DNA of 64,000 nt from NCBI RefSeq assembly GCF_020037015.1, contig NZ_JAIQDE010000024.1, forward strand, positions 1 to 64,000, read 5' to 3'. Source of the DNA: Corallococcus sp. AS-1-6. GTDB lineage: Bacteria > Myxococcota > Myxococcia > Myxococcales > Myxococcaceae. A model generated the notes under the pieces. The model was not told where the DNA came from and did not search any database. It saw only the letters and a list, made by a program, of their open reading frames with translations. The translations under genes and the position numbers were made by a program. Shown here piece by piece: positions 1 through 64,000 of this stretch; position 1 is the first letter of the stretch; each line of letters starts with the position of its first letter.

Positions 1-77
1 ATGACAAGGTTGAGAACGGAGGGCACGAGAAGCCCGGACTCATGCCTTCAAACCGGGCTTCTTCAACAGCCTGCTAG
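1..77. repeat. 77-bp direct repeat, copy 1
   Basis: This stretch recurs at 238-314 with a few substitutions and the same length. It carries a short inverted repeat around GCCCGG...CCGGGC and ends in TTCAACAGCCTGCTAG, a sequence of the kind often seen at the outer end of insertion sequences. It touches the window edge, so it may be longer. Confidence 0.8.
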
Positions 78-205
78 GGCTGGATGAAGGCGGTGGGCGG
101 CTTCCGAAAACGCGTTTCAAAGGCCGGGAGCGGACAGAGCTGGCCGCCTACCTGGTTGGCGCCGCGTACAACCTGGTGCGGAGGGCGCGGCTGGCTGCCG
201 CATAG
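74..205 (+). pseudogene. C-terminal remnant of an IS transposase (IS5/IS1182-like)
   Basis: Read in the frame that ends with TAG at 203-205, the DNA encodes a peptide containing RFKGRERTELAAYLVGAAYN followed by LVRRARLAAA. The AAYNLVR signature close to the C-terminus is typical of DDE transposases of the IS5/IS1182 kind, where it follows the region with the catalytic Glu. There is no start codon and no upstream catalytic core: only about 43 residues are left, squeezed between two 77-bp repeats. I infer a decayed insertion sequence whose 3' end was duplicated or nested. The family is recognised from pattern memory only. Confidence 0.65.
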
Positions 206-237
206 GCACCCTCCGCTCTCCGCCCTCCGCCCCCCCG

Positions 238-314
238 ATGACAAGGTTGAGAGCGGAGGACATGGGAGGCCCGCTCTCATGTCTACAAACCGGGCTTCTT
301 CAACAGCCTGCTAG
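238..314. repeat. 77-bp direct repeat, copy 2
   Basis: Second copy of the repeat at 1-77, also ending in TTCAACAGCCTGCTAG. It lies 32 bp after the transposase stop codon, which is where the right-hand end of the element is expected. The remaining 315-417 holds no gene that I can see. Confidence 0.8.
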
Positions 315-417
315 TACCGTTTGAACAGATTCGCGACAGTTCCCAAGGAGGGGTGAGAGTACTGAGCTCGTGAGCGTATCTCCAAGCCAGGACTTCGCGG
401 TTGAGCCCAGTGCTCGG

Positions 418-858
418 TCAACACTGTGAGGGCACTCTTGCCGCGTACAATGCTTCCTCGACTTCGGATGGTAAGGGATGCGGACGAGTTTCCATGTTGA
501 CGAACGTCACCCCTGCGCCGTCACAGATGACGAGATGCTGACCGTGCTTCAACGCGCTCAGAACCTTGTCTGTCTGGCTTCTGGTGCGTGTCACCTTCGT
601 AGGTTTCGCAATCCCCTCAAAGCTCAGCTTGAAAAAGCCTTCGTCGCGTTGCCACCGTGCCAATACAAGGGGACCACGAAAACCGATCGCCATTCCCGTT
701 GGGAACCAGCACAGCACGTCTTTCTGTTTCCAAGCGACGGCCAGTTCCTTTGCTGCGGCGCAATGGGTGAGAAGCACGAATGAATTTTTGCCAGTTTGCT
801 CGTTGGCCCAGTAGCCGGTCTTCGCTGGTGAGCCGTTTACGATGATGACGCGACTCAT
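418..858 (-). CDS. Hypothetical protein, 146 aa
   Basis: I do not recognise this protein. It has no signal peptide or membrane segment and looks cytoplasmic and globular. It opens MSRVIIVNGSPAKTGYW and contains two cysteines in its middle and one at the C-terminus. It starts 2 nt after the stop of the gene at 860-1927 (TGA-A-ATG arrangement), so the two are almost certainly co-transcribed and translationally coupled. Its base composition is visibly less GC-rich than the core genes of the window, and it lies beside transposon debris, which fits accessory DNA. The alternative is a normal lineage-specific gene. Confidence 0.7.
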   Translation of the reverse strand: MSRVIIVNGSPAKTGYWANEQTGKNSFVLLTHCAAAKELAVAWKQKDVLCWFPTGMAIGFRGPLVLARWQRDEGFFKLSFEGIAKPTKVTRTRSQTDKVLSALKHGQHLVICDGAGVTFVNMETRPHPLPSEVEEALYAARVPSQC

Positions 859-859
859 T

Positions 860-1927
860 TCATGCCTTTACTTCAGAGAACGAGCAGGCTCGTGCCGGAG
901 GCGCGAGGTCCATGGGAAAACCAAGCCAGGATGGAAGGGGGTTGAATACTTCTTCCTGGTTTAGCTTGTTGTTGCCGTGAAGGTATTCGCCCCGGAGCCA
1001 GCCGATAGGGATTCTTCCGTTGTAGGGGCGCTCTTGGAAGTCGATGACGCCCGCGATTCCATCGGTTGAGTCGCCAAGGATGTCGTAGCCGCTGAACGGA
1101 GACGGAGTGGTTTCAAACGTGAAGACTTGATCGTAGATCGTCGTCGTGGCTTCACTCAGGTGGAACCGATGGAGGAAAAAACGAAATGATCCCTCGGTCA
1201 TGCCCATGCCGGTCCGCCTGAAGTCCAATCTGCCCCCGGGCGGTATTTCCGCGACCAGGGGCGTGCCTCGGTGCTGTTGGGTGAAATTCTGTTTGAATTT
1301 GATTTCGTCGAAGAACCAAGGCTCGTATTGGAGTTCTTTGGTCAAGGCCTCAAACCGGAACTGTGCGCCGCGGATCTTCCAGGCCTGACCGACATCAGGA
1401 CGCTCCCGCAGATGCTCATCAGCGACTTGTAGCGCCGCGACGGCGAGGGTCTGCAGGAGTGCGGGTTGAAGGTGCTTGGATTCAATCCAATGCCTTGCGT
1501 AGAACTTCAGGACTTCGAGTGGGAGGTCGCATACTTTCCCGCGAGGGATATGTGCCCCTGCGTAAGGAGAATTGAACTCGAACTCGCAGAAATCGCTCAG
1601 CAACGTCGATAGCCATGGGACGTGCTCGGGGCGGACGTAGCCGGGGCTTGAGCAGAGTCGGCCAACAAGCTTGCCCAGGAACTCGCCACAGGTCTCACGG
1701 GTCAAATCTAGTCCGCTCATGACGAGCATCGGGCGGTTGGGGACTTCGGGTGCCCATATTCTTCGTGGACCCTGAACGGAGTCGACGACCCGGAACTCGG
1801 ACTCCAACTGTGCGCGCCGCTTCTGGCATGGGGCGCATAGGGACCTGGCAGGTGAAAGAGTGCGCTTGCAGTCAGCGCATGCGTGGAAGGGGGACTTGCT
1901 CCTTGGCTTCTTTCGCGGCGGAGGCAC
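860..1927 (-). CDS. Hypothetical protein with N-terminal double-CxxC zinc ribbon
   Basis: The open frame extends up to 2050 but would then run through the tRNA-Asn and its terminator, so the real start must be lower. The first usable codon is GTG at 1925-1927; its ribosome-binding site is weak, so the start is uncertain. From there the protein is about 355 aa. Near the N-terminus is CADCKRTLSPARSLCAPC, two CxxC pairs about 11 residues apart that look like a zinc ribbon. The rest is globular, with aromatic-rich segments and no membrane segment. I know no family for it. It heads a two-gene operon with the 146-aa gene. Base use is less GC-rich than in the core genes. Confidence 0.65.
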   Translation of the reverse strand: MPPPRKKPRSKSPFHACADCKRTLSPARSLCAPCQKRRAQLESEFRVVDSVQGPRRIWAPEVPNRPMLVMSGLDLTRETCGEFLGKLVGRLCSSPGYVRPEHVPWLSTLLSDFCEFEFNSPYAGAHIPRGKVCDLPLEVLKFYARHWIESKHLQPALLQTLAVAALQVADEHLRERPDVGQAWKIRGAQFRFEALTKELQYEPWFFDEIKFKQNFTQQHRGTPLVAEIPPGGRLDFRRTGMGMTEGSFRFFLHRFHLSEATTTIYDQVFTFETTPSPFSGYDILGDSTDGIAGVIDFQERPYNGRIPIGWLRGEYLHGNNKLNQEEVFNPLPSWLGFPMDLAPPARACSFSEVKA

Positions 1928-1960
1928 GAGATGGACTCTCGCACGAGCGAATTCGCGAAA

Positions 1961-2003
1961 AGCAAAAAGGCCCTGCCGGTTTAGGGCAGGGCCTTCTTTT
2001 TTT
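1961..2003 (-). terminator. Intrinsic terminator downstream of tRNA-Asn (bidirectional)
   Basis: A GC-rich inverted repeat (AAGGCCCTGCC and GGCAGGGCCTT with a short loop) has a T-run on each side. On the minus strand it directly follows the tRNA-Asn and ends in TTTTT; on the plus strand it ends in CTTTTTTT. Confidence 0.85.
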
Positions 2004-2004
2004 G

Positions 2005-2077
2005 CTCCCCGACGTGGACTCGAACCACGGACATGGTGATTAACAGTCACCCGCTCTACCAGCTGAGCTATCGGGGA
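2005..2077 (-). tRNA. tRNA-Asn (anticodon GTT)
   Basis: The acceptor arms TCCCCGA and TCGGGGA pair. The D-arm (TAGCTCAGCTGGTAGAGC), the anticodon loop CTGTTAA and the T-arm GTTCGAGTC are all intact. CCA is not encoded. It is preceded by a strong promoter at 2119-2147 and followed by an intrinsic terminator, so it is a single-gene unit. Confidence 0.97.
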
Positions 2078-2118
2078 ATATGTCCCGTCGCGGCGATGCG
2101 TTGCCGTGACGGATGCGA

Positions 2119-2147
2119 CTTCTAGAGAACCGAGCCTGCCCTGTCAA
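2119..2147 (-). promoter_or_regulatory. Sigma70-type promoter of tRNA-Asn
   Basis: On the minus strand, TTGACA (2147-2142), a 17-bp spacer and TAGAAG (2124-2119) give a perfect -35 box and a good -10 box. The predicted start near 2112 lies about 35 nt before the tRNA. Confidence 0.8.
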
Positions 2148-2218
2148 CTGTCCTGTTCGATCCGATCTCCCGGCTTATCTCGCAGCCCTGGTCCTCGCTC
2201 CAGGGGCTGAGCCCTGTC

Positions 2219-3412
2219 GTGTCCGAGGCGCTTGCCCGTGTCCTCTCGGGCGACCCCGCCGAGCGCGTCCTCGACCGGACCCTGCGCTCCCACCGCGACC
2301 TGTCCCGCGAGGGACGCCAGGCGCTGAAGGAGGCCGTCTTCAACGTGGGCCTCTGGCGCCGCCGCCTGGCGTTCCTCCTGGACTCGCCGGATCCGTCGCC
2401 CTCCCAGCTCCTCTTCGCGCTGCTGCATGGCCTCGTGGGCGTTCCCGCCCCGGATGCCGCGTCGTGGGCGGGGCTGGCGGCTCCGCTGCCTTTGCGGACC
2501 GGGACGCCTCCGTCGCTGGCGCTCCGCGCCTCGCTGCCGGACTGGCTCGCGGACCACTTCTCCCGGGAGCTGGGGGCGGAGGCGGAGGACTTCTGCGCCC
2601 ACCTCAACGTCCCGGGCCCCATCACGCTCCGGGTGAATCCGGCCCGCATCTCCCGTGAGACCCTGTCCGCGCGCCTGGCCTCCGAGGGCGTCTCGACCCG
2701 CCCCGGCTCCTGGAGCCCGCTGGCCCTCCATGTCGACGGCCCGCGTCCGAACCTCTACGCCCTGCCTTCCCTCCAGGAGGGCCTGTTCGAGGTCCAGGAC
2801 GAGGGCAGCCAGCTCCTCGGACTGCTCGTGGAGGCCCGGTCCGGGGAGACCGTGCTCGACCTCTGCGCCGGGGCAGGGGGCAAGACGCTCCAACTGGGCG
2901 CCGCCATGAAGGACTCCGGCCGGCTGCTCGCCTACGACCCGGACGCGGAGCGGTTGGACCGGCTCCAGCAACGCGCCTCCCGGGCCGGGCTCACCCGCGT
3001 CCAGGTGCTCCGGGCGCCTCCGTCACCGGGCCTCGACGCCGACCGCGTCCTCGCGGACGCGCCCTGTTCCGAGCTGGGCTCGCTCCGCCGGGGGCCGGAC
3101 CTCCGCTTCCGGCTCACCCCGGACTCGCTCTCCCGGTACACCGCCGTCCAGCGCGACATCCTGGCCCGGGCCGGGGACGTGGTACGCCCCGGTGGCCGCG
3201 TCGTCTACGCGACCTGCACCGTCAACCGCGCGGAGAACCAGGACGTGGTCGCGGACTTCCTCCGCTCCCGCCCGGACTTCCGGGCCGTCACTCCGGGCGC
3301 TGGCTGGCTCCCGGACGCGTGCCTCCAGGACGGCTTCCTCCTCGTCACCCCCCACCGCCACGGCACGGACGGGTTCTTCGCGGCGGTGCTCGAACGCGGC
3401 ACGGCGGGGTAG
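2219..3412 (+). CDS. RsmB/Nop2-family rRNA m5C methyltransferase
   Basis: SAM-dependent cytosine-5 RNA methyltransferase of the RsmB/Fmu type, expected to act on 16S rRNA. The N-terminal ~70 residues resemble the NusB-like domain of RsmB (RTLRSHRDLSREGRQALKEA). The catalytic domain has the SAM-binding motif DLCAGAGGKT (~residue 215), motif IV DAPCSELG (~280, catalytic-type Cys in DxPC) and motif VI ATCTVNRAEN (~331, second Cys). The GTG start at 2219 has AGGGG about 12 nt upstream. The frame stays open and coding-like for another ~20 codons (reading DPISRLISQPWSSLQ), so a non-canonical upstream start is possible. At ~397 aa it is slightly shorter than E. coli RsmB. Confidence 0.88.
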   Translation: MSEALARVLSGDPAERVLDRTLRSHRDLSREGRQALKEAVFNVGLWRRRLAFLLDSPDPSPSQLLFALLHGLVGVPAPDAASWAGLAAPLPLRTGTPPSLALRASLPDWLADHFSRELGAEAEDFCAHLNVPGPITLRVNPARISRETLSARLASEGVSTRPGSWSPLALHVDGPRPNLYALPSLQEGLFEVQDEGSQLLGLLVEARSGETVLDLCAGAGGKTLQLGAAMKDSGRLLAYDPDAERLDRLQQRASRAGLTRVQVLRAPPSPGLDADRVLADAPCSELGSLRRGPDLRFRLTPDSLSRYTAVQRDILARAGDVVRPGGRVVYATCTVNRAENQDVVADFLRSRPDFRAVTPGAGWLPDACLQDGFLLVTPHRHGTDGFFAAVLERGTAG

Positions 3413-3426
3413 GGCGGCTCGGCTCC

Positions 3427-3453
3427 AAACCTGTCCGACAGTCGGACAGGTTT
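3427..3453. repeat. Perfect 27-bp palindrome
   Basis: AAACCTGTCCGAC, one A, then its exact reverse complement. It lies 15 bp after the methyltransferase stop. As RNA the tight loop would open to form a strong hairpin, but only TTT follows, so it could be a weak terminator, a protein-binding site or a copy of a dispersed palindrome. Confidence 0.85.
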
Positions 3454-3569
3454 CCAGTGACGGCCGGGCGGACGAGCGCTCCACGGGGCCTCGTTCCCCC
3501 GTCCTGCGGTACTCAACGCTTCGGGCCACGGCCTCCCTGAAACACCGTGTCGCCCTGGCACCGGGTGCT

Positions 3570-4484
3570 ATGAAGCGCTGCGTGCGTTGGCTCAAGCCCC
3601 TTCCGCTCCGTCCCCGCGACACGGTGCAGGTCGTCGCCCCCGCGGGTCCCTTCGAACAGGCCCCCTTCGAGGCCGGCCTGCGCATCCTCTCCGAGCGCTA
3701 CTCCCCGGTGGTCCGGCCCGACATCGGCGCGTCGCACCGCTACCTCGCCGGGGATGACGCCCGCCGCCAGGAGGAGCTGTCGCACGCGTTCCTCGACCGC
3801 GCCTCCCGCGCCATCTTCTGCGCCCGGGGCGGCTATGGCAGCTCCCGCCTGTTGCCGGAGCTGCCCATCGACAAGGCCGGCCCCGTCGCCTTCACCGGCT
3901 TCTCCGACCTGACGTCCATCCACTGCGCGCTCCAGGCCCTGCACCGCGTCTCCTTCCACGCGCCGGTCCTCACGCAACTGGGCCGCCAGTCGACCCAGGT
4001 CCACGACTACCTCTTCCGCCTGCTCGAATCCGCGGAGGCCCCGCCGCCCCTCAATGGCACCGCCACCTACGTCCCCGGCACCGCCGAGGGCGTCCTCGTG
4101 GGCGGCAACCTGTCCGTCTTCTCCCGGCTCCTGGGCACGCCGTACATGCCGCCGCTCGACGGCGCCGTGCTCCTCCTGGAGGACGTCACCGAGCGCCCCT
4201 ACCGCATCGACCGCATGTGGACCCACCTGCGGCTCGCCGGGGTCTTCTCCCGCGTGCGCGGCATCGTCCTGGGCGACTTCACCGCCTGCGAGGAGAAGGA
4301 CGCGAACTACTCCAGCGCGGACGTGCTCCGGGAGCTGGCGCGCGACGCGAAGGTGCCCTGCGCCGCGGGCTTCCCCATTGGCCATGGCGCCATCAACTAC
4401 CCCGTGGCCCTGGGCACCCACGTGCGCCTGGACGCGGACGCCGCGCGCCTCACCTTCCTCGAAGGCGCGGTGAGCCCCGGATGA
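3570..4484 (+). CDS. ldcA: LD-carboxypeptidase (LdcA-type, peptidase S66)
   Basis: 304-aa cytoplasmic serine peptidase that trims the terminal D-Ala from murein tetrapeptides for recycling. The family layout is present: the N-terminal VVAPAGPF strand, the GGYG signature, the nucleophile region TGFSDLTS (Ser ~111), a Glu in LLLEDVTERPYR (~205) and a His in FPIGHGAINYP (~270). Together these match the Ser-Glu-His triad of S66 enzymes. The ATG at 3570 was chosen because upstream sequence in the same frame is arginine-rich noise from the intergenic region. Its stop overlaps the start of the next gene (ATGA), so it is coupled to the serine hydrolase and then to Mpl: a murein-recycling set. Confidence 0.92.
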   Translation: MKRCVRWLKPLPLRPRDTVQVVAPAGPFEQAPFEAGLRILSERYSPVVRPDIGASHRYLAGDDARRQEELSHAFLDRASRAIFCARGGYGSSRLLPELPIDKAGPVAFTGFSDLTSIHCALQALHRVSFHAPVLTQLGRQSTQVHDYLFRLLESAEAPPPLNGTATYVPGTAEGVLVGGNLSVFSRLLGTPYMPPLDGAVLLLEDVTERPYRIDRMWTHLRLAGVFSRVRGIVLGDFTACEEKDANYSSADVLRELARDAKVPCAAGFPIGHGAINYPVALGTHVRLDADAARLTFLEGAVSPG

Positions 4485-5644
4485 GCCAGCACCCCATCGC
4501 CAACCTCCAGGCCGTGCTCGATGACGGCGTGGAGCTGGGCATCTTCCCCGCCGCCCAGGCCGTGGTGCTCCACAAGGGCATGCAGGTCTTCGGCGGCGTC
4601 GCCGGCAACGTGACGGGCGACACGCGCTTCGACCTTGCGTCCCTCACCAAGGTCCTCTCCACCACCGCGCTCTTCCTGCGCCTGTGGACCGAGGGCAAGG
4701 TGGGCCCGGACACGCTCGTGTCCCGCTACTTCCCCGGCTCGCCCGCGGGCGACGCGGGCGTCACCGTCGCGGACCTGCTCTACCACCGCTCCGGCCTGCC
4801 GGCCTTCGTCCCGTTCTTCGCGGACGCGCTCAAGGCCCACCCGGAGCTGCTCGACGCCGGCTGCCCTGCGTCCGTCCGCGCGCAGGTCCACGCGGACGTC
4901 CTCCACGCCGCCGCAGCCACGCCGCTGGACTCGCCCGTGCGCACGAAGTCCGTGTACAGCGACGTGGGCTTCATCCTCCTGGGGGACATCCTCGCCCGCG
5001 CCGGTGGTGCGCCGCTGGACGTGCTCTTCCACCGCCACATCGCGGAGCCGCTGGACCTGAAGGCCCGCTTCCACCGCCTCACCGACTTCCCCACTGACGG
5101 CGCCACCGCGCCCACCGGCGCCATGCGCCCGCGCGAGCCCGCTCCCGGCCAGGAGTCGCTGTGGAAGGACGTGCCGTCCCGGCCGTCCCGCCCCGCCGAG
5201 GTGGACGACGACAACGCCTGGGTGCTGGACGGCGTCGCGGGACACGCGGGCCTCTTCGGCACCGCCGTGGACGTGGCCCGCTTCGGCCAGGCCGTGCTGG
5301 AGGGCGCCGCGGGCACGCATGCCGCGATTGCTCCGGGGCCCCTGTGGCACCGCGCGCTCGCCACCGACCCGAAGGTGGAGGGCAGCACGCGCTCCATGGG
5401 CTTCGACTCTCCGTCGAAGGGCTACTCCAGCGCGGGCCGCTTCATCGGCGACACGCCTCCGGGCGCGGTGGGCCACCTGGGCTTCACCGGCACCAGCCTC
5501 TGGGTGGACCTGAGGCGGTCGCTCGTCGTCGCGCTCATCACCAACCGCGTGGCCCAGGGCCGTCAGGACCTGCGCATCCGCGACTTCCGCCCCGCCTTCC
5601 ACGAGCTCGTCGTGGAGGCGCTCGACCTCCACGTCCTCCCCTGA
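4481..5644 (+). CDS. Beta-lactamase-related serine hydrolase (class C/DD-peptidase fold)
   Basis: 387-aa penicillin-binding-protein-like hydrolase. The active-site tetrad SLTK (~residue 53, SxxK) follows FDLA; YSD (~159) takes the place of YxN; HLGFTG (~331) takes the place of the KTG/HxG box. There is no evident signal peptide, so it may act in the cytoplasm or use a non-classical route. The start ATG overlaps the ldcA stop by 4 nt. Its position between ldcA and mpl suggests work on muropeptides or another D-amino-acid peptide rather than drug resistance; this is inference. It could equally be an esterase of the same fold. Confidence 0.88.
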   Translation: MSQHPIANLQAVLDDGVELGIFPAAQAVVLHKGMQVFGGVAGNVTGDTRFDLASLTKVLSTTALFLRLWTEGKVGPDTLVSRYFPGSPAGDAGVTVADLLYHRSGLPAFVPFFADALKAHPELLDAGCPASVRAQVHADVLHAAAATPLDSPVRTKSVYSDVGFILLGDILARAGGAPLDVLFHRHIAEPLDLKARFHRLTDFPTDGATAPTGAMRPREPAPGQESLWKDVPSRPSRPAEVDDDNAWVLDGVAGHAGLFGTAVDVARFGQAVLEGAAGTHAAIAPGPLWHRALATDPKVEGSTRSMGFDSPSKGYSSAGRFIGDTPPGAVGHLGFTGTSLWVDLRRSLVVALITNRVAQGRQDLRIRDFRPAFHELVVEALDLHVLP

Positions 5645-5656
5645 GGAAACCGCAGC

Positions 5657-7126
5657 ATGGCTGACGACAACGGCAACGTCCTCGACTCACTCGACCCGAA
5701 GTCCGTGCGCCGCATCCACCTGGTGGGCGTGGCCGGCACCGGCATGGGCTCCTTCGCCGGCATGCTCAAGGCCGCCGGCTACGACGTCACCGGCAGCGAC
5801 GAGAACGTCTACCCGCCCATGAGCGACATGCTCCGCACGTGGGGCATCCCCGTCAGCACGCCGTACGCGCCCGCCAACCTGGACGCGGCGAAGCCGGACC
5901 TGGTCATCATCGGCAACGTCATCCGCCGGGTGAACCCGGAGGCCACCGCCGTGCGCGAGCGGGGCCTCAAGCAGATGAGCTTCCCCGCCGCGCTGGGCAC
6001 GCTCTTCCTGGACCGCTCGCACTCCGTCGTCGTCGCCGGCACGCACGGCAAGACGACGACGTCCTCGCTCATGGCCCACGTGCTGGTGTCCGCGGGCAAG
6101 GACCCGTCCTTCCTCGTGGGCGGCGTCACCCAGAACTACGCGGGCAACTACCGCGTGGGGACGGGCCCGCACTTCGTCGTGGAGGGCGACGAGTACGACA
6201 CCGCGTACTGGGACAAGGGCTCCAAGTTCCTCCACTACCGCCCGCGCACCGCCATCGTCACCAGCGTGGAGTTCGACCACGCGGACATCTTCCGCGACCT
6301 GCCCCACTACGAGGCCACCTTCGAGAAGTTCGTGCGCCTGGTGCCCAAGGAGGGCCAGTTGGTCGTCTGCGCCGCGTACCCCAACGCCGTGCGCATCGCG
6401 CGCGGGGGCACCGCGCCCGTCAGCACCTACGTGGCGAAGGAGGGCGCGGACGCGGACTACACGCCCGTGAACCTCTCCTTCGGTCCCGAGGGCGCCCGCT
6501 TCAACGTCGTGGAGAGGGGCCACGACCTGGGCACCGTGACGCTGCCCCTGTCCGGCGCGCACAACGTGGAGAACGCGCTCGCGGTCATCGCCGCCGCGCG
6601 CGGCCTGGGCCTCACCTTCGCTGAAATCCAGCAGGGCCTGTCCACCTTCCAGGGCGTGAAGCGCCGCCAGGAGGTGCGCGCGGAGATGGATGGCGTGCTC
6701 GTGGTGGATGACTTCGCGCACCACCCCACCGCCGTGCGGGAGACGATTGCCGCCATCCGCCACCGCTACCCGGACCGGCGCCTGTGGGCCATCTTCGAGC
6801 CGCGCTCCAACACCAGCCGCCGCAACATCCACCAGGAGGACTACGCGCACGCCTTCCCCGGCGCCGCGCGCGCCAGCCTCAAGGTGCCCGAGCGCCACGA
6901 CAAGGTGCCCGAGGGCGAGGAGCTCAACGTCCCCAAGCTCATCGAAGCGCTCAAGGGCCAGGGCATCGCCGCGGATGGCGCCACGGACGTGCAGACGCTG
7001 GTGGACCGCGTCGCCTCCGAGGCGAAGTCCGGCGACGTGCTGCTCGTCATGAGCAACGGCGCCTTCGGGGGCTTCATCGAGAAGCTGCTCACCGCCCTGA
7101 AGGCCCGGGCGGGGAAGGGGACCTGA
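5657..7126 (+). CDS. mpl: UDP-N-acetylmuramate:tripeptide ligase Mpl
   Basis: 489-aa Mur-ligase-family enzyme that re-attaches recycled L-Ala-gamma-D-Glu-mDAP to UDP-MurNAc. An N-terminal Rossmann-like domain (HLVGVAGTGMGSFAG) binds the UDP-sugar. The central ATPase domain has AGTHGKTTTSS (~128) and the metal-binding segment EGDEYDTAYWDK, where MurC-type ligases have a shorter loop and Mpl proteins carry this DEYDTA signature. The C-terminal domain includes DDFAHHPTAV, and the segment ends with an arginine-rich FEPRSNTSRR typical of Mpl. It lies 12 nt after the serine hydrolase in the same orientation. With LdcA it forms a cytoplasmic peptidoglycan recycling pathway. Confidence 0.95.
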   Translation: MADDNGNVLDSLDPKSVRRIHLVGVAGTGMGSFAGMLKAAGYDVTGSDENVYPPMSDMLRTWGIPVSTPYAPANLDAAKPDLVIIGNVIRRVNPEATAVRERGLKQMSFPAALGTLFLDRSHSVVVAGTHGKTTTSSLMAHVLVSAGKDPSFLVGGVTQNYAGNYRVGTGPHFVVEGDEYDTAYWDKGSKFLHYRPRTAIVTSVEFDHADIFRDLPHYEATFEKFVRLVPKEGQLVVCAAYPNAVRIARGGTAPVSTYVAKEGADADYTPVNLSFGPEGARFNVVERGHDLGTVTLPLSGAHNVENALAVIAAARGLGLTFAEIQQGLSTFQGVKRRQEVRAEMDGVLVVDDFAHHPTAVRETIAAIRHRYPDRRLWAIFEPRSNTSRRNIHQEDYAHAFPGAARASLKVPERHDKVPEGEELNVPKLIEALKGQGIAADGATDVQTLVDRVASEAKSGDVLLVMSNGAFGGFIEKLLTALKARAGKGT

Positions 7127-7130
7127 AGCC

Positions 7131-7715
7131 ATGCGCCGTCCGTTCCTCCTCTCGCTGGGGGCCCTGGCGTTCGCCCTGGGCTGTGCCTCCGCGCCGGCCT
7201 CGTCCCTGCCGCCGCTCACGGACCGGACCGGTGACGGTCCGCGAAGCAGCAGCGCCGCCCTGGAGTCGTCGAACCGGGGCCCGGGCCAGCCGCTCGTCTT
7301 CCAGGTGAAGCGCTACCCGGACAACAGCCCGTACGACTTGAAGAGCGACCGCGGGCAGGTCGTCCTGCTGGACGTGTGGGCCACGTGGTGCGAGCCCTGC
7401 AAGGACGCGCTGCCCATGTACGCGCAGCTCCAGAAGGAGTACGGCGCGCGCGGCTTCAAGGCCTACGCCCTCAACGTGGACGAGGACGTGCGCGCCATCC
7501 CCGCCTTCCTGGAGGAGGCGAAGGTGGAGGTGCCCATCCTCCTGGACGCCAACGCGCTGGTGTCCGAGCGCCTGCTGAAGGTGCGGCTGATGCCCACCAC
7601 CTTCCTCATTGACCGCAAGGGCGTCGTCCGGCACGTGCACGAGGGCTTCGCCGAGGAGTTCCTCCAGCAGTTCCAGACGGAAATCGAGCAACTGCTCGCC
7701 GAGCCCGCCTCCTAG
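7131..7715 (+). CDS. TlpA/ResA-like thioredoxin-fold lipoprotein
   Basis: 194-aa exported protein. The N-terminus is a lipoprotein signal (hydrophobic stretch ending LGC at residue ~18). The thioredoxin fold has the active site WATWCEPCK (~83), as in TlpA/ResA/DsbE-type thiol reductants, and a cis-Pro segment MPTTFLID. It starts 4 nt after mpl, so it belongs to the same operon. The likely job is reduction of envelope disulfides, for example in cytochrome c maturation or oxidative repair; the substrate cannot be told from sequence. Confidence 0.9.
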   Translation: MRRPFLLSLGALAFALGCASAPASSLPPLTDRTGDGPRSSSAALESSNRGPGQPLVFQVKRYPDNSPYDLKSDRGQVVLLDVWATWCEPCKDALPMYAQLQKEYGARGFKAYALNVDEDVRAIPAFLEEAKVEVPILLDANALVSERLLKVRLMPTTFLIDRKGVVRHVHEGFAEEFLQQFQTEIEQLLAEPAS

Positions 7716-7740
7716 CGCGCACCCCCGGGGAAACGCATCC

Positions 7741-8565
7741 ATGGCCCACGAACCGGAAACGCCCGCCGCGCTGCGCCGCACCGCGGAGGAGGGCGCCCGC
7801 ATGGCCGGCCACATCCTCCGCGAGCGCTTCCCCCAGCACCGCACCATCGAGTTCAAGGGCGGCATCGACCTGGTGACGGACGCGGACCGCGCCTCCGAGG
7901 ACGCGCTCCTGGCCTTCCTGCGCCAGCGCCACCCGCACCACGCCATCCTCGCGGAGGAGAGCGGCGCCACGCAGGGCACGGACACGTTCCGGTGGATCGT
8001 GGATCCGCTGGACGGCACGACCAACTACTCGCACCAGGTGCCGCACTTCTGCGTCAGCGTGGCGGTGGAGGGGCCGGAGGGCACCGTGGCGGGCGCCGTC
8101 TACGACCCCATGCGCGACGAGCTCTTCTCCGCCGCGAAGGGGCAGGGCGCCACGCTCAACGGCGTGCCCCTGAAGGCCAGCCCCACGGCCACGCTGGAGC
8201 GGGCGCTCCTGTGCACGGGCTTCCCCTACGACGTGCGCGAGCGGCCGGACCTGCCCGTGGGCCTCTTCAGCCAGCTCATCCTCCTGGCGCAGGGCATGCG
8301 CCGCACCGGCAGCGCCGCGCTGGACCTGGCGTACGTCGCGGCCGGCCGCTTCGACGGCTACTTCGAGTTCGGCCTCAAGCCCTGGGACATCGCCGCGGGC
8401 GGCCTGCTGGTGGCGGAGGCCGGCGGCGTCATCGTGCACATCGACGGGCGGCCCTTCGACGTGCTCAAGGGCGACGTGCTGGCGAGCGGCGCGAACCTGG
8501 CGCCCCAGCTCATGGCCCAGGCGAAGCGCTTCCTGGATGAAATCGGCTGGACGCCGCGCGACTAG
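7741..8565 (+). CDS. Inositol monophosphatase family protein (SuhB-like)
   Basis: 274-aa Mg-dependent, lithium-sensitive-type phosphatase fold. Motifs seen in order: the metal-binding Glu in LAEESG, motif A DPLDGTTN (~88) and motif [18 protein letters not shown] (~214). Length and motif order fit inositol-1-phosphatase/SuhB. The substrate may be myo-inositol-phosphate or another sugar phosphate; SuhB also has an rRNA transcription role in enterics. The ATG at 7741 follows an AGCGCGC leader with weak Shine-Dalgarno pairing. It converges with the OPX gene, sharing the CTAG at 8562-8565 as overlapping stop codons. Confidence 0.92.
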
Positions 8566-9176
8566 AAGAAGCTCTCCGGCACGAAGACGATGTCGCCGGC
8601 CTGGAGCAGGAAGTTGCGCTCGCGCCCCACGCCGATGTCCTCCACGGGCACGCGAATCTTGCGCTCCTGCCCGTCCACCACGCGCGTGACGAGCGTGTTG
8701 TTCTTCGCCGCCAGCTTGGTGAAGCCACCGGCCAGGGTAATCGCCTGGATGATGGACACCTCGCCGGTGACGGGGAAGGTGCCGGGCTTCTGCACCTCGC
8801 CGAAGACGAAGATCTTCTGCGAGTTATACTCCCGCACCAGCACGGACACCTGCGGGCGGCGCAGGTAGCGCGCCAGGCAGTCGCGCAGCGCGTCCGCCGC
8901 GGCGCTGGCGGTGAGGCCGGACAGCGACACCTTGCCGCACAGCGGATAGTCGATGGTGCCCTCCGGCGACACGCGCCAGGTGCCGGAGTGCTCGGGCTCC
9001 TGGAAGACGCGCACCTCCACCACGTCCCCGGGCCCCAGGTTGCCGCCGGACGTCGCCGCGGCCTCCGCGGACGCGGCGGGCGTGGGCGGAGGGGGCGGCG
9101 GGCGCGTGTCCGCGTGACACGCCGACAGCACCGCGAGCAGGACGGGCAGGACGAAGCGGAGCCGCGAGGGACGCAT
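8562..9176 (-). CDS. wzaB: Short OPX polysaccharide-export lipoprotein (WzaB-like)
   Basis: 204-aa Wza-family lipoprotein. The signal peptide ends LSAC (Cys ~20). A polysaccharide-export domain follows ([18 protein letters not shown]... [11 protein letters not shown], ~48-120), then one SLBB-type domain ([18 protein letters not shown]). It stops right after this domain, so it lacks the C-terminal amphipathic helix with which classical Wza spans the outer membrane. Short OPX proteins of myxobacteria pair with a separate integral barrel, and the gene next to it, 14 nt upstream, encodes just such a barrel. From memory, the M. xanthus counterpart beside mglA is WzaB of the biosurfactant polysaccharide pathway. 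The gene symbol is by this context. Confidence 0.88.
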
Positions 9177-9190
9177 GGGCGCGGAGGGCC

Positions 9191-10450
9191 TCAGTAGGAG
9201 ACGGACACCCGCGCGTAGCCTTCGTGGCGGGTGTAGTTGAGGCCGGCGGCGCCCAGCGATGACGAGCGGGTGCCCAGCATGTAGCCCACCGCGCCCACCA
9301 GCCACGGGCGGATTTGATACTCGGGCCCCAGGTCCAGCGTCACCAGCGTGTCGCCGCGGCCGCCCGCGAAGGAGAGGAAGTCCAGCGCGCCCGTGGCGTG
9401 CAGCGCGAGCCGGCTGCCCATCACGGAGCGCCCCTCCGCGTAGACGCGGTCGTCGCGGAAGGTGCCGTAGGCGGCCACCGGCTGGAAGGCGCGCAGGTAG
9501 CCGCCCTTCACGGTGAGCGACGGGCCCAGCAGGTACGTGCCCTCCACCTGCCCCACCACGGTGCCGCCGCCGCTCGAGCCCAGGTTCTGGGCCCAGCCGG
9601 CCTTCGCCGTCAGGGTGATGCGCGGGGACACCAGGCCGGACACGCCCGCCATGGCGTGCAGGATGGCCGCGCTGGGCGTGGTGGTGTCGTTGAAGTAGCC
9701 CCGGTACTGCAGGCCCGTGTCCACCACCACCGCCGTCTTGGGCAGGAAGCGCCAGCGGCCCTCGGCGCCCAGCCGTAGGTTGCCGTAGTTGAACTGGCTG
9801 GCGGCGAGCGGATCACACGCGGCGTCCGTGCAGCCGATGGGCGTCATGCCGCCCAGGGGCTCGAAGAACTCCATCGCGTACGCCAGGCCCGGCGTCACCT
9901 CCAGCGCGCCGCCGCCCGGCTTCCACTGCGCCTTCACGCGCGCCTCGTTGAAGAGGCTGAGGATGCCCGCGCCCAGCGCCGCCGTGCGTGTGCGGTCCGA
10001 GCGCGTCAGCTCGTCGCCCACCTCCACGGACAGCGTGCTCTCCTGGTTGAAGCGCAGCGCCAGGTCCGCCGCGCCCTCCAGGTGCGACGCCGCGCCGGAG
10101 CCCGCCGTAATCAGGCCCGTGTAGGCCACGTAGTCCAGGTTGCCGCGCAGCGCGACGGCCAGCTTGGGGGACGGCACGTCCAGCATCAGCCCGGGGCGGA
10201 TGTGCAGCGCCAGCTCTCCGGAGAGGTCCGGGGACAGGGGGCCGGTGCCTGCCTCGCGGAAGTAGCCCACGCCGCTGTCCAGCCGCGTCTCCAGGTCCAA
10301 CGTGGGGTGCAGCCGCCCGTTGCCCACCTTCAGGCCGTTGCCCCCCGGGGGCCGTCCGCCCACGAACGCCTGCGCCGACGCCGTCAGCGGCAGGAGCGCC
10401 GCGAGCGCCAGGGCCCCGAGGGCCAGACGGAATGTCCCAGGCTGCTTCAT
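9191..10450 (-). CDS. wzpB: Outer-membrane beta-barrel, partner of the short OPX protein (WzpB-like)
   Basis: 419-aa exported protein with a clear signal peptide ([20 protein letters not shown]). The rest alternates polar and hydrophobic residues in strand-length runs. The C-terminus ends in an aromatic (YARVSVSY), the usual signal for barrel insertion by BamA. The length suits a barrel of about 16-18 strands. It is directly followed by the OPX lipoprotein. In M. xanthus such barrel/OPX pairs together form the outer-membrane conduit for secreted polysaccharides, so I infer the same composite translocon here. No sequence motif alone proves transport. Confidence 0.82.
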
Positions 10451-10560
10451 GGTGTCAGACGCGCTCCACGCGGTGGGACGGCGGGCATAGCACGCGGGTT
10501 CCCGCGCCGGAACAAACGGTCCAGGGCCGGGACCGCGGGAGGTGGAAGGAGGCCAGCCAC

Positions 10561-11133
10561 TCAGTCCACGGGGCTCGCGGGAGGAGGCCGGACAATCAGG
10601 TCCGGCGGAGGCGGGGGACGCGTGGGGTCACCCCCGGGCAGGTTGTCGGGCTCCTCCACCTCCACGAAGAGGTTCTCGTCCGTGCGGAAGGCGAGCTGCC
10701 CGATGCACTCCTCGGCCTCCGAGCGCAGTTGGCCCACCTTCTGCTGGGCGATCATCACCTTGGTGAACTCGTGCTCGCCGGGCGCCGCCTCGCTCTTGCT
10801 GACGGCCTCCTGGAGGGCCACGTCGGCCTGCTCGGAGATGCGCAGGAGGCCTTTTATCTGCGTCAGCTTCTCGTTGGCGCAGTTGAGCTTCACCACGTCC
10901 TTGGTGCGCCGCGCCTCCTCGACCTTCTCGAACACCTGGCGGAGCGACTCGCGCATGCCGCCCAGCGCCTGCGTGCTGCGCTCCAGCTTCTGGCTGTCCG
11001 GCACGTCACCGGCCTTGTCCAGCGCGGGCGGAGTGGGGCGCTGCGGCGCCGCGGGCGACTGCGCGAGCGCCATCCCGGAGGTGATGAGTCCTCCCACGAC
11101 GGCGAGCATTCCCAGGGTGCGCATTCGCCTCAC
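10561..11133 (-). CDS. Periplasmic coiled-coil protein of unknown function
   Basis: 190-aa protein with an N-terminal signal peptide (LGMLAVVGGLITSGMALA). It is highly charged and helical through residues 45-155 with heptad-like spacing, holds two cysteines (LNCANEK, EECIGQL) and ends in a Pro-rich tail. No family comes to mind. It sits between the cNMP-binding gene and the outer-membrane barrel in the mgl/glt-like locus, so it may link the inner complex with the export barrel. The two Cys could form a disulfide. Confidence 0.78.
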   Translation of the reverse strand: MRRMRTLGMLAVVGGLITSGMALAQSPAAPQRPTPPALDKAGDVPDSQKLERSTQALGGMRESLRQVFEKVEEARRTKDVVKLNCANEKLTQIKGLLRISEQADVALQEAVSKSEAAPGEHEFTKVMIAQQKVGQLRSEAEECIGQLAFRTDENLFVEVEEPDNLPGGDPTRPPPPPDLIVRPPPASPVD

Positions 11134-11241
11134 GAGTCCTTCCGGCCCTTCCCAAGCTTCGAGAGTCGAGCCTAGGAGTGAGGGGGAGGGGTGTCAACGC
11201 AATGCCCCATCGCCCCGGAGTCCGGTTTTCAGAGGATGGAG

Positions 11242-11688
11242 TCAGTCCTGGGGGGCCAGGCGGGCGTTGGCCTCGCGCAGGCGGGCGGACAGGCTGCGCG
11301 CGATGTTCACCACGATGAAGGTGAAGCCGTCCGCGTGCGCCAGCCGGAAGGTCCGCAAGTCCTGCGCGGTGAGCTGGAGCAGCTCCACCTCGCCCAGGGC
11401 GCGCACGGTGGCGGAGCGGTGGTCCTTGTCGATGAGGCCCATCTCCCCGAAGAACTCCGGCGGGCCCAGGACGGTGAGGGGCTTCACCCCGTTGCCCGCG
11501 CTCCGGCGCACCACCTCCACCTGGCCGCGCACGATGACGAAGAGGCTGTCACCCAGGTCGCCCTCCTCGAACACCACCTCACCGTGCGCGTAGCGGTACA
11601 GCCGTGCCAGCTCCGCCAGCCGCGCGAGCTCGGCCGGGGCCAGCATCTCGAAGAGTGGGGATGTGGCGATGACTGCCAGCTTCTCCAT
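11242..11688 (-). CDS. Stand-alone cyclic-nucleotide-binding domain protein
   Basis: 148-aa cytoplasmic protein consisting of one Crp/PKA-type cNMP-binding domain and a short C-terminal helix. It opens SPLFEMLAPAELARLAELA, has the beta-barrel segment GDSLFVIVRGQVEV and a phosphate-binding cassette FFGEMGLIDKDHRSATVRA, with the key Glu of FGE and the Arg of RSATV both present. There is no helix-turn-helix, so it is not a transcription factor of the CRP kind. It lies in the middle of the locus that starts with mglB-mglA, so a regulatory input (cAMP or c-di-GMP) to the envelope complex is a reasonable inference. Confidence 0.88.
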   Translation of the reverse strand: MEKLAVIATSPLFEMLAPAELARLAELARLYRYAHGEVVFEEGDLGDSLFVIVRGQVEVVRRSAGNGVKPLTVLGPPEFFGEMGLIDKDHRSATVRALGEVELLQLTAQDLRTFRLAHADGFTFIVVNIARSLSARLREANARLAPQD

Positions 11689-11735
11689 GTGCTCCCCGCG
11701 GTTCCGGTGCCTCCGGAAGGTCCGGGAGGTCCAGC

Positions 11736-13088
11736 CTATTCCCCTGGCGAGAAGATGAACGGGTAGCTGACGGGGACGTCATCACTCGGTTGGAAAGGGA
11801 ACTTCCAGGCGCGGATGGTGGTGATGATGCAACTGCTGACGCCCTCGGAGCGCAGGGTGGATTCCTCCACCTCCACGTTGCCGGCGCGACCGTCCGGCTT
11901 GAGGTTGAAGCGGACCATCACCCTGCCCTTGAGGGTGGGGTCGCGCTTGAGCTCCTTCTCATAGCAGCGCTGGATGGACGCCTTCATGCGCTGGATGAAG
12001 CGGGCCAGCTCCTTGGGGCTGACCTCCGAGCTGTCCACTTCCGGCACCGAGTCCGCGACCTGGGGCACCTTGACGGCCTGCTTCTGGCCGGTGTTCACGG
12101 CGCCCGCGCCGGAGGTCTGCGTGGCGCCGATGCCCGCCACCTTGCCGCCGGTGTCCCCCTGCGGGTTGGCGATGCCGTTGCCGCCACCGGAGCCCACCGC
12201 GAGCGCGCCACCCGCCGTCGCGCCCTTGAGCGCCTCCTCCACGCTGCCCGCGCTGCTGCTGTCACCAATCAGCTTCGCGATGGCGTCCCCACCGCCGGCG
12301 CCGGTGCCGCCCAGCAGCTTGAGGATGCCGGCGTTGCCCACCTTCTCCGCGATCTGCTGCCGGCGCTCCGCGCTGTTGGCGGGCGCGGCCGGCGAATCCG
12401 GGGAGGCGGCCTTCTTCGCGGGGGCCTTCTGCTCGTCCGGCTTCTTCTCCTCCGTGGCGGGGCCCGTGTCCTTGGGCTCCTCCTTCTTCGCGGGCTGGGG
12501 CGGGATGATGGCGCGCACGAAGCGGTCTTCCAACTGGTCCAGCTCCACCTCCGCCTCCACCGGCGCGGGCTGGGCGACGATGAGCGCCACGCTCAGCACG
12601 TAGAGCACCAGCATCGCCGCCAGGATGCCGAAGAAGACGCGGTCCACCGTGCGCCACGGGCTGGCCTTCAGCTCCGGGGGGAGGGCGGGCTTGGAGCCCT
12701 CCGCGGGCGCGGGGATGAAGTGGAAGAAGAGCGTGGCGTCCGGCAGGTCCACCTTGCCGCGGGCGCTCTCCTGCAGGGGCAAGTCGAAGGTGTCGTCCGC
12801 GCGGCGGGTGGCCAGGCCCTGGGCCCGGAGCGCGTCGAAGTCCACGTCCGACGAGCCCAGGTTGACGCGGCCCTGCATGTGCTCGTCGATGATGAGGTGG
12901 AACTGCTGGCCGCGGTTCTCCAGGACCTTGAAGCGCGGCGGGCGCTCCTGGGTGGGGGGCAGGACGATGGTGTTGCGGGCGTCCTCGCCAATGGTGACGG
13001 AGTCGTGGAGCAGGTGGTGCTCTTCGACGATGCGCCCGTCCTGGATGACGCCGACGCGCAGCAGCTTGGGGCGGGTTTGAAGGGCCAT
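11736..13088 (-). CDS. GltG-like protein: FHA-like domain, TM, TonB-like C-terminal domain
   Basis: 450 aa. Residues ~10-125 look like a divergent forkhead-associated domain (LLHDSVTIGEDARNTIVLPP). A single membrane helix lies at ~149-173, with an Ala/Pro/Lys-rich periplasmic stretch after it. The C-terminal ~90 residues match the gliding-protein C-terminal domain shared by AgmX/PglI/GltG (MKASIQRCYEKELKRDP... GRVMVRFNLKPDG ... AWKFPF), which resembles TonB. This architecture is that of GltG in the gliding machine and NfsG in the spore-coat machine. It starts 4 nt after the small 96-aa gene. I read it as the inner-membrane part of a third, MglA-linked Glt-type complex. Confidence 0.85.
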   Translation of the reverse strand: MALQTRPKLLRVGVIQDGRIVEEHHLLHDSVTIGEDARNTIVLPPTQERPPRFKVLENRGQQFHLIIDEHMQGRVNLGSSDVDFDALRAQGLATRRADDTFDLPLQESARGKVDLPDATLFFHFIPAPAEGSKPALPPELKASPWRTVDRVFFGILAAMLVLYVLSVALIVAQPAPVEAEVELDQLEDRFVRAIIPPQPAKKEEPKDTGPATEEKKPDEQKAPAKKAASPDSPAAPANSAERRQQIAEKVGNAGILKLLGGTGAGGGDAIAKLIGDSSSAGSVEEALKGATAGGALAVGSGGGNGIANPQGDTGGKVAGIGATQTSGAGAVNTGQKQAVKVPQVADSVPEVDSSEVSPKELARFIQRMKASIQRCYEKELKRDPTLKGRVMVRFNLKPDGRAGNVEVEESTLRSEGVSSCIITTIRAWKFPFQPSDDVPVSYPFIFSPGE

Positions 13089-13092
13089 GGAA

Positions 13093-13383
13093 CTAGAACG
13101 GGTCCTGCTGCACGCTCTGGACCACCTTGGGCACGAAGCTCTCCGTGCGGTTCAGGTCGTCGAAGCTCGGCTTGGAGCGGTCGAGGAAATAGAAGGCTTC
13201 CGGCTTCTGGATGCGCCCCTCGACCTTGATGGCCTCCAGGCGGATGGCCTTGGCCGGCTTCTTCGGCGCCGGAGCCTGGGGCGCTGGCGTCGCGCCGTCC
13301 GCCGCCTTCTTCGTGGACGCGGGGTCCTCCGCCCAGGACGGGCGGGCGATGGCGACGAGCAGCAGGAGGAGGGCGGGGCGCAT
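13093..13383 (-). CDS. Small exported protein, possible GltF counterpart
   Basis: 96 aa with a signal peptide (LLLLLVAIARPSWA-ED), an Ala/Pro/Lys linker and a conserved-looking block (RLEAIKVEGRIQKPEAFYFL) that ends DPF. It stands between the GltE-like and GltG-like genes, the place GltF has in the Glt locus. The homology is inferred from position and size only. The block VEGRIQKPEAFYF is the part to compare. Confidence 0.7.
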   Translation of the reverse strand: MRPALLLLLVAIARPSWAEDPASTKKAADGATPAPQAPAPKKPAKAIRLEAIKVEGRIQKPEAFYFLDRSKPSFDDLNRTESFVPKVVQSVQQDPF

Positions 13384-13398
13384 GGCTTCAGGTCGAGG

Positions 13399-14796
13399 CT
13401 ACCGGACGTCTTGGGACACCTTACCCGAGGCGCCCGGCCGCGTGGCAGGGGGCCCGGAGGGCGAAGCAGGGGTCGGGTTTGCCTCGGGAGCCTTCGCGGG
13501 GGCGGCGGCTCCGGCGGCCTTCTTCAGGCCCTCCTTGCGCTCGCGCTCGCGGCGGCGGGTCTCCCGGTCGATGCCCTTCTGCGCGTCCTTGAGGTACTGC
13601 GCGGTGCGCTCGTCGGTGCCGCCCTTGGACTTGTACTGCTCCAGGAAGGCCGCGGCCTTCTGGAGGCGCTCCAGGGCGTCCATGCCTGCGGGCTCCAGGT
13701 CCAGGTGGAGCAGGCCCAGGTTGAAGTACACGTCCTTCGCGTCGGGCTGGAGCTGGAGCACGCGCTCGTACTCGGCCAGGGCGCGGGGGAAGTCGCCTTC
13801 GCCGCGGTACGCGTTGCCCAGGTTGAGGTGGGCGGCGGCGAAGTCCGGCGCGGCCTTCACGGCGGCCTCCAGCTCCCCGCGGGCGCCGGCGTAGTCCTCG
13901 CCCTCGTTGAGCAGGGTGCCCAGGTTGTTGCGCGCCTCGGCGAAGTCCGGCCGCAGCGCGATGGCCTGGCGGAAGCGCTCCAGCGCCAGGGGCCGCTCCT
14001 TGAGGCCCAGGTGCACCAGGCCCAGGGCGTTGAGGGTGGCCGCGTCCTGCGCGTCGATGGCGAGCGCGTTGCCCAGCACCATGGCGGCCAGCTCGTACTT
14101 GCCCTCGCGCGCGTACACCTGCGCGAGCACCTGCATGGCGGGCACGTGCTGCTCGCTGACCTGGAGCGCGCGGCGGGCCTCCGCGACGGCGGCGGGGTGC
14201 TTCTTCTGGAGCAGCAGGTTCAACGCCAGCGCCGTGCGGCGGGCCACCGAGTCCTGCTTCGTCAGCGCCTCGCGCAGCTCCGCCTCCAGCGACGCCGCGC
14301 GGCCGGTGCGCGCCGCCAGCCGCACCAGGCAGTCCCACGCGGCCTCCTGGTCCGGGTCCAGCGCCAGCGCCTGGCGGTAGGAGCGCTCCGCGTCCGGGAA
14401 GCGGCCCTGGCGCTCCTGCACGATGCCCAGGTTCGTCCACGCGGGGCCCAGCTTCGGGGACTTCTCCAGCAGGGCCTTGAGCGCGGTCTCCGCGATGGTC
14501 AGCTCGCCGCGCCGGGCGACCTCCACCGCGCGGGTGAAGTCCCGCTCCGGTCCCGCGAGCGACTTCGCCGCCGGCGCCAGCTCCTTCGCCTGGGGACTCG
14601 CGTCGCCAGCCTTCGCGTCGCCAGATTTCGCGTCGCCAGATTTCGCTTCGCCAGCCTTCGGCGACGTGCTGACGGCCGTGGCGGGCCCGGCTTCCGGCCC
14701 GGTGAGCTTCGAGTCCTTGCGCGTCTCCGGACCGGAGGCGCAGGCGGACAGCCAGAGCACCAGCCCGGTGAGCGCGAACTTGCGGCCCGCGTTCAT
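13399..14796 (-). CDS. TPR lipoprotein (GltE/AglT-like)
   Basis: 465-aa outer-membrane or periplasmic lipoprotein: the signal peptide ends LSAC (Cys ~19). A low-complexity linker with a GDAKS-type repeat follows, then about nine tetratricopeptide repeats (for example GPAWTNLGIVQERQGRFPDAERSYRQ, seen in pieces) and a charged tail. Its size, lipobox and TPR content fit AglT/GltE. Its ATG overlaps the stop of the preceding 1142-aa gene (ATGA), so translation is coupled. In the Glt machine the corresponding lipoprotein works with the periplasmic TPR protein GltD to bridge the envelope; here this is inferred from gene order. Confidence 0.83.
   Translation of the reverse strand: MNAGRKFALTGLVLWLSACASGPETRKDSKLTGPEAGPATAVSTSPKAGEAKSGDAKSGDAKAGDASPQAKELAPAAKSLAGPERDFTRAVEVARRGELTIAETALKALLEKSPKLGPAWTNLGIVQERQGRFPDAERSYRQALALDPDQEAAWDCLVRLAARTGRAASLEAELREALTKQDSVARRTALALNLLLQKKHPAAVAEARRALQVSEQHVPAMQVLAQVYAREGKYELAAMVLGNALAIDAQDAATLNALGLVHLGLKERPLALERFRQAIALRPDFAEARNNLGTLLNEGEDYAGARGELEAAVKAAPDFAAAHLNLGNAYRGEGDFPRALAEYERVLQLQPDAKDVYFNLGLLHLDLEPAGMDALERLQKAAAFLEQYKSKGGTDERTAQYLKDAQKGIDRETRRRERERKEGLKKAAGAAAPAKAPEANPTPASPSGPPATRPGASGKVSQDVR
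14597..14661. repeat. 15-bp tandem repeat inside the TPR lipoprotein gene
   Basis: Four or so copies of a GCGTCGCCAG(A/C)(T/C)TTC-like unit encode a GDAK(S/A) linker between the lipid anchor and the TPRs. Copy number may vary between strains and change linker length without shifting the frame. Confidence 0.7.
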
Positions 14797-17700
14797 GGCG
14801 TGCCCCCTTCCGTGAGCCGGGGCGCCTTGTCCGGGTCGACGCGCGCGGGCGCGGCGGGCGCGGCGAGGCTGCCCAGCAGTCCGTCCGGGTACACGGCCTC
14901 CAGCGCGAGCGCGCCCCGGGCCTCCTTGAGGACCGGGTACTCCTTGGGGCGGAAGCGGTTGAGCGCCTCCAGCGTGCGGCGCGTCCACTCGTTGGAGACG
15001 CGGTTGTTGCGCGCCTCCTTGAGCGTGGCGGCGTAGCTCTCCACCGCGCGGTCCTCCAGGGCCACGGTGCGCTGCGTGAGCATGTCCTGGTACGTCAGCA
15101 CCGCGTCGTCCCCCAGGCGCTTCACCTCCGGAGGCACCGGCGCGTCCAGCAGCGTGGCCGCGAAGCGCTCCAGGGCGTAGCCGCGCCGGTAGAACGACGC
15201 CAGCGACCACTCCAGTTGCTTGTACGGCAGGACCTTCGCATACGCGGCATCCACCGCCTTCACGGCCTCGGTCTTCTTGTTGAAGCTCTTCTCCAGCGCC
15301 TTGCCGGCGCCGCTGAGCTTCAGCGCGTCGAAGCGCTGGAACTCCAGCTCGGCCAACTGGAAGCGGCTGTAGGCGGCGGCCTCCGCGGCGCGCGGCTGCG
15401 TGTCCGGCTTCAGCTTGCGGCGGTCGAAGTCATCCGCCGCGGCGGAGTACGCGCGCTGGGCCTCCTTCGCGTTGCCGCGCTTCTTCCACGCGTCGCCCAG
15501 GCGGCGCTTCGCGTCCACCACCAGCTCCACCTGGTCCGCCTTGCTGGCGAACTTGCGGACGAAGGCCTCCAACGCCTGGATTTCGCCCCGGGTGTCGCCC
15601 TGCTTCTCCAGGATGCGGGCCGCGCGGTACTGGTTCTCCGGCGCGTTCTTCCCGTGGGGATACAGCTCCACGCAGCGCTGGAAGGCGGCGGCGGCCTCCG
15701 CGTAGCGCTGCTGTCCTTCGAGCAGCGACGCCGCGTTGTAGAGCGCGGCCTCGCGCTCCTCGGCCTTCGGGTAGTCCTTCACCAGCTTCTGGTAGCTCGT
15801 GACGGCCTTGTCGAAGTCGTAGGACTTCTGCGCGTTCAGGGCCACGCGGAACAGCGCGGTGTGCGCCCACGGCGACTTCGGATAGTCGCGGTAGATGCGC
15901 TCGTAGAGCTTCATCGCGGAGTCGAAGCGGCGCAGCTCCTCGTACGCCACCGCCGCGTTGTTGAGCGCCTTGTCCGCGAACTCGTGGCGGGGGGCCTCCT
16001 CCACCAACTGGAGGTACTTCCTGGCCGCCTCGTCGTAGCGCTTCTGCGTGGCGAGCTGGTCCGCCAGGTTGAAGCGGCCGGCGAGCTTGAACTTCATCAG
16101 CTCGCGGTACTGCTCGCTGGACGGGTCCACCACCTGCGCGTTGCTGGCGAGCCGCGCGCTGACCTCCTCCACGCTCTTCCAGTCCTGGTCGATGAGGAAG
16201 GACTCGATGATGAGGTTGGTGGCGTAGCCGGCCACGGGATTGCGCGGGTACGCCTGCACCACGCGCTCGAAGCGGGGGCGGGCCTGGGCGAAGTCGTCGT
16301 GCGTGTAGAACAGCTCCGCGGCCTGATACGCGATGCCCGGCGCGGCCTCTTCCTTCGGCAGCAGCGCCACGTACGCGTCGGACGCCTTCACGAGCGCGGC
16401 CTCCGTGGGGGCCAGGGCCACGGGCGCGTGCACGCTGTCCTGGGGGCGCTCGCTGGCGCGCAGGGGCTTGCGCTCCGGCAGCCGGCCCGCCCTCACGTCG
16501 TCGTCCAGTTGCGCCTTCCAGGCGAGCACCGCGTTGTGCGCGGACACGTCGCGGTAGGTGTTGTCCTGGTTGGAGTCGCGCACGGCCTCGTACTCCTTCG
16601 CCGCCGCGCCGTACGCGTCCGAGTTGAAGAGGGACTCGGCGTGGAAGAAGCGCATCGCGTACGCGGTCTTGCTGCGCGGGAAGCGCTCCAGGTACGTGCC
16701 GTACGCGCGGGCCGCGGCGGCGTAGGTGGCCTTCGCCTCCGCGGCCCTGCCCTCCTTCTGGAAGGTCTGCGCCTGCTGGTGCTGGTACGCGGCGGCGGAG
16801 TAGAGGCTCTGCTCGGCGAGCGTCTGCGCGTGCGACAGCGCGTTCGGGTCGTCCTTGTTCTTCTCGTACCAGGCGCCGCCGGGCAGGTAGCTGTTGGCCA
16901 GCTTCTCCGACTCCAGCGCGTACAGGTCCATGCGCCGCTCGCGCTCGTAGGCCTGGACGATGCGCTGCTGCAGGCGGGGCGCGTCCGCGGTGAGCGGGGC
17001 GGTGGCCAGCACCTGCTGGTACGCGGCGATGGCGTCCTCGTTGCGGAGCTGGTCGAAGTAGACGTTGCCCAGCCGGCGGTACACCTCCGCCTCGTAGGGC
17101 CGGCCGCCGCGCTTGGCGAAGAGCTCACGGGCCTTCGCGATGCCGCCCCAGCTCTCGTCCGCGAGCGACAGAGCGATGTACTGGAGCGCCTCCGAGCGCA
17201 GGTCGCCTTCGTCCGCCTTGCTGCCGGACTGCTGGTGGGACTGGTAGTGGTCCAGCAGCAGCAGGAAGCTGTCCACGGACTCCTCGAACCAGTCCATCCG
17301 GTAGTACGTCCAGGCCAGCTTGTAGCGGGCCTTGTCGTAGAACCGGTGCTCCGTGTCGCGCGTGGCGGCGGTGTACGCGTCCGCGGCCTTGCGCAGCGCC
17401 TCCGGGTCGGACTCGTCCTCGAACCAGTACTCGCCGATGCGCGTCCACGCGTCGGTGGCGAAGCGGCTCTTCGGGTAGCGCGTGGTGAGCTGCTGGTAGG
17501 TGGCGAGGCTCTCCTCGTCCTTGTGCTGCTCGTTGAGGCAGTACGCCAGCAGGTACAGCGAGCCGTCGTTGAGCCGGTAGTCCGGGAAGCGCGAGAGGAG
17601 CGTGCGGTACACGCCGATGGAGGGCGTGAAGTCCACCTCCGGCTCCGGAGGCAGGTCCGCGATGGCCTCGTCGGACATCGTGCGCACGCGCTCCGCGTAG

Positions 17701-18221
17701 TCCTTGCGCGCCAGTTGGTGCTCGTCCGCGGAGCGCTCGTAGTACAGCTCCGCCAGCCGGAACATCACGTCCGGCGTGGCGCGAGGCTCGGCCGGGTAGC
17801 GGCGCAGGAAGTCCTCCGCCCGGGCGATGGCGTCCAGCCGCTGCGTGCGCTCCTGCGACTCCAGCGCGGTGAGCGTCTTCTCGTAGGCGTTGTCGAGCGC
17901 CGAGCGCTTCTGCTGGTAGCGCCGCTCGATGAGCTGCTTCACCTCGCGGTGGAAGTCGCGCGACTCCGCCTCGTACGCCTCCAGCGCGCGGCTCACGTCG
18001 CGCAGCAGCTTCTCCTGTTCGGGCGTGTGGCCCAGGCCGTCCAGGTAGCGCGAGGCGTTGGGCGCGGGCGGGGCCGGAGTCGCGGGCAGGGCCTTCGCGG
18101 GGGCCGCGGGCGCGGAAGGGGTGGAGGACTTCTTCGCGGCCTGGCTGGAGGCCTTCGGCTTCGCGGCGTGAGCGGCCAGCGGCGCCAGGGCGAGGAGGAG
18201 GGCGAGGGCAGGGCGGCGCAT
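14793..18221 (-). CDS. Large periplasmic TPR protein (GltD/AgmU-like)
   Basis: 1142 aa with a signal peptide (LALLLALAPLAAHA), an Ala/Pro linker and then helical repeats almost to the end. Many TPR-like pairs are visible (DVMFRLAELYYERSADEH, SLYLLAYCLNEQHKDEES, ALNNAAVAYEELRRF), which resemble YbgF/BamD-type outer-membrane TPRs. Size, export signal and its place before a TPR lipoprotein and a GltG-like protein match AgmU/GltD. It starts 6 nt after the 801-aa gene. It probably forms a periplasmic scaffold of the MglA-linked envelope complex. Confidence 0.83.
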   Translation of the reverse strand: MRRPALALLLALAPLAAHAAKPKASSQAAKKSSTPSAPAAPAKALPATPAPPAPNASRYLDGLGHTPEQEKLLRDVSRALEAYEAESRDFHREVKQLIERRYQQKRSALDNAYEKTLTALESQERTQRLDAIARAEDFLRRYPAEPRATPDVMFRLAELYYERSADEHQLARKDYAERVRTMSDEAIADLPPEPEVDFTPSIGVYRTLLSRFPDYRLNDGSLYLLAYCLNEQHKDEESLATYQQLTTRYPKSRFATDAWTRIGEYWFEDESDPEALRKAADAYTAATRDTEHRFYDKARYKLAWTYYRMDWFEESVDSFLLLLDHYQSHQQSGSKADEGDLRSEALQYIALSLADESWGGIAKARELFAKRGGRPYEAEVYRRLGNVYFDQLRNEDAIAAYQQVLATAPLTADAPRLQQRIVQAYERERRMDLYALESEKLANSYLPGGAWYEKNKDDPNALSHAQTLAEQSLYSAAAYQHQQAQTFQKEGRAAEAKATYAAAARAYGTYLERFPRSKTAYAMRFFHAESLFNSDAYGAAAKEYEAVRDSNQDNTYRDVSAHNAVLAWKAQLDDDVRAGRLPERKPLRASERPQDSVHAPVALAPTEAALVKASDAYVALLPKEEAAPGIAYQAAELFYTHDDFAQARPRFERVVQAYPRNPVAGYATNLIIESFLIDQDWKSVEEVSARLASNAQVVDPSSEQYRELMKFKLAGRFNLADQLATQKRYDEAARKYLQLVEEAPRHEFADKALNNAAVAYEELRRFDSAMKLYERIYRDYPKSPWAHTALFRVALNAQKSYDFDKAVTSYQKLVKDYPKAEEREAALYNAASLLEGQQRYAEAAAAFQRCVELYPHGKNAPENQYRAARILEKQGDTRGEIQALEAFVRKFASKADQVELVVDAKRRLGDAWKKRGNAKEAQRAYSAAADDFDRRKLKPDTQPRAAEAAAYSRFQLAELEFQRFDALKLSGAGKALEKSFNKKTEAVKAVDAAYAKVLPYKQLEWSLASFYRRGYALERFAATLLDAPVPPEVKRLGDDAVLTYQDMLTQRTVALEDRAVESYAATLKEARNNRVSNEWTRRTLEALNRFRPKEYPVLKEARGALALEAVYPDGLLGSLAAPAAPARVDPDKAPRLTEGGTP

Positions 18222-18227
18222 GGCGTC

Positions 18228-20633
18228 TCAGTCCCCCCCTTCCGACGTCAGGACGTCCTTGAACTCCAGCTCGAGCGCGCGCAGCGCGTCCGCCTTCTCC
18301 TTGGCGACCTTCTGGATGTTCGCGGCGTTGTCCTGCGTGCGGCTGAAGGCCACGTCCACCGTGCCGGTGTCGGCCTTGAGCACCAGGTCGTAGAACTGCT
18401 GCCGCACGCGGCGGAAGCTGTCGTAGGCGATGCGGCCCACCAGGTTGCGCGCGTCACCGGACGCGGCGGCCACCTCCTGCTCGTAGCCCTGGAGCAGCGC
18501 CTGCTCCACGCGCACCTTGTCCCGGATGGACTTCACGCGGTGCTCCAGCCGCGAGCGCAGCGCCACCCGGGCCACCGCCACCCGTCCGCGCAGCGAGTCG
18601 ATGCGCGAGCGCACCGCGTGCATGCGCAACAGCACGCGGGTGTCCTCGCCGGACAGCCGGCCTTCACCGGCGCGCAGGATGCCGTGCTCCTGCTGGAGCG
18701 CGGCGGAGTAGCGGGCGCGGATGGCGGCCTCGCCCTCCAGCGACGTGTCCGTGGACTGGCGCTCGCTGGCGAGCCGGGCGCGGGTGCGGTCCAGCTCCGC
18801 CTGCAGGTCGCGCAGCGTGGCGATCTCCGCCTGGAGCTGCACCAGGAACTCGCGCTCCTCGGCGGGGTCCGCCTGCCGCTCGTCGCGCGTGTCCTCCACC
18901 CACTTGCGGATGGCGGCGGCGTTGGCGTGCAGGCTCTGCAGCTCGTAGCCCACGCGGAAGGCCTCGCGGTCCACCGCGTCCACCTTCGCCTGCATGCGGT
19001 GGCGGCGCTCCTCCAGCTCCTTGTTGGTGGTGGGCAGCGCCGCGAAGCGCAGCCGCTGGGCCTCGCGCGCGCCCTGGGCGACGAGCAGCTTCTCGCGCTC
19101 GGCGGGCGTCAGCTTCTCCTCCACCAGCGCGGCCTCCGCCTGCACCAGGGACTGCTCCACGGCGGTGAGCGCGGTGTCCACGGCCTCCGTGCGGACGTAG
19201 CCCTCCTGCAGCTCCGGGAAGGCCTCCAGCCCGCGCGCGTCCAGCGCCTCCAGGATGCGCTCCGCGATGGCCTTCGCCTCGCCTGCGCCCTGACGGCCGC
19301 TGTCCAGGTCGCCCACCATCCGCACCGCGTCCGCGACCTCCTTCTGCGTGGACGCGTACTTCAGCGCCAGCGGGGGCAGCAGCGTGCTCACGTCCAGCGA
19401 GCGCTCGTTGCGCGCGAGCAGGTTGTCGAAGTACGCGACCGGGTCCTGGTTCACGCGCAGGAGCGCGTCCACCTTGTCGCGCGCGGGCGTGAACATGCGC
19501 GCCACGCCGTCATACGTCTCCAGCGCCTCGTCGTACTGGCGCAGCTTCTGGAGCAGGTGCCCCTGGAGGATGCGCGCCTCGGGGGCGAGCTGCGAGTCCG
19601 GCGCGACGAGCAGCAGGATGTCCGTGGCGTTCTTCGCCTGCGTGAAGTCCTGCTTGCGCACGTACGTCCACGCGACCTCCAGCAGCGACTCCGGGAAGCG
19701 CTCGCTCTCGCGGGGAATCTGGCCGTAGTGGTCCAGCGCCTCGTCGTAGCGGCCCGTCTCGTACATCAGCCGGCCCAGGGACAGGAACGCGAGCTCGCGG
19801 AAGCGCTGGGCCTCCGCGTCGTCCAGGCCCGTGGACACCACGGCCTCCGGCCCGGTGCCCACGATGCGCTGGAACTCGGCGATGGCGGCCGGGTAGTCCC
19901 CGCTCTGCACGCTCAGCACGCCCAGGTGGTAGACGGCCTGCACGCGGAAGGCGCCGGGCGCCTGCGCCAGCGGGGCGAACAGCGCGCGCGAGCGCTGCTG
20001 GTGCTCCTCCGGCGTCAAGTCCTGGCGCTTGAAGGTGCCGCGCGCGTGCACGTAGGCGATGTCCGGCGACAGCACGCCGCCCGACAACTGCCGCGCCTTC
20101 TCCACGTACGCGTCGATGCCGTCGAACTGCTGGAGCCTGCCCGCCACCGCGAGGTAGCGGCTCACGGCCTCCTTGTAGCGCTGGGGCGTCAGGGGCAGGG
20201 CCAGCACGTCGCGCAGGTACACCCTCGCGCCAATGTCGTTCTTCTGCTGGTAGAGCGCGTCCGCCAGGTAGAAGACCGCCTCCGGGTAGCGCGGGTTCGC
20301 CTTGAACTCCGGGTCGCTCACCAGGTCGTAGAAGAGGACGGACGCGGCGGCCCAGTCCCCCAGCAGCGAGTACACCTCGCCCTCGGAGAAGCGCTTGAGC
20401 TGCGAGTCGGTGCTGCTGGGCTCGGGGCGCTCCGTGAACTGCGTCTCCACGAAGCGCAGCGACTGCTCCGCGGTGCGAAGCTGCGCCTCCACCGCCTCCA
20501 CCGAGGCCGCGCGCGTGCTCAACGAAGCGGGCATGGGCGGCAGCGCGGCCCCCGGCTTGGAGGCCTGGGGCGCCGGAGCGGGCGCGGCCCCGAGGGACAG
20601 CGCGAGGGCCAGGGCGTGCAGCGTCGCGGTCAC
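18228..20633 (-). CDS. Exported TPR plus coiled-coil protein
   Basis: 801 aa. It has a short signal peptide (LHALALALSLGAAPA), an N-terminal half with about eight TPR-like units (SEGEVYSLLGDWAAASVLFY, YPEAVFYLADALYQQKND) and a C-terminal half (~430-790) rich in charged heptads (LQAEIATLRDLQAELDRTRA), so a long coiled coil. I do not know a named counterpart. It is tightly packed between the 259-aa and 1142-aa genes and must belong to the same complex. The coiled coil is long enough to span much of the periplasm. Confidence 0.8.
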   Translation of the reverse strand: MTATLHALALALSLGAAPAPAPQASKPGAALPPMPASLSTRAASVEAVEAQLRTAEQSLRFVETQFTERPEPSSTDSQLKRFSEGEVYSLLGDWAAASVLFYDLVSDPEFKANPRYPEAVFYLADALYQQKNDIGARVYLRDVLALPLTPQRYKEAVSRYLAVAGRLQQFDGIDAYVEKARQLSGGVLSPDIAYVHARGTFKRQDLTPEEHQQRSRALFAPLAQAPGAFRVQAVYHLGVLSVQSGDYPAAIAEFQRIVGTGPEAVVSTGLDDAEAQRFRELAFLSLGRLMYETGRYDEALDHYGQIPRESERFPESLLEVAWTYVRKQDFTQAKNATDILLLVAPDSQLAPEARILQGHLLQKLRQYDEALETYDGVARMFTPARDKVDALLRVNQDPVAYFDNLLARNERSLDVSTLLPPLALKYASTQKEVADAVRMVGDLDSGRQGAGEAKAIAERILEALDARGLEAFPELQEGYVRTEAVDTALTAVEQSLVQAEAALVEEKLTPAEREKLLVAQGAREAQRLRFAALPTTNKELEERRHRMQAKVDAVDREAFRVGYELQSLHANAAAIRKWVEDTRDERQADPAEEREFLVQLQAEIATLRDLQAELDRTRARLASERQSTDTSLEGEAAIRARYSAALQQEHGILRAGEGRLSGEDTRVLLRMHAVRSRIDSLRGRVAVARVALRSRLEHRVKSIRDKVRVEQALLQGYEQEVAAASGDARNLVGRIAYDSFRRVRQQFYDLVLKADTGTVDVAFSRTQDNAANIQKVAKEKADALRALELEFKDVLTSEGGD

Positions 20634-20645
20634 GGCCGTCCGCTC

Positions 20646-21425
20646 CTACTTCGGCTCGCTGGAGGTGGTGGCCGGCGCGGGCGTCCCCGGAGCGCCTCCC
20701 GGCTCCGAGCCAGGACCGGCGGGCCGGTTCGCGCGCGTGTCCTTGGCCACTTCAATGTCGTAGCGCACCGCGGGCCGGTCCTTCAGGTCCGTGGTGAGGC
20801 CGCCCTTCTCCACGCCCACCACGTTCACCGTGGTGACCTTTCCGGACTCCGCGTTGAAGGTGTAACTGGATTGCACCTTGAACTTGTAGCCTTCCAGGTA
20901 GCTGAACACGCCGTAGCCGCTGCCCCGGTACACCAGACGCACCGCGAGCTGGTGCTGGCCCGGCACGATGCGGCCGTTGAAGACCTCCAGCGCCTGGTGC
21001 CGGTTCAGGTCTCCCTGCGTGTCCACCTGGGTGAAGATGGGCGCGCCGTCCAGCGCGTACACCACCGACTCCAACTGGAACGCGTTGCCCATCTCGTTCT
21101 TGTGCACCAGCACCGCGCGGGCGCCGGTGGACAGCTCGCCGCCCATCACCGACTCCTGGAGCAGCAGCAGGCGCGCCTTGGAGCGGTAGATCTTCTCCTT
21201 CAGGTCGACGACCTGCTCCTCCAGCGTCTTCACGCGCGTCGTGAAGGCCTCGTCCGCCGTCTGGTCGCCCGCGGGGGCCTGCGCGGCGGGGGCCTGCGGC
21301 GTGCCCGCGGCGGCGGGGGGAGGCGGGGAAGCAGGGGAGGGGGACGCACCTTGCGCGAGCACCGGCCCGGACAGGCCAGCGCTCAGGAGCGCGAGGAGAC
21401 GGAGGGTGGCGGATGCGACGCGCAC
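20646..21425 (-). CDS. Exported protein with short coiled coil and beta domain
   Basis: About 259 aa. The frame is open to a GTG at 21461, but the GTG at 21425 has GAGG nine bases upstream and puts a good signal peptide right at the N-terminus (VASATLRLLALLSAGLSG). A Pro/Ala linker, a coiled coil (VKTLEEQVVDLKEKIYRSKA) and a beta-rich domain follow (NGRIVPGQHQLAVRLVYRGS ... YKFKVQSSYTF). No named family is recognised. It is the first gene after mglA, 108 nt downstream, and is probably in the same transcript. Confidence 0.75.
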   Translation of the reverse strand: MRVASATLRLLALLSAGLSGPVLAQGASPSPASPPPPAAAGTPQAPAAQAPAGDQTADEAFTTRVKTLEEQVVDLKEKIYRSKARLLLLQESVMGGELSTGARAVLVHKNEMGNAFQLESVVYALDGAPIFTQVDTQGDLNRHQALEVFNGRIVPGQHQLAVRLVYRGSGYGVFSYLEGYKFKVQSSYTFNAESGKVTTVNVVGVEKGGLTTDLKDRPAVRYDIEVAKDTRANRPAGPGSEPGGAPGTPAPATTSSEPK

Positions 21426-21533
21426 GGTACGACCTCGGAAGGCGGCTCTGCCCGACGGCACGAGGTCATACCATCCTTTGCCGGGGGCTGCCCGGTGGGG
21501 GCCAGCCCGCCGGGCAGGGAAGCAGGCGGAGTG

Positions 21534-22121
21534 TCAACCGCCCTTGCGCAGCTCGGTGAGGACCAGCTTGGCCACGGCCTTGAGCGTGTCGAACACGCCC
21601 ACGCCCGTGGGCGCCACGGCCTGGTACTCCGGGATGTTCCGCGGGTTGAGCGCCTTGCGCATCTCCTCCACGGTCACCGCGTTGGGCAGGTCGCGCTTGT
21701 TGTACTGCACGACGTACGGAATCTTGTTCAGGTCGTAGCCCTGCTCCGCCAGGTTGATGCGCAGGTTCTCCAACGACTCCATGTTGGCTTCCATGCGCTC
21801 GATCTGGCTGTCGGCGACGAACACCACGCCGTCCACGCCCTTCAAGATGAGCTTGCGGCTGGCGTCGTAGAACACCTGGCCGGGCACCGTGTAGAGGTGG
21901 AAGCGCGTCTTGAAGCCGCGGATCTCACCGAGCGACAGCGGCAGGAAGTCGAAGAAGAGCGTGCGGTCCGTCTCCGTGGAGAGCGAGATCAGCTTGCCCT
22001 TCGTGTCCGCCGCGGTCTTGTTGTAGATGTACTGAAGGTTGGTCGTCTTCCCGCAGAGTCCCGGCCCGTAATAGACAATCTTGCAGTTGATTTCGCGGGA
22101 TGAGTAATTGATGAAGGACAT
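21534..22121 (-). CDS. mglA: Ras-like GTPase MglA, cell-polarity and motility switch
   Basis: 195-aa small GTPase that marks the leading pole and activates both gliding and type IV pilus motility in myxobacteria. The P-loop GPGLCGKT is at residues 19-26. The switch II motif reads TVPGQ, with Thr instead of the usual Asp of DxxG, a known hallmark of MglA. NKRD gives base specificity and APTGVGVFD the G5 region. The length equals that of M. xanthus MglA. It follows its GTPase-activating partner mglB by 11 nt in the usual order. Downstream, in the same direction, come the Glt-like and polysaccharide-export genes. Confidence 0.98.
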
Positions 22122-22132
22122 GGCTTCCCGGG

Positions 22133-22612
22133 TTACTCGCTGAAGAGGTTGTCGATATCGTCGTCGGAGATCTCGGCGAACGGCGAACCGGCTCCGGGGC
22201 TGTCGGTCTTCTTCACGAGGCTTTCGAAGATCTTCGTCAGCTCGTCGCTGGCCTTCTTGATGCGCAGGCGCACCAGACCCAGGCTCGTGCGGTTGTCGAA
22301 GATGACGACCAGCACCACCCGGCTGCCGACGATGGTCATGTAGAGGCTGTCCTTCGCCCCTTCATGGAACTGGTTGGGGAACTCGTTCTCCCCGATGAGC
22401 TTCGCGAGTCCGCCCATGGCGGCCACGTTGCCGGCCGTCAGCGACGCGAGCGACGTGGTGTCGATGTTCTGCGTCTGGCCGGCCGAGGAGATGAGCTGGC
22501 CGTTCTTGTCGACGAGGAAGACCACCTTCGCGTTCGCGTCCTTGGTGAGCCGGTCGCAAACGGCGTTGATCTTGGTGAACTCCTCTTCGTACATCACCAG
22601 TTGCGTGCCCAT
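22133..22612 (-). CDS. mglB: MglB, Roadblock/LC7 GTPase-activating protein of MglA
   Basis: 159-aa single-domain Roadblock/LC7 protein ([17 protein letters not shown] ... [20 protein letters not shown] ... [18 protein letters not shown]) with an acidic C-terminal tail. In M. xanthus MglB dimers stimulate GTP hydrolysis by MglA at the lagging pole. GAGGAG lies 12-15 nt before the ATG. As the first gene of a long minus-strand run, its promoter should be in 22613-22740, but no convincing -35/-10 pair stands out. Confidence 0.97.
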
Positions 22613-22796
22613 GGGCGTATGCGCTCCTCAGCGTTCGCTCGCCCCGCGCACGGCGGCGCTCCGATGTTTCTGGAGTGAATCCCGGAGGTTAGACGAGGCG
22701 CTACCGACCGCCGTCATGCTTAGCAAAGCAGTTCCACTCCAGCAAGAAGCCAGCCGTGATCCGCGCCGCTTCTTGAAGGAATGACGGCTTCGCGGG

Positions 22797-22825
22797 TTGG
22801 GACACCTGCCCACCTTCTCTATACT
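22797..22825 (+). promoter_or_regulatory. Sigma70-type promoter of the 22836-28287 operon
   Basis: TTGGGA (22797-22802), 17-bp spacer, TATACT (22820-22825). The predicted start of transcription near 22832 is only a few bases before the TTG at 22836, so the first gene may be leaderless and the longer open frame starting at 22797 cannot be its true extent. Confidence 0.6.
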
Positions 22826-22835
22826 CTCCCGGGCC

Positions 22836-24389
22836 TTGCGTCGCCCGAGCCCCCTCACCGACATCCTCCCGCGCCTCGTCGTCCTCGTCCTGGCGCTCGC
22901 CTGTACCGGGGCCGCCCGTGCGCAGGCCCCCGAGTCCGAGCGGGCCTCGCTGCGCCTTCGTTACGGGCTGTCCTCCCGGCAGGGTGAGCAGGTGGATGTA
23001 GGGCCCGGGCTCACCTACTCGGGGCTGACGCCGAACGACGTGGCGCTGACGTTGATGGGCTGGGCGGGCGAGCACCTGGGCGGCCAGGTGGAGTTCCAGC
23101 GCGAGGCGTTCGAGCTGCGGGATGCCTCTTCGCGCGTGACGGGTGGAAGCCTGGTGCGCGGCTCGGTGGGGCCGCGCGGGCGCCTGTCGCTGGGGCCGGT
23201 GCGGCTGGAGCTGGGGGCGGGCTACGGCTTCGCGCAGTTGCCGCTGTTCGGCGGGTTCACCTACGCGCCGGTGCTGCAGCGGGGCGTGCGGCACGCGGCG
23301 CTGTTCTCCGGGCGGGTGCTGGTGGCGCTGCCGGCGCGGCTTCAACTGGAGGCGCGGGGCGAGGTGCCGCTGACGCTCTCCGCGCACGCGGCGGACGGGC
23401 TGAAGGCGTCGTCGTCCGGCTACGTGGTGGGCGCGGCGCTCTCGTATCCGGTGGTGCGCCGGGACGGCTGGACGGGGCGGCTGCTGCTGGACGTGCAGCA
23501 GGCGCACGACACGATGGAGCTGGAGGACAGCGGTCTGCGCTCCGAGCAGCGCATGCGCCGCGTCGGCCTGGGCTTCGAGGTGGCGTTGGGACCGGCGCCG
23601 AGAATCATCGAGTGCCCGGTGCATGGATATGTCCCCATCCAGGTGGTGGACGCGGACACGGGGGCACCCCTGGTGGGTGCGCGGGTGCGCGTGCCCTCGT
23701 TGCTGCAACCGGGGATGACCGAGGAGAAGGTGACGGACGCGCAGGGGCGGGTGACGGTGAATCTCCCCACCGGGGAGCAATCCGCGCAGGTGAGCCTGGA
23801 GGGCTATGACTCCACGACGGAACGCACCACCGTCGCGTTCATCGAGAACCCAGGTCTGGCGATCCGGCTCCATAAGAACGCGCCGAAGACGGGCTCCCTC
23901 AAGCTGAAGGTGGTGCAGGGCAAGAACAGCGCGCCGGTTCCGGACGTGCAGGTGGTCTCCGGCGCCGCGCGGCTGCGCACGGACACGGCTGGCGAGCTGC
24001 TGCTCGAAGGGCTGGAGCCGGGGCCCGTGGTCGTGGCGATGTCCGCGCCGGGCTTCCGCTCCACGGAAGAAGCCGCGGTGGTGGTGGCGGGGCAGACGTC
24101 GGAGCTGGTGGTGGTGCTGTCGCAGGACCGCAAGGGCGAGCTGGCCACCCTGGTGGGCCAGGTGCGCAGCGCGCGCAGCGGCAAGCCGCTGGTGGCGACG
24201 GTGACGATTCCCCAGGCGAAGGTGCGCACGCGCACGGACAAGAGCGGCGCCTTCACCGCGCGCGTCCGCGGCGGCACGTACCGCATCACCCTGTCCGCGG
24301 CCGGGCACCGGACCCAGACGAAGACGGTCACCGTGCGCGAAGGCGAGCAGGCGATTCTCAACGTGGATCTGTTCCCGAGGGGCCGGTGA
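22836..24389 (+). CDS. Outer-membrane-type beta protein with carboxypeptidase-regulatory-like repeats
   Basis: About 517 aa from the TTG at 22836, which gives a compact signal peptide (ILPRLVVLVLALACTGAARA-QA). Residues ~30-260 are strand-rich with alternating polarity (RGRLSLGPVRLELGAGYGFA) and could form a barrel. From ~270 there are three beta-sandwich units with the carboxypeptidase-regulatory-like pattern (IQVVDADTGAPLVGARVRVP, GQVRSARSGKPLVATVTIP). The same overall plan occurs in OmpA-like and surface proteins. It leads an operon with a FecR lipoprotein and a Ser/Thr kinase, suggesting a sensor of the cell envelope. An upstream start at 22797 is unlikely because the promoter overlaps it. 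Confidence 0.78.
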   Translation: MRRPSPLTDILPRLVVLVLALACTGAARAQAPESERASLRLRYGLSSRQGEQVDVGPGLTYSGLTPNDVALTLMGWAGEHLGGQVEFQREAFELRDASSRVTGGSLVRGSVGPRGRLSLGPVRLELGAGYGFAQLPLFGGFTYAPVLQRGVRHAALFSGRVLVALPARLQLEARGEVPLTLSAHAADGLKASSSGYVVGAALSYPVVRRDGWTGRLLLDVQQAHDTMELEDSGLRSEQRMRRVGLGFEVALGPAPRIIECPVHGYVPIQVVDADTGAPLVGARVRVPSLLQPGMTEEKVTDAQGRVTVNLPTGEQSAQVSLEGYDSTTERTTVAFIENPGLAIRLHKNAPKTGSLKLKVVQGKNSAPVPDVQVVSGAARLRTDTAGELLLEGLEPGPVVVAMSAPGFRSTEEAAVVVAGQTSELVVVLSQDRKGELATLVGQVRSARSGKPLVATVTIPQAKVRTRTDKSGAFTARVRGGTYRITLSAAGHRTQTKTVTVREGEQAILNVDLFPRGR

Positions 24390-24438
24390 GTCGCGCGGCG
24401 GTGCCGCGACGCGCCCGTCCGTCGTCGTCGAGGTTTCA

Positions 24439-26406
24439 GTGAGTCCTGTCCGCATCCTGGCGCTGTCGCTGCTCGTCCTCCTCTCCGGCTGCTCGGGGTG
24501 CGAACGCGAGGAGGCGCCGAAACCTCCGCCGGTGGTGGAGGTGGACGCGGGCGCCGTCGTCCCCATTGGACGCCTGGAGGGGCTGTCCGGTGACGTGCGC
24601 CTGGAGCGCGGCGGCAAGGTGGGCCCGGCGGTGGAGGGCCCCCTGCTCGCGGGCGACGCGGTGGAGACGGGGGAGAGCGGCTCCGCGACGGTGCGCTTCC
24701 CGGGCGACCGGACGGTGGAGGTGGGCAGCGAGGGCCGGTTCGCGGTGGGCTCGGACGCGACGGGCATCGTGATGAAGGTGGAGCGCGGCATCGTGCTGTC
24801 GCGCGTGCCCGCGGGCGGGAAGCCGGACAGCGCGGGCTCCAAGGTGACGTTGAACATCCTCACCCCCTTCGGCCTCACGCGCGTGGGGCAAGAGCCCTCG
24901 GAGGTGAAGGTCGCGGTGGCGGAGGACTCGGCGCGGGTGGAGGTGAAGCTGGGCGCCATCGAGCTGGTCTCCAAGGACGGCAAGACGCTGCGCGCGGCCC
25001 AGGGCGACGCGGTGGACCTGACCCGCGAGCGCGCGCAGGTGACGCCCTCGGCCCCGCGCGTCGTGGAGCTGGCGCCCATCCCGGTGACGGTGCGCGCGAC
25101 CTCCGGTGTCACGGAGGTGAAGGCGAAGGACACGGGCCGCTGGCGCAAGGTGCGCCGCGAGGGCGAGGTGCTGGCCTTCGGCGACGGCGTGCGGACGAAG
25201 GGCGGTGAGGCGGTGCTGTCCCTCAAGGACAGCGGCACGGTGCTGACGCTCGCTCCGGGCGCGGAGGCGGTGCTGGAGAGCGCGGGACAGCAGGGCACCA
25301 TCGACGAGGCGCGCGTCAACCTGCTCCAGGGCCTGTTGGCCGTGCAGCTCGCCATGGGGCGTGAGAGCCGCGTGGTGCTGCCGGGGATGACGGTGGAGTC
25401 GGGCAGCGGCGCGCGGCTGGAGATCCGCCGCACGAACGCGGGCATGCAGGTGGCGGCGCACACCGGCGACGTGACGCTGCGGCGGGGCGAGGCGCGGCAG
25501 GAGCTGCGCGCGGGCGAGCGCGCCACCGTGGGCACGGACGGCAACGCGAAGGTGGAGCCGCTGGAGGAGGCGGCGGTCGCGGTGGGCCCGGGCGAGGGCA
25601 CGGAGGTCTTCCACCGGGGCCTCGCGGAGGTGGCGCTCACCTGGGAGGGCCAGGGCGACGCGGTGGTGGAGGCGGCGCAGGACGCGGCCTTCAAGCGCCC
25701 GGTGCTCTGGGGCCGCGTGCACCGCGCCTCCGTCAACGTGTCCGCGCTGGCCCGGGGCACGCTGTACTGGCGGGCGCGCAAGGAGGACGGCACGCAGGTG
25801 GCCGCGGGCAGCATCCACTTCGCGCCGGAGTCCCCCACCAGCTCGCTGGCGCGCGTGCGCAACGTGGTGCCCGAGGGGCCGGAGAAGACGACCATCTTCT
25901 ACCAGGACAAGCCCCCGGCGGTGACGTTCACCTACGGCGAGGAACCGCAGGCCCGTAGCTATCGCGTGGCGGTGTACAAGGCAGGCTCGTTGGCGACGCC
26001 CGTGGTGCAGCGCACGGTGTCGGAGACGCGCGCGGCGCTGGAGGCGGGACAGTTGGGGGAGGGCAGCTATCTGTGGTCCGTCACGCCGCTGTCGCAGGCG
26101 GGCGCGGCCCTCAAGGGCGGGCGGATGAACAAGCTGGAGCTCGTCTATGACAACTCGGTGGTGGGGCTGGTGGTGGACAGCCCACGCCAGGGTGGGCCGG
26201 CGGCGGAGAAGGTGCGGGCCTCCGGTGTCGCGCCCGTGTATGCCCGCCTGTCCATCAACGGACGGGCCGTGCCCCTGGACGCCAAGCACCGCTTCGATAC
26301 ATGGGTGGCCCCCATGGGAATGCCCCCCCTGCTGGTGTTTAAGATGACGCGCCCCGGTGCCCCGGACGTACTCACGGTGCGCACCCTGAAACCGCGAGGA
26401 CCTTGA
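24439..26406 (+). CDS. FecR-domain lipoprotein
   Basis: 655 aa from a GTG start. The lipoprotein signal ends LLSGC. Two FecR-like beta domains are visible: one at ~45-120 (LEGLSGDVRLERGGK ... GDAVETGESGSATVRFPG) and another further on (EGEVLAFGDGVRTKGGEAVL). A third beta region and a C-terminal Ig-like segment follow (VDSPRQGG... ARLSINGRAVPLD). FecR domains of this lipoprotein kind are common in myxobacteria and probably bind peptidoglycan or partner proteins. The stop is 3 nt before the kinase start, so the two are coupled. Confidence 0.85.
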   Translation: MSPVRILALSLLVLLSGCSGCEREEAPKPPPVVEVDAGAVVPIGRLEGLSGDVRLERGGKVGPAVEGPLLAGDAVETGESGSATVRFPGDRTVEVGSEGRFAVGSDATGIVMKVERGIVLSRVPAGGKPDSAGSKVTLNILTPFGLTRVGQEPSEVKVAVAEDSARVEVKLGAIELVSKDGKTLRAAQGDAVDLTRERAQVTPSAPRVVELAPIPVTVRATSGVTEVKAKDTGRWRKVRREGEVLAFGDGVRTKGGEAVLSLKDSGTVLTLAPGAEAVLESAGQQGTIDEARVNLLQGLLAVQLAMGRESRVVLPGMTVESGSGARLEIRRTNAGMQVAAHTGDVTLRRGEARQELRAGERATVGTDGNAKVEPLEEAAVAVGPGEGTEVFHRGLAEVALTWEGQGDAVVEAAQDAAFKRPVLWGRVHRASVNVSALARGTLYWRARKEDGTQVAAGSIHFAPESPTSSLARVRNVVPEGPEKTTIFYQDKPPAVTFTYGEEPQARSYRVAVYKAGSLATPVVQRTVSETRAALEAGQLGEGSYLWSVTPLSQAGAALKGGRMNKLELVYDNSVVGLVVDSPRQGGPAAEKVRASGVAPVYARLSINGRAVPLDAKHRFDTWVAPMGMPPLLVFKMTRPGAPDVLTVRTLKPRGP

Positions 26407-26409
26407 GGG

Positions 26410-28287
26410 ATGGCACAGCCCAACGTTCCCATTCCGGATCCCGCCGGCGCGTCCACCGCCACGCTCCTCCAGCCCTACGGGCAGTACGTCCTCGTGCGCA
26501 AGCTGGCCGAGGGCGGCATGGCGGAGATCTTCCTCGCCAAGCTGCTGGGCGCGGACGGCTTCGAGCGCAACGTGGTGCTCAAGCGGATGCTGCCGACGCT
26601 GTCGGCCATCCCGGACTTCGTGGAGATGTTCCGCGACGAGGCGCGGCTGGCGGCGAAGCTGTCGCATCCGCACATCGTGCAGATCCACGAGCTGGGCTTC
26701 ACGGAGGGCTGCTACTACATCTGCATGGAGTACCTCGCGGGCGAGGACTTCTCCACGACGCTGCGGCTCGCGGGCCGGCGCCGGCAGTACGTGCCGCTGC
26801 CGATGGTGCTGCGGGTGCTCATCGACGCGGCGCGGGGCCTGCACTTCGCGCATGCCTTCACGAACGAGCAGGGCCAGCCGCTGAACGTGGTGCACCGGGA
26901 CGTGTCGCCGTCCAACCTGTACGTGACGTACCAGGGCCAGGTGAAGGTGCTGGACTTCGGCATCGCCAAGGCCGAGTCGCGGCTGGTGCAGACGCGCACG
27001 GGCGTGGTGAAGGGCAAGTACATCTACATGGCGCCGGAGCAGGCGCAGGGGAAGGAGGTCGACCCGCGCGCGGACGTCTTCTCCCTGGGCGTCAGCCTCT
27101 ACGAGGCCGTCACGCACGTGCGGCCCTTCTCCCGCGAGAACGACCTGGCGGTGCTCAACGCGCTGCTCCAGGGCGAGTTCGAGAAGCCGCGCGCGCTGAG
27201 GGCGGACCTGCCGCAGGGCCTGGAGGACATCATCCTCAAGGCCATGGCCTTCAAGCCGGAGGACCGGTACGCGACGGCGGAGGACTTCGCGGTCGCGCTG
27301 GAGGCCTTCGCCTCGGACTTCCAGGGCGGGGCCGCGAGCGCCCCGGCGCTGGGCACGTTCCTGCGCAACCACTTTGGCGAGGAGCGCGTCGCGGAGAAGA
27401 CGCGCATCCCCACGATGGCCACGCTCACCGCGGCGCGTCCGGCGGACCCCGAGCTCGCGGCGATTGCCTCCGCTGTCTCCGGCGCTGGGACGAACACGTA
27501 CGGGCAGCAGGTGTCCCGTCCGAGCGGCACGGGCGTGAGGGCGCTGACCGCGCAGAACCGGGCGGCCCCCGCGCAGGCGCAAGCTCCCGAGCCGGAGGTC
27601 CTGCCGAGCGCGCCCGTGGCGAAGCCCGCGTCCCGGCGCTGGCTCCTGGGCGTGGTGGGCGGCCTGGGGCTGGTGGCCGCGGGCGTGGCGTTCGTCGTCG
27701 CGCGGCCCGGTGGCACCGCGGCGAACGTGACGCCTCCGCCTCCGGTGCAGCAGGCCGTCGCGCCCGTGGCCCACAGCGGGACTCCGGCGGGCACGCAGGC
27801 TCCCCCGGTCGCGGCGCAGGGGGCTCCGGCCCCGGGGCCTGAAGGGACCCCGCCTGGCGACGTTCAGGGCACCGTGCGGGACGACCCGCCGGGCGGCGAC
27901 GCGGTGGCGGCGTCCGTGACGGATTCGCCCCCCGTGGACGACGGGGCGGAGGACACGTCCCCCCGCAGGGTGACGAAGCGGCCGGCGGCGAAGGAGCCGG
28001 TGTCGCTGGGCATCGACGACATCCAGCGCGTGGTGTCCGGCGGCCGCTCGAAGATCACCGGCTGCTTCGAGCGCTACAAGTCCGACCTGCCGGCGGCCTC
28101 GGGCGAGGTGCAGGTGGAGCTCACCATCGTGTCATCCGGCAAGGTGCGCGCGGGCACGCGCGGGCCGCTGGCGTCCACGGCGGTGGGCCGCTGCCTGGAG
28201 ACGCAGGCCCAGAGCCTGCGCTTCCCGGTGCACCGCGACCAGGAGGTCACGGTGTTGATGCCGTTCTCGTGGAAGGTGACGCAGTAG
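26410..28287 (+). CDS. Transmembrane Ser/Thr protein kinase with periplasmic gliding-type C-terminal domain
   Basis: 625-aa eukaryotic-like kinase. The catalytic domain spans ~25-290: GGMAEIFLAK (glycine loop), VVLKRM (lysine), HRDVSPSN (~162, myxobacterial form), DFGIAK (~181), APEQ. A Pro/Ala linker leads to one membrane helix (~410-433, WLLGVVGGLGLVAAGVAFVV), then a long Pro/Gly stretch outside. The last ~90 residues (SKITGCFERYKSDLP ... GEVQVELTIVSSGKV ... QSLRFPV) have the same layout as the C-terminal domain of the GltG-like protein at 11736-13088, including a Cys near the start. So the outer part may bind the same kind of periplasmic partner as the gliding machinery. All catalytic residues are present. 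Confidence 0.93.
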   Translation: MAQPNVPIPDPAGASTATLLQPYGQYVLVRKLAEGGMAEIFLAKLLGADGFERNVVLKRMLPTLSAIPDFVEMFRDEARLAAKLSHPHIVQIHELGFTEGCYYICMEYLAGEDFSTTLRLAGRRRQYVPLPMVLRVLIDAARGLHFAHAFTNEQGQPLNVVHRDVSPSNLYVTYQGQVKVLDFGIAKAESRLVQTRTGVVKGKYIYMAPEQAQGKEVDPRADVFSLGVSLYEAVTHVRPFSRENDLAVLNALLQGEFEKPRALRADLPQGLEDIILKAMAFKPEDRYATAEDFAVALEAFASDFQGGAASAPALGTFLRNHFGEERVAEKTRIPTMATLTAARPADPELAAIASAVSGAGTNTYGQQVSRPSGTGVRALTAQNRAAPAQAQAPEPEVLPSAPVAKPASRRWLLGVVGGLGLVAAGVAFVVARPGGTAANVTPPPPVQQAVAPVAHSGTPAGTQAPPVAAQGAPAPGPEGTPPGDVQGTVRDDPPGGDAVAASVTDSPPVDDGAEDTSPRRVTKRPAAKEPVSLGIDDIQRVVSGGRSKITGCFERYKSDLPAASGEVQVELTIVSSGKVRAGTRGPLASTAVGRCLETQAQSLRFPVHRDQEVTVLMPFSWKVTQ

Positions 28288-28296
28288 CCCGCGCCG

Positions 28297-28890
28297 TCAC
28301 AGGTCGCGGCGGGCGGACAGCGCCTTGGCGAGCGTGGCTTGGTCCGCGAACTCCAGGTCGCCGCCCATGGGCAGGCCCTGCGCGATGCGCGTCACCCGCA
28401 GGCCCATCGGCTTGAGCAGGCGCGTGAGGTAGAGCGCGGTGGCCTCGCCCTCGATGTCCGGGTTGGTGGCGAGGATGATCTCCTCCACCCGGCTGTCGTT
28501 GAGGCGGTGCAGCAGCTCCTTGATGCGCAACTGCTCCGGGCCCACGCCTTCCAGCGGGGACAGCACGCCGTGCAGCACGTGGTAGCGGCCCTTGAACTCG
28601 CGGGTGCGCTCCAGCGCCATCAGGTCGGAGTAGGTCTCCACGACGCACAGGGCGCGCTCGTCGCGGCGGTTGTCGCGACAGAAGCCGCACAGCTCCGAGT
28701 CGGTGAGGGAGAAACAGCGCACGCACAGGTGCACCTTCTCCTTCACCTCGCGGATGGCCTGCGAGAGGTCGACGGCGAACTCGCCCGGCGCCCGCAGGAT
28801 GTGGAACGCGAGGCGCTGGGCGGTCTTCTCACCAATGCCCGGCAGCTTCGCGAGCTGGGCGACCAGGCGATTCAGCGGATCGGGGGTCAT
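28297..28890 (-). CDS. recR: Recombination mediator RecR
   Basis: 197-aa protein of the RecFOR pathway that helps load RecA at gaps. A helix-hairpin-helix (LAKLPGIGEKTAQRLAFHIL) is at the N-terminus, followed by a four-Cys zinc finger (CVRCFSLTDSELCGFC, ~55-70) and a Toprim domain (CVVETYSDLMALE ... LATNPDIEGEATALYL). Full family length. It lies just after ybaB and downstream of dnaX, the standard bacterial order dnaX-ybaB-recR. Confidence 0.97.
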   Translation of the reverse strand: MTPDPLNRLVAQLAKLPGIGEKTAQRLAFHILRAPGEFAVDLSQAIREVKEKVHLCVRCFSLTDSELCGFCRDNRRDERALCVVETYSDLMALERTREFKGRYHVLHGVLSPLEGVGPEQLRIKELLHRLNDSRVEEIILATNPDIEGEATALYLTRLLKPMGLRVTRIAQGLPMGGDLEFADQATLAKALSARRDL

Positions 28891-28896
28891 CCGTCT

Positions 28897-29214
28897 TTAA
28901 TTAATGCCGGGGATCTTCACGCCGCCGGAGATCTTCGCCAGCTCCGCGTTCATGTGCTGACGGCTGCTCGCCAGGGCAGTGTTCACGGCGGCGGTGATGA
29001 GGTCCTCGAGCATCCCCGGGTCGTTGGGGTCGATGGCGCTCTTGTCGATCTTGATGCTGCGGATCTCCTGCACGCAGTTGGCGACGACCGTCACGCGGCC
29101 CTCGCCGGACGTCGCCTCGACGGTCTCTTCCGCCAACTGCTTCTTCCGCTCCTCGATCTTCTCGGTGAGCTTGTTCGCCTGCCGGATGAAGTAGTTCAGG
29201 TCGATGCCGGGCAT
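28897..29214 (-). CDS. ybaB: YbaB/EbfC nucleoid-associated protein
   Basis: 105-aa DNA-binding protein that forms dimers with tweezer-like helices. It has the family pattern: an N-terminal helix (LNYFIRQANKLTEKIEERKK), a beta sheet (ATSGEGRVTVVANCVQEIRS), then LEDLITAAVNTAL and a C-terminal helix. The ATG at 29214 was chosen because it is preceded by CGAGGAAG at good distance; the longer frame adds unrelated residues. It ends 6 nt before recR. Confidence 0.95.
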   Translation of the reverse strand: MPGIDLNYFIRQANKLTEKIEERKKQLAEETVEATSGEGRVTVVANCVQEIRSIKIDKSAIDPNDPGMLEDLITAAVNTALASSRQHMNAELAKISGGVKIPGIN

Positions 29215-29312
29215 GTGCTTCCTCGGTCCCCGGTCGTGGGAGCGCGGGGCCGCCATGGCGCCGCTCGGAGCAGGGACGTTGGCGCGCACCCTAGCGGGGC
29301 CGGGAGGCGTTG

Positions 29313-30944
29313 TCAGTCGTCAGGAGCGGCGGGGATGTCCGGGAGGTTGGCCGGTGGCCGCTCGGGCTCGTAGACCTGGATGTGTTCGATTTCGCCGCCC
29401 AGCATCTTGAGAATGGCCCGCACGGACGCGTGGGAGCGCACCTTGCCCTCGGTGGTCTTCTCGTGGGTGTTTCGGGTCTGGGTGTCCACCTCGGAGAGGC
29501 TCAAGCCCATGCCGCCCGGGAGGACGTCCTGGATCTGAGGCACGTCCGTGATGGTGAGCTTCACGGCGCGGCCGAAGTGTGACGCGAGCGCCGCGTCCAC
29601 GGTGGCCTTGCCCCCGGGCGACACCACGGCGGCCTTGTGGAAGGCGGCGGAGGGCGGGAAGCCCAGGATGATTTCGCCCGCCTTCATTGACTGGAGGCGG
29701 CCATTGGCGAGCGCCGTGCCGTGGCGCACGGACGTGGACTTGACGGTCTCCACGGCGGCGCGCCAGCGCTCGGGCAGGGAGCGGTTGGGATTGTCGCGGC
29801 TGGTGGCGACGGGCGCCATCGCGGGCGGCGGCTCGGGCTCCGGCGGCTCCGGTTCGGGGGCGGCGGGCTCCGCGACGGGGATGCACTCGCCGGAGGCACA
29901 GCCTTCCGCGGAGCCCTCTTCCGGGAACATGCGCTCGTCCACGTCCTCGTCGCCGTGGGGCGGAGGCTCGGGCGGGGCCACGGGCTCCGGCTTGCGCATG
30001 TTGGTGATGCGCACGGTGGGCGTGGCGGGTTCGGGCGCGCGCGCCGCGGGCGGGGGAACGGGAGCAGGGGGCTGGGCGCCGCCGTTGCGGAGGAAGGAGA
30101 GGGGACGGGCCGCGGACGGAGGCAGGTCGTCCATGACGACGCCCGGGGCCGGAGGGGCCTCCATCGCGGGGGCCGCGCCGCCGCCATTGCGCAGGAAGGA
30201 CAGCGGGCGCGAGGCGGACGGAGACAGGTCGTCCATCACCACCGGCGCGGGAGTCACGGCGGCGGGCGTGGGAACGGGGCCGCTGGCGCCGCCCCCATTG
30301 CGAAGGAAGGAGAGGGGACGGGCCGCCGAGGGGGACAGGCCCTCCATCAGCGCGGCCGGAGGCGTCCGGGTGGCCACTGCGGACGCACCGGCCGGCTCAC
30401 CGCGAGAGGGAAGCGCAGGCGCTTCGCCCGGAGCTCCGTGTGCGGCGGTGGCCCCCGCGTGCGGGGATGCGCCGCGAGCCTCGAAGGGCTGCGGCGTCGG
30501 TCCCGTGCGCGTGGACGCGTCCTGCGCTCCGAAGGGACGGGGACTCGCCCCCGCATGGGCCGAGGGGCCCGGTGCCTCGCGGGAGTGCCCGTTGGACGCC
30601 GGGGGCATCGGAGCACGCGCGTCGTCGAAGGGCCTGACGGTGGCCCCCGCGTGAGTGGACGGCCTCTGCGAGTCCTGCGCGCGCGGCGCTGCCCCCGCGT
30701 GCGCGGACGGGCCTTGCGCTTCGAACGGACGCGACGAGACCTCCGTGTGCGCGGATGCCCCCTGTGCATCGAACGGACGCGGCATGGCGCCCGTCTGCGC
30801 GGGAGTGTTCGGACCTTCGACGGGACGCGCTGCTGCTACGGGCGCCGGCGCGCGGACTTCGGCCTGGACGTCAGACGCGAAAGTTCGCGGGACCGGAGCG
30901 ACCTCCTGGCGCTCCGGTCGTGTTCTTCGCGCCTTCCGCGCCAA
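29313..30944 (-). CDS. dnaX: dnaX, tau-specific C-terminal part in a shifted frame
   Basis: This open frame is the +1 frame relative to the dnaX gene at 30871-32079 and overlaps its last 74 bases. The TTG at 30944 is only the first possible start, and I do not think it is used. The first ~370 residues are a Pro/Ala-rich linker with repeats (see 30036-30375). The last ~150 form a domain (LPERWRAAVETVKSTSVRHG ... AGEIILGFPPSAAFHKAAVV ... VKLTITDV) that looks like the C-terminal tau region which binds the polymerase alpha subunit and DnaB. A +1 shift would join the two parts into a tau of about 921 aa. The alternative is a true frameshift mutation or assembly error, but the overlap has no long homopolymer run. 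Confidence 0.8.
   Translation of the reverse strand: MARKARRTRPERQEVAPVPRTFASDVQAEVRAPAPVAAARPVEGPNTPAQTGAMPRPFDAQGASAHTEVSSRPFEAQGPSAHAGAAPRAQDSQRPSTHAGATVRPFDDARAPMPPASNGHSREAPGPSAHAGASPRPFGAQDASTRTGPTPQPFEARGASPHAGATAAHGAPGEAPALPSRGEPAGASAVATRTPPAALMEGLSPSAARPLSFLRNGGGASGPVPTPAAVTPAPVVMDDLSPSASRPLSFLRNGGGAAPAMEAPPAPGVVMDDLPPSAARPLSFLRNGGAQPPAPVPPPAARAPEPATPTVRITNMRKPEPVAPPEPPPHGDEDVDERMFPEEGSAEGCASGECIPVAEPAAPEPEPPEPEPPPAMAPVATSRDNPNRSLPERWRAAVETVKSTSVRHGTALANGRLQSMKAGEIILGFPPSAAFHKAAVVSPGGKATVDAALASHFGRAVKLTITDVPQIQDVLPGGMGLSLSEVDTQTRNTHEKTTEGKVRSHASVRAILKMLGGEIEHIQVYEPERPPANLPDIPAAPDD
30036..30375. repeat. Three repeats in the DnaX linker
   Basis: On the minus strand the shifted dnaX frame repeats the peptide LSPSAARPLSFLRNGG (variants LSPSAS, LPPSAA) three times, each separated by 25-35 Pro/Ala-rich residues. 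Upstream in the same linker (30390-30850) is a looser repeat around GPSAHAGA..RPF. Such conserved islands in a disordered linker look like short binding motifs. Confidence 0.75.
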
Positions 30945-32079
30945 GGCCCGCCGACAGCCGCTCCACGCGGGCCAGCAGGTCGGGAATCGAACCGGCCGGG
31001 GACAACTGGATGGCCTTGAGCAGCGCCATCTCCAGCGCCAGCCGGGGCTGCGCCGCTCGCGACACGTCCCAGATGCAGCCGTGCACGATGTCGAACAGCC
31101 GCGACAACTGCGCCGTGTCCGATTCCTTCGCCAGCGCCAGGAGCGCCTTCTGCTCGGACTCCGCCAGCTCCGCGGGCGCCTCTCCCAGCGACTTCGTCAC
31201 GAAGAGGTGCCGCAACTGCAGCGCCAGCTCCTCCGCCAGCCGCTTCAGGTCCAGGCCCCGGTTGAACACCTCGTCCACCCGGCCCAGCACGCGCTTCGCG
31301 TCCTTGCGGACCAGCGCCTCCGCGAAGTCCTGCACCACCGTGCGGTCGATGGCGCCCATCGCCTCCGCGACGGCCTCGTCCGTGGGGTTGGGACCGCACG
31401 ACGCCAGGATCTGATCCAACAGGCTCAGCGCGTCGCGCATGCCGCCTTCGGACTGGCGCACCACCAGCGACAGCGACTGCTCGGAGATGCCCGCGCCCTC
31501 CGCCTGGCAGATCTCCTTCAACCGCTGGAGCATCCGCGCCGCGGAGATGCGCCGGAAGTTGTGGCGCTGGCAGCGCGACAGGATGGTGTCCGGCAGCTTG
31601 TGCGCCTCCGTCGTCGCGAAGATGAACTTCACGTGACCGGGCGGCTCCTCCAGCGTCTTCAGCAGCGCGTTGAACGCCGCGCCAGAGAGCATGTGGACTT
31701 CATCGATGATGTAGATCTTGTGGCGGTCGCGCTGTGGCAGGTACTTCGCGTTCTCGCGAATCTCGCGCACGTTCTCGACGCCGTTGTTGGACGCACCGTC
31801 GATCTCCGCCACGTCCACGCTGGTGCCGGCGGTGATTTCGGTGCACGCCCGGCAGGTGCCGCACGGGGTCGCCGTGGGGCCCTGCTCGCAGTTGAGCGCC
31901 TTGGCGAGCAGGCGGGCGGCCGTCGTCTTGCCCACCCCTCGAGGACCGCAGAACAGGTACGCGTGCGCGACCCGGTCCATCTTGATGGCGTTCCCGATGG
32001 TCCGGACCACGTGCTCCTGGCCGGTCATGTCATCGAACTTCTGCGGGCGCCATTTGCGGGCGAGGACGAGGTAGCTCAT
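30871..32079 (-). CDS. dnaX: DNA polymerase III clamp-loader subunit DnaX (gamma-length product)
   Basis: 402-aa AAA+ ATPase in this frame. It opens MSYLVLARKWRPQKFDDMTG like other DnaX proteins; an ATG four codons earlier (32091) is possible. Walker A is GPRGVGKTTAAR. The zinc module is C..PCGTCRAC, Walker B is IIDEVHML, then sensor segments and the domain III collar (LALEMALLKAIQL). It stops at TGA 30873-30871 after only ~20 linker residues (ending PANFRV). This is the position where E. coli makes gamma. It is followed by ybaB and recR. Confidence 0.95.
   Translation of the reverse strand: MSYLVLARKWRPQKFDDMTGQEHVVRTIGNAIKMDRVAHAYLFCGPRGVGKTTAARLLAKALNCEQGPTATPCGTCRACTEITAGTSVDVAEIDGASNNGVENVREIRENAKYLPQRDRHKIYIIDEVHMLSGAAFNALLKTLEEPPGHVKFIFATTEAHKLPDTILSRCQRHNFRRISAARMLQRLKEICQAEGAGISEQSLSLVVRQSEGGMRDALSLLDQILASCGPNPTDEAVAEAMGAIDRTVVQDFAEALVRKDAKRVLGRVDEVFNRGLDLKRLAEELALQLRHLFVTKSLGEAPAELAESEQKALLALAKESDTAQLSRLFDIVHGCIWDVSRAAQPRLALEMALLKAIQLSPAGSIPDLLARVERLSAGLGAEGAKNTTGAPGGRSGPANFRV
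30889..30919 (-). promoter_or_regulatory. Putative recoding element in dnaX: SD-displaying hairpin and CCC slip codon
   Basis: On the minus strand GACCGGAGCG (30919-30910) and CGCTCCGGTC (30900-30891) form a perfect 10-bp stem with a 9-nt loop CCAGGAGGT, a full match to the anti-Shine-Dalgarno. The next codon in the dnaX frame is CCC (30891-30889) followed by G. If the proline tRNA slips one base onto CCG, translation enters the tau frame. Eighteen bases further is the zero-frame TGA. Confidence 0.5.
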
Positions 32080-32096
32080 GGGGACAACCATCTAAA

Positions 32097-32142
32097 CACG
32101 GCGGGCAAAAGGATCCATGGAACGTCCATTCCGCCCGCCGTG
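32097..32142 (-). other. Hairpin in the dnaX leader
   Basis: CACGGCGGGC (32097-32106) and GCCCGCCGTG (32133-32142) are exact inverted repeats around a 26-nt loop. It separates the FAD oxidoreductase from dnaX, ending only 18 bp before the dnaX start codon. On the minus strand only GTTTAG follows, so a weak terminator or a leader regulatory structure are both possible. Confidence 0.5.
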
Positions 32143-32156
32143 AGACGCACTCCGTG

Positions 32157-33695
32157 TCAGCGTCCGAGCGCCTGTAGCACCACGTTGGCCGCGTTGTGCC
32201 CGGCCGCGCCGATGACGCTTCCGGCGGGGTGGCAGCCCGCGCTGCAGAAGTAGAGCCCCTGCACCGGCGTCTCATAGGGCAGCCGGTCGGTGAACCCGCG
32301 CTTGTTGTCCACATGATGGATGTGGCCGCGGGTGATGCCGAAGTGGGACTCAATCTTCGGCGGCGTGAGCGCGAAGTACTCCTGCACCAGGTCGCTGGTC
32401 CCGGGCGCGAAGCGGTCGCAGATGGACAACAGGTGCTTCACGTAGCGCGCCTCCTCCTTCTCCCAGGTGGTGCCCTCCAGCTTCTCCGGCACCCACTCCA
32501 CGAAGAGGGCGGAGTTGTGGTGCCCTTCTGCGTCCTTCAGGGTCGGGTCCACCGTGGTGTGCACGTACCATTCGATGGAGGGGAACTCCGCCAGCCGGCC
32601 CGCCTTCGCCTCCTTGTAGCCGTGCGCCAGCGCCCCCAGCACGTCGTCCCCCTGGGGCAGCAGGTGGATGGTGGGCCCGAACTGGCCCCGGTCCTCCGGC
32701 AGGCAGGTGAAGGTGGGCAGCGACTTGAGGCACAGGTTCACCTTCAGCGTGGTGCCCGGCGCGGACAGCCCGTCCACCATGCTCCGGTAGTCCTGGTTCA
32801 GCGCCTTCGAGTCCACCAGCTTCAGCGTGCGGAACGGGTCCGCGTTGGAGACCACGACCTTCGCGGACAGCTCCTCGCCGTTCTCCAGCACCACGCCCTT
32901 CACCACGCCGCTGTCCACGCGCACCGACGCCACCTTCGCGTTCGTGCGCAACTGGGCGCCGTGCTTGCGCGCAAGCTGCGCGATGCGCTGGGTGACGGTG
33001 CCCATGCCGCCTTCGACGATCATCCACGTGCCGCCGCTGCCGGGCAGCCGGCAGAGGTTGTGCACCAGCAGGTTCATCCCCGTGCCCGGCGTGTCATAGC
33101 CGCCGTCCAGGCCGGAGAACGCATCGGTGACGGCGTACATCGCCTTCACGAAGTCGGACTTGTAGCCGAAGCGCTCCAGGTACTCGCGCGCCGTGCCCCG
33201 GCACAGCCGGATGAAGTGCTGGCGCAGGGCAGGGCGCACGTAGCGCTCCGCCGTCTCCTCCAGCGACAGGGGCGGCAAAAGCCACGCGGGCGCCAGGTCC
33301 TCGCGCAGCGCCGCCAACTCCTCGTTCATGGCGACGTGGGCGTTCCAGTCCGCCTCGGAGAAGAACTCGCGGAACTGCCGCTCCAGCTCCCGCTCATCCG
33401 AGCCGAAGAGCAGGTAGCGCTTGTCCATCGTGGGCAGGAAGTAGTGCGGGTCGCGGCGCTTGAGGGGCAGCTCCAACTGGAGCTCCTGGAGCAGCTCCGG
33501 CGGCATCAGCCCCAGGAGGTACGCGCCCGTGGAGACGCCCAGCTTCGGGGCGGTGCGGAACGGGTACTCCGTCTTGCACGCGCCGCCCACCTGGTCCTTC
33601 TCCTCCAGCACGGTGACCGACAGGCCCCGGCGCGCGAGCATCGCCGCCGCGACAAGTCCGTTGTGGCCCGCGCCCACCACGATGACGTCTGGCAT
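32157..33695 (-). CDS. FAD-dependent phytoene-dehydrogenase-like oxidoreductase
   Basis: 512-aa flavoprotein. The N-terminal dinucleotide-binding motif IVVGAGHNGLVAAAMLARRG and a matching EEKDQVGGACKTE are followed by an FAD/substrate domain; the C-terminus has GLYFCSAGCHPAGSVIGAAG, the second FAD contact typical of phytoene desaturase and retinol-saturase relatives (PNDRD family). The ATG at 33695 has a strong AGGAGG. No carotenoid genes are adjacent, so the substrate is unknown. It lies upstream of dnaX in the same direction and is divergent from the glycosyltransferase. Confidence 0.88.
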   Translation of the reverse strand: MPDVIVVGAGHNGLVAAAMLARRGLSVTVLEEKDQVGGACKTEYPFRTAPKLGVSTGAYLLGLMPPELLQELQLELPLKRRDPHYFLPTMDKRYLLFGSDERELERQFREFFSEADWNAHVAMNEELAALREDLAPAWLLPPLSLEETAERYVRPALRQHFIRLCRGTAREYLERFGYKSDFVKAMYAVTDAFSGLDGGYDTPGTGMNLLVHNLCRLPGSGGTWMIVEGGMGTVTQRIAQLARKHGAQLRTNAKVASVRVDSGVVKGVVLENGEELSAKVVVSNADPFRTLKLVDSKALNQDYRSMVDGLSAPGTTLKVNLCLKSLPTFTCLPEDRGQFGPTIHLLPQGDDVLGALAHGYKEAKAGRLAEFPSIEWYVHTTVDPTLKDAEGHHNSALFVEWVPEKLEGTTWEKEEARYVKHLLSICDRFAPGTSDLVQEYFALTPPKIESHFGITRGHIHHVDNKRGFTDRLPYETPVQGLYFCSAGCHPAGSVIGAAGHNAANVVLQALGR

Positions 33696-33804
33696 GGTCT
33701 TCCTCCTTGGGGAAAAGGCCGTTCCTAGTCGAGCCCTGGCCTCCCCGACAAACACCGTGCGTCTTGCGCTGGACGTCAGGGCCGGAAAGAGTCGCGCCCG
33801 CCCC

Positions 33805-35271
33805 GTGAACGCCCCTCCCTCCGACGCGCCCCCGGCCCCCGTCCCTCCCCAGGCTCCGTTGGAAGTCCCAGGCTCCGTCCGGACGGGGCTGCCCGGAGCC
33901 TTCCGCGTGCTGGGGCTCCTCGCGGTGGCGCTGGTGCCGTGCGTCCTCGCGGTGAGCGAGCTGGGGCGCATCCACCCGGACGAGGTGTTCCAGGCGCTGG
34001 AGCCCGCGTACTGGCGCGTGCACGGCTACGGCGTGCTGGCCTGGGAGTGGCGCGAGGGCCTGCGCAACTGGGCCGTCCCCGGCGTGCTGGCCGCGTTCCT
34101 CAAGGTGGCGCAAGGGTTCGGCGTCACCGACCCGCGCGTCTACCGGGGCGTGGTGGCGCTGCCGCAGTTCGCCCTGCACGCCTGGAGTCTGTGGGCCGTG
34201 TACCGCTTCGCGGAGCGCCGGGCGGGCCCGTGGGGTGGGGCGCTCGCGGTGCTGCTCGTGGGGCTGAGCGCGCCGGTGCTCCTCTTCGCCGGACGCACCC
34301 TGTCGGAGTCCTTCTCCGCGTCCCTCCTCCTGGTGGCCATGGAGGCCCTGGACCGGCCGGACACCGGCGCGGACGCGCGCGTGCGCCGGGCGGGGCTCCT
34401 GGGCGGCATGGCCCTGGGGCTCGCCGTGGTGACGCGCTACCCGTCCGCCCTCTTCGTGGTGGCCGCGCTCCTGTGGCTGGCCGCCGCCCGGAGGTGGCGC
34501 CTGCTCGGCTTCACCTGCGTGGGAGGCGCGGCGGTGGCGGCGGGCCTGGGCCTGCTCGACCAGGCCACCTGGGGCGCGCCGTTCCACTCGTTCCGGGCCT
34601 ACGTGGACTACAACCTGCTCTCCGGGAAGGCCGCCGCCGCGTTCGGCGCCTCATCGCCGGACTTCTACTGGGGGCCGCTGCTCCAGGCCGTCCCCCTCTG
34701 GGCCTGGGCCGCCGTGCCCTTGTCGCTGGCCCCCCTGGTGCGCTTTCGCGCGCTGTCCCTGCCGCTCACCTGCGCGGCCGTCTACACCGCCGTCCTCCTG
34801 GCCACGCCGCACAAGGAGGAGCGCTTCCTCTACCCGGGGCTGGTGGTGGCGCTGCTCGCGGCGGCGTCCCAGGTGGCGGCGTCCATCACCGCGCTCTCCC
34901 GGCCGGGCCCGAGGAACGGGGCGGCGGTGCTCGCGCTGGCCCTGGGCTTCGTGCACGGCCGCGGCTTTCCCTCCAGCGACCTGCGCGCGGACCAGTTCCG
35001 CGCCATCGTCCGGGCCACGCGGGGGGACGCGACGGGGCTGCTCATCGTCAACGAGGGGCTGTGGGGCTCCGGGGGCTTCTTCTACATCGGCAAGAACATC
35101 CCCTGGCGCACCTGCGACTGGCCCCGGGACGCGGCCTTCCAGGCCTCCATCCGCGACCGCGCCTTCAACCGCGCCGTCACCTTCGAGGGCCGGGCCCTGC
35201 CGGAGCTCCAGGCGGCCGGCTTCCACGTCGTCCGCGAGGTGGGGCGCGAAACCATCCTCGTCCGGGACTGA
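33805..35271 (+). CDS. Multi-pass membrane mannosyltransferase-like glycosyltransferase (GT22/Alg9-PIG-type)
   Basis: About 488 aa with roughly ten membrane helices. The first luminal loop carries IHPDEVFQALEPAYWRVHGYG, matching the HPDE signature of the eukaryotic Alg9/Alg12/PIG-B lipid-linked mannosyltransferase family, and later PHKEERFLYPG, the HKEERF motif of the same family. The frame is open far upstream; the GTG at 33805 is chosen because it gives a Pro-rich cytoplasmic tail, and the GTG at 33757 is an alternative. It probably adds a sugar from a polyprenyl-phosphate donor to an envelope glycan or glycolipid. Confidence 0.82.
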   Translation: MNAPPSDAPPAPVPPQAPLEVPGSVRTGLPGAFRVLGLLAVALVPCVLAVSELGRIHPDEVFQALEPAYWRVHGYGVLAWEWREGLRNWAVPGVLAAFLKVAQGFGVTDPRVYRGVVALPQFALHAWSLWAVYRFAERRAGPWGGALAVLLVGLSAPVLLFAGRTLSESFSASLLLVAMEALDRPDTGADARVRRAGLLGGMALGLAVVTRYPSALFVVAALLWLAAARRWRLLGFTCVGGAAVAAGLGLLDQATWGAPFHSFRAYVDYNLLSGKAAAAFGASSPDFYWGPLLQAVPLWAWAAVPLSLAPLVRFRALSLPLTCAAVYTAVLLATPHKEERFLYPGLVVALLAAASQVAASITALSRPGPRNGAAVLALALGFVHGRGFPSSDLRADQFRAIVRATRGDATGLLIVNEGLWGSGGFFYIGKNIPWRTCDWPRDAAFQASIRDRAFNRAVTFEGRALPELQAAGFHVVREVGRETILVRD

Positions 35272-35314
35272 AACAGGGCAGCGGACGGGCAGGGGAGGGC
35301 AAGCCCGCAAAGCC

Positions 35315-35349
35315 AAAGCGCCGGCATCCCCGGAGGGATGTCGGCGCTT
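35315..35349 (-). terminator. Hairpin terminator after the SRP RNA
   Basis: On the minus strand AAGCGCCGACATCCC and GGGATGCCGGCGCTT form a long stem with a 4-nt loop, followed by TTGGCTTTG. It sits 15 nt after the SRP RNA. It may also serve the plus-strand glycosyltransferase ending at 35271. Confidence 0.65.
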
Positions 35350-35364
35350 CAGGTGAGACAGAAC

Positions 35365-35444
35365 GGCCGGGACACACGCGGAAGTACGCTACCGTTGCTT
35401 CCTTCCGGACCTGGCGGGGTTCGCGCCCCCACGTTGTCCCGACC
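35365..35444 (-). ncRNA. ffs: 4.5S signal recognition particle RNA
   Basis: The universally conserved SRP loop GGTCCGGAAGGAAGCA is present near the middle. The ends GGTCGGGACA and TGTCCCGGCC pair, giving a hairpin RNA of about 80 nt or slightly more, a typical small bacterial form. It binds Ffh to target membrane proteins. It is the last element of a minus-strand series with tRNA-Ser genes and tadA; no separate promoter is evident, so it may be processed from the tRNA transcript. Confidence 0.93.
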
Positions 35445-35478
35445 ACAAAATCCGTGCTGCTGCTTCGAAAATAACAAC

Positions 35479-35564
35479 GGAGAGGGTGGGATTCGAACCC
35501 ACGATACCCTTTCAGATATACACGCGTTCCAGGCGTGCGCCTTCAACCGCTCGGCCACCTCTCC
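35479..35564 (-). tRNA. tRNA-Ser (anticodon GGA)
   Basis: 86-nt type II tRNA with acceptor ends GGAGAGG and CCTCTCC, anticodon loop CTGGAAC, a long variable arm (TATCTGAAAGGGTA) and T-loop GTTCGAATC. It reads UCC and UCU. Confidence 0.97.
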
Positions 35565-35578
35565 AGAGACTTTGGAGC

Positions 35579-35664
35579 GGAGAGCGTAGGATTCGAACCT
35601 ACGGTACCGTTGCCGGTACGCCTGATTTCGAGTCAGGTGCCTTCGACCACTCGGCCAGCTCTCC
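35579..35664 (-). tRNA. tRNA-Ser (anticodon CGA)
   Basis: 86-nt type II tRNA with acceptor ends GGAGAGC and GCTCTCC, anticodon loop CTCGAAA and long variable arm (TACCGGCAACGGTA). It reads UCG. It lies 14 nt upstream of tRNA-Ser(GGA). Confidence 0.97.
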
Positions 35665-35671
35665 AGAATAT

Positions 35672-36139
35672 TCAGTTTTCGCGTCGCTTCGCGCGCAGGC
35701 GCTCGAAGAACGTCTTGAGAAGCTGGCGACTCTCTTCCGCCAGGATGCCGCTTGTGACCTGAAGCCGGTGGTTGTGCCGGGGCTCTTCCACCAGGTTGTA
35801 CAGCGAGCCGACCGCACCCGCTTTCGGGTCCATTGTACCAAAGACGAGTCGGGTGACACGAGACTGCACCAGCGCACCGGCGCACATGGCACACGGTTCC
35901 AGCGTCACGTAGAGGGTCACCCCGGAGAGCCGCCACGCATCGCGTGCTTTCGCGGCGGCGGCGAGGGCAATCATTTCGGCGTGGGCGAAGGGGTTCCGGT
36001 CGCATTCGCGGCGGTTGAAACCCGTGCCAACGACGTTGCCGTCGAGCACCGCCACCGCACCAACCGGTACTTCCCCGAGTGAAGCCGCTTCCCGCGCGAG
36101 CTCTAAAGCCTGCTGCATGAAAGCGATGTCGTCACTCAT
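35672..36139 (-). CDS. tadA: tRNA-specific adenosine deaminase TadA
   Basis: 155-aa zinc enzyme that converts A34 of tRNA-Arg(ACG) to inosine. It has the cytidine-deaminase-type active site: HAEM (zinc ligand and catalytic Glu) and PCAMCAGAL (two zinc cysteines), with a family-typical C-terminal helix (LKTFFERLRAKR). Full length. It is sandwiched between tRNA-Ser(CGA), 7 nt downstream, and its own substrate gene tRNA-Arg(ACG), 27 nt upstream. No good Shine-Dalgarno precedes the ATG, so translation may depend on processing of the tRNA transcript. Confidence 0.97.
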   Translation of the reverse strand: MSDDIAFMQQALELAREAASLGEVPVGAVAVLDGNVVGTGFNRRECDRNPFAHAEMIALAAAAKARDAWRLSGVTLYVTLEPCAMCAGALVQSRVTRLVFGTMDPKAGAVGSLYNLVEEPRHNHRLQVTSGILAEESRQLLKTFFERLRAKRREN

Positions 36140-36166
36140 GAGACGTGCGCGCCAAAGAAGAAGTGC

Positions 36167-36240
36167 GCTCCCTGGAGGATTCGAACCTCCGGCCTTCGGA
36201 TTCGTAGTCCGACGCTCTATCCAGCTGAGCTAAGGGAGCA
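36167..36240 (-). tRNA. tRNA-Arg (anticodon ACG)
   Basis: 74-nt tRNA with acceptor ends GCTCCCT and AGGGAGC, anticodon loop CTACGAA and T-arm GTTCGAATC. CCA is not encoded. This is the bacterial tRNA that needs inosine at position 34, made by the neighbouring TadA. Confidence 0.97.
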
Positions 36241-36272
36241 TTTCTTCCGGCTGCTGCTTTACATCAAGTGGC

Positions 36273-36358
36273 GGAGAGAGAGGGATTCGAACCCTCGATA
36301 CCCTTTCGAGTATGCAGGTTTAGCAAACCTGTGCCTTCAGCCTCTCGGCCATCTCTCC
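36273..36358 (-). tRNA. tRNA-Ser (anticodon GCT)
   Basis: 86-nt type II tRNA with acceptor ends GGAGAGA and TCTCTCC, anticodon loop TTGCTAA and long variable arm (TACTCGAAAGGGTA). It reads AGC and AGU. Confidence 0.97.
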
Positions 36359-36401
36359 AACTCTTCTCTGTCAAAGAACCACGAAACTCAAGCTCAAAAT
36401 C

Positions 36402-36487
36402 GGAGGCGGTAGGATTCGAACCTACGGAAGGCTTTCACCTTCTGCGGTTTTCAAGACCGCTGCCTTCAACCGCTCGGCCACGCCTCC
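36402..36487 (-). tRNA. tRNA-Ser (anticodon TGA)
   Basis: 86-nt type II tRNA with acceptor ends GGAGGCG and CGCCTCC, anticodon loop CTTGAAA and long variable arm (GAAGGTGAAAGCCTTC). It reads UCA and UCG. First tRNA of the series after serS. Confidence 0.97.
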
Positions 36488-36539
36488 ACAGCAGGTGCCG
36501 CTCGGTTCCCGGCGGGCCAACCGCGCCCGTGGGGCCGCC

Positions 36540-36567
36540 CTTCTACATCATTTCTTCCGCGTGGCAA
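36540..36567 (-). promoter_or_regulatory. Candidate promoter of the tRNA-Ser/tadA/ffs series
   Basis: On the minus strand TTGCCA (36567-36562), 16-bp spacer, TAGAAG (36545-36540). The -10 box is identical to that of tRNA-Asn at 2119-2124. It lies between serS and the first tRNA-Ser. The rest of 36488-36613 shows a GC-rich stretch and a T-run but no gene. Confidence 0.5.
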
Positions 36568-36613
36568 GCGAGATGTTGGCCCCTTTTTTACGTCCGGGGC
36601 CCCATCGGCCTGA

Positions 36614-43029
<6,416 letters not shown>

Positions 43030-43258
43030 TGTTTTCCTTCGACGAGACCGGCTGGCGCGCGCACGCGCAGCAATGACGGGGGCGTGCGATGGTCCGCGCG
43101 GCGCGTGCAGGCTAGCAGAGCCGTTTCAAGCCCGGAAAGAACGCGTCCCCGGCGCGTACCGTTGTCACCCGGCCGGGCAGGAGGGCGGGCGCCCGCCAAC
43201 ACCAAGGGTGTGCATCCCTTTTCCAGGCCCCCTCCCAGGGTGGTAGACCCGGCGGAGC

Positions 43259-44572
43259 ATGGATCCCATCGTCATCCTCGGGGCGGGCCTGGCGGGCCTC
43301 TCCACCGCGCACTTCCTCAAGCGCCCCTGGCGCCTCATCGAGAAGTCCGACCGGGTCGGCGGCCTCATCAAGACCGAGGTCATCGACGGGTGTTACTTCG
43401 ACCCCACCGGCCACTGGCTCCACCTGCGCGACCCGGAGATCCAGCAACTGGTCAATACGCTCTGGCTCCCGGACCAGTTGGTGCGCATCCAGCGCCGCGC
43501 CGCCATCTTCTCTCGGGACACCTTCACCCGCTTCCCCTACCAGGTGAACACCCACGGGCTGCCGCCGGAGGTCGTCGCGGAGAACCTGGTCGGCTACGTG
43601 GAGGCCATCTACGGGGAGAAGGGCCGCGCCCTGCGCGAGCGCGACCCCGTGAACTTCGAGGAGTTCATCCTCCGCTACATGGGTGAAGGCTTCGCGAAGA
43701 ACTTCATGCTGCCCTACAACCAGAAGCTCTGGACCGTGCACCCGCGCGAGATGTCCGCCGCCTGGGTCGGCCGGTTCGTGCCGCGCCCCACCCTCAAGGA
43801 GGTCGTGGACGGGGCGCTCGGCGCGGGCAGTGATCAACTGGGCTACAACGCGTCCTTCCTCTACCCGCGCGAGGGCGGCATCGAGAGCCTGGCGCGCGCG
43901 ATGAAACAGCACCTGACGGGCGGCGAGCTGAGCGTGCGCACCGAGCCCGTCTCCATCGACTGGAAGGCGAAGCAGGTGGCGCTGTCGGACGGGCGGACCC
44001 TGCCGTACTCGGGGCTGGTGTCCTCCATCGCGCTGCCGGCGCTGGTGGAGCTGCTCGGGAAGGGCGCCTCCGGCGTGCCGGACGAGGTGCGGGCCGCGGC
44101 GAAGCGCCTGCGCGCCTTCATCGTCACGTACGTGTGCGTGGGCGCCCGGGGGGTGAACCGCCAGCCGTGGCATTGGATCTACCTGCCGGAGCCGGAGTTC
44201 CACTCGTACCGCATCGGGGCGCCGTCGGCGGTGTACGCGCCCCTGGCCCCGCCGGACACGGCCAGCTTCTCCGTGGAGTTCAGCCACCACGGAGAGCTGT
44301 CCGTGGCGGACGCGGAGCGGTACGCGGTGGAGGACCTGGTGCGCTCACGGATGATCCATTCAGCGGACGACATCCTCTTCGCCCGGGGGCGCGAGATCCC
44401 GAACGCGTACGTCCTCTACGACGACGCCTACGGCCCCGCGATGGCGGAGGTGAAGCGCTTCCTGGAGCACGCCGGCATCCTCATGGCCGGGCGCTACGGA
44501 AAGTGGGAGTACGCCTCCATGGAGGACGCCATCCTGGACGGGCGGGCTTGCGCCCGGACGCTGAACGGCTGA
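43259..44572 (+). CDS. FAD-dependent amine-oxidase/UDP-galactopyranose-mutase-like protein
   Basis: 437-aa flavoprotein with the Rossmann motif VILGAGLAGLSTAHFL, then EKSDRVGGL and a histidine-containing segment GHWLHLRDPE. The middle part (PYQVNTHGLPPEVVAENL ... YNQKLWTVHPREMS) resembles UDP-galactopyranose mutase and protoporphyrinogen-oxidase-like sugar-linked flavoproteins, and the C-terminus (AGRYGKWEYASMEDAILDGR) is the closing FAD contact. The start has GGCGGAGC before the ATG. It is followed by a GT2 glycosyltransferase and a deacetylase, so a role in making an unusual envelope sugar is likely. Confidence 0.83.
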   Translation: MDPIVILGAGLAGLSTAHFLKRPWRLIEKSDRVGGLIKTEVIDGCYFDPTGHWLHLRDPEIQQLVNTLWLPDQLVRIQRRAAIFSRDTFTRFPYQVNTHGLPPEVVAENLVGYVEAIYGEKGRALRERDPVNFEEFILRYMGEGFAKNFMLPYNQKLWTVHPREMSAAWVGRFVPRPTLKEVVDGALGAGSDQLGYNASFLYPREGGIESLARAMKQHLTGGELSVRTEPVSIDWKAKQVALSDGRTLPYSGLVSSIALPALVELLGKGASGVPDEVRAAAKRLRAFIVTYVCVGARGVNRQPWHWIYLPEPEFHSYRIGAPSAVYAPLAPPDTASFSVEFSHHGELSVADAERYAVEDLVRSRMIHSADDILFARGREIPNAYVLYDDAYGPAMAEVKRFLEHAGILMAGRYGKWEYASMEDAILDGRACARTLNG

Positions 44573-44605
44573 CGCACGGAGTCGTCTCCTGTCGACGGTG
44601 GTCCG

Positions 44606-44622
44606 GGGGCGTGCTACGCCCC
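44606..44622 (+). other. Small hairpin before the GT2 gene
   Basis: GGGGCGT, GCT loop, ACGCCCC: a 7-bp stem 28 bp before the glycosyltransferase start. No T-run follows, so it is more likely a leader structure than a terminator. Confidence 0.4.
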
Positions 44623-44650
44623 AACGCCTTCCCTTCGCATCTCCGGACCC

Positions 44651-45361
44651 ATGGCCCTGCACCTCTCCGTCGTCATCCCCGTCTACAACGAGGAGTCCAT
44701 CATCGCCCAGGCAGCCGAAGAGCTGCGCCAGGGGCTGGATGCTCGCGGGCTCGACTACGAAATCATCTTCGCGGAGAACGGCTCGCGCGACGCGACGCCC
44801 CGGCTCCTGGAGGGGCTCTGCGCGAAGAACCCGCGCCTGCGCTGGTTCCACTCGGAGACGCCCAATTACGGCGTGGCGCTCAAGGCCGGCATCCTGAAGG
44901 CGCGGGGCACCTACGTGGTCTGCGATGAAATCGACCTCTGCGACCTGACCTTCTACGACGCGGCGCTGCCCCGGCTGGAGCGCGGCGAGGCGGACATGGT
45001 CGTGGGCTCCAAGGCGGCCAAGGGCGCGAGCGACCAGCGCCCCCTCATCCGCCGCGCGGCCACGCGGGTGCACAACAAGCTCTTGCGCGTGGCGCTGGGC
45101 TTCCAGGGCACGGACACGCACGGCCTCAAGGCGTTCCGCCGCGAAGCGCTGCTGCCCGTCATCCAGAAGTGCGTGGTGGACATGGACGTGTTCGCCAGCG
45201 AGTTCGTCATCCGCGCGTGGCGCGAGGGGCTGAACGTCATGGAGATCCCCATCCAGCTCCATGAGAAGCGCCAGCCGTCCATCCACCTGTTCAAGCGCGT
45301 GCCCAACGTGCTCAAGAACGTGGGCAAGCTGTTCTACGTCATCCGCGTCCGCGGGACCTGA
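44651..45361 (+). CDS. Family 2 glycosyltransferase (dolichol-phosphate-mannose-synthase-like)
   Basis: 236-aa GT-A fold enzyme. Opening VVIPVYNEESIIAQAAEEL is the GT2 nucleotide-sugar site; FAENGSRDATPRLL and the DEIDLCD segment supply the DxD-type metal site. It has no C-terminal membrane helices, so it is a soluble or peripheral enzyme of the DPM1 type, transferring a sugar to a polyprenyl phosphate or lipid. It stands between the FAD oxidoreductase and the deacetylase, with 16 nt to the latter, as one transcription unit. Confidence 0.88.
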   Translation: MALHLSVVIPVYNEESIIAQAAEELRQGLDARGLDYEIIFAENGSRDATPRLLEGLCAKNPRLRWFHSETPNYGVALKAGILKARGTYVVCDEIDLCDLTFYDAALPRLERGEADMVVGSKAAKGASDQRPLIRRAATRVHNKLLRVALGFQGTDTHGLKAFRREALLPVIQKCVVDMDVFASEFVIRAWREGLNVMEIPIQLHEKRQPSIHLFKRVPNVLKNVGKLFYVIRVRGT

Positions 45362-45377
45362 GCGGAAGGGGTGCCCC

Positions 45378-46325
45378 ATGACGGCAGCGCGCCTGGCGTC
45401 CATCTCCGTCGACCTGGATTCGCTGCCGCACTACTGCCGGATCCACGGGCTGCCCGAGTCATTGCTCGACGAGCGCGCGAGGACGCTCATCCACCGCGTG
45501 GCGGTGCCGCGCTTCCAGGAGCTGTTCGCGGCGGTGGGCGTGCCCGGGACGTTCTTCGTCATCGGCGAGGACCTGGAGGCGGACCCCGGCGCCGCGGAGG
45601 GCATGCGGCGCGCCCACGCGGCCGGCGTGGAGGTGGCGAGCCACAGCCACGCCCATGACTACGCGCTCACCCGGCGCGGGCCGGACGCCATTTCAGCGGA
45701 CCTGGCGCGCGCGGACGCGGCCATCCTGAAGGCCGTGGGCGTGCGTCCTTCCGGATTCCGCGCCCCGGGCTACACGCTGAACGCGGACCTGTACGCGGCC
45801 ACCGTGGCGCAGGGCTACCGGTACGGTTCGTCCGCGTTCCCGGCGGCCCCGTACTACGCGGCGAAGGCGGCGGTGATGGGGGCGCTCGCGGCGCTGGGGC
45901 GGCCGTCACGCTCCGTGCTGGACACCCCGCGCGTGCTGCTGGCGCCGCGCGTGCCATACCGGCCGGACCCCGCGCAGCCCTACCGTCGCGGCTCGGGGGC
46001 GGTGCTGGAGCTGCCCATGACGGTGACGCCGGTGGTGCGCTTCCCGTTCATCGGCACGTTCGCCACGACGCTGCCTCGCGGCACGATGCGCGCCGCGTAC
46101 CGCGCGTGCCGGGCGGATGCCTTCTTCAACTTCGAGCTCCATGGCGTCGACGTGCTGGACGCCACGGACGGCATCCCGCCGGAGCTCGCGCGGCAGCAGC
46201 GCGACCTGCGCGTGAGCGCCGCGAAGAAGCTGGAGCGGCTGCGCGACATCTTCCAGTGGCTCAAGGACGACTTCGACGTCGTCACCCTGCGCGACGCCGC
46301 GGGGCGGCTCTCCGCGACGCTCTGA
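45378..46325 (+). CDS. Polysaccharide deacetylase (NodB-type, CE4)
   Basis: 315-aa enzyme that removes N- or O-acetyl groups from a sugar chain or lipid-linked sugar. Visible are the first Asp (ISVDLDS), the metal-binding HSHAHDYAL segment (H-x3-H type) and the RAPGYTLN motif of the active site. No signal peptide, so it works inside the cell, probably on a lipid-linked precursor. The start ATG at 45378 has GGAAGGGG upstream. It converges with DUF2252, one base apart. Confidence 0.86.
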   Translation: MTAARLASISVDLDSLPHYCRIHGLPESLLDERARTLIHRVAVPRFQELFAAVGVPGTFFVIGEDLEADPGAAEGMRRAHAAGVEVASHSHAHDYALTRRGPDAISADLARADAAILKAVGVRPSGFRAPGYTLNADLYAATVAQGYRYGSSAFPAAPYYAAKAAVMGALAALGRPSRSVLDTPRVLLAPRVPYRPDPAQPYRRGSGAVLELPMTVTPVVRFPFIGTFATTLPRGTMRAAYRACRADAFFNFELHGVDVLDATDGIPPELARQQRDLRVSAAKKLERLRDIFQWLKDDFDVVTLRDAAGRLSATL

Positions 46326-46326
46326 C

Positions 46327-47748
46327 TCAGCGCGCGGCCTTCAGGGCCTTCCAGTCCGCCTCGGCCTGATCCGCGTAGGCCCGCGCGAAGGCGACCAGCC
46401 GCTTCGTGGCCTCCTTCGTGTCTCCACCCACCCAGTCCTCCAGGCGCCGCGCCCGGGCCTGCGTGTTGCCGTGGGCGCGGGCCAGCACGACGCCCGCCTG
46501 CTCGAAGGTGGAGCGCAGGGACTTCTTCTTCCCGAGCACGGCGTCGTCCAGCTTGTTCTTCTCCGGCTCCACCTCGCGCACGAGGAACGCCCGGCCGCCC
46601 ATGTCCACCGCGCCCGTGAGCGGGTTCACGGCGCCGCCCAGCTCCTCCTGTGCCTTCACCACGTCCGCGCCGCTGGCGGGCACCGGGGGCGACGCCACGC
46701 CGGACGCGAGCAGCTCCTTCAGCTCCAGCAGCACGGGGGGCGCCTTCGGATCCGCCGCGCCCAGGAGCACGTAGTCGCGCTCCAGGCCGTAGCTGCTGCC
46801 CCCCGCGTCCAGCCGCGCCGCCAGGTCCAGCACCTTCAGGGGGACCGCCACGCCCTCCGTGCCGTCCAGGGTCTTCGCGTAGGACGCCAGCGCCGTCCGC
46901 ACCGCCGCCTTCTTCCGCGCGTCCAGCGGCTGGAGCGTGTCCGTCGTGAGGAAGCGCGGGCCCTTCGCGCCGTCGAGCTTCACGTACCTGGACAGCAGGT
47001 CCCTGGCGGACGTGTCGCGCGCCTTGCCGATGAGGTCCTTCACCGGCCCGGAGGACTCCTTCTTGTCCAGGAACGCCCCCGGGTTCGCGTCGCCGTCCGC
47101 CAGCAGCTCCAGCGTCTCGAAGTAGCTCTTCGCCAGCGCCTCCACCGCCTGGACCTGCTCGCGGGTGGGCAGGCCCGCCTCGCGCGCGGTGAGGACCGCG
47201 CTGGTGGCCAGACGCGTGAGGTCCGCCTCCGGCGACGCGGTGCCCGTCTGGTCGAAGTCGTTGAGCCCCCACACCGCCTTGCCGTCCGGCCCCCGGAACG
47301 TGCCCAGGTTGCCCACGTGCGCGTCGCCCACCACCCGGATGTCCGGCGCGGGCCGGTCCGTCAGCCGGGCCTGCCGCGCGTACGGGCCCCGCAGGTCCGC
47401 GTGGAACAGGGCGGGCATGGCGCGGAACAGGGCGGAGGGGCTCTGGCGCATCTGCGCCAGCTTCTCCTTCAGGCGCGCGGGCGGCAGGTCCAGCCGCGCG
47501 TTGAAGTCGCGCACGAAGGACACGGCCTGGGACGGCTGCCGCTCCAGCCCGGATGCCCGTGGGGGCGCGAGCGTGTTCCCCGCCACGCTGTTGCCCGTCC
47601 GTGACGGGGGGGCCTGGGGCTGGAAGTCGCTGACGCCGGAGGCCAGCCGCCCCGCGGCGGCCCCGGAGGTGGCGAGCGTCAGCACCGTGGCGGCGACGGT
47701 GGAGCCGGACGTCCGGGAGGGGGAGGCGGGCTTGGAGGGGATGCGCAT
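46327..47748 (-). CDS. DUF2252 family protein
   Basis: 473 aa. The recognisable blocks are VVGDAHVGNLGTF, GLNDFDQT (kinase-like DFD) and FLVREVEPEKN, which mark DUF2252, a family with a remote phosphotransferase-type fold and no assigned function. The N-terminal ~70 residues are low-complexity and include a weak hydrophobic stretch (TVAATVLTLATSGAAAG), so it might be secreted or anchored; this is unsure. It is divergent from the acyltransferase, sharing the intergenic region 47749-47839. Confidence 0.85.
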   Translation of the reverse strand: MRIPSKPASPSRTSGSTVAATVLTLATSGAAAGRLASGVSDFQPQAPPSRTGNSVAGNTLAPPRASGLERQPSQAVSFVRDFNARLDLPPARLKEKLAQMRQSPSALFRAMPALFHADLRGPYARQARLTDRPAPDIRVVGDAHVGNLGTFRGPDGKAVWGLNDFDQTGTASPEADLTRLATSAVLTAREAGLPTREQVQAVEALAKSYFETLELLADGDANPGAFLDKKESSGPVKDLIGKARDTSARDLLSRYVKLDGAKGPRFLTTDTLQPLDARKKAAVRTALASYAKTLDGTEGVAVPLKVLDLAARLDAGGSSYGLERDYVLLGAADPKAPPVLLELKELLASGVASPPVPASGADVVKAQEELGGAVNPLTGAVDMGGRAFLVREVEPEKNKLDDAVLGKKKSLRSTFEQAGVVLARAHGNTQARARRLEDWVGGDTKEATKRLVAFARAYADQAEADWKALKAAR

Positions 47749-47839
47749 GGGGGACCTTCCGGCGGATTATCGTCAGAAGGGCATCGCGGGTTGTGGGCCC
47801 ACTCCCGGTGTGCATGCCGGGGTGCTAAGGAGCCAGCCC

Positions 47840-48694
47840 ATGCTGGAGCGTTTCAGCGACAAGGTGAAGAAGGGCCTGCGCGGCTGGACCGAGCGCATGG
47901 CCGGCGAGCAGCAGTCCGACCAACTCCAGGCCCTGGCCCGGACGGAGAACGAGTACGGGGTGGACCCGTTCGGGTTCAACCTGGACTACAGCCTGGCCGC
48001 CATCGCCCCGTTCATGTGGCTCTACCGCCACTACTTCCGCGTGGAGGCCTACGGCGCGGACCGCATCCCGGCGGGGCGGGTGCTGCTGGTGTCCAACCAC
48101 TCCGGCCAGCTCCCCCTGGACGGCGCGATGATTGGCATCGCCCTGATGGTGGAGGGCAACCCGCCGCGCGCCATCCGCAGCATGGTGGAGAAGTGGGTGC
48201 CGTCCCTGCCGTACGTCTCCACGTTCATGGCGCGCGTGGGCCAGATTGTCGGCACGCCGGAGAACTGCCGGCGGCTGCTGGAGGCGGAGGAGGCCATCCT
48301 GGTGTTCCCGGAGGGCACGCGCGGGCTCAACAAGCTGTGGCCCCAGCGCTACCAGCTCCAGGAGTTCGGCCTGGGCTTCATGCGCCTGGCGCTGGAGACG
48401 AACACGCCCATCGTGCCCATCGCCGTGGTGGGCGCGGAGGAGCAGGCGCCCGCGCTGATGAACCTGAAGCCGGTGGCGAAGCTGCTCGGCTTCCCGTCCT
48501 TCCCCATCACCCCCACGGGCACGCCCTTCCCGCTGCCCACGAAGTACCGCATCTACTTCGGCGACGCGCTCCACTTCACCGGCCGCGCGGACGACGAGGA
48601 CAGCGAACTGGACAAGAAGGTGCGCACCGTGAAGGCCTCCATCCAGGCGATGCTCCACCAGGGTCTCAAGGAACGCCGGGGCGTGTTCTGGTGA
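47840..48694 (+). CDS. PlsC-like lysophospholipid/1-acyl-glycerol-phosphate acyltransferase
   Basis: 284-aa acyltransferase. The catalytic segment LLVSNHSGQLPLDGAMI holds the His and Asp of the PlsC site (spacing wider than the usual HxxxxD), and FPEGTRGLNKLW is the glycerol-phosphate-binding motif. An N-terminal hydrophobic patch (LAAIAPFMWLYRHYFRV) may touch the membrane. The ATG at 47840 has AAGGAG at the right distance. The stop overlaps the epimerase start (GTGA). The wider His-Asp spacing suggests an acceptor other than lysophosphatidate. Confidence 0.88.
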   Translation: MLERFSDKVKKGLRGWTERMAGEQQSDQLQALARTENEYGVDPFGFNLDYSLAAIAPFMWLYRHYFRVEAYGADRIPAGRVLLVSNHSGQLPLDGAMIGIALMVEGNPPRAIRSMVEKWVPSLPYVSTFMARVGQIVGTPENCRRLLEAEEAILVFPEGTRGLNKLWPQRYQLQEFGLGFMRLALETNTPIVPIAVVGAEEQAPALMNLKPVAKLLGFPSFPITPTGTPFPLPTKYRIYFGDALHFTGRADDEDSELDKKVRTVKASIQAMLHQGLKERRGVFW

Positions 48695-49653
48695 GCCCCG
48701 CGAACGAGGAGAAGGACGGCGCGGTGGACAAGCGCCCGGCCGTCGTCGTCACCGGCATCAGCGGCAACCTGGGCCGCACGCTGGCGAAGCTGCTGCACAA
48801 GCGCGAGCGCATCATCGGCATCGACCGGCGCCCCTTCATCGGGAAGCCGAAGGACGTCGAGATGCACCAGTTGGACCTGCGCAAGAAGAAGGCGGAGGAC
48901 GTCTTCCGCAAGAACGAGGTCCGCGCCGTCATCCACATGGGCATCATGCATGACCCGCGCATGAGCGAGGAGGAGCACCACTCGTTCAACGTCGTGGGGA
49001 CCACGCGCCTGTTGGAGTACTGCGCGAAGTACGGCGTGAAGAAGGTGGTGGTGCTGTCCTCGGCGAACGTCTACGGCCCCAGCCCGGACAACTCCAACTT
49101 CCTCACGGAGGACGCGCCGCTGATGGCCGCCAGCCGCTTCTCCGGCGTGCGCGACCTCATCGAAGTGGACATGCTGGCGCACAGCTTCTTCTGGAAGCAC
49201 CCCGACATCGAGACGGTCATCCTGCGGCCCGTCCACATCGTCGGGCCCACCATCAAGAACGCGCCGTCCAACTACCTGCGGCTGCGCCACCCGTGGACCA
49301 TGGCCGGCTTCGACCCCATGGTGCAGCTCATCCACGTGGAGGACGTCGCCCGCGCCATGGTGGAGGCCCTGCGCCCGGAGCCCAAGGGCGTCTACAACGT
49401 CGTGGGCCCCGGCCAGGTGCCCCTGTCCGCCGTCCTGCGCGAGCTGGGCCACACCGCGATCCCCGTGCCACACCCCGTGGCCCGGCCCCTGTTGGGCCTG
49501 ATGTTCCGCTACCGGCTGGCCAACTTCCCGCCGCCGGAGCTGGACCACATCCAGTTCCTCTGCGCCGTGGACGGCAACCGCTGGGTCCAGGACGTGGGCT
49601 GGAAGGCCCGGCACTCCATGCGCGACACCATCCGCTCCGTCGTCGGGGAGTAG
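48691..49653 (+). CDS. NAD-dependent sugar epimerase/dehydratase (extended SDR)
   Basis: About 320 aa. Rossmann motif VVVTGISGNLGRTLAKLL, acidic pair DRR after the second strand, HMGIMHDP, and an active-site segment VVLSSANVYGP. The usual Tyr-x3-Lys is not obvious: the position reads SRFSGVRDLIEVD, so it may be a non-catalytic or atypical SDR. The GTG at 48691 overlaps the acyltransferase stop; a GTG at 48724 with GGAGAAGGA just upstream is an equally good start and removes 11 unconserved residues. The pairing with an acyltransferase suggests a lipid role. Confidence 0.84.
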   Translation: MSPANEEKDGAVDKRPAVVVTGISGNLGRTLAKLLHKRERIIGIDRRPFIGKPKDVEMHQLDLRKKKAEDVFRKNEVRAVIHMGIMHDPRMSEEEHHSFNVVGTTRLLEYCAKYGVKKVVVLSSANVYGPSPDNSNFLTEDAPLMAASRFSGVRDLIEVDMLAHSFFWKHPDIETVILRPVHIVGPTIKNAPSNYLRLRHPWTMAGFDPMVQLIHVEDVARAMVEALRPEPKGVYNVVGPGQVPLSAVLRELGHTAIPVPHPVARPLLGLMFRYRLANFPPPELDHIQFLCAVDGNRWVQDVGWKARHSMRDTIRSVVGE

Positions 49654-49682
49654 CGGCTTTCCGTGGGGCCCCGCGCCGGTTC

Positions 49683-49700
49683 CCTGACAGTCATGTCAGG
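49683..49700. promoter_or_regulatory. Inverted repeat 1, candidate enhancer site
   Basis: CCTGACA, GTCA, TGTCAGG. Same arms and same 4-bp spacer length as the element at 49728-49745; centre-to-centre distance 45 bp. Located about 166 bp before the predicted sigma54 start site, where activators of sigma54 promoters usually bind. Confidence 0.6.
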
Positions 49701-49727
49701 GGGGACGTGGCGGAGTGGCAGGGAGGG

Positions 49728-49745
49728 CCTGACAACACTGTCAGG
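49728..49745. promoter_or_regulatory. Inverted repeat 2, candidate enhancer site
   Basis: CCTGACA, ACAC, TGTCAGG. The arms are identical to the first repeat while the spacer differs, which points to selection on the arms. Centre about 122 bp before the predicted sigma54 start site. Confidence 0.6.
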
Positions 49746-49830
49746 CATGGGACGGTGGCGACGGGGAGTGAGGGCCGCCAAGTGCCTGAATTCCCGTGGG
49801 GAGCGGGGGTGGGGCAGGGGGGCTCGGCGG

Positions 49831-49847
49831 TTGGCACTCGCATTGCT
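49831..49847 (+). promoter_or_regulatory. Sigma54 (RpoN) promoter
   Basis: TTGGCACTCGCATTGCT. TGGCAC and TTGC are exact, separated by five bases, so GG (-24) and GC (-12) have the correct spacing; this differs from the consensus YTGGCACGrNNNTTGCW only at the G after CAC. Predicted start of transcription near 49858. Confidence 0.72.
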
Positions 49848-49857
49848 CTAGAGACCA

Positions 49858-49984
49858 GGCAACACGGCGGGGTCGCAGCGGGCCGGAAGTACCGCGCGAC
49901 CTCGTCACCCTGGTAGGGGGTTCCATGGGGGAACCCTCGACGCCCATCGTCTCGGCCGGCCCCGAGACGGTGGGCGACTTTTTT
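49858..49984 (+). ncRNA. Candidate sigma54-dependent small RNA, about 127 nt
   Basis: Between the predicted start and a strong terminator there is no convincing reading frame, but there are stem-loops in series: GGTCGC (49871-49876) with GCGACC (49896-49901); GGGTTCC (49918-49924) with GGAACCC (49930-49936); and the terminator stem at 49941-49976. The loop of the second stem and its flanks are G-rich (GGGGG), a possible pairing region for C-rich targets. It points towards the lipoprotein gene on the other strand. The developmental RNA Pxr of M. xanthus is a recalled precedent for such an RNA. A long 3' UTR of the epimerase is the alternative. Confidence 0.6.
49941..49984 (+). terminator. Strong intrinsic terminator
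   Basis: CGCCCATCGTCTCGG (49941-49955) pairs with CCGAGACGGTGGGCG (49962-49976), 15 bp with one G-U pair and a 6-nt loop, followed by AC and six Ts. Orientation is plus only. Confidence 0.9.
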
Positions 49985-49989
49985 GCGGG

Positions 49990-50433
49990 CTACGGGGACG
50001 GCGGCGCCGCCTGGGGCTCCAGCTCTCCGTCGAAGGGCCCGGACTGCTGCTTCTCCAGCAGCCAGACGCCGTCCCGGAAGATGAACTCCGAGGTGACGGT
50101 GTCGTTCTGCTCGGTGACGGAGGGCAGGCGCATCCACTGGATGCGGCTGTGGACGGTGGCGCTCCGGCCGTCGTCGGCGAGCTTCACGGCCTCGATTTCG
50201 TAGTCGGTGACGGTGAGGTCGCGGTCGTCGTGGAGCTCGCGGCGCTTGCGCTCGAAGTCCTGGCGCTCCTCGGGGACGAGGAAGGTGGACAGGGCGCGGT
50301 AGTTCCTCCAGCGCAGGTTCTTGTGGAAGCCCTCGACGACGGGGCGGAGCGCTTCCAGGTCCGACTTGGGCGGGGTGTGGGCGCAGGCCCCACCGAGGAC
50401 CAGGGCGACCATCAGGGCAGACAGGCGTTTCAT
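49990..50433 (-). CDS. Small lipoprotein of unknown function
   Basis: 147 aa. Lipoprotein signal MKRLSALMVALVLGGAC, then one small alpha+beta domain (LRPVVEGFHKNLRWRNYRAL ... VTDYEIEAVKLADDGRSATV ... FIFRDGVWLLEK) which resembles the NTF2/SnoaL-like cone fold often seen in secreted bacterial proteins. It ends in a Pro-rich tail. It is divergent from the large TM-TPR gene (start 50526), so the two may share a control region at 50434-50525. Confidence 0.82.
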   Translation of the reverse strand: MKRLSALMVALVLGGACAHTPPKSDLEALRPVVEGFHKNLRWRNYRALSTFLVPEERQDFERKRRELHDDRDLTVTDYEIEAVKLADDGRSATVHSRIQWMRLPSVTEQNDTVTSEFIFRDGVWLLEKQQSGPFDGELEPQAAPPSP

Positions 50434-50525
50434 GGCCGCGACGCTAGCAGCCGCTGGGCGGAACGGACGAGGGCAGTGGTATGGTCCGCGCTCCCCCGCT
50501 TAGCGCACCGGAGTCGCGACTCAAC

Positions 50526-53500
50526 ATGGCCAAGTCGATGGTGGAGCGTTACGAGCAGCTCCTCCGGCAGGACCCGACCTCTTCCGTCTTCGTGGAGCTG
50601 GCGAAGGCGTTGCTGGAGAAGGGAGACGCGCAGCGCACCATCGAGGTGTGCACGGAGGGCATCTCCCACCACCCCACGTCCATCGTGGGGCGGGTGCTGT
50701 GGGGCAAGGCGCTCATCCAGTTGGGGCGGCCCGCGGAGGCGATGGAGCAGTTCGACCAGGCCATCGCCATCGAGCGGGACAACCCGTACGCCTACAACCT
50801 CATCGGCGACGTGCTCCTGCAACGCGGGCTGTACCGCTCCGCGCTGCCGATTCTCCGCAAGGCCGTGGCGCTGCAGCCCAACAACGGGCGCGTGAAGCAG
50901 TGGTTGGATCAGGCCCAGCAGGCGCTGTCCGGTGGACCGGCCCCCATCTTCGAGGACCTGGGCGTCCTGGCGACCCCCGCGGCCGCGCCGGAGGAGGACG
51001 CGCCGGAGCCGCCGGGGCCGGAAGCCGCTCCGTCCGCGTTCGAGGCGCGTGCCGCCGCGGCGGCGGGACTGGAGCCGCGCCGCGCTGCCCGGACGGAGAC
51101 GCCGGCGGGTGGAACGGACGCGCAGGCGGCCTCCAGGGTCGCCTCCGTCGAGGCGCATGGCGGGCCCACGGCTCCCATCGGGACGCCGGTGCCGGAGGAC
51201 GCGCGGGGCCCCGTGGAGGCGGGTGAGCAGGAGCTCGGTGCGCCACGGGATGGCGCGAATCCGATGGATGCTGCGTCCGGTAGCCCGTCGGATCCAGGGC
51301 AGGAGCCGGGTTCGGGCCGGGGGCGTGCGGCGTCGGGCGAGGGCGCGGATCCGGCGAGCGAAGGAGCTTCGGCCTCGGGCCAGGAGCCCGGTGCGGACGC
51401 CCCCGCGGATCCGGTGGCCGCCGCGCCGTCGGATCCGGAGCAGGGTTCGGAGGTTCCTCCCGCTTCCGTGCAAGCGGCGGATCCGGGAGCCTCCAGCCGC
51501 AAGCGCGGGTCCGGGATGCTGGCGGATCTCCCAGACGCTCCTCCCTCGGATGAACCCTCCGCGTCGCAGGGCGGGGGACTGCTCGGAGACCTTCCGCCTC
51601 CGGAGGCGGTGCGGGCCCGCCCGGCCGCGCCGGTGACGCAGGCTCCGGTCGCTTCGGCTTCGGGTGGCAAGCGCTCGCTGCTGGACGACATCCCGGACGC
51701 GACGGAGCTGGCGGCGGCCGCGGCCCGCAACAAGGCGGCGGCGAACGCGAAGGACACGGAGGCGCTCGCGGCGAAGTACGAGCGCGAGATGCACGAGAAG
51801 ATCGCCAAGGAGCGGGCGAAGCAGTCCCTCCTGGAGCGCTATGGCGCGAAGACCGTGGCGCTCTTCGTGGCCCTCATCTTCCTGGGCGCGAGCGCGGGCT
51901 TCTTCATCCTCTACCGCTCCCGCCAGGGCGGCCAGACGCTGTCGGAGACGCTGGAGCTCGCGAAGCGCGCCGTGGCGCAGGACACGGGCGCGTCGCTGGA
52001 CGAAGCGCTCCGTCAGCTCGACCGCGCTCGTGACATGGACGAGGCGAGCCCCGCCGCCTGGGCGCTCGCGGGCTACGCGCACGCGCTGCGCTACCTGGAC
52101 CACGGCGCCAACGCGGAGGACCGCCGGCTCGCGCTGGAGGCGCTGGAGAAGCCGGGCGTGAAGGACGGCTTCAACGGCCTGGTGCTGGCCACCAACGCGC
52201 TCGTCGCCGACGACCGGGCCCGCGAGGCCGCGAACCGCGCGCTGCTCGCCTCGCAGGACGACGTGACGGAGGTGCACGCGCTCGCGGGCAGCCTGCTCAT
52301 CGCCGCCAAGGACGAGAAGAAGGCCCTGGACCGCTTCGACCGCGCGCTCAAGGCGTCGCCGGGCAACGTCCGCGCGCTGGTGGCGCTGGGCCACTACTAC
52401 CTCGCCTCCGAGGACTTCGCGCAGGCGCTGGAGATGTTCAAGCGCGCGCGCGACGTCTCCAAGGAGCACCCCGCCGCCCGCATCGGGATGGCGGAGAGCC
52501 GGCTCGCGCTGGAGCAGGACCTGGACGCGGCGCTGGCGGACGTGGCGCCGCTCGCGCAGGACCCGAAGCTGCCCCCCGCGCTCCAGCCCCGTCAGCAACT
52601 GGTGCACGGCGAAATCCTGTCCGCGCTGGGCAGGTACGACGAGGCGCGCACCCTGCTGTCCAAGGGCACGCAGGGGCCGCTGGCCATGGACTTCCAGTTG
52701 GCGCTCGGGGCCGCGGGCCGCGCGGCGGGCAAGCTGGAGGCCGCGCAGCAGGCCTACGAGGCCGCGCTGAAGCTGCAGCCCAAGAGCGAGACCGCTAAGG
52801 AGGGCCTGGGGCGCACGCTGCTGGATCGCGACCGGGAGAAGGACGCCCTGCTGCGCCTGGAGGCCGACGGGGGCCGCAAGGTGTCGCTGGTGCGGGGCGC
52901 GGCGTACGCGCGGCTCGGGGACTGGAAGCGCGCCCGCGCGGAGCTGGGCAAGACGCGCGTGAACGACCGCTATCCGCCGGAGGCCGTCGCGTGGCTCGCG
53001 CTGGCGGACGCGCACGAGGGCAACGCCGCCCAGGCGCGCGACGTGCTGGAGAAGGCCGTGGCCAAGAAGCCCCGCACGGACCTGCGCGTGGCGCTGGGGC
53101 AGGTGTACTGGCGCGAGCGCGCGCTCGACAAGGCGCAGGCCCAGTTCGACGAGGCGATGAAGGACCCGCGCGACTACGAGGGCGCGTGCTCGCTGGGGCG
53201 GCTGCTCCTGTCTCGCGGCCTGCCGGACATGGCGCTCAAGCCGCTGACGCAGGCGGTGGAGCGCAACGGCTCGCACGGCGAGGCCCGCGACGCCCTGGGC
53301 CGCACGCTCCTGGCGCTGGGCCGCACGCCGGAGGCGCTGAAGCAGTTCGAGGCGTGGCAGTTGGACAACCCGGGCAGCGCCGCCGCGCAGAAGGGCTTCG
53401 CGCTGGCGCTGTACCAGTCCGGCCGCCGCAAGGAGGCGGAAGGGGCGTCCGGCCGGGCGGTGAAGCTGGCGCCGGACGACGCGGAGGGGCAGCGGCTGCG

Positions 53501-54161
53501 CGCGGCGCTCCTGTTCGCCAACGGCGACGCGAAGGGCGGCTTCTCCGCGCTGGAGCGCGCCAACAAGCTGGACTCCAAGGACCCGGACACCTTCTGCGAA
53601 ATCGCCCAGGCGTTCCTGCGCCAGGGGCAGGTGGAGAGCGCGGACGCGGCCTTCGCGGCGGCGCGGCGGGAAGGGCCGGACGCGACGTGCGGCCGCGTGG
53701 GCGAGCTGTACACGCAACTGCCGGGCGGTGGTCGTGGCGCGGCGCGCACGCTGCAGGACCTGGCCGACAAGGCGCCCACCGTCTGGGACAAGGCCTTCGC
53801 CCAGGTGACGCTGGCGCGGGTGCTGCTGGGCGCCGGGGCCGTGAAGGAGGCCCGCGCGGCGGCGGACGAGGCCGTGCGGCTCGCCCCCTACAACGGGCGC
53901 GCGTACCTGGCCCTGGGCCTGGTGGCCTTCAAGCAGCGCCAGGAGGCCCCCGCGCGCGAGGCGCTGGCCAAGGCCGTGGAGCTGGAGCCCACGGACGGCC
54001 TGGCGCACCTGGCGCTGGCGGACGTGCTGGTGCGCGAGTCCTCGGAGCTGCCCCGGGCGGTGGAGGCCTACGAGGCCTTCCTGAAGCTCGCCGGGGGGGC
54101 GCCGGAGGCGAACCGGGTGAAGAAGGCCCTTCCGCTCCTCAAGCGCCGGGCGTCGCGCTAG
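50526..54161 (+). CDS. Large TM protein with cytoplasmic and periplasmic TPRs
   Basis: 1211 aa. Residues 1-135 hold three TPRs (SVFVELAKALLEKGDAQRTI ... NPYAYNLIGDVLLQRGLYRS). Residues ~140-400 are Ala/Pro/Glu-rich and disordered, with SSRKRGSGMLADLPDAPPSD and GGGLLGDLPPPEA, and a third, SGGKRSLLDDIPDATE: three similar LL(A/G/D)D(L/I)P islands. A membrane helix lies at ~446-469 (TVALFVALIFLGASAGFFILY). The remaining ~740 residues are TPRs in the periplasm. The ATG at 50526 was chosen because the first TPR starts right there. The plan (cytoplasmic module, disordered linker, TM, periplasmic TPR) is the same as in the 1681-aa protein. Function unknown. Confidence 0.88.
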   Translation: MAKSMVERYEQLLRQDPTSSVFVELAKALLEKGDAQRTIEVCTEGISHHPTSIVGRVLWGKALIQLGRPAEAMEQFDQAIAIERDNPYAYNLIGDVLLQRGLYRSALPILRKAVALQPNNGRVKQWLDQAQQALSGGPAPIFEDLGVLATPAAAPEEDAPEPPGPEAAPSAFEARAAAAAGLEPRRAARTETPAGGTDAQAASRVASVEAHGGPTAPIGTPVPEDARGPVEAGEQELGAPRDGANPMDAASGSPSDPGQEPGSGRGRAASGEGADPASEGASASGQEPGADAPADPVAAAPSDPEQGSEVPPASVQAADPGASSRKRGSGMLADLPDAPPSDEPSASQGGGLLGDLPPPEAVRARPAAPVTQAPVASASGGKRSLLDDIPDATELAAAAARNKAAANAKDTEALAAKYEREMHEKIAKERAKQSLLERYGAKTVALFVALIFLGASAGFFILYRSRQGGQTLSETLELAKRAVAQDTGASLDEALRQLDRARDMDEASPAAWALAGYAHALRYLDHGANAEDRRLALEALEKPGVKDGFNGLVLATNALVADDRAREAANRALLASQDDVTEVHALAGSLLIAAKDEKKALDRFDRALKASPGNVRALVALGHYYLASEDFAQALEMFKRARDVSKEHPAARIGMAESRLALEQDLDAALADVAPLAQDPKLPPALQPRQQLVHGEILSALGRYDEARTLLSKGTQGPLAMDFQLALGAAGRAAGKLEAAQQAYEAALKLQPKSETAKEGLGRTLLDRDREKDALLRLEADGGRKVSLVRGAAYARLGDWKRARAELGKTRVNDRYPPEAVAWLALADAHEGNAAQARDVLEKAVAKKPRTDLRVALGQVYWRERALDKAQAQFDEAMKDPRDYEGACSLGRLLLSRGLPDMALKPLTQAVERNGSHGEARDALGRTLLALGRTPEALKQFEAWQLDNPGSAAAQKGFALALYQSGRRKEAEGASGRAVKLAPDDAEGQRLRAALLFANGDAKGGFSALERANKLDSKDPDTFCEIAQAFLRQGQVESADAAFAAARREGPDATCGRVGELYTQLPGGGRGAARTLQDLADKAPTVWDKAFAQVTLARVLLGAGAVKEARAAADEAVRLAPYNGRAYLALGLVAFKQRQEAPAREALAKAVELEPTDGLAHLALADVLVRESSELPRAVEAYEAFLKLAGGAPEANRVKKALPLLKRRASR

Positions 54162-54162
54162 C

Positions 54163-54561
54163 GTGGTCGACGTGAGCGACCCGCGGCCCCCGTCCTCCCC
54201 CCTGCTGAAGGTCATGTGGGGCAACGCCTTCCTGCTGTCGGTGCTCTACCTGCTGACGGGCATCGTCGTGGAGTCCATCCGGCGGCGGTACCACGCGCCC
54301 TTCTTCGAGCGCCTCTCCATGGCGCTCGACTCGCTGCCGGCGCGGGCGCTGGAGCTGGTGCGCGCCATGGAGCCGCTGCGCGAGGCGTACTTCACCGGCC
54401 GCATCACCGACCTGGGCGTGCGCTTCGTCTTCGGGCTCGTCACCGTGGCGGTCATCTTCCTGCTCGCCCTGGTGGTGGGCGCCCTCATGGCCGTGCTGCG
54501 GTGGGCGCTGCTGCGCGCCACCCGCGGCGGTGAGGGCCCTCCGCCCGGCGGCAACGGCTAG
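54163..54561 (+). CDS. Small two-helix membrane protein
   Basis: 132 aa from GTG 54163 (or GTG 54172). Two membrane helices: VMWGNAFLLSVLYLLTGIVV and LVTVAVIFLLALVVGALMAV, with a charged helical region between them. No family known. It starts 1 nt after the large TM-TPR gene, so it probably assists that protein. It overlaps recQ at the shared CTAG. Confidence 0.8.
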   Translation: MVDVSDPRPPSSPLLKVMWGNAFLLSVLYLLTGIVVESIRRRYHAPFFERLSMALDSLPARALELVRAMEPLREAYFTGRITDLGVRFVFGLVTVAVIFLLALVVGALMAVLRWALLRATRGGEGPPPGGNG

Positions 54562-56603
54562 CGGCGCGACTTCGCCTTGCGGATGCGAGGGGCCACGGGC
54601 GAGGCCTGCGGCTCATGGCCCGCCGCGCGCGCCATCAGGCAGATGTCCACCACCTTGGGGCCGAAGCGCTCCCAGCGGCTCTCCCCGGTGCCCTTCACCG
54701 CGAGGAAGGACTCCCGGTCCACCGGCAGCGCGGCGGCCAGCCCCAGGAGCGTCGCGTCGTTGAAGATGATGAAGGGCGCGATGCCCAGGTCCTTCGCCAG
54801 GTCCTTGCGCCAGCGGCGCAGCTCCGTGGACGCCAGCTCGCTGAAGGCCATCACCGGCGCCCCGGCCGCGGCTGGCAGGGAACGCGAGGCGGAGCCGGAC
54901 GGCTTGGGCATCATGCTGCCCGCGCACCGGTCGCACTTGCCGCACACCGCCGCCGCGTCCGCCTGCCCGAAGTAGCGCAGGATGAATGCGCGCCGGCACT
55001 TCGGCGTGTACGCGTAGTCCGCCATCCGCTTGAGCATCAGCCGGTTGAGCCGCTCCTGCTCGCGCACCCGGGACAGGTCCACGGACAGCTCCCGGAACGG
55101 CACGCGCTCCAGTGCGCGGATGGAGCGCCCCGCGAACGGCCGGCGCACCCGCACCACGCCGGACTTCTCCAGCAGGCCCAGCGCGTGCCGGACGTCGTCC
55201 TCCGTCAGCCCCGTGCGCCGCGCGAGGATGGGCAGCTCCGTGGTGGCCTGCCGCCCCACGGGGAAGGTCTCCAGCAGTGAGCGCAGGAGCCGCTGGGACT
55301 CCGCCGCGTGCGGCTGCGCGCTGGCGGCCTTGTCCGTCAGGGTGATGCCGTACTCGCCCTCGCCCCGGCCGCCGCGCTCCAGCTTGCCCTCGCGCTCGAA
55401 GATCTTGAGGGCGGCGGAGACCTCGAACTCGCTGGCGCCCACCATGCCCGCGAGCGCGTGCACGCCCCGGTCGAACTCCTCCACGGCCTGGAGCTGCGCC
55501 CAGATGTCCGACAGCACGGACTCGGAGGGGTGGCTGCCTTCGATGAGGCGCTCCTGCGTGTACACGTCCGCGTGGTTGAACAGGAGCACCGCCGTGGCGG
55601 GGTTGCCGTCGCGGCCCGCGCGGCCAATCTCCTGGTAGTACGCCTCCACCGCGCGGGGGATGTTGGCGTGCGCGACGAAGCGGATGTCCGGCTTGTCGAT
55701 GCCCATCCCGAAGGCGTTGGTGGCCACCGCCACCGCCTCCTTCGCGGACATGAAGTCGTCCTGCGCGCGGCGGCGGGCGTCGTCCTCCATGCCCGCGTGG
55801 TACAGCACCGCCTTCACCTTGCGCGTGACGAGCGCGGAGTGCATCCCTTCCGCCGCCTTGCGCGTGGAGCAGTAGATGATGCCGCTGCCGCCCTTCGCCG
55901 CCAGGCTCGCGCACGCGTCCCGGCGCTCCTCGTCCCCGCTGACGTTCACCACGTCCAGGAAGAGGTTGGGCCGGTCGAACCCCTGCGCGAACACCGCCGG
56001 GTCCTTCATCAGCAGCACCCGGACGATGTCCTCGCGCACCTCCGGCGTCGCCGTGGCGGTGAGCGCCACCGTGCGCGGGGGCCGCAGCCGCTTGCGCACC
56101 TGTCCCAGCAGCGCGTAGTCCGGCCGGAAGTCGTGGCCCCACTGGGAGATGCAGTGCGCCTCGTCCACGGCGAACAGCTCCACGCCCAGCCCCGCCACCA
56201 GCTCCAGGAAGCTTGCGCTGCGGAAGCGCTCCGGCGCCACGTAGAGCAGCTTGTACTCGCGGGCGCGCAGCTTGCGCAGGCGCTCCGCCCGCTCCACGTC
56301 GGACAGGGACGAGTTGATGTACGTGGCCGCGATGCCCTTCGCGGTGAGCTGCTCCACCTGGTCCTTCATCAGCGCGATGAGCGGCGACACCACCAGCGTG
56401 ATGCCCGGCAGCAGCAGGGCCGGGAGCTGGTAGCACAGGCTCTTGCCCGCGCCCGTGGGCATCACCACCACGGTGTTGCGGCCGCTGAGGACGGAGCTGA
56501 TGACGGGCGCCTGGCCGGGGCGGAACTCCGACAGGCCGAAGTGCCGCACCAGTCCCTGCTGGGCATCTTCGAGGAAGGGCAGGGACTCCGTCATCGCGCG
56601 CAT
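54558..56603 (-). CDS. recQ: ATP-dependent DNA helicase RecQ
   Basis: About 681 aa. RecQ order of motifs: motif 0 (HFGLSEFRPGQAPVI), Walker A MPTGAGKS, DEAH (VDEAHCISQWGHDFRP, with the aromatic-rich RecQ loop), TATAT, motif V/VI (ATNAFGMGIDKPDIR, QEIGRAGRDG). A zinc-binding Cys set follows (C-x-KCDRCAG) and an HRDC domain forms the C-terminus (ASTELRRWRKDLAKDLG). Of four clustered ATGs, 56603 has AGGA at best distance. The winged-helix region is longer than in E. coli. It acts in repair and at stalled forks. Confidence 0.96.
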   Translation of the reverse strand: MRAMTESLPFLEDAQQGLVRHFGLSEFRPGQAPVISSVLSGRNTVVVMPTGAGKSLCYQLPALLLPGITLVVSPLIALMKDQVEQLTAKGIAATYINSSLSDVERAERLRKLRAREYKLLYVAPERFRSASFLELVAGLGVELFAVDEAHCISQWGHDFRPDYALLGQVRKRLRPPRTVALTATATPEVREDIVRVLLMKDPAVFAQGFDRPNLFLDVVNVSGDEERRDACASLAAKGGSGIIYCSTRKAAEGMHSALVTRKVKAVLYHAGMEDDARRRAQDDFMSAKEAVAVATNAFGMGIDKPDIRFVAHANIPRAVEAYYQEIGRAGRDGNPATAVLLFNHADVYTQERLIEGSHPSESVLSDIWAQLQAVEEFDRGVHALAGMVGASEFEVSAALKIFEREGKLERGGRGEGEYGITLTDKAASAQPHAAESQRLLRSLLETFPVGRQATTELPILARRTGLTEDDVRHALGLLEKSGVVRVRRPFAGRSIRALERVPFRELSVDLSRVREQERLNRLMLKRMADYAYTPKCRRAFILRYFGQADAAAVCGKCDRCAGSMMPKPSGSASRSLPAAAGAPVMAFSELASTELRRWRKDLAKDLGIAPFIIFNDATLLGLAAALPVDRESFLAVKGTGESRWERFGPKVVDICLMARAAGHEPQASPVAPRIRKAKSRR

Positions 56604-56664
56604 GTTCATCATCCTGGATGGGCCGTCAACGCCAATCCCCTCTGGGTTGCCGGCGCGCCCCGCG

Positions 56665-56925
56665 TCACAGCTCGAGCCCCGGAGGAAGGGGAACCGCCAG
56701 CGCGGCGCGTTTCAACGCCACCTCGCGCCGCAGCGCCTCCGTCCGCTCCGGGTCCAGGCGGCCGTCCACGACGAAGTCCCCCTCGCGCACGCCCGGTGGC
56801 AGCCGCCAGCGCTCCACCGTGCACGCCTGCCCGGCGTCGGTCCGCACCACCTGGGCCCGCGTCTCCTCCAGCACCTCCACCCGGAGGGGGCCTTCCTCCA
56901 GCCCCAGCAGCACGCACGCCCCCAT
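56665..56925 (-). CDS. DUF3006-like small protein
   Basis: 86 aa. A short beta-rich start (ACVLLGLEEGPLRVEVLEET) and a C-terminal stretch REGDFVVDGRLDPERTEALR resemble DUF3006 proteins, whose function is unknown. It has no export signal. The ATG overlaps the radC stop by one base (TGATG), so it is the second gene of a radC operon. Confidence 0.72.
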   Translation of the reverse strand: MGACVLLGLEEGPLRVEVLEETRAQVVRTDAGQACTVERWRLPPGVREGDFVVDGRLDPERTEALRREVALKRAALAVPLPPGLEL

Positions 56926-57686
56926 CACCAGTCCCCGCCCGACACGCACTTGCGCCGCCCCTCCCGCTCGCTGTCCGGCAGGATGCCCCGCTCCAGCATG
57001 GACACGAACGCGCCGTCCCCCACGACGACGTGGTCCAGCAGCTTCACCCCCAGGATGCCCGCGCCCCGCGCCAGGTGCTCCGTCAGCCCCACGTCCTGGA
57101 CGCTGGGCTCCGGGTCTCCGGAAGGGTGGTTGTGCGCGAACACGATGGCCGTGGCCCGCGAGGCGAGCACCGCCGCGAACACCTCCCGCGGGTCCACCGG
57201 GCACGCGCTCAGCGTCCCCTCCGCCACCCGGGCGTCATGCACCAGCACGTTGCGCGGGTTGAAGCACAGCACGTGGAACACCTCGCGCCGGAGCGCGCCC
57301 AGCGTGGGCGCCAGGTACGCGTGCACCTCCTTCGGGTTTCGCAGCCGGGGCCGCTTCTCCGGGGAGCGCTGCGCGCGCCGCCCCAGCTCCAGCGCCGCCA
57401 GCAGCCGGGACGTGCGGGCCGGCCCCACGCCCCGCCGCGCGCACAGGACGCGCGGATCCTCCTGCACCAGCGCCTTGAGCCCGCCCTTCGCCACGCCGTC
57501 CGCCGCGTCCCCCAGCCCCTCCGTCCACAGGAGCCCCAACAACTCCAGGTCGGTGAGGGCCTCCGCGCCCAGCCGGAAGAGGCGCTCGCGCGCATCCCCC
57601 AGTCCCGCGCCTTTCGCCCTCACCGACCTGCCACCCGTGGCTTCCCCTTCGCCCGGCTCCGCCCACGCCTCTCCACCTTGTTCCAT
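56925..57686 (-). CDS. radC: RadC-like JAB domain protein
   Basis: 253 aa from the ATG at 57686, preceded by GGAGGCGGG; the frame is open to TTG 57722. N-terminal helix-hairpin-helix (RRGVGPARTSRLLAALELG), then the JAB/MPN domain with the metal site HNHPSGDPEPSVQD. Despite its name, RadC is not shown to be a radiation-repair enzyme; the fold is that of a metal hydrolase. All metal ligands are present. The gene is not next to mobile DNA here, unlike many radC copies. Confidence 0.93.
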   Translation of the reverse strand: MEQGGEAWAEPGEGEATGGRSVRAKGAGLGDARERLFRLGAEALTDLELLGLLWTEGLGDAADGVAKGGLKALVQEDPRVLCARRGVGPARTSRLLAALELGRRAQRSPEKRPRLRNPKEVHAYLAPTLGALRREVFHVLCFNPRNVLVHDARVAEGTLSACPVDPREVFAAVLASRATAIVFAHNHPSGDPEPSVQDVGLTEHLARGAGILGVKLLDHVVVGDGAFVSMLERGILPDSEREGRRKCVSGGDW

Positions 57687-57866
57687 CCCGCCTCCGTCCA
57701 CGCGACGCACGGGCTTGAGCAAGGCACGTGCCCTTCAGCGGCCACTCGGGGGGATGAGGGCGGGGCCCGTCCAGCGGCGCGTGAAGAGGCCCGGTGGCGG
57801 GACGGACAGCGGTGCTCCACTCGCACTCCTGGCGTGCGAGGAGCCAAGAAGCGGCAGGGCCGCCAG

Positions 57867-57968
57867 CTAGCAGCGGGGCCGGGGCCCGGCGCTCCGGGCG
57901 GCCCTGGCGAGCTGGCCCTGGGTCAATCCCTCGAAGAGCGCAACCTTCTTGAGGCCAGCGGCATCCAT
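57867..57968 (-). pseudogene. Possible remnant of a cNMP-binding-domain gene
   Basis: The minus strand reads MDAAGLKKVALFEGLTQGQL and then ARAARSAGPRPRC before TAG. The LKKVALFEGLTQGQLA block is like the opening helix of Crp-type cyclic-nucleotide-binding domains, but the barrel is absent in all frames downstream. Apart from this, 57687-58049 has GC-rich non-coding sequence. Confidence 0.35.
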
Positions 57969-58049
57969 GGGGTCCAGGTTCGTATCATGGCCAGGACGGC
58001 GGCGTCTGTTACCGTCCGGGCCCGTCAACGTATGAGCGCAGGAGGCGCC

Positions 58050-59015
58050 GTGTCGCAGGACAAGATCCAGAAGGTCACCATCATCGGCTCGGGACCGGCG
58101 GGCTACACCGCCGCCATCTACGCGGCGCGCGCCAACCTGGAGCCCGTGGTGTTCGCGGGCGGCCCCACCCTGGAGCACCCGCAGCGCGTCCCGGGCGGCC
58201 AGCTCATGGTCACCACCGACGTGGAGAACTACCCCGGCTTCCCGGAGGCCATCACCGGCCCGGAGCTGATGGATCGCTTCCAGAAGCAGGCGGAGCGCTT
58301 CGGCACCGTCATCCACATGGAGAACGTCACCAAGGTGGACTTCTCCCAGCGGCCCTTCCTGCTGGAGAGCGAGAGCGGCATGCAGGTGCGCTCGGAGACG
58401 GTCATCATCTCCACGGGCGCCACGGCCAAGTGGCTGGGCGTCAAGGGCGAGGACACCTACAAGAACCGCGGCGTGTCCGCGTGCGCCACCTGTGACGGCG
58501 CCTTCTTCAAGAAGCAGGACGTGCTGGTGGTGGGCGGCGGCGACACGGCCATGGAAGAGGCCACGTACCTGGCGAAGATCGTCAACCACGTCACGCTCAT
58601 CCACCGCCGCGACTCGCTGCGCGCGTCCAAGGTGATGCAGGAGCGCGCGCTCAACAACCCGAAGATCTCCTTCATGTGGGACTCCGCGGTGGAAGAGGTG
58701 GTGGGCGACGGGAAGGGGATGACGGGCGCCGTGGTGCGCAACGTCAAGACGGGCGACAGCAAGCTGGTGAACGCGCACGGCCTGTTCGTGGCCATTGGCC
58801 ACACGCCGAACACGGAGCTGTTCCAGGGCGTCCTGGAGACGCACCAGAGCGGCTACCTGAAGACGATTCCGGGCAGCACGCGCACCAACATCGAGGGCGT
58901 CTTCGCCTGCGGCGACGTGCAGGACAGCTACTACCGCCAGGCCATCACCGCGGCGGGCACCGGCTGCATGGCCGCCATCGACGCGGAGCGCTGGCTCATC
59001 GAGCACGGCGAGTAG
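58050..59015 (+). CDS. trxB: Thioredoxin reductase
   Basis: 321-aa NADPH flavoenzyme that reduces thioredoxin. FAD motif VTIIGSGPAGYTAAIYAARA, the redox-active disulfide CATCDG, NADPH motif VVGGGDTAMEEA and the closing FVAIGHTPNT ... FACGDVQD. The GTG at 58050 has AGGAGG four bases upstream and gives the same length as E. coli TrxB; the ATG at 58032 would add six residues. It is followed 40 nt later by a sulfur amino acid enzyme. Confidence 0.97.
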   Translation: MSQDKIQKVTIIGSGPAGYTAAIYAARANLEPVVFAGGPTLEHPQRVPGGQLMVTTDVENYPGFPEAITGPELMDRFQKQAERFGTVIHMENVTKVDFSQRPFLLESESGMQVRSETVIISTGATAKWLGVKGEDTYKNRGVSACATCDGAFFKKQDVLVVGGGDTAMEEATYLAKIVNHVTLIHRRDSLRASKVMQERALNNPKISFMWDSAVEEVVGDGKGMTGAVVRNVKTGDSKLVNAHGLFVAIGHTPNTELFQGVLETHQSGYLKTIPGSTRTNIEGVFACGDVQDSYYRQAITAAGTGCMAAIDAERWLIEHGE

Positions 59016-59055
59016 CCGCCTCCTCCCTTTCCGTCCCGAGCGAGACGACACGCGC

Positions 59056-60243
59056 ATGAAGACGAAGCAGAAGACGGTGGCGGTGCACGCGGGCTCCCGG
59101 CTCACCGGGAGCAAGGCCGTGCCCGTCATGCCGCCCATCTTCCCGGCGGCGGTGAACTGGTTCGACAGCAGCGACGACCTGTCCGACGCGCTGGACGGAA
59201 AGGACTACGCCTACGCCCGCATCAGCGCGCCCAACGCCGCGCTGCTGGAGGAGGCGGTGGCGGCGCTGGAGGGCGCGGAGGCCTGCGTCGCCTACGCCAG
59301 CGGCATGGCCGCGCTGCGCTCGCTGTTCGACGCGCAGCCGTGGAAGGCCGGGGACGTGCTGGTGATGCCCACGGACGGCTACGGCGTCACGCGGGCGCTC
59401 TACAAGAACCTGTGCGCCCGCTGGGGCGTGGAGCTCAAGCCCCTGGACGTGACGTCCCCGGACGCGCCCGCGCGCATCCGCGAGTGGCGCCCGCGCCTGG
59501 TGCTGGCGGAGAGCATCTCCAACCCGCTCTTGCGCGTGCCGGACATCCGCGCGCTCGCGCAGGCCTGCAAGGACGCGGGGGCGGTGTTCGCGGTGGACGC
59601 GACGTTCCCGTCGCCCTTCGGCCAGCGCGCGCTGGAGCTGGGCGCGGACTACGCGGTGCAGTCCACCAGCAAGTGGCTCAACGGCCACAGCGACGCGCTG
59701 GGCGGCACGGTGAGTGGTTCCAGGGAGCGCATCGACCCGCTGCGCTCGGCGCGCATCCTGTCCGGGGACGTGCTGGGCCCCTTCGAGGCGTGGCTCACGC
59801 TGCGCGGCCTGCGCACGCTGCCCGTCCGGATGAAGGCCCACAACGAGCACGCCGCCCACGTGGCGAAGCGGCTTGCGGACTCGCCGCTCCTGGAGCGGGT
59901 CATCTACCCCGGCCTCTCCTCCCACCCGGACCACGCGGTGGCGGCGCGGGTGCTGGAGGGCGGCTTCGGGCCCATGGTGGCGTTCGAAATCAAGGGCGCG
60001 GGGCAGAAGGAGGGGGACCGGTTCCTGGAGGCGCTTCGCGTGGCGAAGCCCGGCCCGTCCCTGGGGGACGTGGGCACGCTGGTGATGCACGCGGCCAGCG
60101 CCAGCGCCCGCCGGATGACGCCCGAGGAGCGCGCCCACGCGGGCATCCGCGACAGCCTCATCCGCGTGTCCGTGGGGCTGGAGGATCCGGACGACGTGGC
60201 GGACGACCTGCTCGCCGCGGTGGCGAAGGGGGCCGGCCGGTGA
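59056..60243 (+). CDS. Cys/Met-metabolism PLP enzyme (cystathionine gamma-synthase/lyase-like)
   Basis: 395-aa fold-type I enzyme. It has [12 protein letters not shown] (phosphate binding), [14 protein letters not shown], the Asp of [10 protein letters not shown] and the PLP lysine in [11 protein letters not shown]; the C-terminus is [19 protein letters not shown]. These are all family hallmarks. Reaction specificity (gamma-synthase, gamma-lyase, sulfhydrylase) cannot be set from the sequence. Its stop touches the moaC start, and trxB precedes it, so the three may form an operon around sulfur/redox metabolism. Confidence 0.92.
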
Positions 60244-60245
60244 AG

Positions 60246-60680
60246 ATGGTGGACGTCGGCGACAAGCCGAAGACGGACCGCGTGGCGGTGGCCACCGCGC
60301 GCCTGCGCATGCTGCCCGCGACGCGGGAGCGCATCCTCGCGGGGCAGGTGGAGAAGGGGGACGTGCTCGCGGCGGCGCGGCTCGCGGGCATCATGGCCGC
60401 CAAGCGCACCCCGGACTTCGTGCCCCTGTGCCACCCCATCGCGCTCGCGGGCGTGGACGTGACGCTCACGCCCGTGGACGAGGGGCTGGAGGTCCGCGTG
60501 CGGGTGAAGACGGTGGACCGCACGGGCGTGGAGATGGAGGCGCTCACGGCCGCGTGCGCGGCGGCGCTCACCGTCTATGACATGTGCAAGAGCGTGGACC
60601 GCGGGATGGTCATCGAAGCGGTGCGGTTGGACCACAAGTCCGGCGGGCGCTCCGGCACCTGGGAGCGCGAGCCCGCCTAG
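60246..60680 (+). CDS. moaC: Cyclic pyranopterin monophosphate synthase MoaC
   Basis: 144-aa enzyme for the second half-step of molybdenum-cofactor synthesis. Motifs: VDVGDKP at the N-terminus, [32 protein letters not shown] and [20 protein letters not shown], then KSVD with the catalytic Lys. It lacks the ~15-residue LTH-type leader that most MoaC proteins have before MVDVGDK. The start may be GTG 60240 (overlapping the previous stop) or ATG 60246. It shares the CTAG at 60677-60680 with the convergent Nudix gene. Confidence 0.93.
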
Positions 60681-61255
60681 CGCTTCGCTTCCGCGCGCAG
60701 CCGCTCCAGGAAGAAGGCCACCACCACCAGCGAGTGCGTGATGTGGCCCTCCAGGATGAGCCGGGGCAGGTCCGCGCGCGGGTGCAGCTCCACGGCGATG
60801 TCCTCGCCGTCATCCGGGTCCCCGTCGCTCACGCGCTCGCAGTCCAGCGCCAGGTACGTGTGGCAGCGGTTGGTCTGGAAGGCCGGGTTGGGGTGCACGA
60901 CGCCCAGCGCCTCCAGCCGGCCGGCGCGGTAGCCCGTCTCCTCCTCCAGCTCGCGCGCGGCGGCCACGGCCGGGTCCTCGCCCGGGTCGATGACGCCGCC
61001 GGGGGCCTCCAGCGTCGCCGCCTCGATGCCGCAGCGGAACTGGCGCACCATCACCAGCTCGTCCTGCTTCGTCACCGCGATGACGTTCACCCAGTCCGCG
61101 CAGTCGATGTGCACGCGGGGGTGCTCCAGGTTCGTGCGCGGATCCATCACCACGTCCTCGCGCACCTTCACCACCGTGAAGTCGTGCTCCAGCCCCCGGC
61201 GCAGGCGCGGCCAGGGCTTCACTTGGGACTTGGGCGACTCGGGCGCGGAAGGCAT
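60677..61255 (-). CDS. Nudix hydrolase (ADP-ribose-pyrophosphatase-like)
   Basis: 192 aa. The Nudix box reads [20 protein letters not shown] followed by ETGY, complete with REL-x-EE-x-G. Upstream [20 protein letters not shown] is the strand typical of the NudF/ADP-sugar group, which splits ADP-ribose and similar sugar nucleotides. The long beta extension at the N-terminus supports a dimer. No clue to the exact substrate. Confidence 0.92.
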
Positions 61256-61276
61256 GCGGGCGGGTTTCCTTTGCTT

Positions 61277-62164
61277 TCAGTTGAGCAGCTCGGCGCGCTC
61301 GCGCAGCTCGCGGGCGGACATCTCCAGGCGCTCGCGGTCCGGCGCGTCCGGGGACAGCTCCAGGCAGCGCTCCACGTCCTTGAGCGCCGCGCGGAAGGCG
61401 CCCAGCGTGGTGAGCAGCGACGCGCGGGTGCGCAGCTCTCCGGGGTGGTCCGGGGCCAGGAGCAGCAGCAGGTCCACCACCGCCAGCCCCTGCTGGCTGT
61501 CGTCGCGGCCCAGGTACACGCGGCGCAGGTTGGACAGCATGCGGTACGCGATGAGCTCCACCGGCGCGGGCGCGAGCATGGCCCGGTCGAACTTGAGCTG
61601 CGGCGCCACGCGCTTGAGCAGCTCCTCGCAGCCGTGCTCCGTGAGGATGTCGCCGTGGTGGAAGGGGTCCATCACCAGCTTGTGGTCGCCCGCGTCGCAC
61701 GCCACCAGGAAGTGGCCGGGGAAGGGGACGCCGTACAGCGGGATGCCCGCGCGGCGCGCCACCTCCAGGTAGAGCACCGACAGCGTGATGGGCAGCCCCA
61801 CCTTCCGCTCCAGCACCCGGTCCAGGAAGCTGTTGTCCGGGGAGTGGTAGTCGTCCTCGTTGCCCCGGAAGCCCTCGATGTCCGCGAGCACGTGGCGCAG
61901 GGCGCGCAAGGGGGCCAGGGCCTCGCCCTTGTCGCGCAGGCGCTCCGCCTCCACCTGCACCCGCGCGGCGAGCGCGTCCAGCGTCCTGAGACAGGCCGGC
62001 GCATCCAGGTCCTCATGGCCCAGCGTCGCGATGGCCAGGGCCGCCAGGTCCAGCCGCGGTGGATCCGCGGCCAGGGAAGACACCAGCCGCTCACGCGCCA
62101 GCGGAGGGCCGAAACCAGAGGGAAAGCTCACGGTGCGCACCAGTAACCCACGGAGGCTCCTCAC
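61277..62164 (-). CDS. SirB1/transglutaminase-like protein with TPR tail
   Basis: About 295 aa. The first half has the SirB1 family core: NEDDYHSPDNSFLDRVLERK, GLPITLSVLYLEVARRAGIP and GVPFPGHFLVAC, where a transglutaminase Cys is replaced, so it is likely non-enzymatic or altered. The second half ends with two TPR-like units (QQGLAVVDLLLLLAPDHPGE, AALKDVERCLELSPDAP). Several GTG codons could start it (62164, 62140, 62131); none has a clear ribosome-binding site. Confidence 0.85.
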   Translation of the reverse strand: MRSLRGLLVRTVSFPSGFGPPLARERLVSSLAADPPRLDLAALAIATLGHEDLDAPACLRTLDALAARVQVEAERLRDKGEALAPLRALRHVLADIEGFRGNEDDYHSPDNSFLDRVLERKVGLPITLSVLYLEVARRAGIPLYGVPFPGHFLVACDAGDHKLVMDPFHHGDILTEHGCEELLKRVAPQLKFDRAMLAPAPVELIAYRMLSNLRRVYLGRDDSQQGLAVVDLLLLLAPDHPGELRTRASLLTTLGAFRAALKDVERCLELSPDAPDRERLEMSARELRERAELLN

Positions 62165-62186
62165 GGCAAAAGCAGGCAGCCGAGCA

Positions 62187-62462
62187 TCAGGTGCCCGGAG
62201 GTGCCGGAGGCAGCCGGCCCTTGATTTCCGCGCGCAGGGCCATCTGGGCTGAAATCAGCCCCGCCAGGATGCCGTCCTCGAACTCGAAGGTCGGGTGCTC
62301 CTTCAGCTCCGGGAAGTCGTGCGGGTTGCGCAGCTCCTCCGGCCCGATGTTGGGCACCGCCTCTCGCGCCAGCTTGAGCACCTTCGCCTGCTGCTGGGCA
62401 ATCATCCGCTCGTAGAGGGGGGAGGCCAGGGCCAGCAGCTCGTTCGCCGTCTCTTCCGTCAT
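62187..62462 (-). CDS. Hypothetical protein, 91 aa
   Basis: Mostly helical, charged, soluble: NELLALASPLYERMIAQQQA, then PNIGPEELRNPHDFPEL and a helix GILAGLISAQMALRAEIKG. I do not recognise it. Start ATG 62462 is preceded by AGAGG; an ATG at 62480 overlaps the stop of the upstream gene (TGATG). It is coupled to the YiiX-like gene and could be its partner. Confidence 0.75.
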   Translation of the reverse strand: MTEETANELLALASPLYERMIAQQQAKVLKLAREAVPNIGPEELRNPHDFPELKEHPTFEFEDGILAGLISAQMALRAEIKGRLPPAPPGT

Positions 62463-62479
62463 GGTGTGTGCCTCTTGCA

Positions 62480-64000
62480 TCACTCTTGGGCGATGTCCCA
62501 CTTCATCCGCCGGTACGTGTAACGAAAGGACTCGGCGTTCGCTTCGACGGCGTCCCCCGGGCCCTCCCGCCCGTCCAGGAAGGCGACGAAGTCGAACTGC
62601 CGGCCGGGCTGGCCGTACTCGGCGTCGAACACGCGCACGATTTCGTTCGCCGGCAGCGTCCTGCGCCCCGCCACGCTCACCAGGGGGATGTCCAGGCCCT
62701 TCATGTCCTTCGACGGGGCGTAGGACTTCCACACCAGCTCCGTGCACACCAGCGACTGGTCGGAGAAGAAGTCGAAGTTGAAGTCGTACGGCCGGCCCTG
62801 GAAGGTGAAGGCGCGCAGGATGGCGCGGGCCTTGTCCACCGGTGACAGCCGGGGCCGCAGCACGCCCAGGTAGTCCACGTGCATGCCGTGCTCCACGCCG
62901 GTGAAGCTCACGCCCTCGCTGATGGACTCGATGATGCGCAGCGGGTCCCCGTGCGCGTCCTTGCCGGTGTACTCGGCCCACTTGGCGGGGAAGGCCTTCG
63001 CCAGGTGGGCGGTGAACGTCTCCGGCCGGCCGGGCAGGGTGGCCACCCAGGCCTTCACCCCCGGGTCCGCGTCGAACGCCAGGGACAGCTCCCGGGCGGT
63101 GCCCACGTACAGCTCCGCGTGCGGCCAGAAGCCCGGCAGCCCGATGTTGGACAGGAACCAGTTCTGCCGCGCGACCATCACGTCGCCCGGGGCCATGCGC
63201 GGCAACAGCGCCAGCACCTGCTCCCGGGAGATGAGCGGCCTGCCGGAGCGGTGCACGCGCGTGTCGCCCATCCACTCCGCCACCGTCTTCTGCACCGGGA
63301 ACACCGCGCGGGCGGTGGTGTCCTGGGTGAGGTCCGCCGCGGCCTTGGCGAAGAGCACCGGGCCGCGCTTCAACAGGCGCGCGCGGGCCGCCTGGCTGTC
63401 CCGCCGCATGGCCTGGAAGAGCGCGGGGACGCCGGGCTCGGTCAGCACGCCGGACTTCGCCAGCACCGGGTGCAGCGTGGCGCGGTAGCCGTCGCCCGTG
63501 AAGAGCTGCGTGCTGGTGCCCACGTGGACGACCTTCTCCTTGAAGCGGCTGAAGGCGCGCGCGGGCAGGCCGTACTCGGGGCCGGGCTCGTCCAGCAGCA
63601 CCTTCACCTGGTCCTGTCCCCCGGTGAGGTCCGCGAAGGCCATCCCCTGCGCCAGCTCCGACGCGAGCGCGGCGTGGGTGAGCAGGAAGCCCCAGGCGTG
63701 CTTCCTCGGCTGGGTGAGGGCGGGCACCTTGAGGAAGTCCCAGTAGCGCTGGCGCACCACCTCCGTGGAGACGAAGCAGTCGAAGAAGGCGGCCCAGGTG
63801 GACACCAGGAGCTGCTTCTCGTCCGGGGTGTACGGCACGTCCTTGCCGCGCTGGTACAGCGCCCTGGAGCGGAAGGCCTCCTCCTTGAGCCGGCGCAGCC
63901 CCTCCGTCCCCTGGCGCAGCGCCTCCAGGTCCCGGCGGGCCTGGGCGACGAAGGCGGCGTCGTCCAGCGCGTAGACGTCGCGCGGCGCCTGCTCGGCGGC
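62480..64000 (-). CDS. YiiX/YebB-like permuted papain-fold hydrolase (5' end outside window)
   Basis: At least 506 aa; the frame runs to the window edge with coding-like sequence (DDAAFVAQARRDLEALRQGT) and no start is identified. The C-terminal half has GDVMVARQNWFLSNIGLPGF then WPHAELYVG (His) and FSDQSLVCTELVWKSY (Cys), the order of the circularly permuted NlpC/P60-type hydrolases such as YiiX. Such enzymes act on amide or ester bonds of lipids or peptidoglycan. The N-terminal ~250 residues are helical and unknown. Confidence 0.85.
   Translation of the reverse strand, partial: AAEQAPRDVYALDDAAFVAQARRDLEALRQGTEGLRRLKEEAFRSRALYQRGKDVPYTPDEKQLLVSTWAAFFDCFVSTEVVRQRYWDFLKVPALTQPRKHAWGFLLTHAALASELAQGMAFADLTGGQDQVKVLLDEPGPEYGLPARAFSRFKEKVVHVGTSTQLFTGDGYRATLHPVLAKSGVLTEPGVPALFQAMRRDSQAARARLLKRGPVLFAKAAADLTQDTTARAVFPVQKTVAEWMGDTRVHRSGRPLISREQVLALLPRMAPGDVMVARQNWFLSNIGLPGFWPHAELYVGTARELSLAFDADPGVKAWVATLPGRPETFTAHLAKAFPAKWAEYTGKDAHGDPLRIIESISEGVSFTGVEHGMHVDYLGVLRPRLSPVDKARAILRAFTFQGRPYDFNFDFFSDQSLVCTELVWKSYAPSKDMKGLDIPLVSVAGRRTLPANEIVRVFDAEYGQPGRQFDFVAFLDGREGPGDAVEANAESFRYTYRRMKWDIAQE

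Follow-up and report, generated by a model that had tools for sequence, protein, structure and literature searches.

A predicted small RNA gene with its own sigma54-type promoter lies behind an epimerase gene of Corallococcus sp. AS-1-6, and comparative sequence analysis leaves very little doubt that both the gene and the promoter are real. It appears to be a deeply conserved sigma54-dependent sRNA gene that is new to Rfam. As a whole, the data are best explained by an sRNA that is specific to the family, depends on sigma54 and IHF, and belongs to an envelope regulon, where it probably works through multivalent contacts. We consider this explanation reasonably probable.

The locus and its DNA elements

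The window analyzed here is a stretch of 64,000 nucleotides (contig NZ_JAIQDE010000024.1, positions 1 to 64,000). Two genes outside the RNA unit provide its context: upstream, on the plus strand, a gene of the NAD-dependent epimerase/dehydratase family (48682–49653, start uncertain), and downstream, on the minus strand, a convergent gene of 147 aa (49990–50433). The N-terminus of the latter is lipoprotein-like, as judged by eye, and the protein had no Pfam or NCBIfam match. Elsewhere in the window, 35357–36487 holds a dense cluster of minus-strand RNA genes: one for a bacterial small SRP RNA and five for tRNAs, of which four measure 87 nt and one 74 nt.

Two inverted repeats (dyads) of the form CCTGACA-N4-TGTCAGG, with identical arms and starts 45 nt apart, are located at 49683–49700 and 49728–49745. 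They are the predicted distal and proximal sites of an activator (enhancer-binding protein, EBP), with centers about 166 and 121 bp before the predicted RNA start. With up to two mismatches allowed, they were the only dyads in the window, compared with 0.22 expected, and two or more appeared in only one of 100 shuffles. The whole genome of 9.5 Mb contained three exact dyads, two of them at the RNA locus, and a single one with one mismatch, while the reversed-pattern control gave none.

The predicted sigma54 promoter, with the −24/−12 elements TGGCACTCGCATTGC, follows at 49832–49846 on the plus strand and is conserved as TGGC-N7-TTGC in relatives. The stricter TGGCAC-N5-TTGC occurs once in the window (0.09 expected). 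Because 8 of 100 shuffles also contain one, the site by itself is not decisive, and it is the conservation that supplies the weight. Between the dyads and the promoter lies an IHF-type site, ATTCAGGCACTTG (49779–49791, minus strand), with one mismatch to WATCARNNNNTTR, which we took to be the IHF consensus when scoring sites. Most Corallococcus relatives have no mismatch to it.

The predicted small RNA, of about 127 nt, extends from 49858 to 49984 on the plus strand, its start being placed by the spacing from the promoter. It folds into three stem-loops at −76.9 kcal/mol (z = −5.5), and none of 200 shuffles did as well. SL1 (49866–49906, plus strand) is a lineage-specific 5′ stem-loop, indicated by the fold and by covarying inner pairs. 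The other two are backed by fold, alignment and covariation: SL2 (49916–49938, plus strand), a conserved hairpin with the near-invariant loop region CCAUNGGGG, and SL3 (49941–49984, plus strand), an intrinsic terminator hairpin with the loop region CGGCCGGCCCCG, followed by T6. Just ahead of SL2, the folds leave a short stretch unpaired. The terminator, 49941–49976 plus T6, is the sole terminator-like site in 49600–50550 (0.3 expected), and on the minus strand no T run follows the hairpin.

No conserved protein frame was seen across the RNA. The ATG of the SL2 loop reads CCAT-N in the aligned relatives, so that we rejected a peptide reading. A search of 49640–50010 against Rfam 15 (4227 families) gave no match at gathering score, the best scoring 17.5 bits where the cut-off was 79.

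These elements and the fold, together with their conservation, come directly from computation. They agree with the original prediction, which, from this one sequence, had described the paired dyads, the sigma54 promoter, a structured RNA of about 127 nt, a T6 terminator and the lack of a convincing protein frame. The parts stood, but the IHF-type site, the short and long forms of the RNA and the tandem modules of Myxococcus had been missed.

Conservation and covariation in the Myxococcaceae

At E 0.01, a DNA search of 118 relatives, 70 of them belonging to the family Myxococcaceae, found matches in 83 genomes. The RNA unit was present in 68 of the 70 family genomes. The two lacking it form genus g7: one had no match (G021), the other a match of 20 nt (G042), which we treated as noise. 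The 14 matching genomes outside the family were also treated as noise (20–54 nt, E 3e-4 to 0.01). An exact pattern scan over one genome per species, 84,980 species in total, matched 54 stretches, of which 53 are titled as Myxococcaceae genera, Myxococcales, Cystobacterineae or broader bacterial bins. The exception, L311 (BNCN01000011.1), is titled Comamonas sp. KCTC 72670 and has three RNA copies; it looks mislabelled and appears to belong to the Myxococcus genus. The RNA is also carried by Myxococcus xanthus AM003. A scan of viral contigs gave no match.

Conservation within the locus is deepest at 49915–49984, the SL2-SL3 module. In the alignment of this module, 61 distinct sequences represent the 68 loci, with tandem arrays represented by their last module. 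Among the 23 pairs, 11 changed on both sides, and 98.7% of the cells were paired. Of five covariation measures, four exceeded every one of the 500 shuffles, whereas the count of further pair types did not rise above them (20 against a mean of 20.9, with 439 of 500 as high). When the structure was slid along the alignment as a control, pairing dropped to 35–60%. The SL3 loop region is invariant in the 61 aligned sequences and the SL2 loop region shows a single departure (L070), although the loci had been collected by similarity, which biases toward invariant letters. The Corallococcus genomes, furthermore, are close relatives and their counts are not independent.

The promoter TGGC-N7-TTGC precedes the RNA in 66 of the 68 loci, and the two departures differ by one letter each, in the −12 element of L049 and in the −24 element of L071. 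Loss of the promoter and the stems in relatives, which the original prediction had named as grounds for giving it up, did not occur.

The RNA comes in two forms. In the short form (31 loci), the module begins 32–43 nt past the start of the −24 element, and in the long form (35 loci), with SL1 inserted, 73–87 nt past it. SL1 was aligned for 29 of the 33 distinct long forms (L027, L069, L072 and L074 were left out), and its inner pairs swap between G-C and C-G from one sequence to another. Probably, the short SL2-SL3 form is ancestral and SL1 was added in many genera.

The upstream motifs were counted in those 60 of the 66 loci with 200 nt of upstream sequence. A dyad with at least 10 of 12 letters was found in 51 of the 60, where shuffles predict 0.45%. 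IHF-type sites, with one mismatch allowed, were found in 42 and start 37–60 nt before the −24 element (0.36% predicted). The three genomes of g21 (L075, L076 and L077; 2.1–2.7 Mb) have no dyad upstream of the RNA, but instead paired TTGCATTTTGCA-type motifs. These genomes are small-genome Cystobacterineae bins.

Independence from the neighboring genes

The usual gene order is epimerase, RNA, convergent 147-aa gene and TPR gene. Such an order raises the question of whether the hairpins are merely the 3′ UTR or terminator of the epimerase mRNA, with no independent gene, an outcome that the original prediction had also named as speaking against itself. In 57 of the 68 loci, an epimerase match does lie 129–277 nt before the module, and six of the remaining 11 loci sit at the end of a contig. 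However, the sigma54 promoter is retained almost throughout, in 66 of 68 loci, and the upstream gene is not always the epimerase. In g21 (L075, L076, L077) it is a divergent gene, with a UvrB-interaction domain as in Mfd (the domain was scanned in L075 only). In G016, a different gene stands upstream of the RNA, and in G028 an inverted block has placed the lipoprotein-like gene there, in the same direction as the RNA. In addition, a second copy in G023 sits elsewhere with its own dyad and promoter. We therefore find the 3′-UTR reading barely credible.

The convergent gene invites another reading, that of a cis-antisense device or a bidirectional terminator. The two genes are arranged tail to tail, the matched adjacent convergent gene ends −30 to +183 nt from the module, and the minus-strand copy of SL3 also scores with the RNA model. 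Against this, six g5 genomes (L047, L048, L049, L055, L058 and L064) keep the RNA and its loops with no lipoprotein-like gene close behind, in the 1.5 kb viewed. In G028, the convergent-type gene lies upstream in the same orientation, and the minus strand lacks a T run past the hairpin. This makes a role confined to the convergent gene very improbable.

In all of these rearranged loci (g21, G028 and g5) the RNA persists, with an exact promoter except in L049. It is this persistence where the neighbors differ that disfavors both readings. The comparative evidence, in contrast, supports what the original prediction had proposed, namely an independent, putatively sigma54-dependent small RNA gene with tandem activator sites.

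Tandem modules and second copies

In Myxococcus (g24), two or three modules follow one another in all five genomes from the search of relatives. The inner copies finish with TCTTG and lack a complete T run; the last copy finishes with TTTCTTTT. Since the inner modules have lost most of the T run wherever their tails were read, the tandem copies likely share one transcript. Among named records titled Myxococcus, seven of nine have two or three copies and two have one (L316 and L321). In total, two or three head-to-tail SL2-SL3 modules were observed in L041, L029, L053, L054, L066, L289, L300, L301, L311, L324, L326 and L330.

The second RNA copy of G023, at G023:C6 (L123:3082-3303), is diverged and has its own dyad and sigma54 promoter; the usual copy is present as well.

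Comparison with Pxr and other regulatory RNAs

Pxr is a myxobacterial sRNA of M. xanthus, encoded downstream of the NtrC-like gene pxrR, according to the portions of PMC5568312 and PMC5684412 used here. The two RNAs have much in common: a sigma54-type promoter, as many as three stem-loops with a terminator at the end, and tandem paralogues in some genera. Even the IHF-like site is placed alike, with CAAGTGC-YTGA 41 nt before TGGCA in pxr and the corresponding site 41–54 nt before the −24 element in the new RNA. They differ in locus (the new RNA follows the epimerase gene, not pxrR), in the sequences of SL1, SL2 and SL3, in the upstream motif, and in the C7 loop in SL1 of Pxr, which is absent from the new RNA.

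The original prediction had suggested an RNA akin to Pxr, and this kinship did not hold. The genome of AS-1-6 has a separate pxr at G000:C82, downstream of an EBP gene, with the C7 loop as well as the SL2 motif derived from the primer. Given this separate locus and the difference in sequence, the new RNA is not a Pxr. Scores of the new-RNA model at pxr were at noise level: at 11.5–16.4 bits they overlap with scores elsewhere in those loci, which go up to 15.0. One pxr locus reached E 0.076. Homology was rejected.

Pxr blocks development as long as food is plentiful. A kinship in function, as a developmental, starvation-controlled sigma54 RNA, would still fit the shared design of promoter, IHF-like site, stem-loops, terminator and tandem copies. 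Sequence, locus and upstream motif are unlike those of pxr, though, and the RNA is kept in g21 (2.1–2.7 Mb), where the pxr pattern was not found in G035, the sole g21 genome searched. Moreover, the dyad is common to the RNA and lpxC, which points to the envelope rather than to development. We consider a developmental role rather improbable. As a separate observation, L078:1911-1989, along with L036, L037, L038 and L039, has an opposite-strand hairpin about 150 nt beyond pxr that scores weakly, at 12–15 bits, with the new-RNA model and is probably a terminator.

In Vibrio, LuxO and sigma54 drive the Qrr sRNAs, which are short, structured and encoded by several separate genes. The new RNA shares with them the principle of an activator and sigma54 leading to a short structured sRNA, and the TTGCATTTTGCA-type motifs of g21 resemble what we take to be the LuxO site. 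In contrast to the separate Qrr genes, the modules here stand in a row. Repeated motif-bearing modules within one transcript are typical of CsrB, RsmZ and CrcZ, RNAs that titrate proteins, and to that extent the new RNA is similar to them. It has no Rfam match to either group, nor to GlmY/GlmZ.

In functional terms, the closest parallel is GlmY with its activator QseF. In enterobacteria, GlmY is controlled by QseE/QseF (GlrK/GlrR), with a sigma54 promoter, IHF and several activator sites; QseF also drives rpoE, an envelope gene, and GlmY acts as a protein decoy, as far as the excerpts of PMC6075780 go. In both cases, an sRNA and an envelope gene would be under one activator, rpoE being that gene there and lpxC the one proposed here. 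An IHF-type site is present here too. The activator motif is TGT-N12-ACA for QseF, and the dyad here reads TGACA-N4-TGTCA; no EBP motif was seen in those neighborhoods of the RNA that were examined.

Within the excerpts of the myxobacterial sRNA literature covered, which include PMC11928866, PMC10217877, PMC11841059, PMC12288465 and PMC4551910, Pxr alone is discussed by name and no description of the new RNA was found. A survey of ncRNAs in M. xanthus (Whitworth and Swain 2020), cited in the part of PMC8538405 covered, may list it.

A probable regulon shared with lpxC

The single one-mismatch dyad in the genome of AS-1-6 is located upstream of lpxC (assigned by TIGR00325), together with a sigma54 site. 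lpxC represents the committing step of lipid A synthesis, which in Escherichia coli is set mainly by proteolysis. The third exact dyad is flanked by a pyridoxamine-oxidase-like gene and a gene for myo-inositol-phosphate synthase, with no TGGC-[AC]-[CT]-N4/5-TTGC found there, and another TGACA-N4-TGTCA falls inside a reading frame. A relaxed dyad-plus-promoter pattern gave 11 matches in this genome and as many in the control, and its non-sRNA matches were not used.

In 69 genomes, the strict dyad-plus-promoter pattern matched 40 places in 30 genomes, with one match for the reversed-pattern control. The usual RNA locus accounted for 22 of the 40 places. Twelve of the other 18 were examined, and these were the second RNA copy (G023), lpxC (G027), a T2SSC (gspC) gene (G038), a zinc metalloprotease gene (G002, G007, G009 and G029), and genes for lipoprotein-like or unnamed exported proteins (G018, G029, G038 and, twice, G082). 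In L124, L125, L126 and L129, a sigma54 promoter and a site of the TGAC-N6-GTCAC type lie ahead of the zinc metalloprotease gene. Peptidase_M10 was the best Pfam match of the one protein scanned, with M57 also over the cut-off. These promoters possibly belong to the regulon of another activator.

The lpxC promoter was then surveyed in genomes that are in many cases close relatives, and the counts below are not independent. Read locus by locus, 30 lpxC loci had TGGC-N7-TTGC exactly in 26 cases, with a first-letter variant in three and not at all in one (G021). A dyad with at least 10 of 12 letters stood within 400 nt in 19 of them, one contig being too short to judge. Among 37 lpxC loci, the promoter was found in the −140 to −30 zone in 28, compared with 0.1 expected from shuffles; this zone is narrower than that of the locus-wise reading, which would give 29. 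A dyad of the same quality and distance was found in 20 of the 37, with 0.5 expected. The spacing between dyad and promoter at lpxC was 165–166 nt in four genera (g1, which is Corallococcus, and those of G022, G018 and G026) and 127–139 nt in G019, G074 and G077. The promoter came without a convincing dyad (at most 8 of 12) in G023, G025, G016, G020, G031 and G034.

Presence of the lpxC promoter also follows that of the RNA system. Among 32 family genomes, some of them chosen specifically for this test of co-absence, the promoter was absent in five: the two g7 genomes, which lack the RNA, and the three of g21, in which the upstream motif of the RNA has changed. Altogether, these sequence patterns make a regulon shared by the RNA and lpxC fairly likely.

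A direct action of the RNA on lpxC is not indicated. In 21 genomes, pairing between the RNA and the lpxC leader had z values of −0.6 to +2.2 (negative being better than shuffled) and none beat the shuffles, in a rough test that ignored the folding of the RNA itself. Consequently, we read the link between the RNA and lpxC as co-regulation only. The result also bears on the possibility that this is a sigma54 sRNA acting by ordinary base-pairing, with the loops or the short 5′ tail as seeds for trans-encoded mRNAs. The loop conservation across 61 distinct sequences fits seeds and protein contacts equally, a short single-stranded stretch precedes SL2 in the folds, and base-pairing has precedents, proposed for Pxr and known for the Qrr RNAs. 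With no lpxC leader pairing beyond shuffles, and with tandem modules that are better suited to titration, we regard base-pairing as a serious possibility, albeit not a probable one.

Search for the activator

The Sigma54_activat family had 57 matches in the genome of AS-1-6, some of them weak. No dyad with at least 11 of 12 letters was found at 30 EBP loci from three genomes. Two candidates were considered: EBP d, from among the EBPs common to this genome (G000) and the small-genome g21 lineage, and EBP e.

EBP d (G000:C65:350821-352224) has no reciprocal-best match among the 29 sequences compared from G021, which is without the RNA, and its recognition helix is altered in g21. At its own locus, the one scanned out of 40 further EBP stretches, the best dyad scored 9 of 12. 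The best matches to EBP d had just 47–49% identity in G018, G024, G025 and G040, and the best E-value in G027, 1.8e-117, is in the range of paralogues. EBP d was rejected as the activator because all five genomes have both the RNA and the dyad. The completeness of these genomes is below 90% for G018 and G040, and 90–98% for G024, G025 and G027.

EBP e (G000:C81) is encoded directly before a gspC gene (T2SSC domain), which has its own sigma54 promoter and TGAC..GTCA sites. The spacing in these sites is one letter shorter than in the dyads of the RNA locus. EBP e is thus a weak candidate, on circumstantial grounds. A response-regulator EBP gene followed by a gspC-like gene was likewise observed in L150 (downstream of position 2472), L154, L155 and L258, with its own sigma54 promoter and TGAC-type sites, in genomes down to 2–3 Mb; the T2SSC domain was confirmed for L150.

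Proposed mechanism and significance

From the arrangement of the elements, we infer the following course of events. An NtrC-type EBP, activated by an envelope- or lipid-A-related signal, would bind the two dyads, which lie roughly 120 and 165 bp ahead of the RNA start, while IHF would bend the DNA at 49779–49791. Sigma54 RNA polymerase would then open the promoter at 49832–49846, giving rise to a 127-nt RNA that ends at the SL3 terminator. The same activator would drive lpxC, and the RNA would serve as the arm of this envelope regulon that acts after transcription.

Function likely resides in the SL2-SL3 module. Its stems covary, its loops are near-fixed, and in Myxococcus the modules are in tandem, all of which argues for multivalent contacts with a partner, most likely a titrated protein, rather than for a single antisense match. 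We favor titration tentatively, as a mechanism that is nearly, but not quite, an even bet.

A bolder version of this reading would be that lipid A synthesis in the Myxococcaceae is under a dedicated sigma54 regulon, in which one activator, via TGACA-N4-TGTCA, drives both lpxC and a sponge RNA, with the valency of the latter raised in Myxococcus by tandem duplication within the transcript. We put this forward as a speculation, which is unlikely to hold in every part.

Myxobacteria have very many sigma54 activators, as also reflected in the 57 matches in this genome, weak ones included. If the link to lpxC is true, the committing step of lipid A synthesis would be under sigma54 control, and the tandem arrays would offer a clean case of an RNA growing by the duplication of a functional module. 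The new RNA would be a second sigma54 sRNA beside Pxr. It occurs family-wide, including in small-genome relatives, and its presence in M. xanthus would make it directly testable in a standard laboratory organism.
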